The notes under the pieces were generated by a model, which had not been told where the DNA came from, did no database searches, and was given only the letters and a program-made list of their open reading frames with translations. Positions 1 to 33,582 of a stretch of DNA of 33,582 nucleotides are shown piece by piece (within the stretch, counting starts at the first letter, position 1; each line of letters starts with the position of its first letter). This stretch comes from Bacteroidota bacterium (GTDB taxonomy: Bacteria > Bacteroidota > Bacteroidia > Bacteroidales > UBA7960), in the NCBI GenBank assembly GCA_018335675.1, contig JAGXRQ010000004.1, positions 1 to 33,582 of the forward strand, read 5' to 3'. The translations under genes were made by a program, and so were the position numbers.

Positions 1-208
1 AGGTGCTAATGAAAATATAAATGGGCTTATCAGGCAATACTTTCCTAAAGGGTCTTCTTTTGAAAATATTACTAATCAACAAATTCAATATGTTCAACAC
101 AAGTTAAATAACAGACCAAGAAAAAAATTGGGGTTCTTATCACCAATTGAGTTTTTATCATTAAATTTGATTAAACAAAAAGTTGCATTTGTGACTTGAA
201 TTCAGCAT
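1..208 (+). mobile_element. IS30-family insertion sequence, 3' end (partial, left edge)
   Basis: This is the transposase 3' end plus a short non-coding tip of an IS30-family element. The same 208 bases occur in inverse orientation at 33375-33582, with one difference (G at 151 against T at 33432, a silent GAG/GAA change). Identity stops abruptly at base 208, which places the element's outer end there, after the tip GAATTCAGCAT. The window starts inside the element, so its 5' part is not visible. Both copies read into the window. This fits either two real IS copies or, equally, a contig broken at a repeated element. Confidence 0.88.
2..199 (+). CDS. IS30-family transposase, C-terminal fragment
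   Basis: The frame is open from the first base and ends in TGA at 197-199, giving 65 residues. The start of the fragment, GANENINGLIRQYFPKG, is the highly conserved end of the IS30 DDE integrase core, and the family's catalytic glutamate lies in the NEN segment. The following HKLNNRPRKKLGFLSPIEFL is the typical C-terminal tail. The N-terminal helix-turn-helix and the two catalytic aspartates would lie outside the window. The family call is firm; whether the complete gene is intact cannot be judged. Confidence 0.88.
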   Translation, partial: GANENINGLIRQYFPKGSSFENITNQQIQYVQHKLNNRPRKKLGFLSPIEFLSLNLIKQKVAFVT

Positions 209-484
209 GGTTTAAAAATCAGAACGTAAAAGTATTGAATAGGTTTTATAAATATTGTGAAATGCTGATTTTTTGAGGTTTTTTAACTTTCAGAAGTGTT
301 GATAAATTGGGTGTATGGTCTTATAGTTCAATAGATAAGTTTGGTAAATCTATACTTTTTGATATAACGCCAATTTTGTAATATCAAAACGCATGTTTTA
401 ATAATAGATTTCAACATTATACATTCCTATATATTTTTGTTTTAGCTTTGCAAAAAATTTCAGTATATACAAAACTTAAATTAA
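209..484. other. intergenic stretch between IS30 end and LVIVD gene
   Basis: This is AT-rich DNA with no reading frame I can support. Two short arms, aaaaatcag (214-222) and ctgattttt (265-273), could pair across a 42-base loop, which is weak. The only other signal is the TAnnTTTG box at 443-450. Nothing here resembles the continuation of the CHAT gene broken at the other end of the window. Confidence 0.4.
443..450 (+). promoter_or_regulatory. Bacteroidota-type -7 box for the 485 gene
   Basis: TAGCTTTG matches the TAnnTTTG -7 consensus of the Bacteroidota primary sigma factor and lies 35 bases before the ATG at 485. No convincing TTTG at -33 is seen, so this is a partial promoter match. Confidence 0.5.
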
Positions 485-991
485 ATGAAAACATTACGAA
501 AGATAATTGTTTTTGCGGCTTTGCTCCTTTTGCTTAGCTGGAGGCCGGATTATGATCATCTCGACTGGACAGAATATTATCCGGTTTTGATGCATAAGGC
601 TGATCTCGAAAATAGTGTTATTAACCTACAACCTCAGGATTTTGTAAATTCAGGTAAAGTCTACATTTATGGCAACAATATATATATTGTTGAGCTTTAT
701 AAAGGTATTCATGTGATTGATAACTCATCTCCTTCAACTCCGGAAAAAATCGGATTTATTAATATTCCCGGAACTATCGATGTTGCTATTAAGGATAATG
801 TGCTTTTTGCTGATAATGCTGTTGATCTTGTTTCTATTGATATTAGCGCTTACCCTACAATTCAGGTGTTGAATAGAGTTAGTGATGTCTTCCCTGAACT
901 CACGCCTCCTGATTTAGACTTTATCCCTTACGGATATTCTGTATATAGCAGGCCGGTTAATACAGTTATCGTAGCCTGGGTTAAAAAATAG
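485..991 (+). CDS. LVIVD-repeat-type exported protein
   Basis: A 168-residue protein with an N-terminal signal sequence (about 1-18). The motif GIHVIDNSSPSTPEKIGF (around 75-92), followed by IPGTIDVAIKDNVLFADNAV, is the LVIVD beta-propeller-like repeat seen in Bacteroidota surface lipoproteins of unknown function. The hydrophobic run ends LLLLLSW where relatives, from memory, have a lipobox cysteine. Here residue 19 is tryptophan (TGG, 539-541), so lipidation looks lost. The protein ends soon after PVNTVIVAWVKK, about where the second half of single-chain relatives would begin, and the next gene resembles that second half. Likely partner of the following gene. Confidence 0.75.
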   Translation: MKTLRKIIVFAALLLLLSWRPDYDHLDWTEYYPVLMHKADLENSVINLQPQDFVNSGKVYIYGNNIYIVELYKGIHVIDNSSPSTPEKIGFINIPGTIDVAIKDNVLFADNAVDLVSIDISAYPTIQVLNRVSDVFPELTPPDLDFIPYGYSVYSRPVNTVIVAWVKK

Positions 992-1075
992 GGGATATTT
1001 TTAATTAAATCTACGAAACTGATATGAATATTTTTATTCGAGTTCCATTCAGAAAATAAAAACAAATTACTAGAG

Positions 1076-1801
1076 ATGAAAAAACTGTTATATATAATTA
1101 CCGCAATTACATTTATTACTTTATCATGCGATAAAGATAATGTGGAGAGCGATACCGGAACGGGTGGTTCTATGGCTAGGTTTACTATTAAAGATAACTA
1201 TCTTTATACAGTTGACTATGAAAACCTTCATTCTTTCAATATTTCAAATCCTGCAGATATTGTTCATGAAAACAAACAATACCTCGGCTTTGGGATTGAA
1301 ACAATTTTTCCGACAGAAGATTACTTGTTTATAGGTGCAAACAATGGAATGTATATTTATAGCCTTGAAGAGCCTTCTAGCCCTGTTAGAAAAAGCTTTA
1401 CCGCTCATTTTGTAGCCAGAGACCCAGTGGTTGTTCAGGGAAATTATGCCTATGCAACAATAAGAAGTAATCCTGACTTCACTTGGGCAGAAGCTAACCA
1501 GCTTCTTATTTTTGATATTAGCAATGTGATTGTACCAGAGCTAGTAATTCAATATCAAATGGTTAATCCGAGAGGACTTGGTATAGATGGAGAAACTCTT
1601 TTTGTGTGCGATAATGTACTTAAAGTTTATACTGTAACAAACGGCTATGAAATTGAACTTAAACATACATTCGATATTCAGGCTATAGATGTTATCCCTA
1701 AAAATGGAAGATTGTATGTGTTAACTGAAAACGGTATTTATCAGTATGATTATGATGGTGAAAATATAACGCTAATTAGTTCACTTACTACTAACTCCTG
1801 A
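1076..1801 (+). CDS. LVIVD-repeat lipoprotein
   Basis: A 241-residue lipoprotein with lipobox TLSC (Cys18) followed by an Asp/Gly-rich linker. The body is built of beta-propeller-like LVIVD repeats: LHSFNISNPADIVHE, MYIYSLEEPSSPVRK, LLIFDISNVIVPELV and NGIYQYDYDGENITL. The segment GTGGSMARFTIKDNYLYTVD resembles the start of the second half of longer single-chain LVIVD proteins. It sits 84 bases after the first LVIVD gene on the same strand with no terminator between, so co-expression is likely. Function is unknown; a surface or periplasmic binding or scaffold role is only inference. Confidence 0.78.
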   Translation: MKKLLYIITAITFITLSCDKDNVESDTGTGGSMARFTIKDNYLYTVDYENLHSFNISNPADIVHENKQYLGFGIETIFPTEDYLFIGANNGMYIYSLEEPSSPVRKSFTAHFVARDPVVVQGNYAYATIRSNPDFTWAEANQLLIFDISNVIVPELVIQYQMVNPRGLGIDGETLFVCDNVLKVYTVTNGYEIELKHTFDIQAIDVIPKNGRLYVLTENGIYQYDYDGENITLISSLTTNS

Positions 1802-1849
1802 TATATACAGTTTCACAAAAACAATGTCTATTAATTAAAATATATTGAT

Positions 1850-2488
1850 ATGAAGAGATTTTTTATTTCACTCCTGTTGCTTTTTCCACTGCTTGTGTTT
1901 GGGCAGATAGATATAGAAAAACATGAAGTATATGAAGAAGTGGCAGAAGAAAAAGAGGTTTTACTTGAATCTAAAATTCTTAGTATTGTGCCTCAGTATT
2001 TTTTTGCAAGTGGATTGAGAGTAGATTTTGATATTAAAATTACAAACAATCACTGGATACAAACAGCACCTGTAATTTATGTGGGAAGTAAAATGTTGTT
2101 AATTCGTGATTATACAAATGCAGCCGGGGTTGGTTTATCTGTATATCATAGGTATTATCCAGGGCTAGGTTATGGAAGCATTCCTGTATATGTTGCCTGG
2201 GGTCCGGGTTATCAGTACACAAATGTTGAATATAAAGAAACTTCCGGTATGCTTTATTTAAAAAGAAACTCAAAAATCCATAAAGCCGCTTTGGATTTTA
2301 CAATTGGAGTATATAGCGGGGCCGGAAAAACAGTAGTTTTTGATTTTTATATGGGTATGGGCATTAGACATTCTTTTATTAATTCAGATGGCTCTAATCC
2401 TAAAAAATTCAACGATTTTTATTATGATTACGGTTATTCAGGAACTATTTTATTGCTTGGTGCAAGAATAGGATTGCCATTAAAATAA
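1850..2488 (+). CDS. outer-membrane beta-barrel-like protein, paralog 1
   Basis: A 212-residue protein with a clear signal peptide ending LLVFGQ (about residue 19). The remainder alternates polar and hydrophobic residues with many aromatics and ends in a barrel-like strand (GYSGTILLLGARIGL). It aligns by eye along its length with the next gene: VPQYFFASGLRVDFD against VPQYLFQNGIRLEID, and DFYMGMGIR against DFYCGFSIK. The two are therefore tandem paralogs. I infer a small outer-membrane barrel; no ligand can be named. The 13-base gap to its neighbour indicates one transcript. Confidence 0.75.
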   Translation: MKRFFISLLLLFPLLVFGQIDIEKHEVYEEVAEEKEVLLESKILSIVPQYFFASGLRVDFDIKITNNHWIQTAPVIYVGSKMLLIRDYTNAAGVGLSVYHRYYPGLGYGSIPVYVAWGPGYQYTNVEYKETSGMLYLKRNSKIHKAALDFTIGVYSGAGKTVVFDFYMGMGIRHSFINSDGSNPKKFNDFYYDYGYSGTILLLGARIGLPLK

Positions 2489-2501
2489 AACAATAACATT
2501 A

Positions 2502-3170
2502 ATGATAAAAGCCATGAAGTTTTTCAAGATAATTATTGCGTGTTTTTTATTACTTTCTTCTTTTGTTCTAAAGGCAGGTAAAGAAGAATTAAACAGCAAC
2601 AAAATATGGGTTATGGGCGTGCCTCAGTATTTGTTTCAAAATGGAATAAGACTGGAAATCGACAAACAATTAGAAAATCCTCATAATTGGATTACTATAT
2701 CTCCATCAATATATCACAAAGACAAGCCCGGAAATTGGTTGCTTGGCACTCAGAAGGTTAATAGTATGTCGGGTGCAGGTGTAGACCTTATCTATAGATG
2801 GTATCCTCATGGTATAAGAAATAGAGGAGGAATGTATCTAGCAGCAGGTGCAGGTTATCTTTATATCGCTCAGAAATATTCAGGAAGTTTATGGGAAACA
2901 TATACTGAGAATAATCTAACGTATATTCGATATGTAGATAGTGAATGGAATAAACAAATCCACACAGGAAATATCAGAGGCACCTTGGGCTATCAATTGT
3001 TGCCAGCCCGAAACTTCGCAATAGATTTTTATTGCGGATTTTCAATTAAGATGTCGGAAGTTACAACTCCTGAAGGATATTTGCATTATCAAGACAATTA
3101 CAACTTCTACGAGTTTGGTTACTCCGGAATGATGATAATTGGCGGAATGAGACTGGGAATAGGTTGGTAA
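2502..3170 (+). CDS. outer-membrane beta-barrel-like protein, paralog 2
   Basis: A 222-residue paralog of the preceding gene, sharing the VPQY-F-x-GIRLEID segment, a central YRWYPHG region, the AGAGYLY strand and the final FYEFGYSGMMIIGGMRLG barrel-like strand. The signal peptide is about residues 5-26. Two starts are possible, ATG at 2502 (MIKAMKFF) and ATG at 2514 (MKFFKII). The second gives a more usual signal peptide and may be the true start. The stop lies 4 bases from the end of the converging minus-strand gene with no obvious terminator between them. Function unknown. Confidence 0.75.
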   Translation: MIKAMKFFKIIIACFLLLSSFVLKAGKEELNSNKIWVMGVPQYLFQNGIRLEIDKQLENPHNWITISPSIYHKDKPGNWLLGTQKVNSMSGAGVDLIYRWYPHGIRNRGGMYLAAGAGYLYIAQKYSGSLWETYTENNLTYIRYVDSEWNKQIHTGNIRGTLGYQLLPARNFAIDFYCGFSIKMSEVTTPEGYLHYQDNYNFYEFGYSGMMIIGGMRLGIGW

Positions 3171-3174
3171 CTAA

Positions 3175-3912
3175 CTACTTTTTCCCAAACATAAAAAATA
3201 TTCCAAATTGCAAACCTGTATGATCTAGGTAGTTGCTAATGTATCTCTCTTCTTCGTATAATTCACCTTGGGCATCAAACATCCTAACAGAATAGTTTAT
3301 TCTGTTAATTCTTCTGTTTAGTGCGCTATATGAAGCATTAATGCCGAATTTATTCTTAAAAATAAATTGAATACCACCGCTATAACCAAGATATCCCATA
3401 GAGCTTGGCCTTGAACGATATTTTACTTCGGTATAATAATTCACAATTTCATTATACTCAAGATCAATAGATGGAATAGATATGCTTCTGATGCCAGCAT
3501 TTCCTTCGGCGTAAAGATTTATTGTAAAAATATCAGGGCTTACAACAATAGGCAAATTAAACAATGCATTTAGTCCAAATTTGCTAGAACTGTAGCCTCC
3601 AATTACTGCCATGTAATCCGGTTGCGCAAAACTGGCAAAGGCTTCTTTGTTGAAGTGAAACCTGTTGAACTCCAGATTTAAACCAAGTCCAAACCCATAG
3701 GCAATCATGTAGTTGTAATCAAATCCGAATTGATATCCGTCTTTTGCAAATAAACCATTTTCTGTTGCATCACTGAATTCTGGGCAAGGAGTAACTGTTC
3801 CACCTGTAATTTTGAAATATCTGACACGATTCCAATAATTCATGTCAGGTTGTGTGTATGCTTCAGTTATTATAACTGAAAATATCGCGAGTAATAATAT
3901 TCTTTTTATCAT
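3175..3912 (-). CDS. outer-membrane beta-barrel protein
   Basis: A 245-residue protein with a signal peptide (MIKRILLLAIFSVIITEAYTQ). Its strands are rich in aromatic residues and glycine (FGFDYNYMIAYGFGLGLNLEF, INLYAEGNAGIRSI, FGINASYSAL), and it ends in a typical barrel strand, LQFGIFFMFGKK. It lies 17 bases after the PKD lipoprotein gene on the same strand, so the two probably form an operon. It has no visible sequence similarity to the two converging barrel proteins beyond general composition. Specific function unknown. Confidence 0.72.
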   Translation of the reverse strand: MIKRILLLAIFSVIITEAYTQPDMNYWNRVRYFKITGGTVTPCPEFSDATENGLFAKDGYQFGFDYNYMIAYGFGLGLNLEFNRFHFNKEAFASFAQPDYMAVIGGYSSSKFGLNALFNLPIVVSPDIFTINLYAEGNAGIRSISIPSIDLEYNEIVNYYTEVKYRSRPSSMGYLGYSGGIQFIFKNKFGINASYSALNRRINRINYSVRMFDAQGELYEEERYISNYLDHTGLQFGIFFMFGKK

Positions 3913-3929
3913 AATTCAGATTTTCAGGA

Positions 3930-4961
3930 TTAATAGCTTAAATAAAGGTCGATAAATACATCAGGATTTCTTGGAATAGTCTCCAGCTGAAAGTATGTTT
4001 TAGGATAAAATTTATTTTGAATATCAACAGAGGCCAAAACAATTTCATACAAAAATGTTGGTGGTTCTTCAGTGCCATTATACCTTAAAATAACAAATTT
4101 AAAAACCTCATTGCTTGTAAATTGAACGTAATCAAAGAAATAGCCTCCGGGGAAGTCTGCAGGCCTTTTAAATTTAAAAGGATAGCTGCTTGGAGAAAGT
4201 ATTCTTGTAGTTCCAACAAAAATCGTGTTATGATACATTTCTATGTAGATAGGATTGCTCTTAAATATTGAAGGCAACATCAGATTTATAGAGTCTATAA
4301 ATACTCTTTGAGGCGGCGGAATAACAAAAACCTGCTGTGTAACCTCATCGAAGGTCCCATTGGTACATGTTCCACGCAGCTTTACTGTAAATGTGCCTGC
4401 GTTCTGGTAAACATATTGAGGATTGTCGTGGTTTAGTTCCCCACCATCGCCAAAATACCAGTAAAACTGATTTGCTCCTGTTGTTTTATTTGTAAACAGA
4501 GCTTTATTTGGAGCGTAATTATTGTTGTTAAAGTGTTCGTAGCTGAAATCTGCAACTACAGGTATTGTAGTCAGAGCTAAATCAGGCATTGGTAAATATG
4601 CTGTGTCGGCACCAATTTCATTTGAAACAATCAGCCTTGCAGTATAATTCCCAGAAGCGGTATATATATGATTTGGATTTTTATCTGTTGATGTATTGCC
4701 ATCACCAAAATCCCAAAAATAATTTACATTGCCAAGCAGGTAATCAGTTTGCTGATAAAATGTGACCGGAAAAGGTGCTTCACAATTCTTGATGATTGAA
4801 TTCATGCTTTGAATTTTCGGCGCAGGCGGTGGTTCATAATAAAATGTCCATCCCTTAATTGGATCCTTCTCGCATTGAACTGCTAGAAAAGAAAAAATAA
4901 CGGCAGCAACAACAACTGCTATGCGACCGTTAACTTTTGGTGGTTTTAATTTTAATTTCAT
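3930..4961 (-). CDS. PKD-domain lipoprotein
   Basis: A 343-residue lipoprotein with a long N-terminal hydrophobic stretch ending in lipobox LAVQC (Cys30). Two PKD domains are visible through their hallmark motifs: WDFGDGNTSTDKNPNHIY with GNYTARLIVSN (about 82-115), and WYFGDGGELNHDNPQYVY with AGTFTVKLRG (about 168-200). PKD domains are Ig-like folds of extracellular proteins that mediate protein or carbohydrate contacts. The C-terminal ~130 residues are beta-rich and unrecognised. First gene of a two-gene operon with the downstream barrel protein; a -7 box lies upstream at 5021-5028. Confidence 0.83.
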   Translation of the reverse strand: MKLKLKPPKVNGRIAVVVAAVIFSFLAVQCEKDPIKGWTFYYEPPPAPKIQSMNSIIKNCEAPFPVTFYQQTDYLLGNVNYFWDFGDGNTSTDKNPNHIYTASGNYTARLIVSNEIGADTAYLPMPDLALTTIPVVADFSYEHFNNNNYAPNKALFTNKTTGANQFYWYFGDGGELNHDNPQYVYQNAGTFTVKLRGTCTNGTFDEVTQQVFVIPPPQRVFIDSINLMLPSIFKSNPIYIEMYHNTIFVGTTRILSPSSYPFKFKRPADFPGGYFFDYVQFTSNEVFKFVILRYNGTEEPPTFLYEIVLASVDIQNKFYPKTYFQLETIPRNPDVFIDLYLSY

Positions 4962-5020
4962 ACGAGCTTATTATTGGGTTTTTATAGTTCCTCTTTCTGA
5001 TAGTTTCATATTAACAATTA

Positions 5021-5028
5021 CAAATATA
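5021..5028 (-). promoter_or_regulatory. Bacteroidota-type -7 box for the PKD lipoprotein gene
   Basis: On the minus strand this reads TATATTTG, matching TAnnTTTG, 60 bases upstream of the ATG at 4961. No clear -33 element. Confidence 0.45.
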
Positions 5029-5146
5029 TTCAGAAATTGGTTTTGTGAACTAAGTGTTTCTATGTTTTTTGCATAACAATTATCTTGCCACGCGTTTATT
5101 CAATGTTTTTTTTTAAATTAGCATATCAATAGTCACAGAAATTTAA

Positions 5147-5701
5147 ATGACAATGCCGGAGAAAATAATCGACAAACAGTCGTTCCAGGTTGTTTTTAAT
5201 GAGTATTACACCTCTCTTTGCAGGTTTGCTGTATCTTTTCTAGGCGACAATGATAGTGCAGAGGAAATTGTTCAGCAAGTTTTTGTAAATCTTTGGGAAA
5301 AACGCAACACAATTGATCAAGATAAATCGGTAAAAACATATTTGTTTACTTCAGTAAAAAACAGAAGCCTTAATTATATACGCGATAATAAAAAGTATCG
5401 AAGTTATTATTTGGATTTTGAGTTAGAAATGGAAATTCCGGTTGAAGGTAAAGATGTTGTTTCTGAGAGTGATTTGAATAATCAAATTAATAGAGCTCTT
5501 GATAAATTGCCGGATAAATGTAGGGAGGTTTTTATGCTTTGCCGCTTTGAAGATATGAAGTATAAAGAAGTTGCCGAAAAGCTTGGAATTTCTCAAAAAA
5601 CAGTTGAAGCTCAAATGTCGAAAGCTCTCAAAATATTGAGAGAAGAGCTGAAAGATTATTTTGTTCTTTTGCTGATTTGGTATTGGGGGAATTTGAATTG
5701 A
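5147..5701 (+). CDS. ECF RNA polymerase sigma factor (FecI/RpoE-like)
   Basis: A 184-residue sigma-70 family factor of extracytoplasmic-function type. Region 2 spans about 14-82 (FNEYYTSLCRFAVSFLGD, then EEIVQQVFVNLWEKR and VKTYLFTSVKNRSLNYIRD). Region 4 spans about 113-168 (INRALDKLPDKCREVFML, then the helix-turn-helix YKEVAEKLGISQKTVEAQMS). The hydrophobic tail YFVLLLIWYW is common in Bacteroidota members. A second ATG at 5153 is possible. The next genes are a FecR anti-sigma and an STN-type TonB receptor, so this sigma probably drives its own uptake operon when the receptor is engaged. Confidence 0.93.
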   Translation: MTMPEKIIDKQSFQVVFNEYYTSLCRFAVSFLGDNDSAEEIVQQVFVNLWEKRNTIDQDKSVKTYLFTSVKNRSLNYIRDNKKYRSYYLDFELEMEIPVEGKDVVSESDLNNQINRALDKLPDKCREVFMLCRFEDMKYKEVAEKLGISQKTVEAQMSKALKILREELKDYFVLLLIWYWGNLN

Positions 5702-5712
5702 AAGGGATTTGG

Positions 5713-5760
5713 GGTATAAGGGTATAAGGGTATAAGGGTATAAGGGTATAAGGGTATAGA
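5713..5760. repeat. 8-bp tandem repeat (GGTATAAG x5, plus one variant)
   Basis: Five perfect head-to-tail copies of GGTATAAG occupy 5713-5752, followed by a variant GGTATAGA (5753-5760) and a decaying GGTATATA. The array lies 12 bases after the sigma-factor stop and about 93 bases before the FecR start. Copy number could change by strand slippage. Being non-coding, it would alter spacing or mRNA structure rather than reading frame. Confidence 0.95.
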
Positions 5761-5853
5761 GGTATATACATTTATAGAATTGCTAACAAAATTGATAAAA
5801 AAGCGAATTGCGAGTAAGGGTAAAAAGTGTTTTATGTGTATATAAAATAGATT

Positions 5854-6852
5854 ATGAACTCAAGTAGCGAACATATGGATTTTGAAGTTCTGGCAGCATT
5901 ATACCTGTCGGGAAATGCTTCAACTGAAGAAGTTGAACTGCTTGAGTCTATTGTTAAATCTGATGCTGACAAGAAAAGACAGTTTTATGAAATAAAACGA
6001 AGTTGGAAGTTGGCCGTGAGCAAAAATTACAGTTTTGACAAGGAAAATGCCTGGAAGAAAGTGGCGGCAATAACTGTTAATGAAGAGCAAGGGAAAATAA
6101 AACCATTCTATTCGGGGAATTTATTTAAAACTACTTTGAGGATTGCAGCAGCAGCGTTGATTCTAATAGTAGGAACTTATATTGCGTACTACTTTGCAAA
6201 ACCTGGAGAAAAATCACTAGTTGCTGAAAATAAAGTTGTTGAGTATGTTTTTGAAGATAGTTCTAAAGTAAGCTTGAGTTATAACTCTGTAATAAAATAT
6301 CCTGCGAAATTTAAATCAAATGAAAGACGAGTTAAGTTAGAAGGTGAGGCATATTTTGAAGTTGAAAAGATTGATAATAAACCATTCATTGTCGAAACTC
6401 ATAACGCTGAGATATTTGTGCTAGGCACATCTTTCTGGGTGAAAGCCAGAAAAGACGATCCGAATGTTGAGGTTGTTGTTTATTCCGGAAGGGTTGCGCT
6501 TGTTACTCCTGAAAAGAAAAGGGTTGAAATTACTCCCGGCAATAAAGGTGTTTATAATATTGAATTAACAGTGCCGGAAGTGTTGGAAAGTATTAATCCT
6601 AATTTGATTTCTTGGAAAACAAAGCACATTGTGTTTGATGACACTAATCTTATTGAAGTTTTTAGTGTTATAAACAGCACTTATGGTTCAAGCATTAAGA
6701 TAAGAGATTCTATTCTTGAAGAGTGCATTCTAACGGCAACATTTTCAGATAGAACTCTTGAAGATATGTTGTCTATAATTAAAGAGACATTCGATATTAG
6801 ATATGTTCGCTCGGAAGGGGTAATATACGTGGTAGGAGAGGGCTGTAAATAA
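5854..6852 (+). CDS. FecR-family anti-sigma factor
   Basis: A 332-residue single-pass inner-membrane regulator. It has a cytoplasmic N-terminal part (1-93) expected to bind the ECF sigma factor, then a TM helix at about 95-114 (LRIAAAALILIVGTYIAYYF). The periplasmic FecR domain follows (about 128-235, with VVEYVFEDSSKVSLSYNSVI, EGEAYFEVEK and FIVETHNAEIFVLGTSFWV). The C-terminal domain matches the DUF4974 type (IVFDDTNLIEVFSVINSTYG and ATFSDRTLEDMLSIIKETF). It should hold the sigma factor inactive until the STN domain of the downstream receptor signals. The receptor gene begins 8 bases after this stop. Confidence 0.93.
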   Translation: MNSSSEHMDFEVLAALYLSGNASTEEVELLESIVKSDADKKRQFYEIKRSWKLAVSKNYSFDKENAWKKVAAITVNEEQGKIKPFYSGNLFKTTLRIAAAALILIVGTYIAYYFAKPGEKSLVAENKVVEYVFEDSSKVSLSYNSVIKYPAKFKSNERRVKLEGEAYFEVEKIDNKPFIVETHNAEIFVLGTSFWVKARKDDPNVEVVVYSGRVALVTPEKKRVEITPGNKGVYNIELTVPEVLESINPNLISWKTKHIVFDDTNLIEVFSVINSTYGSSIKIRDSILEECILTATFSDRTLEDMLSIIKETFDIRYVRSEGVIYVVGEGCK

Positions 6853-6859
6853 AACTGTT

Positions 6860-9475
6860 ATGAAATCCCGACACATTGTTTTTTTTGCATTGGCTTTGTT
6901 TTTTTCGAGTGGTTTATTCTCTCAGGAATCAATATTACAAAAGAGAATAACAATAAAACTTGTTGATGCCGACATTGAAGAGATTATTAAAGAAATTTCC
7001 AGCAAGTCATCTGTATATTTTTCATATAGCAGCCGTGCAATTGCTTCATCGAAAAGAATATCATTAAAATATGAAAATGAAACTCTGGATGTTGTTTTAA
7101 AAAACATTGCTGAAGAATTTTCTTTAGATTACAGTGTTGTTAAGAATCAGATTGTTATAAAAAAAGCCAAGCCCAAAAAAGAAGTTATAAGCTTGGTTAC
7201 AATAAGCGGACATATAAAAGACAAGGAAACGGGAGAAACATTGCCGGGAGCTACGGTTTTTGCAAATAATACAACTGCAGGTACAATAAGTAATGCCTAT
7301 GGTTTTTACTCACTGAGTTTGCCTCCCGGAGATTACGAAATCATATATTCTTATGTTGGATTTATAAGGCAAACAAAACAGCTGCTATTAGAAAAAGATA
7401 CGAGGATAAATGCTGATCTTGAGCTTAATACAGAAATTCTAACAGAAATAACAATTATTGTAGACGAGCAGCTCGAGGATTTAAAAAGAAGTCAAAGCAG
7501 CTACATTTCTGTAAACCCAAGAAGTCTAGAGAAGTTTCCTGAATTTGCCGGAGAGTCGGGTCTAATAAAAAGCCTTCAGAGTTTTACTGGAATACAAACT
7601 CACAGCGATGGCTCAGCTTTCTTTTTTGTGAGAGGGGGCAATAAAGATCAGAATCTTATACTTGTAGATGAGGCACCAATATATAATCCTGCTCATTTGT
7701 ATGGTTTTTATTCTGTTGTTACTCCTGAAGTTGCTAAAGATATTAGCATTTATAAGGCAGATATTCCTATTGATAAAAGCGGAAGATTATCAAGTTTAAT
7801 TGATGTTCAGACTAAGGATGGAAACATGAAAAAGTTTAGTGTCGACGGCATGTTGAATCCCTTAATGTATAGATTGTCTTTAGAAGGTCCTATTTATAGA
7901 GAAAAGGCTTCTTTTTATACTGCTTATCGTCATTCAAATTTTAAATGGCTTTACAGCTCCGGTATGCCAAATGCTGATCTTTATATAATGGATTTTAATG
8001 CTAAGTTGAATTGGAAAATAAAAGATAGAGACAGGGTTTATTATTCATTTTTCTATAGTAAGGATAATTATACCAACAGTGGAACAGTATCTTCAACAGG
8101 TCTGGTTTGGAGTAATTTTACTTCAACTCTCAGATGGAATCACATTTTTAGCAGCAGATTATTTTCAAATGCCACCGTTTATCTGAGCGATTATAAATAT
8201 AATCTGCTTACAGGAGGAGATCCTTGGCAGTCAGGTATTTCTGACTTTACTGTAAAATATGACTTTTCTTATTTCCCAAATCCTGATAAAACAATTCTTT
8301 TTGGAGCTTCTTATACAAATCATAGTATAAATCCGGGCAATATGTTTTCAATGTCGGGAGAATATAATCCTTATATACCGCAAGTATCTGCAGGTAAAGC
8401 TTCACTTACAAGTTTATATTTCAGCAGAGAAAAACGATTGAATGAAAAATGGTCGTGGAAAGCAGGTGTTAAGGTGCCGGTTTGGATACACAAAGGCCCT
8501 GTAAGAGTATATACTTTTGATGAAAACTATGAAGTTGTAGAATCTTTGTTTTATAACGAAGACTCTAAAGCCAAAACTTATGTAAATATAGATTGGAGAC
8601 TAAGTGCAAAATACAGTATCAATGAATTTTCATCACTTAAGTCGAGTTTTGGCAATTATAATCAATATCTTCATTTGATATCAAACTCAATTAGTCCATT
8701 ATCTTCATTTGAAATATGGATGCCAAGCGGGCAGAATATCAAACCTCAAAAAGCCAGACAGTTTACATTGGGATATTCGAATCTGATGTCGTACCATTTA
8801 GAGTTTACTACAGAGCTTTTCTACAAAAAAATGTATAATCAGATCGAATATGTAAATCATGCCAGTTTGTTGTTAAATCCTCTTATTGAGGGCGAATTGC
8901 GATTTGGCGAAAGCAAATCATACGGAGTAGAGTTTTCTTTGCGAAGAACAAAGGGAAGAATGACAGGATGGGTTAGTTATACATATTCAAGAGCGTTTAA
9001 TCAATTTGCAGATTTGAATAATAATGAGCCATATCCGGCATTTTACGACAGACCTCATGATTTTTCAATTTATCTGTCGTGGATGTTTACTCCAAGGTTT
9101 AGCATGTCGGTAAATTGGATTTATTATACTGGATCTGCAATAACAACACCGGTTAGTTTTTATTACTTCAACGGCAATCTTGTGCCTGTTTATGGTGCAA
9201 AAAACAACGACAGATTGCCTGACTATCATAGGCTAGATTGGGCTTTATCATGGCAGTTGAGCAAGCCGCACCGAAAATATCAACATAGCCTGAATTTTGG
9301 TATTTACAACCTTTACAATAGGCATAATGCGGTATCTGTAAATTTTAACAAAGTAGAAACACAAGACGGACACATAGTGGTTCCTGCAAATTTATATGGT
9401 ACTCACGAAATTATGAGCACTATGAAGTATATGACAGGTATAATGCCGTCTTTGAGTTATAGGTTTAAGTTGTAA
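6860..9475 (+). CDS. TonB-dependent receptor with STN signalling domain (FecA-like)
   Basis: An 871-residue outer-membrane transporter. A signal peptide (1-22) is followed by an STN domain (about 25-102; ITIKLVDADIEEIIKEISSK to VVKNQIVIKK) that contacts FecR in the periplasm. A carboxypeptidase-regulatory-like domain follows (about 115-190; ISGHIKDKETGETLPGATVF and GFYSLSLPPGDYEIIYSYVG). Next comes the TonB plug (FVRGGNKDQNLILVDEAPIY), then the barrel, ending in the aromatic-terminated strand LSYRFKL. The STN domain and neighbours make it the sensor-transporter of a FecI-FecR circuit. No SusD partner is adjacent; DUF4249 follows instead. Substrate cannot be read from the sequence. Confidence 0.93.
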   Translation: MKSRHIVFFALALFFSSGLFSQESILQKRITIKLVDADIEEIIKEISSKSSVYFSYSSRAIASSKRISLKYENETLDVVLKNIAEEFSLDYSVVKNQIVIKKAKPKKEVISLVTISGHIKDKETGETLPGATVFANNTTAGTISNAYGFYSLSLPPGDYEIIYSYVGFIRQTKQLLLEKDTRINADLELNTEILTEITIIVDEQLEDLKRSQSSYISVNPRSLEKFPEFAGESGLIKSLQSFTGIQTHSDGSAFFFVRGGNKDQNLILVDEAPIYNPAHLYGFYSVVTPEVAKDISIYKADIPIDKSGRLSSLIDVQTKDGNMKKFSVDGMLNPLMYRLSLEGPIYREKASFYTAYRHSNFKWLYSSGMPNADLYIMDFNAKLNWKIKDRDRVYYSFFYSKDNYTNSGTVSSTGLVWSNFTSTLRWNHIFSSRLFSNATVYLSDYKYNLLTGGDPWQSGISDFTVKYDFSYFPNPDKTILFGASYTNHSINPGNMFSMSGEYNPYIPQVSAGKASLTSLYFSREKRLNEKWSWKAGVKVPVWIHKGPVRVYTFDENYEVVESLFYNEDSKAKTYVNIDWRLSAKYSINEFSSLKSSFGNYNQYLHLISNSISPLSSFEIWMPSGQNIKPQKARQFTLGYSNLMSYHLEFTTELFYKKMYNQIEYVNHASLLLNPLIEGELRFGESKSYGVEFSLRRTKGRMTGWVSYTYSRAFNQFADLNNNEPYPAFYDRPHDFSIYLSWMFTPRFSMSVNWIYYTGSAITTPVSFYYFNGNLVPVYGAKNNDRLPDYHRLDWALSWQLSKPHRKYQHSLNFGIYNLYNRHNAVSVNFNKVETQDGHIVVPANLYGTHEIMSTMKYMTGIMPSLSYRFKL

Positions 9476-9518
9476 TGTGGTGGTGTGTTGATTAGTTGAT
9501 GCGATTTTGTGTTTGCTG

Positions 9519-9557
9519 CTTTGTGAACTTTGCGAAACACTTAGTGGACTTAGTGGT
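9519..9557. repeat. degenerate 9-bp tandem units between receptor and DUF4249 genes
   Basis: Four related 9-mers occur in a row: CTTTGTGAA (9519-9527), CTTTGCGAA (9528-9536), CTTAGTGGA (9540-9548) and CTTAGTGGT (9549-9557), with three spacer bases after the second. The string resembles short intergenic repeats I have met in other Bacteroidota genomes, but that is recollection and was not checked. Confidence 0.6.
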
Positions 9558-9641
9558 TAAAAAATGCGGATATTGTCGCAATCTGAGGGAGAAAAGAAAT
9601 ACATAGGTGCAGAGCACCTTAGAAAACGAAACAATGATATT

Positions 9642-10463
9642 ATGAAACGATTTTATAGATTTATTTTTATATCATTAGTTGCATTTAGCTGCGAAAAACC
9701 AATTGATTGGGATCTTCAAACAGAGGATCTTAACAGTATTGTTGTTGAGGCTATAATAACAAGTGAATTCAAAACTCAGGAGATTAAACTGTCATATACA
9801 ATTACAGATATGAATGCAAATCCACTGCCGGTTACAGGAGCTAAAGTTTCAGTTTCCTTTCAGCCTTATTCAATTTCGTTTGAGGAGTCGGAATCTTACC
9901 CCGGAGTTTATTATAGTACTGAACAATTCAGGGGAGCAACGGATGTCGAATATACTTTAAAAATTGAATTAGATACCATAGAATACACTGCTACAACTAA
10001 TATGGTTAATTTGCAAATATATAATACTCCTCCATTTGTTTATTTTCCTGAAGTTAATGCATACAGATTGCTATGGGATTTTTATCAATACAGCCCTGTG
10101 GAGCAGTCGTTTACGGATGTAATAGTTGTGTGGAATCATATTCCAGGGTATGAGCATCCAGACTCATTGTCAAGTGCAAGGTTGCAGTTTTATAAGTTTA
10201 AAACAATAGATGTAAGTTATATTGTTGCACCACAAGACAGAGAAAAAGTATTTTTTCCTCAAGGAAGTATAGCTTATTGCTCAAAGTATTCCCTAAACGA
10301 TGAGTTTGGAGCCTATTTAAGAGCAGTGCTAATAGAAAGCCAATGGCAGGGAAGTTTATTTGAGGCCTCCAGAGCAAATCCTCTTGGTAATATTTCAGGT
10401 GGAGCACTTGGATTTTTTGCTGTTTGTGATGTAATGAGAGACACATTAGAAGTGGGACAATAA
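9642..10463 (+). CDS. DUF4249-family lipoprotein
   Basis: I chose ATG 9642 (MKRFYRFIFISLVAFSCEK) because it yields a compact signal peptide with lipobox VAFSC (Cys17). The frame also opens upstream from 9564, but those 26 residues are polar and unlike a leader. The product has 273 residues. The features IVVEAIITSEFKTQEIKLSY, an Ig-like ALPVTGAKVSV-type strand region, and VEYTLKIELDTIEYTATT fit DUF4249, a Bacteroidota family usually encoded beside TonB receptors and thought to be a surface accessory lipoprotein. It follows the STN receptor by about 165 bases. Likely part of the same uptake machine; the molecular role is unknown. Confidence 0.83.
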   Translation: MKRFYRFIFISLVAFSCEKPIDWDLQTEDLNSIVVEAIITSEFKTQEIKLSYTITDMNANPLPVTGAKVSVSFQPYSISFEESESYPGVYYSTEQFRGATDVEYTLKIELDTIEYTATTNMVNLQIYNTPPFVYFPEVNAYRLLWDFYQYSPVEQSFTDVIVVWNHIPGYEHPDSLSSARLQFYKFKTIDVSYIVAPQDREKVFFPQGSIAYCSKYSLNDEFGAYLRAVLIESQWQGSLFEASRANPLGNISGGALGFFAVCDVMRDTLEVGQ

Positions 10464-10552
10464 AATATTTTCTCAAAGAATAAGGGTAAAACAATTTTCA
10501 TGTGTATTATGAGTGAAAAGCATAATTCACAAACCCTTTAAACTTTAAAAAG

Positions 10553-11731
10553 ATGAAAACACAAATTTTGAATCAGAAAAATTCAGGTAGTATGACAAGA
10601 TCAAATAGCCTGTTTGCAAAAAGAATTTTAAACGTAATCCTATCAGCAGCTGTTATTATTACAGTGGCTTTATTCTCATCATGTCAGAAAGAAGATCCTG
10701 ACAAAGACAGTATTGTGCCCGAAAGATTTAAGGTCGAAATTCCTAAATCTATCAGTTCCAACACATCTAAAAAAACAGCTCAAGTTGATACAATAAGCGG
10801 TAATGATATTTACGAGCACTTGAGAAACTTTATTAATTTGGGCGAAGGTGCAGCAGAATTAACTGAAAACGTTATGCTAATGATTGCGCTTAACAATCTA
10901 AACAGGCCGCTTGAACTTACTATAGTGAGCGATTCTGATGGCAGACAGAAACATATCAGCATCATTGAAAACGTAACATTTGAAAGTAAAACATATCAGT
11001 ACAGAATGACAGTAACTGACATTGATGATGTGCCTGCAAAAATGTATTCTGATTATACTACCAACATTGCCTTGCAAGTATTTTGGAATCTTGCTCCTAT
11101 TGATGGAATATCAATATTGAATTCTTATAATATCGATAGAAATACTGACGAAAAATTCATGAATACATACTATCGTGTAGAATATTCAGAAACAGGAAGT
11201 TTGGGTTATGATCAACACATGGTTGTTACGGTTACAGGAATACCATTGCCTCCAGCCAATGAGCATATTTTCGGAGTATCTACTGTGAAAATGTTTGCAG
11301 GCAAGAAAGGAGATATTGTGAGTATTTATGGAAACACAGAACATCCTAATGCGCAATTTTTTACAGAACAGACAGGTTTTAACTGGGCATTCGTTGCTGC
11401 GGGTTCAAAAAGTCTTGACATTGCAGTTGCTGAAGTTGGTCTGCCACCGGTAACTCTCGATTCTGATGACAGATATACTCTACTTGAAGAATACTCTATC
11501 TATAATGTTTTTCGCAATCAGATACTGCTAACATGGCCAACAATAAATCCGGAAGTTTTAGATGCATATTTATACCACGCACAAGCACCCGGATACTTTA
11601 ATCAATATGGTTTTGTGCAGGGCGGTGAAGCTCCAAATAGCGCATACGCTCCACTTGAAGAATTAATTGAAGCACTTGTTCCATATAACCCAACTCATAT
11701 CGGGGCTCTTGATGTTAGATTTCAAGAATAG
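10553..11731 (+). CDS. unrecognised lipoprotein, last gene of the FecIR operon
   Basis: A 392-residue lipoprotein with a hydrophobic segment 25-43 and lipobox LFSSC (Cys44). A later ATG at 10592 (MTRSNSLF) would shorten the leader to 30 residues and is equally plausible. After a charged linker the body is mixed alpha/beta with no motif I recognise. It contains a helix-like HLRNFINLGEGAAELTENVM region and strands such as RVEYSETGSLGYDQHMVVTV. It follows the DUF4249 gene by 89 bases, and a strong terminator follows it, so it is probably the last cistron of the receptor operon. An accessory surface protein is the reasonable guess. Confidence 0.75.
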   Translation: MKTQILNQKNSGSMTRSNSLFAKRILNVILSAAVIITVALFSSCQKEDPDKDSIVPERFKVEIPKSISSNTSKKTAQVDTISGNDIYEHLRNFINLGEGAAELTENVMLMIALNNLNRPLELTIVSDSDGRQKHISIIENVTFESKTYQYRMTVTDIDDVPAKMYSDYTTNIALQVFWNLAPIDGISILNSYNIDRNTDEKFMNTYYRVEYSETGSLGYDQHMVVTVTGIPLPPANEHIFGVSTVKMFAGKKGDIVSIYGNTEHPNAQFFTEQTGFNWAFVAAGSKSLDIAVAEVGLPPVTLDSDDRYTLLEEYSIYNVFRNQILLTWPTINPEVLDAYLYHAQAPGYFNQYGFVQGGEAPNSAYAPLEELIEALVPYNPTHIGALDVRFQE

Positions 11732-11756
11732 TTAAAAATAATTAACCAATTAATAT

Positions 11757-11798
11757 CAAAAAGAGGCTTTCTCAAAAATTGAGAAAGCCTCTTTTTTT
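11757..11798 (+). terminator. intrinsic terminator after the FecIR/TonB operon
   Basis: A perfect 15-bp stem (11761-11775 with 11779-11793, core AAGAGGCTTTCTCAA), an AAA loop and a run of seven T. An A-run on the 5' side means it would work, more weakly, on the other strand too. It separates the receptor operon from the gene at 11919. Confidence 0.93.
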
Positions 11799-11846
11799 AA
11801 TCTTTTATAAAAGCAAGTTATATGGTTATTGGATAAAAAACATTTA

Positions 11847-11854
11847 TACCTTTG
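11847..11854 (+). promoter_or_regulatory. Bacteroidota-type -7 box for the 11919 gene
   Basis: TACCTTTG matches TAnnTTTG and lies 65 bases before the ATG at 11919, just after the operon terminator. No clear -33 element at the right spacing. Confidence 0.5.
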
Positions 11855-11918
11855 TTTTACGTGCGAATAAGGTTTTGTATTTCTAATAAAAACTTCTAGT
11901 AATAAATAGCAAATAGAT

Positions 11919-12398
11919 ATGAAAAAGACAATCTTACTCATCCTTTTAGGCCTCGTATTTACTGCAGTTAGTGCTCAGGTTAATGAAAACGACATTATTG
12001 GAACTTGGAAAATTGACACAGAGCATTTTTCTATTCAGCTTAATGAGATTATCGAAGCAGAATTCCCTAATCCAACAACAGAAGAAGAATTTGAAGAACT
12101 CGAAATGCACCGTTTTTATGCAATGATGATTCTTGCTGTTATAGATGGTATGTATATAACTTATGAAGATGATGAAACGTTTTATGTATTGCAGTATTTA
12201 GAAGACGATGAAAACCCTAATGTTGTTACAGGAACATGGTATATTTGGGAGGGTATGCTCATGCAAGTGTTTGACCAAGAAGAAACAATTGAAACCTCTG
12301 AAATTATAGAGCTTAATAGCGAAGTAATGTTGTTAAATGTTGTTTCTCAGGATGGTGGAGATTCAAAATCTTTAATAAGATATTTAAAAGTTGAGTAA
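11919..12398 (+). CDS. small secreted lipocalin-like protein
   Basis: A 159-residue protein with a signal peptide (MKKTILLILLGLVFTAVSAQ). The opening of the mature part, NDIIGTWKID, and the later VVTGTWYIWEGMLMQV give the G-x-W strand pattern common in lipocalin-like Bacteroidota proteins. The middle is strongly acidic (TTEEEFEELEMH and YEDDETFYVLQYLEDDENP). No cysteines or catalytic motif are evident. It stands alone between a terminator and the His-rich gene. The lipocalin-like label is tentative; otherwise hypothetical. Confidence 0.65.
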   Translation: MKKTILLILLGLVFTAVSAQVNENDIIGTWKIDTEHFSIQLNEIIEAEFPNPTTEEEFEELEMHRFYAMMILAVIDGMYITYEDDETFYVLQYLEDDENPNVVTGTWYIWEGMLMQVFDQEETIETSEIIELNSEVMLLNVVSQDGGDSKSLIRYLKVE

Positions 12399-12485
12399 GC
12401 TACTTTTTGCTTATTTAATTTTCACAAATCTTCATAAAATAATCATTATTGTTGGTTCGCTGGAAATTCTGTAATGAAAAATCAA

Positions 12486-12493
12486 TAATTTTG
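12486..12493 (+). promoter_or_regulatory. Bacteroidota-type -7 box for the His-rich protein gene
   Basis: TAATTTTG matches TAnnTTTG and ends 20 bases before the GTG at 12513, a spacing similar to other boxes in this window. Confidence 0.5.
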
Positions 12494-12512
12494 CACTGCG
12501 AATTTTAACACT

Positions 12513-12872
12513 GTGAACAGAATAAAACCCTTTTTTACGGCTTTTCTTGTTGCAATTGTTGGGCTTTTATGGCTTAATAATGTTCTTTTTGTTCACTTCC
12601 ATAAGCTAGACAATAATTCTATTGTAGCTCACGCTCACCCTTTTTCTAAGTCTACTGCAAATAGCCAAAATACAGGTCATCAGCATAGTAGTGAAGAGTT
12701 AATTGTCTTAGATGCTTTACTATTGTTATTTACTGCAGCTATTATTGCATTTGCAATTATAAAAAGCGTTTCAAAAACTGTTTTTACTGTTTATAAATAC
12801 AAACTTTTCTTATCACTTGAGCATATAATTTATCTCAACAAGGCTCCACCGCTTAATACTTCTTGCATCTAA
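12513..12872 (+). CDS. His-rich two-TM protein, candidate metal-uptake accessory
   Basis: A 119-residue protein with a GTG start. TM helices lie at about 7-25 and 66-84. The intervening, presumably periplasmic, segment has three HxH motifs: HFH (28-30), HAH (40-42) and HQH (56-58). The tail contains NKAPPLNTSC. Small His-rich membrane proteins of this layout often precede TonB receptors in Bacteroidota, and the next gene is such a receptor. HxH clusters commonly bind Zn, Ni, Co or Cu. A metal-linked role is inference from composition and context. Confidence 0.7.
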   Translation: MNRIKPFFTAFLVAIVGLLWLNNVLFVHFHKLDNNSIVAHAHPFSKSTANSQNTGHQHSSEELIVLDALLLLFTAAIIAFAIIKSVSKTVFTVYKYKLFLSLEHIIYLNKAPPLNTSCI

Positions 12873-13007
12873 GCAAGAATTCCTTTGCCTGCTATTATCA
12901 GGCTTCTTCTAATTCAAATAGTTTAAATATTGCATAAAGGAAGTTTGCGCACTTTAAAATCAGTGTGCGAAAACAGAATGAACCTTTTGCAGAATTGTTA
13001 TAAAAAT

Positions 13008-15383
13008 ATGTTCAGAAAAATTATAGTATTCAGTTTAATAATTTTCAGCTTAACTCAATTATCTTTTTCGCAAGGAAAAACAGATGCTCACTTGTTTGGT
13101 CATGTTGTAAACGGTGGTAAGCATATCCCTTTTGCCAGCATAACACTTATCGGCACAACAATTGGAACATCAACAGACGAAACAGGTCATTACAGAATTA
13201 TAAATGTTCCTGAGGGCACTTATATTATCAGGGCTTCGGCAATAGGTTATAAGCCAGTAGAGAAGGAAGTTACGATAGTTGCTGGTGTGACTCTAGAAAT
13301 TGATTTCAACCTTGTAGATGATGCAATTGGTTTGGATGAAGTTGTTGTTACAGGCGATAGAAATGAGATTCGCCGTAGGGAATCATCGGTGATTGTTAAT
13401 GTTGTTGCACCCAAAACTTTAAACCTTACGCATTCTCTTGTTATTGGAGAGGGTTTGAATTTTACTTCCGGTTTGCGTATGGAAAACAACTGTCAGAATT
13501 GCGGGTTTACCCAGCTGAGAATGAACGGCCTTGAAGGTCCTTACTCTCAGATTCTAATAAACAGCCGCCCAATATTTAGCGGATTGGCAGGGGTTTATGG
13601 ACTTGAGCTTATCCCGTCAAATATGGTTGAAAGAATTGAGGTTATTAGAGGCGGAGGCTCGGCTTTGTATGGTAGCAATGCTATTGGTGGAACAGTGAAC
13701 TTAATTTTGAAAGATCCTGTTAGCAACTCTTATGAAATTGGTTTTAATGGCGGGCTTACGGGAGTTGGTTTGGCTGATGCCGCCCGATATGTTCCGGATA
13801 ATTCTATGAATTTTAGTGCAACGGCTGTATCTTCCGACATCAAAACAGGCCTTGCTGTCTTTGGGTTTTTCAGAAACAGGCAGCCATTTGATGCAAATAA
13901 TGACGGGTTTTCTGAATTATCTTCTATTGACAATACCAGCGTAGGAGCACGTGCTTTTCATAGGTTCAGCAGTAAAAGCAAACTTACTGCCGATTTCTTT
14001 AATATACGTGAAAGCAGAAGGGGAGGCGATATGTTTGATTATCCGCTTCATCAAGCAAATATTGCAGAAGCAGTAGATCATAATATCACAACAGCAGCAC
14101 TTACCTTCAATAGGTTTTTCCGTAGCACTGATATGCTGTCTTTATTTGCATCAGCGCAGCATGTTAACAGAGATTCCTATTACGGAGCCGGACAGTCGTT
14201 GAGCGATTACGGTCACACTACCGATCTTACTTACACAGCAGGTGCTCAATATAAAATGCAGTTTAATGATGCCGGATTAGTTTTTGGAATTGAAAATCAG
14301 GGGGGGCAGCTTAATGACAAAAAGTTAGGTTTTCCGGATTATGATAATGCAATAATTATTGATGGAGAAATCGTTGAGGTGCCTCATACAGACAATGTTA
14401 TAATTGCTAATCAGATTATAAGCATAACCGGCGCCTTTGCACAGATGGATTATACCTATAAGAAGTTCAAAACAACAGCAGGTTTGAGATTTGACAACTA
14501 TCATATTTCTGATGTTGATAACCCGGGCAATGATATTTCGGGTAATGTTCTTAGCCCAAGAATTACACTAATGTATGATGCATCAAGTCATATGCAGTCT
14601 AGGGTAAGCTATGCAAAAGGATACAGAGCACCTCAAGTGTTTGACGAAGATCTTCATATTCTTACATCAGGCTCGCGAAAGATAATTCATAGAAACGCTC
14701 CCGGTTTGAAGCAGGAATCAAGTCATAGTTTTATGGCTTCATTAGATTTTAATTACTCCTTTGGTCATACTATTGCAGGATTGCTAATTGAAGGCTTTTA
14801 TACAAAGCTGGAAAATCCTTTTGCTAATGAATATGGAGAAATGGATGAGTTTGGAGTAGTTGAATATACACGTATAAATGCAGAAGACGGTGCTGTCGTG
14901 AAGGGAATCAATTCAGAGCTCACGGTTATTCCGTCAGAGAAAATATCCTTTAAACTTGGGTTTACAATACAAAACAGTATGTTTGAAGAGGAACAGGAGT
15001 TTGATGAAAAAAGATTTTTACGTACACCAAATGATTATGGATATGCTACTGCTGAGTGGAAACCATCAAAAAGACTTTCTATCAGTACGTCGGGTACATA
15101 TACTGGAAAGATGTTGGTGCCATATTTTGGGCCTGAAATTGATAATCCCGAAGATGGAGAGCTTAGAGTTAGCAGAGTATTCCTAGATATGGGCTTTAGA
15201 GTTGGATATGATGTAAAGGTTAATGGTGCAATAATGCAGTTGTTTGGAGGTATGAAAAACATCTTTAACTCTTATCAAAATGATTTTGACTCCGGTATAG
15301 ACAGAGACCCCGGGTATATGTACGGACCAAATCAGCCTAGAATGATTTATTTTGGATTGAGGCTTGGGAATAGGTTGAGGTAA
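13008..15383 (+). CDS. TonB-dependent receptor with CxxC plug motif
   Basis: I chose ATG 13008 (MFRKIIVFSLIIFSLTQLSFSQ) because it opens directly on a signal peptide; the frame extends upstream to 12930 with unconvincing residues. The product has 791 residues. A carboxypeptidase-regulatory-like domain (HVVNGGKHIPFASITLIGTT, EGTYIIRASAIGYKPVEKEV) precedes the plug. The plug has NNCQNCGFTQLRMNGLEG, with Cys162 and Cys165 counted from this start, and then IEVIRGGGSALYGSNAIGGT. The barrel ends MIYFGLRLGNRLR. No STN domain, so no FecR-type signalling is expected. The CxxC in the plug marks a distinct subfamily. Beside the HxH protein, metal or metal-chelate import is plausible but unproven. Confidence 0.92.
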   Translation: MFRKIIVFSLIIFSLTQLSFSQGKTDAHLFGHVVNGGKHIPFASITLIGTTIGTSTDETGHYRIINVPEGTYIIRASAIGYKPVEKEVTIVAGVTLEIDFNLVDDAIGLDEVVVTGDRNEIRRRESSVIVNVVAPKTLNLTHSLVIGEGLNFTSGLRMENNCQNCGFTQLRMNGLEGPYSQILINSRPIFSGLAGVYGLELIPSNMVERIEVIRGGGSALYGSNAIGGTVNLILKDPVSNSYEIGFNGGLTGVGLADAARYVPDNSMNFSATAVSSDIKTGLAVFGFFRNRQPFDANNDGFSELSSIDNTSVGARAFHRFSSKSKLTADFFNIRESRRGGDMFDYPLHQANIAEAVDHNITTAALTFNRFFRSTDMLSLFASAQHVNRDSYYGAGQSLSDYGHTTDLTYTAGAQYKMQFNDAGLVFGIENQGGQLNDKKLGFPDYDNAIIIDGEIVEVPHTDNVIIANQIISITGAFAQMDYTYKKFKTTAGLRFDNYHISDVDNPGNDISGNVLSPRITLMYDASSHMQSRVSYAKGYRAPQVFDEDLHILTSGSRKIIHRNAPGLKQESSHSFMASLDFNYSFGHTIAGLLIEGFYTKLENPFANEYGEMDEFGVVEYTRINAEDGAVVKGINSELTVIPSEKISFKLGFTIQNSMFEEEQEFDEKRFLRTPNDYGYATAEWKPSKRLSISTSGTYTGKMLVPYFGPEIDNPEDGELRVSRVFLDMGFRVGYDVKVNGAIMQLFGGMKNIFNSYQNDFDSGIDRDPGYMYGPNQPRMIYFGLRLGNRLR

Positions 15384-15447
15384 AATGAAAGAGTAGGAAA
15401 ATAATGTAATTTGGAAATGTGATTGAACTAATAAAAAATTTGTTTGT

Positions 15448-15455
15448 TATATTTG
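15448..15455 (+). promoter_or_regulatory. Bacteroidota-type promoter for the hydrolase gene
   Basis: TATATTTG matches TAnnTTTG and ends 27 bases before the ATG at 15482. A TTG at 15423-15425 is 22 bases further upstream, near the expected -33 position. Confidence 0.55.
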
Positions 15456-15481
15456 CGTAAATATCAATAGATTAATTTGTT

Positions 15482-16369
15482 ATGGTTAGAAGTGCAATAA
15501 GAATTACTTTAATATTTTTAATAGGGCTTTTTGTTTTCACTGCATGTATTCATTATAGAAAGACTACAGACAGATTTTATCAGGATTATCCTGAAATGCG
15601 CTCAATTGACTTTGAGTATAAAGACAGAAACCTTAGTTATATCAGTATTAATCGCAACGATAGTTTTCCTACTCTTTTTTTTCTTCACGGTGCTCCTAGT
15701 AGTTTGAATGTTTTTAATGTTTATTATAGAGATGAAAACCTTGCTCAGTGGGCAAATATTATTAGTGCCGACCGCCCTGGATATGGGTTTTCCAACCCTG
15801 GAAGAGCTGAAAGATCCATAAAGAAGCAGGCTGAAAAAATGTGGAAAATCCTTGAAAATGAAGATTATCCCAGACCATTATATATTATTGGAGCCTCCTA
15901 TGGTGGTTCTGTTGCAGCACGTATGGCTATGATGCATCCTGATAAGGTTGATGGATTGTTTTTTATTTCAGCATCTTTGGCTCCAGGACTTGAAACAACT
16001 TATCCTATTAGTTATATTGTTCGTTTCCCCCCTTTTCGCTGGCTGTTACCATCTATGATAACTGTGGCGAATGATGAAAAACTTTCACATTTTGATGCTC
16101 TGAGTGAAATGTTGCCATATTGGGATAGAATTACAGCTCCGGTAATCTTTATTCAAGGACAGGAAGATGACTTAATCTTTCCTGAGAATGTTGATTTTGC
16201 TAAAAAACAACTTGTGAATGTTCCATACGTTGAAACTCACATGATTGAAGGCGAAGGACATTTTTTGCAGTTAAAGTATAAAGACTTTATACTTGAAAGA
16301 CTTAGAAATCTAATTGAAATGACTCAAATTGAAGAAAATCAGGAAGCAATAGATATTTCAATTAATTAA
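15482..16369 (+). CDS. alpha/beta-hydrolase lipoprotein
   Basis: A 295-residue alpha/beta-hydrolase fold protein anchored as a lipoprotein (lipobox VFTAC, Cys22). The oxyanion strand is FFLHGAPSS (67-75). The nucleophile elbow is GASYGG with Ser139. The acid is in GQEDDLIF (Asp229 or 230) and the base in EGEGHFLQ (His260). The triad is complete, so an active esterase, lipase or peptidase-like enzyme on the periplasmic side of a membrane is expected; the substrate is unknown. Its end overlaps the stop of the converging GNAT gene by four bases (16366-16369). Confidence 0.87.
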   Translation: MVRSAIRITLIFLIGLFVFTACIHYRKTTDRFYQDYPEMRSIDFEYKDRNLSYISINRNDSFPTLFFLHGAPSSLNVFNVYYRDENLAQWANIISADRPGYGFSNPGRAERSIKKQAEKMWKILENEDYPRPLYIIGASYGGSVAARMAMMHPDKVDGLFFISASLAPGLETTYPISYIVRFPPFRWLLPSMITVANDEKLSHFDALSEMLPYWDRITAPVIFIQGQEDDLIFPENVDFAKKQLVNVPYVETHMIEGEGHFLQLKYKDFILERLRNLIEMTQIEENQEAIDISIN

Positions 16370-16854
16370 AACTTCTTTACAAAAACCAGCTTATCATCAT
16401 CCTTTTCATAAAAGTCTTCATAAACGTATTTTAATGAATATCCGGTTTTAATATAAAAGTCTTGTGTTGGCTTGTATAACGGCTTTGAAGATGTTTCTAT
16501 ATAAATTGCTTTTCCACCCTTTTCTTTAACAATCTCTTCGGTTTTTTGAAGCAGTAACTTTCCCAAACCTTTTTTTTGAAATGATTTACCTGTAACAATC
16601 CAATATAAGTCATAACTAATTAACGAACAAGGGATTAGTCCAAAACAAACATATGCTGCAACTTCTCCATTTATTTCAGCAAAAATGAATTCATATCCGC
16701 TTTCTGTAACAAGTTTTATCCTTTCTTCAACAATTTCAACAGCAACCCTAACTTCATCATCGCGGAAAAAACCGGTTGAAACAACTAATTCTTCAACAGC
16801 TTTAATATCAGAATGTACTACATCTGTTCGCAAAGAAATACTTTCATTCATCAT
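16366..16854 (-). CDS. GNAT-family N-acetyltransferase, end of the kamA operon
   Basis: ATG 16854 was chosen because it overlaps the upstream ATP-grasp stop as ATGA, the usual sign of translational coupling; the frame also opens from a TTG at 16863. The product has 162 residues. The acetyl-CoA pyrophosphate loop is QKKGLGKLLLQK, preceded by YDLYWIVTGKSF. The C-terminal part has FYIKTGYSLKYVYEDFY, usual for the family. It is too short for the known beta-lysine acetyltransferase AblB (about 270 residues). As the last of four co-directional genes with kamA, it may acetylate a beta-lysine-derived product; this is inference. Confidence 0.88.
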   Translation of the reverse strand: MMNESISLRTDVVHSDIKAVEELVVSTGFFRDDEVRVAVEIVEERIKLVTESGYEFIFAEINGEVAAYVCFGLIPCSLISYDLYWIVTGKSFQKKGLGKLLLQKTEEIVKEKGGKAIYIETSSKPLYKPTQDFYIKTGYSLKYVYEDFYEKDDDKLVFVKKF

Positions 16855-17819
16855 TTTATGCAATCTTTTATAACAAAATCAATAATATCTTCAAAAGCAA
16901 AGCCGGCTTTCATAGCAGCGGCATAGAATCCGGCATCCGCCGATAAGCATGGGTTTGCATTAGCTTCCAGCACGTATATGTTGCCGTTTTTATCAAGGCG
17001 GTAATCCACTCTTGCATAACCCCTTAGGTTAAAAACTTCCCAGCATTGAGCAGTTATTGCTTCGAGCTTTTTTATCAGAGCATTGTCTTTAGCCGAAAAC
17101 TCAAAAGTTCTCTGGGTATTCTTATATTCAAAAGAATCTTCCTTCCATTTAGCCTGATATCCGATAATTGTAGGTTTATCCTGAGGAAAATTAACGAAAA
17201 GAATCTCTGCCGGAGGCAATACAATTGGCTTTTTCTTGCCGGCAAAAACGGAAATGTTAAATTCTCTGCCTTCAATAAATTCCTCTACAAAAAAATTGTT
17301 CCCGTAGCGAGTTCTGTAATTCTCCAGTTTTTGAACATCATTTCCCCAAAAAACACTATTATCATCAATACCCACAGAAGCATCTTCATAAATTGGCTTA
17401 GCGATATACTTTTTATCATGGATTAAGTCCTTGGAAGAAGGAGCAATATGCCAATCCGGTGTAAGTATGCCATGAAACCTGCAAAACTGCTTTGCCAGAG
17501 GTTTGTTTGTTGTAATAATCATTGTTTCAGCACCTGAGCCTGTAAATGGAATTTTCAGGCTTTGCAGTAGAGCAGGAGCGAAGTGTATAAGTTCAGCTTT
17601 TCCGTCAACGCTTTCCACAAGGTTGAAAACGTAATCGGCTTTAGATTCAATAATTTGCTGTTTTGTTTTTTCGAGATTAAAGCTAAAAAAGGCTCTCTCA
17701 GTTTTAAATCCTAATTTCAGCAAGGCTTCTTCAACAACCTGAGCTTGGTCAAGTACATCCTGTTCGTCGGGTGTAGGTGCTTCAGATAATTGATTTATAA
17801 GGATTAAAGCCTTTTTCAT
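16851..17819 (-). CDS. D-Ala-D-Ala-ligase-like ATP-grasp enzyme 2
   Basis: A 322-residue ATP-grasp ligase related to Ddl. The N-terminal domain has ADYVFNLVESVDGKAELIHF and IPFTGSGAETMIITTNKPLA. The nucleotide-binding part has KYIAKPIYEDASVGID and FFVEEFIEGREFNISVFAG. The metal-binding end has YARVDYRLDKNGNIYVLEANANP. These enzymes join a carboxylate, activated as acyl phosphate, to an amine. A housekeeping Ddl role is unlikely: two divergent copies sit together beside kamA, and the Ddl-typical H-G-x-x-G-E-D segment is replaced by VESVDGKAE. It lies 2 bases after the first ATP-grasp gene and overlaps the GNAT gene. Confidence 0.88.
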   Translation of the reverse strand: MKKALILINQLSEAPTPDEQDVLDQAQVVEEALLKLGFKTERAFFSFNLEKTKQQIIESKADYVFNLVESVDGKAELIHFAPALLQSLKIPFTGSGAETMIITTNKPLAKQFCRFHGILTPDWHIAPSSKDLIHDKKYIAKPIYEDASVGIDDNSVFWGNDVQKLENYRTRYGNNFFVEEFIEGREFNISVFAGKKKPIVLPPAEILFVNFPQDKPTIIGYQAKWKEDSFEYKNTQRTFEFSAKDNALIKKLEAITAQCWEVFNLRGYARVDYRLDKNGNIYVLEANANPCLSADAGFYAAAMKAGFAFEDIIDFVIKDCIK

Positions 17820-17821
17820 AA

Positions 17822-18805
17822 TTAATTGCTTTTCAGTTTTTTAATTGCCGAATCCATAATCATTGAAAGAAGCTCTTTATAGCTTATGCCATTTAAGCGA
17901 GATAGGATAGGCAAATCTGAATGTATTGGATTCAATCCTGCCAGCGGATTCACTTCGATGAAGTTAGGCAAGCCGTTATCGTTGCATCTAATGTCGATTC
18001 TTCCTCCGTCTTCACAACCCAATGCTTTCCATGCTGCAAGAGCAAGATTCTCAGATTGTTTTACAATATCTTCCTTAACATTCTTATATTCAACAAGTTT
18101 CTCATACTCAGATTTGTTTGTATATGAGTAAACATTTTTCTCAGCATCCTCATTAAGAATAATTTCCATAGAGCCAACTACTTTAGCATTTTCTCCTGTT
18201 CCAACAATGCCAACGGTAAATTCTCTTCCGCTAAGGAATTTCTCAACTAAAACAGCTTGGCCAAACCTTACAAGTAGATCATTGCAAACATTATATAGTT
18301 GGTCATATGTGTTGATTACTGAGCGGCCGTCTATCCCTTTTCCCGTGCCCTCTCCAAGAGGTTTGGCAAATAGAGGTAATGGGATTTTTACGTTTTTAGA
18401 ATCTTCAGGTTTGTTGACAACTGCGAAATCGGGCGTAGCTAACCCAAAGTCGCGTATCACTCTTTTAGTCATAGCCTTATCAAGCGTAAGCGATAGCACC
18501 AGAGGGTTTGAAAAAACATAAGGAATGTTGTATGCATCCAATAAAGCCGGAACTTGAGCTTCGCGGCCAATGCCATACATTCCTTCGCAAATATTAAAAA
18601 CTATATCCCATTTTTTTCCTTCAACTAATGAAACAGCAAGTTGTTTGATATTGCCTATTCTTTCGGTTTTATATCCTAATTCTTCCAGAGTTGATTCAAT
18701 TCCTTCAATAGTATCTTCCTTGTCGAATTCTGCTGTTTCTTCTTCAGAAAAGCCCATTTTTAGATACTCGGATTTTAGGTCGTATGTAAGGCCTACTTTT
18801 ATCAT
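17822..18805 (-). CDS. D-Ala-D-Ala-ligase-like ATP-grasp enzyme 1
   Basis: A 327-residue ATP-grasp ligase. The N-terminal signature is VGLTYDLKSEYLKMGFSEEE, with WDIVFNICEGMYGIGREAQV in the Ddl-like region and LSLTLDKAMTKRVIRDFGLA before the ATP fold. The lysine-bearing strand is LPLFAKPLGEGTGKGID. The second strand is AVLVEKFLSGREFTVGIVG, and the metal site is GRIDIRCNDNGLPNFIEVNP. I recall close relatives annotated as D-alanine-D-alanine ligase in unrelated phyla, but their substrate is not known to me. It probably ligates an amino acid, possibly beta-lysine from the adjacent KamA, to a second amino acid or carboxylate. Confidence 0.88.
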   Translation of the reverse strand: MIKVGLTYDLKSEYLKMGFSEEETAEFDKEDTIEGIESTLEELGYKTERIGNIKQLAVSLVEGKKWDIVFNICEGMYGIGREAQVPALLDAYNIPYVFSNPLVLSLTLDKAMTKRVIRDFGLATPDFAVVNKPEDSKNVKIPLPLFAKPLGEGTGKGIDGRSVINTYDQLYNVCNDLLVRFGQAVLVEKFLSGREFTVGIVGTGENAKVVGSMEIILNEDAEKNVYSYTNKSEYEKLVEYKNVKEDIVKQSENLALAAWKALGCEDGGRIDIRCNDNGLPNFIEVNPLAGLNPIHSDLPILSRLNGISYKELLSMIMDSAIKKLKSN

Positions 18806-18851
18806 AATGTTTTTTTTCGTGAGATAGATTAATTAAAAGCATTGTTTTTAA

Positions 18852-18905
18852 TCATCCTGAGCGAAGTGAAGGTTCTAAAAAGATACTTCACCTCGTTCAG
18901 TATGA
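18852..18905. repeat. imperfect palindromic repeat (25-bp arms)
   Basis: The left arm 18852-18876 begins TCATCCTGAGCGAAGTGAAG. The right arm 18881-18905 is its imperfect complement (CTTCACCTCGTTCAGTATGA), with an AAAA loop. Arms match at 20 of 25 positions. It resembles a very common bacterial intergenic palindrome with a TGAGCGAAGTGAAG core (recollection, not searched). It lies between kamA and the first ATP-grasp gene, so it would be transcribed within the operon and could form a hairpin. Confidence 0.85.
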
Positions 18906-18940
18906 CATATTTCCAAAAAAATACTTGGGAAAAAGCTTTA

Positions 18941-20176
18941 TCAATCCGGATAAACGTACTCGTTTCCTTCAAAATTTCTCAAAACTAATCCGTTGTCGTT
19001 TCTTCCAATAACATATTCAGGAAGAAGAGGTATTTTGCCTCCTCCACCAGGTGCGTCTATCACATAGTGAGGAACGGCATACCCTGATGTAAAGCCTCTC
19101 AGGCCTTGAATTATTTCAAGTCCTTTTTCTACCGGAGTCCGGAAATGTCCTGACCCTGGTATTGGATCGCACTGATAAATGTAATAAGGCCTTACGCGAA
19201 CTTTAAGCAGTTCGTGGAAAAGCTTTTTAAAAGTGGGGACATCATCATTAACGTCTTTTAGCAGAACAGTCTGACTTCCCATTGGAATTCCTGCATCGGC
19301 CAGCATATTGCAAGCTTTTTTTACCTCAGGAGTAATCTCGTCAGGGTGAGTAAAATGAATGCTCATATAGAGCGGATGATATTTCTTTAGGATTCTTAAT
19401 AGTGCCGGAGTAATTCTTTGAGGCAATACTGCCGGTACTTTTGTTCCAATTCTGATTATCTCAACGTGTGGAATAGCCCTAAGTTGAGATAGTAAAAATT
19501 CGATGTGACAATCGGGAAGTGTAAGTGGGTCTCCTCCTGATAAAATAACATCTCGGATTTCGGTGTGGTTCTTTATGTAGTTTATTGCTTGCAGCCAGTC
19601 GTTTCGTTTTATAATGTGGTTTTTGTCTTTTGCAACCATGTGAGATCTGGTGCAATATCTGCAATAGGCACTGCAAAAGTCTGTAACTAGAAACAATAAT
19701 CTGTCGGGATACCTGTGAACCAGGCATTTAGCAACACTGTCGTGAGTTTCACAAAGTGGGTCTTCAGCTTCACCTTTAGACATAATTAACTCGTCCATTA
19801 CTGGAACAACGGTTTTTCTAAGAGGGTGATCCGGGTTAAATTTACTTAAAAGACTGGCGTAATAAGGTGTAATCCTTATTGGCAAATTTGTATTTTGGCC
19901 TGCAACAGCAAGTTCATCCTGAGAAAGGTGAAGGAAGGTTGATAAGTCTTTTATTGATTTAAAACTGTTGCGAAGTTGCCAATGCCAATTATTCCAGTCA
20001 GCTTGTGAGGTGCCGGGGAAGCGATTTGTAATGAATGCCTGCGTAACCTGATTTGGAGGGCAAGGTTGTTGCAGATTTACCTCAGCTTGTACTATTCCAC
20101 CATATGGCAGTGGAGGTTCCTGGTCGTCAGCCTCACCTGAAGCAGACGCCCAAACATTCTTTTTTAAGGCTTTCAT
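18941..20176 (-). CDS. kamA: lysine 2,3-aminomutase (KamA-family radical SAM/PLP enzyme)
   Basis: A 411-residue radical SAM enzyme that interconverts L-alpha-lysine and L-beta-lysine using a [4Fe-4S] cluster, SAM and PLP. The cluster motif is CSAYCRYC (Cys168, 172, 175), the SAM-binding segment is SGGD (213-216), and the PLP lysine is Lys381 in DAPGGGGK. Asp337 (YQCD) and Asp374 (VIDAP) match the two aspartates that bind the lysine side-chain amine in the clostridial enzyme; glutamate 2,3-aminomutases replace them, so lysine is the likely substrate. Unusual points are an N-terminal extension of about 57 residues before ADWNNWHWQLRN and loss of the C-terminal zinc-cysteine segment. First gene of a KamA/ATP-grasp/ATP-grasp/GNAT operon. 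Confidence 0.93.
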   Translation of the reverse strand: MKALKKNVWASASGEADDQEPPLPYGGIVQAEVNLQQPCPPNQVTQAFITNRFPGTSQADWNNWHWQLRNSFKSIKDLSTFLHLSQDELAVAGQNTNLPIRITPYYASLLSKFNPDHPLRKTVVPVMDELIMSKGEAEDPLCETHDSVAKCLVHRYPDRLLFLVTDFCSAYCRYCTRSHMVAKDKNHIIKRNDWLQAINYIKNHTEIRDVILSGGDPLTLPDCHIEFLLSQLRAIPHVEIIRIGTKVPAVLPQRITPALLRILKKYHPLYMSIHFTHPDEITPEVKKACNMLADAGIPMGSQTVLLKDVNDDVPTFKKLFHELLKVRVRPYYIYQCDPIPGSGHFRTPVEKGLEIIQGLRGFTSGYAVPHYVIDAPGGGGKIPLLPEYVIGRNDNGLVLRNFEGNEYVYPD

Positions 20177-20569
20177 TTTTAATTATATACACATAAGATT
20201 TTTGCATAATTAAATAAGTTAATTAATGTTTTGATTACCTGATTATTACAAAGAGTTTTTTAATCCCTTCAAACTCTCAAATATTGCTGCAATTTTAGAT
20301 ATTTTTTTAATTGGTGTAACATACTGAAGAAAATTTTATTAACACGTAAGCCCCCTGAATAGCAGGGTTTTATAAGCTATTAACAATTGGAATTCTGTAA
20401 AAAGGGAAAATAAATATTCTTTTAAGAAGGTTTTGCGCATTTATTTGTAAAAATGAGGCTGCAAAATTTAATTAATCCGATACTGAGATGTTTTGCGATT
20501 ATGGTTTTTGGTTAACTAAATCGCTAAGCTAAAATATTGATTAAATATATGGATTTCTAATTTTGAAAA
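20177..20569. other. AT-rich intergenic region upstream of kamA
   Basis: This 393-base gap contains the presumed kamA promoter, but no TAnnTTTG match is visible on the minus strand. A small hairpin CCCTG-AATAG-CAGGG lies at 20353-20367. I see no lysine-riboswitch architecture, no RNA gene and no supportable reading frame. Confidence 0.4.
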
Positions 20570-21556
20570 CTATTGAACCCATTCTGATAGCAAACTTTTT
20601 ACAAAAGAATTGTTCCCAATTCCTTCTGAAAAGAAATGTGTCGCTCTCCCTTCTTGATCGTAAAAGGCGAAATGCAACTTGCTTGACTTTGTATCAACAA
20701 GAAAAATGGCAGTGGAATTGTACCATCCAATTTTTTTATCTTCTATTTTTATTGGGTTTTTAACTCTTAAAATAGTTTCATCAATTATTTCAATATTGTG
20801 ATCTTGTAATAACCAGAAATATGAAGAGTCAAAATAATCATCTCTTGAAAAGAGTTTTTTAAGCCTTGCCTGAACATTCTCATCTTCTATGAAGAGAGAA
20901 GAAAATTTACCGGCATAATTTATAGTGTATGAAAGATCTCCGGTGCCTATATATTTTGGCCAGTGCTTAAGCTCTTCGGGGTTTTCAGCAGCATAATATG
21001 CCAAATAAGCATCGTAATTAAAATGTTCATTGCCTTCTTCAATGTCTTGGCCGGGAAGAGATTCGGCTCTAGATGCAAAATTTTCATTATCCAATAAAGG
21101 CACTATATAATCATTGTAAAAATATTTTGCTTCATTGAATGCGGAAATAGACGCATCATTTACTTCAACATCAATAATTTCTCCTGAAAAGGTGTTTGTT
21201 TTTATTATATGAATCAATTTGTCTTTTTCAACATAATAAGTTATTTTTTCATTAATTTCAGTAAGCAATGCTTCAATAAGAAAAACGGAATCATCTTTTA
21301 TATAATAGCCTTTCTTCCATGCTTCTCCTTTTGCTTCAACAAAAAAAGCTTTATCATCATAATAAACATCAGCTTGCCAATCTTCCTGAAAAATATTGTA
21401 AGATTTGGAAATAGCAGCTATTACATCTAATTCTAACTTCAATTTATTTAATTCATCAACGACAATTGATACATTTTTTTGATTAGAGTTACACGATGAT
21501 ATTAATAATAAAAAGAAGTACACCGAAATGAATTTTACAGATATAAGTGTTTTCAT
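20570..21556 (-). CDS. hypothetical lipoprotein
   Basis: A 328-residue protein with signal sequence and lipobox LISSC (Cys22). The mature part begins with a helical stretch (VVDELNKLKLELDVIAAISK) and continues with alternating strands (WQADVYYDDKAFFVEAKGEA, ITYYVEKDKLIHIIKTNTF). It ends with STAIFLVDTKSSKLHFAFYD and FVKSLLSEWVQ. No family motif is recognised. It has its own -7 box and stands apart from the kamA operon, with a 393-base gap to kamA. Function unknown; a periplasmic or surface lipoprotein. Confidence 0.72.
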   Translation of the reverse strand: MKTLISVKFISVYFFLLLISSCNSNQKNVSIVVDELNKLKLELDVIAAISKSYNIFQEDWQADVYYDDKAFFVEAKGEAWKKGYYIKDDSVFLIEALLTEINEKITYYVEKDKLIHIIKTNTFSGEIIDVEVNDASISAFNEAKYFYNDYIVPLLDNENFASRAESLPGQDIEEGNEHFNYDAYLAYYAAENPEELKHWPKYIGTGDLSYTINYAGKFSSLFIEDENVQARLKKLFSRDDYFDSSYFWLLQDHNIEIIDETILRVKNPIKIEDKKIGWYNSTAIFLVDTKSSKLHFAFYDQEGRATHFFSEGIGNNSFVKSLLSEWVQ

Positions 21557-21578
21557 AAGAATAGGTTTATTTTTAAGG

Positions 21579-21586
21579 CAAAAATA
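21579..21586 (-). promoter_or_regulatory. Bacteroidota-type -7 box for the 20570-21556 lipoprotein gene
   Basis: The minus strand reads TATTTTTG (TAnnTTTG), 23 bases upstream of the ATG at 21556. No evident -33 element. Confidence 0.45.
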
Positions 21587-21596
21587 TTTATTTGTT

Positions 21597-22073
21597 TTAG
21601 ATTGAATGAATAAAGTTTATTGTTTCTTCATCAAAATCACAATTAATCCATTCATCATCAAGTGTGGCGCCAATCTTTTTATATAATTCAATTGCAGGAG
21701 TATTCCAGTTTAATACTTGCCATCTGAGGCGTTTGCAATTTTCTTTTTTTGCAACTTCAAATATTTTGTCGAGTAGCATTTTGCCAATTCCATTGCCGCG
21801 ATATTCTTCTTTAACATAAATATCATCAAGGTATAGAGATTTGCCAACCCAGGTATAGTATGCAAAGAAATAGAGTGCGAAAGCAGTTATTTCTTTGTTT
21901 TCGTTTTCAGCAACAAAGCAACCAAAAAGATTTTTCTCGTTTTTCATTTGCTCAACTGAGTTGGTAACTTTTTCCGGAGCTTTTTCAAATGTTGCAAGCT
22001 CGTTAATCATTTGCAAAATTGCAGGGAAGTCTGCTTCTGTGGCTGTGCGTATTGTTGTATTCGTTTTTTTCAT
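21597..22073 (-). CDS. diamine/polyamine-acetyltransferase-like GNAT protein
   Basis: A 158-residue GNAT enzyme resembling spermidine/spermine N1-acetyltransferase. SLYLDDIYVKEEYRGNGIG (79-97) contains the acetyl-CoA loop RGNGIG. RLRWQVLNWNTPAIELYKKIGA (115-136) is the characteristic SSAT-family block, with Tyr131 at the position of the usual catalytic tyrosine. The opening TIRTATEADFPAILQMINEL is also typical. It would transfer an acetyl group from acetyl-CoA to a polyamine or small amine in the cytoplasm. It lies between the lipoprotein gene and the REP array; no operon partner is evident. Confidence 0.87.
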   Translation of the reverse strand: MKKTNTTIRTATEADFPAILQMINELATFEKAPEKVTNSVEQMKNEKNLFGCFVAENENKEITAFALYFFAYYTWVGKSLYLDDIYVKEEYRGNGIGKMLLDKIFEVAKKENCKRLRWQVLNWNTPAIELYKKIGATLDDEWINCDFDEETINFIHSI

Positions 22074-22110
22074 AATGGGAAAACGTTACTAATTTTAATT
22101 AAATCATTTT

Positions 22111-22423
22111 AAGCTGCCCTTTCAGGGCGCATTGTGTTACGTTGTTCATTGTGCCCAAGGCGTTGCCATGGGCTGAATTAATTTGCCCTTTCAGGGCGAT
22201 TTTTCCCAAGTGTTACCATTGGGTTGGATTTAGTTGCCCTTTCAGGGAGTTGTTATTTCCCAAGTGTTACCGTTAGTTTAATTATGATGCGACTTCACGG
22301 TGTCTTATCATTTACATTTTATTCATTGCTATTTTCGGGCTGAAGGCCCAGCTTATTTTAGCCCGAAGGCTACGCCTCGGGTTGATTGATTGCGAATTTT
22401 ATTGCGCCCTGAAAGGGCAGCTT
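22111..22423. repeat. REP-palindrome array A (downstream of the RAYT gene)
   Basis: A cluster of short palindromes. GCCCTTTCAGGGC occurs at 22116-22128 and 22185-22197, with a one-off copy at 22236-22248, and the same unit in reverse orientation at 22406-22418. Between them are GCCCAAGGCGTTGCCATGGGC-type hairpins (22153-22173) and GC-rich hairpins at 22336-22380 (GGGCTGAAGGCCC; CCCGAAGGC paired with GCCTCGGG). Bases 22111-22198 are repeated exactly at 22891-22978. The array abuts the RAYT stop codon and fills the gap to the GNAT gene. Confidence 0.93.
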
Positions 22424-22910
22424 AATCGTTCCACAAGTATTGCTCGTTATACTCTATTCCATATTCTTTTAAAAACAACAAATACTCATCTTTAAAGCTC
22501 ATTTTTTTATGATGGTCTTCCTGTTTTTTAATGTACTCTTTGGTTTTATCATGAAGTGAAGGGCTAACTGAAAATCCTCCATATCCTCCTTGCCATGCAA
22601 ATTTCGAGTAATACTTATCTTTTGTTTTAACCCATCGGCTGCTATGCCTTTTTATTTCCTCTGCAAGTTTTGCCAATGCTATATTTTTTGACATTATGCA
22701 TAATATATGTACATGATTTTCAACTCCGTTTATTAATATGGGTATAGATTCATTATCTTTGATAATGCTGCCCATATATGCGTATAATTCTTCTTTTTCC
22801 TGATTGCGGATTGTACATGAATTGTTTTTGATATGAAAAATAATGTGAACGAATAATTTTGATAATGATTGTGCCATAATATATTTGTATAAGCTGCCCT
22901 TTCAGGGCGC
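22404..22910 (-). mobile_element. RAYT gene bounded by 20-bp perfect inverted REPs
   Basis: The transposase gene is enclosed by perfect 20-bp inverted copies: GCGCCCTGAAAGGGCAGCTT at 22404-22423 and its exact complement at 22891-22910. The left copy overlaps the stop codon and the right copy begins 14 bases upstream of the ATG. These are the REP palindromes that RAYT proteins are known to recognise in other bacteria. The 507-base unit may be the mobile or formerly mobile core, flanked by arrays A and B. Confidence 0.75.
22422..22877 (-). CDS. REP-associated tyrosine transposase (RAYT, Y1/IS200-like)
   Basis: A 151-residue single-strand DNA transposase of the Y1 HUH superfamily, about full length. 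The HUH metal-binding motif is HVH at 55-57 (ENHVHILC). The nucleophile is probably Tyr115 in EYIKKQEDHH. Family landmarks include the opening MAQSLSKLFVHIIF, LAEEIKRHSSRWVKTK, FAWQGGYGGFSVSP and the ending FLKEYGIEYNEQYLWND. RAYTs nick and join at REP palindromes and are thought to spread them. The gene looks intact. No promoter box is seen upstream, so expression is probably low or depends on read-through. It is surrounded on both sides by GCCCTTTCAGGGC palindromes. Confidence 0.93.
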   Translation of the reverse strand: MAQSLSKLFVHIIFHIKNNSCTIRNQEKEELYAYMGSIIKDNESIPILINGVENHVHILCIMSKNIALAKLAEEIKRHSSRWVKTKDKYYSKFAWQGGYGGFSVSPSLHDKTKEYIKKQEDHHKKMSFKDEYLLFLKEYGIEYNEQYLWND

Positions 22911-23239
22911 ATTGTGTTACGTTGTTCATTGTGCCCAAGGCGTTGCCATGGGCTGAATTAATTTGCCCTTTCAGGGCGTATTACCCACGTGTTATCGCTG
23001 GGTTGACCTATTTCGCCTTACAGATCGTATTACCCGAGTATCAACTGTGGGTTTACCTAATTTACCATTCAGGGCGATTTATTCTGAAAATATTACCGTT
23101 GTAATTAGTTGCTGCTTCATGATGTTTTATCATTGACATTTTATTTGTTGCTACTTCGGGCTGAAGGCCCAGCTTATTTTAGCCCGAAGGCAACGCCTCG
23201 GGTTGATTGATGCGTGGTTTGTTGCGCCCTGAAAGGGCA
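22891..23239. repeat. REP-palindrome array B (upstream of the RAYT gene)
   Basis: Second copy of array A, displaced by 780 bases at its first block. 22891-22978 is identical to 22111-22198. 23157-23211 matches 22336-22390 at 54 of 55 positions. The reverse-orientation palindrome recurs at 23226-23238. Intact GCCCTTTCAGGGC units lie at 22896-22908 and 22965-22977. Two further units (about 23014-23026 and 23064-23075) are degenerate. The middle of the array has diverged more than the ends. It fills the gap between the RAYT gene and the serine dehydratase gene. Confidence 0.92.
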
Positions 23240-23262
23240 AATTAATAAATCTCATTATAAAA

Positions 23263-24453
23263 TCAAACATTTATCAACCCCATACCACCTTCAGACGTTT
23301 CCTTGTAAATACTTGGAAGGTCGTGTCCGGTTTGGTTCATGGTTTTTACAATTGAATCGAAAGATACTAAGTGCTGACCATCTGAAAGCATTGCGAATGT
23401 TGCAGTGCTTAATGCTCTCTCTGCTGCGAAAATATTTCTTTCAATGCATGGTATCTGCACTAAACCTGCAATTGGGTCGCATGTAAGTCCGAGGTGATGT
23501 TCTATCCCCATTTCGGCAGCGTACTCTATTTGCAGCATTGTTCCACCAAGTAATTGAGCAACTGCTGCACTAGCCATAGCGCAGGCAGTTCCAATTTCTC
23601 CTTGGCATCCAACTTTTGCGCCTGAGATTGAGGCGTTTGTTTTAACAAGATTACCTATTATACCGGCAGTTGCAAGAGCCCTATGAATTTTTTCATCACT
23701 AAACTGGAAGCTGTCTTGCATTCTTTTCAAAACAGCCGGAACAACACCGCAAGAGCCGCAAGTTGGTGCTGTAACTATTGTTCCTCCACAAGCATTTTCT
23801 TCAGCCACGGCAAGCGCATAAGAGAAAATCAAAGTATTATCCTTCAAAGAGCCGGTATAGTTTTTCGCTTTAACAAAGTATGCTGCTGCTTTACGTCTAA
23901 GCTTTAGTCCACCCGGTAAAATACCTTCAGATTCCAACCCTCTACTGATGGAGTTTTTCATTATATTCCAAACATCATCTAAGTATTCATAAATTTGTTT
24001 TCCTTCAACTTCTTCAACCAATTCCCAAAACGATCTGCCTGTTTTTTTGTTCCATGCCAGAATATCAACCATAGTTGAGAATGGGTAAATGGAAGAAATG
24101 TTTTCGTCAATAGATTCCCCTTCAAGCTTTCCTCCTCCAACACTAAAAACAGTCCATTCATCAACTACTTCATTGCCGTTTAATGCTTCAAATTTCATAG
24201 CATTTGGGTGTTGAGGCAAATAAACGTCAGGCTTCCAAATCAATTCTGATTTTTCATTTCCAAGAACATTTATAATTGCAACATCAGTTAAGTGACCTTT
24301 GCCGGTTGCTGCAAGGCTTCCGAAAAGAGTTACCCTGAATTTTTTTGCTTCTGGGTTTTTGTGCAAAAAAACCTCTGCTGCCTTTTTGGGGCCCATAGTA
24401 TGACTACTCGACGGCCCTTGTCCAATGCGGTAAATTTCTTTTATTGATTCCAT
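23263..24453 (-). CDS. sdaA: L-serine ammonia-lyase, single-chain iron-sulfur type
   Basis: A 396-residue enzyme converting L-serine to pyruvate and ammonia with an oxygen-sensitive [4Fe-4S] cluster. It begins with the serine-binding PSSSHTMGP (14-22) and carries the alpha-type domain with TAPTCGSCGVVPAVL (228-242). Cluster cysteines appear as Cys283 (GCQGEIGTAC), Cys325 (LTCDPIAG) and Cys336 (QIPCIERN). Their 42- and 11-residue spacing equals that of the Legionella enzyme as I recall it. The C-terminus (SEGGMGLINV) lacks the terminal cysteine of that enzyme. A single fused chain rather than separate alpha and beta subunits. It stands alone, transcribed toward the REP array, with its own -7 box. 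Confidence 0.94.
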   Translation of the reverse strand: MESIKEIYRIGQGPSSSHTMGPKKAAEVFLHKNPEAKKFRVTLFGSLAATGKGHLTDVAIINVLGNEKSELIWKPDVYLPQHPNAMKFEALNGNEVVDEWTVFSVGGGKLEGESIDENISSIYPFSTMVDILAWNKKTGRSFWELVEEVEGKQIYEYLDDVWNIMKNSISRGLESEGILPGGLKLRRKAAAYFVKAKNYTGSLKDNTLIFSYALAVAEENACGGTIVTAPTCGSCGVVPAVLKRMQDSFQFSDEKIHRALATAGIIGNLVKTNASISGAKVGCQGEIGTACAMASAAVAQLLGGTMLQIEYAAEMGIEHHLGLTCDPIAGLVQIPCIERNIFAAERALSTATFAMLSDGQHLVSFDSIVKTMNQTGHDLPSIYKETSEGGMGLINV

Positions 24454-24476
24454 GTGTATTGATTAAAATACTTAGG

Positions 24477-24484
24477 CAAAAATA
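24477..24484 (-). promoter_or_regulatory. Bacteroidota-type -7 box for sdaA
   Basis: The minus strand reads TATTTTTG (TAnnTTTG), 24 bases upstream of the ATG at 24453. No clear -33 element. Confidence 0.48.
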
Positions 24485-24539
24485 GTGTAATTATTGTTTT
24501 TAAGGATTGAAGAATTATAAGATTTGGTATTAATGCTAG

Positions 24540-24755
24540 ATAATATTGTTAGATAAGAGGGATGGCATCTCTGCTACCCAAAAACTGAAAGAGAAGTATG
24601 ATGAGTTGCCGCCAATAATAGGAATTAGTGCAAATGCATTCGAGGGCGATAGAGAAAAGTATATGAAAGAAGGCTTGGATGAGTATCTTTCAAAACCACT
24701 CAACATGGACGAGTTCGATAGGGTTATTGCTTCACTAATTAGAACAAATATCTAA
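24540..24755 (+). pseudogene. response-regulator receiver-domain remnant
   Basis: About 70 codons matching the C-terminal half of a receiver domain as found at the end of hybrid histidine kinases: DGISATQKLKEKYDELPPII, GISANAFEGDREKYMKEGLD and EYLSKPLNMDEFDRVIASLI, ending in TAA. The upstream residues IILLDKRDG resemble the phospho-acceptor region, but the usual M-P-x-M-type residues between Asp and DG are missing, and an in-frame TAG lies just before (24537-24539). The kinase part and the N-terminal half of the receiver are gone. A decayed gene fragment, unlikely to function, lying just upstream of an intact two-component system. Confidence 0.78.
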
Positions 24756-24805
24756 ACCTACAAAATAATAGTGTTGTCTTTTTTGCGTTAAGAAATAAAC
24801 TTCAC

Positions 24806-25483
24806 ATGAAACTGTTAATTGTAGAAGATGAACCGAAAGTGGTTGAGCTTGTAAAAAAAGGGCTGGAAGAATCCGGATATATCGTTGATTTTGCATATGA
24901 TGGTCAAACCGGAGAACTCATGGCTTTGAAAAACCAATATGATTTAATAATATTAGATGTTATTATCCCAGTCATTAATGGTTATGAGCTATGCAGGAGA
25001 ATCAGATTAAAAGACCCCAACACCCCTATAATTATGCTTACCGCTCTTGGTAGTACCGACGATAAGGTTAGTGGATTTGAATCCGGCGCCGATGATTATC
25101 TTGTAAAACCATTTGAGTTTAGAGAATTGATTGCTAGAATAAATTCTTTAACTAAAAGGGCGTCTGGAATTTCTCAATTTAAAAACACATTGCAAATTGC
25201 CGGTTTAACTCTTGACCTTGATAAAAAAATGGCCATAAGAGATGGTAACACTATTGACCTAACGGCGAAAGAGTTTGCTTTATTGGAGTATTTGATGAGA
25301 AATGCAGGTAGAGTTTTGTCAAGACCTGAAATAGCAGAAAAAATTTGGGATATTACATTTGATACGGGAACAAATGTTGTGGATGTTTATATAAATATTC
25401 TGCGAAAAAAAATAGACAAAGATTATGACGAAAAGCTTATTCATACTAAAATAGGAATTGGCTATATGCTAGAAAAGAAGTAA
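24806..25483 (+). CDS. OmpR/PhoB-type response regulator
   Basis: A 225-residue two-component regulator. The receiver domain spans about 1-120, with acidic pocket VEDEP (6-10), phospho-acceptor Asp51 (LIILDVIIP), Thr in MLTALGS, and Lys in YLVKPF. The winged-helix DNA-binding domain spans about 130-223 (IDLTAKEFALLEYLMRNAGR, LSRPEIAEKIWDITFDTGTN, VDVYINILRKKID). All receiver catalytic residues are present. The stop overlaps the ATG of the kinase gene by one base, so the pair is translationally coupled. The signal is unknown; similarity is closest in style to the CusR/CopR group, which does not by itself indicate metal sensing. Confidence 0.94.
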   Translation: MKLLIVEDEPKVVELVKKGLEESGYIVDFAYDGQTGELMALKNQYDLIILDVIIPVINGYELCRRIRLKDPNTPIIMLTALGSTDDKVSGFESGADDYLVKPFEFRELIARINSLTKRASGISQFKNTLQIAGLTLDLDKKMAIRDGNTIDLTAKEFALLEYLMRNAGRVLSRPEIAEKIWDITFDTGTNVVDVYINILRKKIDKDYDEKLIHTKIGIGYMLEKK

Positions 25484-26853
25484 TGGAAATCAGACAAAAA
25501 CTCACTTATCAGTTTACTGGGATTGTAGCAGTAATACTTCTTATTTCATCCATATCTATTTATTTGTCTTTTTCCGAAGGAAGAAGAGAAGAGTTTTTTC
25601 ACCGCCTTGAAAGCAAGACTAAACTTATTGCACAAATGCTGATGGAAATCGAAGGAATAAACACTGAGCTTTTGAGTAAAATTGAGAAGAATAACCCCCT
25701 AAGCTTGCCTAGTGAAGAGATATATATTTTTGATTATCTGAATAACCTAATATACAGTTCAGACGAGGATGATATATTTGTCTTTTCGAATGAAATGATA
25801 AATAAGGTTAGATTAGAGAACAGTGTAAGGTTTAAACAAGATGATTATGAGATACTTGGGGCATTTTACACTGGAGAATATGATAGAATTGTTGTTTTTG
25901 CGGCAGCCATTGATATTTTTGGGTATAGCAAACTTAACAGATTAAGACTTATACTTCTAATTGTTTTTATAACAAGTTTGATTATTATTTACTTTGCGGG
26001 AAAAGTTTTTGCGGCAAGAGCACTTATGCCTGTGTCAAATATAATTAATCAGGTAAATAATATATCCGATGCAAATTTGCATGAAAGAATTAATGAAGGA
26101 ACAGAGCTTGATGAATTAGGAAAGTTGTCAAACACATTTAATGGGATGCTTGACAGGCTTGAAGCGGCTTTTAAAACTCAGAAAAATTTTATTGCGAATG
26201 CTTCACATGAACTTAGAACGCCACTAACTATAATTACCGGCCATCTGGAGGTTAGCCTTATGAATGACCGACCCGCCCCAGAATATAAGCAATCAATTGA
26301 GGCAGCTCTCTACGACATTAAAAATTTAAATGCTCTGGCTAATAGGTTACTTCTTTTGGCTCGCGCAAGCTCTGATTTTAGCCCTGACTCTTTTAGTATT
26401 ATACGGATTGACGACTCGCTGTGGGAAGCTAGATCTGAAATTCTTAAGAGAATAAAGAACTCTGAAATCCATATATTACTTAGTAATAAAATTGAAGATG
26501 AAAGAGTCTTTAGGGTTTCTGGAAATGAGATACTAATCAAAACAGCAATAATCAACATTATAGAAAATTCCTGTAAATATTCAAGTAATAAGACATGTAG
26601 CATTGCCGTGGATGCTGACAACGACTTCCTTTATTTAAGGTTTAAAGACAACGGCATAGGTATCCCAAATGATGAATTAAATTTGATATTTGAGCCTTTC
26701 TACAGAGCTAAAAACTCAATTGGAATAAAAGGGCATGGATTAGGCCTTTCAATAGTTGACAAAATCATAAAACAACACAAAGGCACTGTTATAGTTACCT
26801 CAGAAGAGAATATAGGCTCAGAGTTTGTCATCCAATTGCCATATCAAAAGTAA
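25483..26853 (+). CDS. sensor histidine kinase
   Basis: A 456-residue inner-membrane kinase. TM1 is about 13-30 and TM2 about 154-174, with a periplasmic sensor region between of about 120 residues. A HAMP domain follows (about 174-226; ARALMPVSNIINQVNNI). The dimerisation/phospho-transfer motif is ASHELRTPLTI with His242. The ATPase domain has the N box IINIIENSCKYS (Asn362), G1 DNGIG (389-393), F box FEPFYRA and G2 GHGLGLS (417-423). It is complete and should phosphorylate the regulator encoded just upstream. Confidence 0.94.
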   Translation: MEIRQKLTYQFTGIVAVILLISSISIYLSFSEGRREEFFHRLESKTKLIAQMLMEIEGINTELLSKIEKNNPLSLPSEEIYIFDYLNNLIYSSDEDDIFVFSNEMINKVRLENSVRFKQDDYEILGAFYTGEYDRIVVFAAAIDIFGYSKLNRLRLILLIVFITSLIIIYFAGKVFAARALMPVSNIINQVNNISDANLHERINEGTELDELGKLSNTFNGMLDRLEAAFKTQKNFIANASHELRTPLTIITGHLEVSLMNDRPAPEYKQSIEAALYDIKNLNALANRLLLLARASSDFSPDSFSIIRIDDSLWEARSEILKRIKNSEIHILLSNKIEDERVFRVSGNEILIKTAIINIIENSCKYSSNKTCSIAVDADNDFLYLRFKDNGIGIPNDELNLIFEPFYRAKNSIGIKGHGLGLSIVDKIIKQHKGTVIVTSEENIGSEFVIQLPYQK

Positions 26854-26903
26854 TTTTAATCACTTTTTAATACTAGATTAATCTCGCCTTAATTTCTTGG
26901 ATA

Positions 26904-26911
26904 TAGTTTTG
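26904..26911 (+). promoter_or_regulatory. Bacteroidota-type -7 box for the coiled-coil gene
   Basis: TAGTTTTG matches TAnnTTTG and ends 27 bases before the ATG at 26938. No -33 element at proper spacing, so the gene may also be read from the kinase operon. Confidence 0.45.
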
Positions 26912-26937
26912 TTCCCTAAATCAAAACTTATATAGAT

Positions 26938-27804
26938 ATGGAACCAAAAAGAAAAAAATTATTGCTAGTTGCAATATTATTAGCATTATTAATCTCATGG
27001 ATGATTTCAGGGATATCATTTTTTAACAACATTAGCCTTAAAAATGATTTAAACCAAGAGAAACTTAATACTGAGTCACTTCTTTCAGAAAAACTTCTTT
27101 TAGAAAAAACATTAGAAAAGATTAAATCTGAAATGAATGATTTGCAAGGCTTAAATAAACGCCTTGATCAAAAAATACTTCAATTAGATGATGAACTTGC
27201 AAAAAAAGAATCTGAGCTAAAAAAACAAATTGCCAGCAATGCGCCTCTGCGTTCAAAGGTTAGGGAGCTGGAAGCTGCTTTGAGTAAGGCAAAAGAAGAA
27301 TTTGACATATTGTCAAAAAAGTATAAAGAAGAAACGGAAAAGCTTGCAAATGAAAAAATGAGTTTAAAAAATCAATTAGACAAATTAATTGAGGAAAGTA
27401 AAAAACTTGAGGCTGCAAATACGATTCTTAAAGCGATGTCGGGCAATAACCATAGGGTTGAAGCCGTTAGGGGGAAAAATGATAAAATAACGGCTTTTGC
27501 AAGAAGAACTCAAAGAGTTGTATTTACATTTAAAATTCCTAAAGATGTAGGAAATGATCTTTGGTTTAAATTAATCAATCCTGAAGGCAATATATTTGAA
27601 AGCAAGGACAATAAAAGCGCCACGGTAAAAGTTACTGAAAGCAGTGTCAATTTTTATGAGGAATCTCCGGAACTTAAAAGTGTTGGCACAAAAACTATTG
27701 AGTTGATATATAAGCCGGAAAGCAGATTGTCCAAAGGGATTTATATGTTTAAAATATATTCTGGCGATCAATATATTGGGAGCAACAGCTTCAGATTAAG
27801 ATAA
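26938..27804 (+). CDS. membrane-anchored coiled-coil protein
   Basis: A 288-residue protein. Basic N-terminus MEPKRKKL, then one TM helix (about 8-28). A long heptad-rich coiled coil follows (about 33-165; LLLEKTLEKIKSEMNDLQGL, KYKEETEKLANEKMSLKNQL). The C-terminal domain of about 115 residues is beta-rich (RVVFTFKIPKDVGNDLWFKL, GIYMFKIYSGDQYIGSNSFR). No enzyme motif. Orientation rules suggest an N-in topology with the coil and C-terminal domain in the periplasm. It follows the two-component pair by 84 bases and ends at a terminator. A structural or envelope role is a guess. Confidence 0.78.
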   Translation: MEPKRKKLLLVAILLALLISWMISGISFFNNISLKNDLNQEKLNTESLLSEKLLLEKTLEKIKSEMNDLQGLNKRLDQKILQLDDELAKKESELKKQIASNAPLRSKVRELEAALSKAKEEFDILSKKYKEETEKLANEKMSLKNQLDKLIEESKKLEAANTILKAMSGNNHRVEAVRGKNDKITAFARRTQRVVFTFKIPKDVGNDLWFKLINPEGNIFESKDNKSATVKVTESSVNFYEESPELKSVGTKTIELIYKPESRLSKGIYMFKIYSGDQYIGSNSFRLR

Positions 27805-27831
27805 TAATTTTTAATGGTTTATTTGAATGGC

Positions 27832-27883
27832 AGGGCCGCTAAAATTTAAAAATGCTGAATGTGTTTTTGGCGGTCCTTTTTTT
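27832..27883 (+). terminator. intrinsic terminator after the coiled-coil gene
   Basis: A 13-bp stem, AGGGCCGCTAAAA (27832-27844) with TTTTGGCGGTCCT (27865-27877), including two G-U pairs, with a 20-base AT-rich loop and a T run to 27883. It closes the unit begun by the two-component genes. Confidence 0.82.
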
Positions 27884-27909
27884 ATTCACATTTTTAAAAA
27901 ACTTGCAAT

Positions 27910-28365
27910 ATGAGAGTAGTTTTTGTTTTAGTGTCTTTTCTAATAATAATTGGTGGTTGTAAATCAAAAAAAGAAATCGCTTTTAGGGAGTATGATGATC
28001 AGCCAGAGACAAATAATATAGATATAGTTAGTGATGAATCAATCTCTGAAATGAATGAAGAAACTCCTTTAATCACACAAAAAGAAGAATCAATATATGT
28101 AATCGACAATTTAAGTCATCATTCAACATTGCTCAAATATCATGTGATTATGGGGAGTTTTAAGAATGTTGATAATGCAAAAAGGTTTCAAAGTCAGATT
28201 AAAGCCGAAGGATTTGAATCTCAATTATTGCAGAATGACACAGGCCTATACAGGGTATCAGCATTTTCTTATGAAAACATTAATGAAGCACGCCAAAAGG
28301 TAATTTATATTCGGAAAAACTTTAAAAAATACAACGATACTTGGTTGTTGATAAAAACAAATTAA
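27910..28365 (+). CDS. SPOR-domain lipoprotein
   Basis: A 151-residue lipoprotein with lipobox IIGGC (Cys17), then a charged, probably unstructured linker (about 18-72). A C-terminal SPOR domain spans about 75-151 (YHVIMGSFKNVDNAKRFQSQ, LLQNDTGLYRVSAFSYENIN, EARQKVIYIRKNFKKYNDTW). SPOR domains bind glycan strands of peptidoglycan lacking stem peptides, often at division sites, so an envelope-associated role is expected. It stands between a terminator and the TPR-CHAT gene. Confidence 0.88.
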   Translation: MRVVFVLVSFLIIIGGCKSKKEIAFREYDDQPETNNIDIVSDESISEMNEETPLITQKEESIYVIDNLSHHSTLLKYHVIMGSFKNVDNAKRFQSQIKAEGFESQLLQNDTGLYRVSAFSYENINEARQKVIYIRKNFKKYNDTWLLIKTN

Positions 28366-28681
28366 GGTTAGGGCATTTTAAAGCATTTTACTAAACCTCC
28401 CCAAATAATTTAAAAATGGGATGAGTATTTGAAGCAATCACTTACTCGTTGAAATTGAAATGAATAAACTCAAGATTTAATCATAATGCCCGATATTAAT
28501 CGAGGGTCAAATGTTTTATTTTCGAAAAAATATACTTTATACAATCTGTTTTGTAAATAACTGAAACATAGTTATTAATTTTACTTCACAATTTTCCTTC
28601 TGTCTTTATTTTGCCTTTATTATTTGTTGGATTTTCACCTTATTAATACAGGCTTTCAGTGTAATTGTAAATTCTGAAGCA
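28366..28681. other. intergenic region upstream of the TPR-CHAT gene
   Basis: 316 AT-rich bases without a supportable gene. One small perfect hairpin (AATAACT/AGTTATT, 28556-28576) is present. No exact TAnnTTTG box is seen close to the ATG at 28682, though TTTATTTTG-like and TTATTTG strings occur at about 28605-28628. Confidence 0.4.
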
Positions 28682-31600
28682 ATGAAAAAGCTAATCTTAA
28701 TCCTGATGTTGCTTGCATCTGTTGTGCATGCACAAAAATCAAAACCACCATATCAAGATCTTATTGATCAGGCTGATAATACTTATGATAGCGGTGAAAT
28801 TTATCAAGCATCCGAGATTTATTTGGCTGCTTTGGCAAAAATTGACTTATCAACAATCACATTAAATGAATATCCTTCAGTTATTAGAGCACTTGAAAGA
28901 ACTGGGTATGTATTTTACATGATTGATGCCTACAATCTTGCTTTGCAATATTTTTGGCTTGCACTCGACTTAAGCAGAGAGCTTCCCGGAAAAGAACAAG
29001 CATATAGCATAATTCCCAAACTTGCAAATACTTATAAATATATGAGGCTTGAAAATGTTAGTCCTCCTCCTTTTGAAGCAGAAGAGCTTGAAACTGCAGA
29101 AGTTTATTATAAGATTATTGGTGAGCCTCAAATATATGAAAACGAACTCTATGCTTTTATTAATGCCGGATTGGTTGATGGACTATACACCGCTTCTACA
29201 GGCAGTATTTTCGGGTCATATAATCAAGATTATCCCGACAGACTTATTATGTTGCTGGGATCTGCAACTATTGCTGATTTAGACAGTGCACAAGCAATAA
29301 TCAAAATAAACCCTTTTTACTTGCAGGAGGGAGAAAAGAGAATTCTTAAAAGCGATATGGCGCAAATGCTTAGTAAAGTTCCCAGAAAGGATTTTAATAG
29401 TATTTTTTGGGATTTAGCTAAAATGCAGGTGTTGTTTCACAATATAAATAATGAGCCTATTTATGACTATAGAATGCTACTAAAAGCAGATAGCCCTGAA
29501 CTTGAAGAGGAAATTCTCGAAATTATGAGAAGAGATATTTATGAAACCTGGGAATGGCTTGATGCACTTGATAATGATTCGAAAGCAGATATGCCTAATA
29601 TTTTTTACGACACTAACTCTAAAGGCCGATTTCAGGGAAAAACTGTTTATGAGGCATTGAAAATAACTACTGCAGATGATATTAGGTCTTTTCTTGGATT
29701 TATCAAGGTTTATCCTGCAAAATATATGGGAATTGATTATAAGATTAATGAAACATATGCAACATGGATCATAAATAGCTGTCCTATCGGCTTCGATGAG
29801 TTTTTCTCATATCTTATAAACGCTCAAACAAAAGAGGATTATCAAAATCTTGTTAGTAAATATTATTCTGAAATTACTAACGACGAGTTTTTTATAATGG
29901 TTACAATTGCTTCAGAAAAGCTGGTCGAAAAACGAAAAGTGGAGGAGGCTCTTGATTTGATGGAGAAATGCAGAGAACTTGCTGATTTAATTGAAGACAA
30001 GACCTATAAGGGGCGTTATTATTTTAGTGTAGGTAGAGTATATGATATAATTGATGAGGATGAAACTGCTGCAATTTATTATGAGAAAGCAATTCCGTAC
30101 TTTATTGAATCCAACTATTTAAAAGGATTGTCGCATTGCCTCAATAATATTGGTGTTATGTATCAAAACAAACAACACTATACTGAAGCTCTCGATTATT
30201 TTAGTAGGTCTTTGGATACAAAACTTAGGCTTATGAATACAGATAGTTTTATTCCAGAGAATGATTATTTAAGCATTGCAAAAACATATTACGGAATAGG
30301 TCGCACAAACTCATATTTGGCAAATTACAAAGAAGCTTTAGAGTCGTACGAAAAGAGTATTGAATTCTGCATTAAGGCAAACACCCTCGACTCCAAATCA
30401 TTTGCAGCAAGCGTTTATACTGATATTGCAAAAGTTTATAAGAAAAGAGGAGAATTCAACTCGGCTTTAAAAATTTATGAAAAGCAGCTACTCCAATTTA
30501 CTGAACTTGCTGATGAACTTAATGTTGCCGACACATACGATAATATAGCTTATATAAATTTTGACTTGGGTAATTATCAATTAGCATACGATACTTATTA
30601 TGCTGCCTATGAAATAAAAATGGGTTATCAAGAGTGGGATGATGCTGGATACTCAATGAGCAATTGCGCCCAAGCTATGTGGAATCTGGGAGATTTGTAT
30701 ATTGCTATTACTTGTCATAACATTGCTTTAGAATTGAGAAAGAAGGGCAATAGCAAAATCGGACAAGCATATTCTATTAGCAAAATAGCTTCTTTATATA
30801 ATAATCTTGGTCGGCCTGAAGTTGCTGAAAAGTATTATCATCAGGCTTTTGATATATATAAAGAGCTTAATGATAGTGTGGAAATTGCAACCATTGCAAA
30901 TAATATTGGAAATTTTTATTACGATCAGAAAAACTTCTCAATAGCATCTGATTATTACCATCAGACCAGGCGTATATTTGAAGACAGAAACCTGAAAAGC
31001 GAAATGGCTGGTATTTACAAGGATCTTGGCGATTTGTATGCTAAGCTTAAAAACTACAATGAAGCAGGTAATTATTATTCTAAGGCTCTTAATATAAGAA
31101 GAGATATTGATGAAAAACAAAATGTAATGTACAGCCTGATTGATTACAGCTTTGTTCTGTTGTATTCTGACTTTAAAATTGAAGAGGCTCTGGTTTTAAT
31201 TAAGGAAGCACTTGAATTAGCAATTACCACTGGCAGTAAAAATTATCAGGCTTATTGTTATCAGAGTTTGGGTGATGCTTATTCTTATGGAGCAAATAAT
31301 TCATTGGCTAATGAATATTATAGAAAAGCTTTAACCATTTATGCTACAATAGGAGATGTTTCAGGTCAATGCAATGTGCTAAGATTATTGGGGGCAAATG
31401 AAATTTCTAGAGGTGAATTTTTGCAAGCTTTCAATCTATATAATCAGTCACTCGAACTTGCTAGTGAAAAGGATTTAAGACTAGAAATGGCTAGAGCATA
31501 CAATAATCTCACGGAGTATTACTATTATACCGGCGATTTTAATAATGCTTTTAAAACCATTGAATATGCACACAGTATTTTTGAAAAAGACAATAATCTT

Positions 31601-33412
31601 TATGGAATTGCCAATACACACGTTGTAGAAGGAAACACATACAATCTTATAGGAAATGCAAACTATGCTATGACATATTATTCGAAGGCTGACAGCATTT
31701 TTGTGGTTCTTGAAGACCCATTAAGTCGCGCTACAGTCTTAAATAATATGGCCACAATTTCATATATGCAGGGAGATTACAACAGGTCCTTATTGCTGCT
31801 AAACAGAGCTTTAAATATTATGGATTCAGTTGGCTTAATAACTTCTCTAAAAGTTACTGTTACAATTAATCTTGGAGAACTATATATGGAAAGAGGAATC
31901 TGGGAAGAGTCAGAATTTTATCTTGACAAGAGCATAGAGTTGTCTCAAATTATGCTAGCCACAAGACATATGTGGAATGCTAAAACCATTAAAGGAAAAT
32001 TAAGAAATAAACAGGGAAGAATTAATGAGTCAATCGATATTGTGAATGAATGTTATACAGCTTTTTTGAAAAGTGATGAAAAAATGGCAATTGCCGAATG
32101 TGCAACTATCTTAGGAAAGAATTATTATGCAATTAAGGAGTTTGAAAAAGCTAAAGAGTATTTTAATATCGCCATAGATGTTTATAAAAGCATAGGCTCT
32201 ATAAAAATGCTTTGGGAACCTTTATACCAATTGGCCTTAGTTTATAAAGACTTAGAAAAAATTACTGATGCTATTGCCTTTTTGAAGGAAGCAATTGGAA
32301 ATGTTGAAGTTTTAAGTGGGGATTTAGTTGGCGACCCTGTCAAGAAAAAGATGTTTGCAAAAGCTAATAATAAAAAAGACATCTATCAAACGCTAATTGC
32401 TCTTTTGGTTGCTAATGGAGATGTCAAAGATGGCTGGGTGTATCAGGAGAAATTGAATGTTTATGGAATTGAAGAGCAAACCAGGGGAGAGTCGATTCGT
32501 GGAGCCGGAATTGCAAGTAATGATGAGTTTGATTTAGCACAGCTCGAATTAAGGAAAGATGGAATTTATAGCCAGTTAATAAACGAGAAATCTAAGCCTA
32601 CTGGGGAAAGAAGCGAAGCAAAAATTGCTGAATTGGAAAAAATGATGAGTATTGCTAGTGATGATTATCAGAATTTTTTCTGGGATATGATTGAAAAAGG
32701 TGTAATAAATAATGACTTTGCTAATACAGTAAATCCTGAGGATCTGGATGCGAAAAGGTTTAATATGGACGATGATATAGTTGTTGTTCAATATCTTATA
32801 ACTGAAGACAAGCTGATAGCTTTTGTTGCTGCCAATGATACACTGGGAGCGAAAATCATTGATGTTAGCAGAGAAGTAATTGAAAGTTATGTAAATGGGT
32901 TTTATTTTATGCTGATTGGCAAAGCAGATATTTCTAATATTAAGGCAACCTCCGAACAGTTATATAATGTTCTTATTGAGCCAATTAAGCCTTTAATAAA
33001 AGACAGAGTAAAAATCGCTTTTGTTCCCGGAGGAGTATTGGTAAAACTACCATTTCAAAGCCTTGGATATTCATCAAATACTGGATTCAAATATTTTGGA
33101 GAGTCGCATAAAGTCTTTTATATCAACGACATGAATAATACAGTTATAGAAGAATCATTAGTAATTGCTAATGCAAATCTACTCGCATTCGGAAATGCAG
33201 ACAATACATTACCGTATGCTGAGGAAGAAGTTGATCTAATTAGAAATCTTGTAAAGAACTCTACAACGTATATAAAAAGTGCGGCAATGGAAGATATTGC
33301 CAAAAATCATATGAATAATTATCAAATTGTTCATTTTGCAACACACGGTATTCTTGATCCTGTAAACTTTAGAAATGCTGAATTCAAGTCACAAATGCAA
33401 CTTTTTGTTTAA
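28682..33412 (+). CDS. exported TPR-CHAT protein, 3' end cut by IS30 insertion
   Basis: 1576 residues as it stands. A signal peptide (MKKLILILMLLASVVHAQ) implies export. Residues ~20-430 are helical and lack obvious repeats. About 430-1215 is a long array of tetratricopeptide repeats (A-x-x-Y-Y-x-K-A and L-x-N-I-G-x-x-Y patterns). A CHAT caspase-like domain begins near 1360 (DDIVVVQYLITEDKLIAFVA) and reaches the histidine motif HFATHG (1551-1556, likely catalytic His1555). The IS30 copy starts at 33375, so residues from about 1566 (AEFKSQMQLFV) are read from the insertion sequence. The S-A-C-x-T-G-type cysteine motif expected downstream is missing, so peptidase activity should be lost. The continuation lies outside the window. 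Confidence 0.87.
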   Translation: MKKLILILMLLASVVHAQKSKPPYQDLIDQADNTYDSGEIYQASEIYLAALAKIDLSTITLNEYPSVIRALERTGYVFYMIDAYNLALQYFWLALDLSRELPGKEQAYSIIPKLANTYKYMRLENVSPPPFEAEELETAEVYYKIIGEPQIYENELYAFINAGLVDGLYTASTGSIFGSYNQDYPDRLIMLLGSATIADLDSAQAIIKINPFYLQEGEKRILKSDMAQMLSKVPRKDFNSIFWDLAKMQVLFHNINNEPIYDYRMLLKADSPELEEEILEIMRRDIYETWEWLDALDNDSKADMPNIFYDTNSKGRFQGKTVYEALKITTADDIRSFLGFIKVYPAKYMGIDYKINETYATWIINSCPIGFDEFFSYLINAQTKEDYQNLVSKYYSEITNDEFFIMVTIASEKLVEKRKVEEALDLMEKCRELADLIEDKTYKGRYYFSVGRVYDIIDEDETAAIYYEKAIPYFIESNYLKGLSHCLNNIGVMYQNKQHYTEALDYFSRSLDTKLRLMNTDSFIPENDYLSIAKTYYGIGRTNSYLANYKEALESYEKSIEFCIKANTLDSKSFAASVYTDIAKVYKKRGEFNSALKIYEKQLLQFTELADELNVADTYDNIAYINFDLGNYQLAYDTYYAAYEIKMGYQEWDDAGYSMSNCAQAMWNLGDLYIAITCHNIALELRKKGNSKIGQAYSISKIASLYNNLGRPEVAEKYYHQAFDIYKELNDSVEIATIANNIGNFYYDQKNFSIASDYYHQTRRIFEDRNLKSEMAGIYKDLGDLYAKLKNYNEAGNYYSKALNIRRDIDEKQNVMYSLIDYSFVLLYSDFKIEEALVLIKEALELAITTGSKNYQAYCYQSLGDAYSYGANNSLANEYYRKALTIYATIGDVSGQCNVLRLLGANEISRGEFLQAFNLYNQSLELASEKDLRLEMARAYNNLTEYYYYTGDFNNAFKTIEYAHSIFEKDNNLYGIANTHVVEGNTYNLIGNANYAMTYYSKADSIFVVLEDPLSRATVLNNMATISYMQGDYNRSLLLLNRALNIMDSVGLITSLKVTVTINLGELYMERGIWEESEFYLDKSIELSQIMLATRHMWNAKTIKGKLRNKQGRINESIDIVNECYTAFLKSDEKMAIAECATILGKNYYAIKEFEKAKEYFNIAIDVYKSIGSIKMLWEPLYQLALVYKDLEKITDAIAFLKEAIGNVEVLSGDLVGDPVKKKMFAKANNKKDIYQTLIALLVANGDVKDGWVYQEKLNVYGIEEQTRGESIRGAGIASNDEFDLAQLELRKDGIYSQLINEKSKPTGERSEAKIAELEKMMSIASDDYQNFFWDMIEKGVINNDFANTVNPEDLDAKRFNMDDDIVVVQYLITEDKLIAFVAANDTLGAKIIDVSREVIESYVNGFYFMLIGKADISNIKATSEQLYNVLIEPIKPLIKDRVKIAFVPGGVLVKLPFQSLGYSSNTGFKYFGESHKVFYINDMNNTVIEESLVIANANLLAFGNADNTLPYAEEEVDLIRNLVKNSTTYIKSAAMEDIAKNHMNNYQIVHFATHGILDPVNFRNAEFKSQMQLFV

Positions 33413-33582
33413 TCAAATTTAATGATAAAAATTCAATTGGTGATAAGAACCCCAATTTTTTTCTTGGTCTGTTATTTAACTTGTGTTGAACATATTGAAT
33501 TTGTTGATTAGTAATATTTTCAAAAGAAGACCCTTTAGGAAAGTATTGCCTGATAAGCCCATTTATATTTTCATTAGCACCT
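33375..33582 (-). mobile_element. IS30-family insertion sequence, 3' end (partial, right edge)
   Basis: Inverse copy of bases 1-208, with one mismatch (33432). The outer end ATGCTGAATTC at 33375 sits inside the TPR-CHAT reading frame, so this is the insertion that breaks that gene. The rest of the element and any target-site duplication lie beyond the window. Confidence 0.88.
33384..33582 (-). CDS. IS30-family transposase, C-terminal fragment
   Basis: Minus-strand frame open from the window edge to TGA (33386-33384), encoding the same 65 residues as bases 2-199, including NENINGLIRQYFPKG and the HKLNNRPRKKLGF tail. The single base difference between the copies is synonymous, consistent with two recently derived copies. 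The catalytic core upstream is outside the window. Confidence 0.87.
   Translation of the reverse strand, partial: GANENINGLIRQYFPKGSSFENITNQQIQYVQHKLNNRPRKKLGFLSPIEFLSLNLIKQKVAFVT

Follow-up and report, generated by a model that had tools for sequence, protein, structure and literature searches.

A recurrent aminomutase, ATP-grasp and GNAT gene cassette in a Bacteroidota bacterium and its possible acetylated beta-lysine peptide product

A compact four-gene operon, kamA–ligA–ligB–GNAT, was read from the open reading frames and translations of a 33,582-nucleotide stretch of contig JAGXRQ010000004.1 (assembly GCA_018335675.1, a Bacteroidota bacterium), here called the window. The linkage of the four genes is not due to chance, since the same gene set recurs in other genomes. 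With moderate confidence, the operon is read as a cytoplasmic pathway to an N-acetylated beta-lysine di- or tripeptide, whose likeliest role would be that of a protective or storage solute.

Locus architecture and control signals

Profile searches assigned the products to a KamA, two Ddl-like ATP-grasp proteins and one GNAT (Table 1). A preliminary description of the window had reported four co-directional genes, and its spacings were borne out by the sequence: 135 bases separate kamA from ligA and 2 bases ligA from ligB, while the TGA of ligB (16853–16851) overlaps the ATG of the GNAT gene (16854–16852) as ATGA. This ATG was taken as the GNAT start; ORF calling instead places a TTG start at 16863.

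Table 1. Features of the kamA–ligA–ligB–GNAT locus, in window coordinates
Feature	Position	Strand	Evidence
kamA, lysine 2,3-aminomutase-type radical SAM enzyme, 411 aa, C-terminus short	18941–20176	minus	2a5h match, residues, TIGR scores
ligA, Ddl-like ATP-grasp ligase, 327 aa	17822–18805	minus	Pfam Dala_Dala_lig_C, own clade, model
ligB, second divergent Ddl-like ATP-grasp ligase, 322 aa	16851–17819	minus	family profiles, tree, model
GNAT acetyltransferase	16366–16854	minus	family profile; 2r7h nearest solved structure
Imperfect palindrome in the kamA–ligA gap	18856–18900		folding z-score, copy search

The palindrome noted earlier between kamA and ligA is present (folding z-score −4.7) and has one full copy in the genome. 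The default inverted-repeat search listed none in 18700–19100, probably because the arms are imperfect. A dispersed repeat was rejected, as the half-site (up to 3 mismatches) was found at 2 places only, the second inside kamA. In relatives, the kamA–ligA gap, as estimated from the first start codon of the frame, has a median of 3 bases (n = 71 pairs). A conserved attenuator was rejected because this estimated gap is 30 bases or less in 57 of the 71 pairs; the palindrome is local and lies outside the recurrent cassette.

Rfam scans of the window and of 17 of the 80 loci described below returned tRNAs only, and no riboswitch. The sigma-70 and terminator scan gave no clear excess over shuffled sequences. 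Plasmid carriage was likewise rejected, all 548 records having less than 60% identity and those listed 26–31%.

Enzyme assignments

The solved match of KamA is 2a5h (E = 2e-126), with an alignment reaching residue 363 of 416 of that protein. KamA scored above the cut-off of TIGR00238 and below those of the equivalog families, with 468.2 bits versus 525.4 for TIGR03820 (AblA) and 251 versus 369 bits for TIGR03821 (EpmB). The KamA at L139, a locus without adjoining LigA in a different genome of the same phylum, scored 789.7 with TIGR03820. The equivalents of C125, C129, C132, R134, D293, D330 and K337 are kept in 61 of 61 aligned KamA rows, including that of the window. We take the cluster cysteines, R134, D293, D330 and K337 to be lysine-type active-site residues; judged from the alignment, KamA keeps a lysine-type aminomutase active site.

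LigA and LigB share with Ddl a predicted fold and the ATP-grasp core. The models (pLDDT 94.4 for LigA and 94.3 for LigB) gave best Foldseek E-values of about 1e-24, and the 50 matches listed for each were Ddl or D-Ala-D-Lac ligases. Nevertheless, both differ from Ddl. Their best scores with Ddl families were 152.8 and 113 bits, respectively, versus a cut-off of 243, and no family reached its own cut-off among the matches listed (the best 25 of 37 for LigA and the best 25 of 28 for LigB). In the tree, the LigA clade (99/86) and the LigB clade (100/97) stand apart from eight housekeeping Ddl rows, all taken from relatives, with the Ddl of the genome itself and those of other phyla left out; one row labelled as Ddl (L019) is a LigB and was kept. 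The preliminary description had called the ligases divergent, and neither falls among these eight. According to the alignment, ATP-grasp residues are retained in both proteins, the position of the Ddl 'HG' histidine is occupied by Glu, and the first-substrate motifs of Ddl are replaced. This pocket argument uses the roles that we assume for the corresponding Ddl residues.

The best solved relative of the GNAT is 2r7h (E = 2e-30), deposited as 'Putative D-alanine N-acetyltransferase of GNAT family'. The name is that of the depositors; the sole paper found with that code concerns another protein. TIGR03827 (AblB) matched neither the GNAT nor any other protein of the genome, which is 98% complete. 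Applied to 14 control genomes, the same profile matched in 5, above cut-off in 3. No EpmA was found above cut-off in the genome; the best score, 246 versus 287 bits, came from a 577-aa frame that, from its length, is probably lysyl-tRNA synthetase. The absence of AblB remarked on in the preliminary description extends to the genome, as does that of an EF-P modification gene in so far as EpmA has no match above cut-off. With KamA below the EpmB cut-off as well, the cassette is distinct from EpmA/EpmB beta-lysylation of EF-P.

Some relatives carry an optional fifth gene for an acetylpolyamine-amidohydrolase-type deacetylase. The window has no copy, and a search of the genome, run without a positive control, gave no match.

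Recurrence of the cassette and its neighbours

A scan with LigA found at least 569 relatives. Eighty loci were retained, 53 of them with full flanks, and all four genes are present in 42 of these 53 (KamA in 49, LigB in 46, GNAT in 44). With phyla as given in record titles, LigA occurs in about eleven and the full set in six; the carriers are mostly metagenome-assembled bacteria. In other genomes of the same phylum a second layout, ligA–ligB–GNAT–kamA, was found, which moves the GNAT gene from last to third place. Of the 13 LigA regions inspected among the LigA-bearing genomes of a 198-genome phylum sample, 10 have the complete set in this order. The co-occurrence on which the originally proposed operon depends is therefore found in both layouts.

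KamA lies on the same strand as LigA and within 5 kb of it in 28 of the 34 LigA-bearing genomes of the phylum sample, and elsewhere in 5. The LigA regions of three of the latter were inspected (L135, L137 and L142), and there LigB and GNAT do not adjoin LigA either. Centred on KamA, 40 of 63 loci have a LigA-family gene no more than about 2 kb away; these are the 28, own genome included, together with L140, L141 and 10 from the KamA-centred set. The cassette GNAT profile had no match in the 17 KamA loci without LigA.

The set is incomplete in 11 of the 53 full-flank loci. LigA stands alone in L095 and L100, KamA is missing within 6 kb in L115, and GNAT is missing in L067 and L085. The smallest recurring unit is KamA with LigA (L069, L076, L086, L102 and the near-identical L111 and L123), which makes it probable that LigA takes the product of KamA as its immediate substrate. 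In a third cassette variant, the lysine-binding Asp293 of KamA is replaced by Gln, and this KamA is paired with its own LigA branch; 12 loci of this variant and the smallest-unit loci are GNAT-less KamA–LigA pairs. Single open frames join LigA to LigB (L077, and L042 at a contig end), LigB to GNAT (L092), and the deacetylase to GNAT (L066, L089 and L093).

An alternative is a variant of the AblA/AblB osmolyte pathway, in which KamA and GNAT would make N-epsilon-acetyl-beta-lysine and the ligases would serve separately, for example in storage dipeptide formation or salvage. Both systems pair an acetyltransferase with a lysine 2,3-aminomutase-type enzyme, the lysine-type residues of KamA suit either, and acetyl-beta-lysine is a known osmolyte whose ablA gene can follow Na+ and c-di-AMP riboswitches (accessible part of PMC9337991). 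The cassette differs in having no AblB, in its two ATP-grasp ligases and optional deacetylase, and in a C-terminally shorter KamA that does not reach the AblA cut-off. Together with the missing TIGR03827 matches, the GNAT-less pairs, the 17 LigA-less KamA loci that do not match the cassette GNAT profile and the LigB–GNAT frame of L092 make this alternative unlikely.

LigA is patchy in relatives (10 of 58), as would suit genes that adjoin by accident, or that travel together on mobile DNA, and have no function in common. Two gene orders and several single-frame fusions speak against this, as does the correlated divergence of the four proteins (distance matrices, r = 0.56–0.75, n = 45 loci), although the correlation taken by itself could reflect co-transfer; an association without common function has next to no probability.

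Flanks were surveyed by BLAST clustering over the 80 loci, with the 40 largest clusters printed, rather than by an exhaustive family search. Two neighbours were rejected by eye as partners: a gene of ~725 aa upstream of layout 2, two sequences of which look like RecG, and butyrate-kinase-like genes after LigA in Spirochaetales, taken as chance. The Ddl-type fold predicted for both ligases would fit a cell-wall or cross-bridge building-block pathway, the latter also suggested in the preliminary description. However, both ligases branch apart from the Ddl that were sampled, no wall gene was seen in the 40 printed clusters, and most carriers belong to phyla that presumably have DAP-type walls. 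The dedicated aminomutase, two-ligase and GNAT operon of that description stands, while its cross-bridge role is very improbable.

A small secreted, negamycin-like peptide natural product, in which ATP-grasp enzymes couple beta-lysine, was also considered. The accessible part of a preprint (PMC12154649) describes colocalised formation of beta-lysine in the negamycin producer, whose neg cluster, one of the KinJ-family clusters, includes an ATP-grasp protein, and ABC-transporter-like genes adjoin the cassette in a few loci (for example L059 and L060, on the opposite strand). Nevertheless, exporter, resistance and tailoring families were not consistently recurrent beside the cassette in the 40 largest flank clusters. 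The hydrazine-forming, methylating and hydroxylating genes of the negamycin cluster were not noted there either. The cassette is bare, compact and nearly constant across many bacteria of several phyla, and a secreted product of this kind is decidedly improbable.

Candidate pathway and significance

In the favored reading, a self-contained cytoplasmic route to an acetylated beta-lysine peptide, KamA would convert L-lysine to beta-lysine. LigA, with its Ddl fold, would activate a carboxyl as an acyl phosphate and join beta-lysine to an amino acid, LigB would form a second amide bond, and GNAT would acetylate one of the amines left over, so that the end product would be a di- or tripeptide that contains beta-lysine and is N-acetylated. 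The acetylpolyamine-amidohydrolase-type protein of some lineages may remove an acetyl group, for turnover or deprotection. From gene content, order, recurrence, open-frame fusions, aligned catalytic residues and predicted folds, we infer the substrates, acceptors, bond order, product and role. The gene set is consistent with the acetylated di- or tripeptide suggested in the preliminary description, a product that is itself predicted.

Most likely, the product would serve inside the cell as a solute for protection or storage, akin to N-epsilon-acetyl-beta-lysine. According to record titles, carriers come from fresh and saline waters, digesters and rumen; with this mixture, a purely salt-linked solute fits poorly. 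N-acetylglutaminylglutamine amide (NAGGN) is an acetylated dipeptide solute formed by ATP-grasp and GNAT activities, and its pathway uses an asparagine-synthetase-like enzyme and is not known to include an aminomutase. The cassette resembles the NAGGN pathway in combining ATP-grasp and GNAT proteins. The aminomutase is a feature of the cassette, and no asparagine-synthetase-like enzyme was noted in its 40 largest flank clusters.

The variant KamA with Asp293 replaced by Gln, paired with its own LigA branch, suggests that the aminomutase/ATP-grasp module may have been switched to other beta-amino acids with its logic kept. It is conceivable, though doubtful, that acetyl-capped beta-amino-acid peptides form a general undescribed class of metabolites, made by paired aminomutase and ATP-grasp modules and serving as protective beta-peptides across phyla.

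No description of this or an identical operon was found in the open-access literature, which agrees with its earlier designation as possibly undescribed. A biosynthetic cassette of four to five genes thus extends over several phyla, with no assigned product found. If the proposed pathway is correct, it would make an overlooked intracellular peptide and provide ATP-grasp enzymes able to use a beta-amino acid as substrate, and the naming of ligA- and ligB-type genes as D-alanine--D-alanine ligases would need correction.

The operon and its proteins

The window is one whole contig of a 3.36-Mb genome (150 contigs, 98% complete), and on its minus strand kamA, ligA, ligB and the GNAT gene are all co-directional. 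The four-gene operon seen in the preliminary description was confirmed, including its 135-base gap, 2-base gap and ATGA overlap; the accompanying interpretation, a beta-lysine ligation operon, was supported in part. A convergent hydrolase gene and the GNAT gene overlap by four bases at their ends. The transposase gene upstream lies 3.5 kb from the palindrome in the kamA-ligA gap. The lipoprotein-like frame gave no match in Pfam or NCBIfam and was not seen among the annotated neighbours of other cassettes. The stop of the TPR frame falls 170 bases short of the contig end.

Positions of the cassette and of further features in the window and in one related locus
Feature	Position	Strand	Remark
Cassette (kamA, ligA, ligB, GNAT gene)	16366-20176	minus	
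Lipoprotein-like ORF	20570-21556		upstream of kamA
IS200-like Y1 transposase (PF01797)	22422-22877		about 2.2 kb upstream of kamA
TPR protein, 1576 aa	28682-33412		partial CHAT match at end (positions 2-156 of 289)
Single 633-aa frame	L044:617-2518		methyltransferase-like first half (by eye), LigB-like ATP-grasp second half

KamA matches the C. subterminale lysine 2,3-aminomutase 2a5h (E 2e-126). The alignment stops at residue 363 of 416, so the C-terminal part of KamA is short, and its score of 468 bits falls short of the 525 set as the cut-off for AblA. All 61 KamA rows, the window included, keep residues corresponding to the three cluster cysteines and to R134, D293, D330 and K337.

Both LigA and LigB contain a Ddl C-terminal domain, and neither reached a cut-off among the 25 families listed for each. 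Their AlphaFold models (pLDDT 94.4 and 94.3, respectively) gave Ddl structures as the top Foldseek matches, with E about 1e-24. The Lys, Glu, Arg-Asp and Asn of ATP-grasp enzymes are conserved in both. A Glu stands in place of the Ddl 'HG' histidine (E74 in LigA and E69 in LigB of the window) and is invariant in 42 LigA and 39 LigB rows, while LigA has an acidic stretch in place of the N-terminal Ddl motif. In its second-substrate loop LigA has an invariant Gly and a consensus Ser, neither of which is conserved in LigB. Given the roles of these residues in Ddl, the features above suggest that the first substrate would be cationic, such as beta-lysine, and that the acceptor of LigA may carry an alpha-carboxylate.

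The closest solved structure to the GNAT is 2r7h, and the AblB family profile did not match the window GNAT. Searches of open-access full text found no description of the cassette. For a pairing of beta-lysine with an ATP-grasp gene, the closest precedent is the negamycin cluster (PMC12154649).

Recurrence and coupling of the genes

LigA of at least 52% identity was found in 10 of 58 relative genomes, the other matches, near 25%, being mostly separate housekeeping Ddl. Up to the limits of their contigs, the ten loci keep the order kamA-(deacetylase)-ligA-ligB-GNAT, with the exception of L037, where no GNAT follows ligB. Scanning a genome collection with an alignment of LigA identified at least 569 relatives. 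The best 80 (78 titled 'MAG') were taken on LigA similarity, independent of neighbours; three of them (L049, L074 and L078) are apparently the same as three of the ten relatives (G056, G033 and G031). Profile annotation within 6 kb of LigA, contig ends included, detected KamA in 74 of the 80 loci, LigB in 71, GNAT in 58 and the deacetylase in 16. Full flanks, taken as 1.8 kb or more ahead of the LigA start and 4.5 kb or more behind it, are available for 53 loci; of these, 49 have KamA, 46 LigB, 44 GNAT and 42 all four. The eleven short of four genes were L067, L069, L076, L078, L085, L086, L095, L100, L111, L115 and L123; in L078, kamA would fall past the contig end. In L111 and L123, near-identical Spirochaetales bins, KamA-LigA is followed by phosphotransbutyrylase- and butyrate-kinase-like genes (by eye).

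Judged by titles and tree labels, with individual bins possibly misassigned, the full set occurs in Bacteroidota, Thermodesulfobacteriota, Pseudomonadota, Acidobacteriota, Aminicenantota and Planctomycetota (L112). LigA occurs in these and in Caldifarciminota, Spirochaetota, Fidelibacterota, Ignavibacteriota and Bacillota; a Myxococcota label, derived from 'Deltaproteobacteria' titles, is doubtful.

Intergenic gaps have estimated medians of 3, -4 and -4 bases when each gene is taken to begin at the first start codon in its frame. Genes share one open frame as LigA-LigB in L077 and, at a contig end, in L042, as LigB-GNAT in L092 and as deacetylase-GNAT in L066, L089 and L093; individual cases could be assembly errors. 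Across 45 loci the pairwise distances within the four protein families are correlated with one another (r 0.56-0.75), and for each pair of proteins none of 1000 permutations reached the observed value; shared ancestry contributes.

The deacetylase, a fifth protein of about 590 aa, is encoded in the kamA-ligA interval or after ligB. It occurs in 7 of the 10 relative loci, two of them incomplete at contig ends, and in 16 of the 80 scan loci. A histone-deacetylase domain was recognised in it (E 1.5e-71 in L041), and among solved structures the acetylpolyamine amidohydrolases are closest. A GHH pair, a D-x-D/E-Y/F-H-x-GNG metal site and EGGY were present in 9 of 9 proteins examined, a G-x-DTAKGDP pattern in 7 of 9 and a weak N-terminal GNAT match in 3 of 5 full-length proteins scanned. 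The window operon is without this gene, and a search of its genome, run without a positive control, found no relative.

Second layout and ligase phylogeny

In 198 genomes of the phylum, the LigA family (E below 1e-60) was found in 34 and KamA in 63. KamA was present in 33 of the 34 LigA genomes versus 30 of the 164 others (Fisher p 6e-19, uncorrected for relatedness). KamA and LigA share a strand and lie at most 5 kb apart in 28 of the 34, namely the window genome and 27 others, in which KamA comes 1.5-2.1 kb after LigA. All ten regions read of these 27 (L125-L134) have the order ligA-ligB-GNAT-kamA. KamA lies elsewhere in five LigA genomes; neither LigB nor GNAT adjoins LigA in the three of these regions read (L135, L137 and L142). 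In G105, LigA and LigB stand at a contig end.

Counted by locus, KamA has a LigA-family gene no further than about 2 kb away in 40 of 63 cases. A third variant, a LigA-like gene with a KamA carrying Gln for D293, was observed in L140, L141 and 10 of 27 further KamA loci; LigB and GNAT were not detected in these, save one 19-bit GNAT-profile match in L141. The remaining 17 further loci have neither LigA nor GNAT (two on short contigs). Among L140, L141 and L146-L172, a KamA group of 18 loci has an 'LDTP.GKVP' motif and Gln at the position of the lysine-binding Asp293; 12 of the 18 adjoin a distinct LigA branch. This group is possibly an aminomutase of another substrate.

A tree of 70 rows included eight housekeeping Ddl rows from relatives, with the Ddl of the window genome and of other phyla left out. 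LigA sequences of both layouts and of the third variant group together (99/86), as do the LigB sequences of the two layouts (100/97), and both clades stand apart from the eight Ddl rows. L043 and L044 have long branches and unsure placement.

Proposed pathway and role

The existence of KamA-LigA pairs without LigB and GNAT suggests that LigA acts first. The GNAT may cap an amine and the deacetylase uncap it, a scheme that the two enzyme families fit. A known osmolyte is made from beta-lysine, and Na+ and c-di-AMP riboswitches can control an ablA gene (PMC9337991; PMC3543383, on Pelobacter). A riboswitch search of the window and 17 loci found none, and record titles suggest both fresh and saline sources for cassette carriers; we therefore regard a solute role for the product as possible, though less likely than not. 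The cassette is a recurrent, unassigned pathway, beyond a single-genome curiosity.
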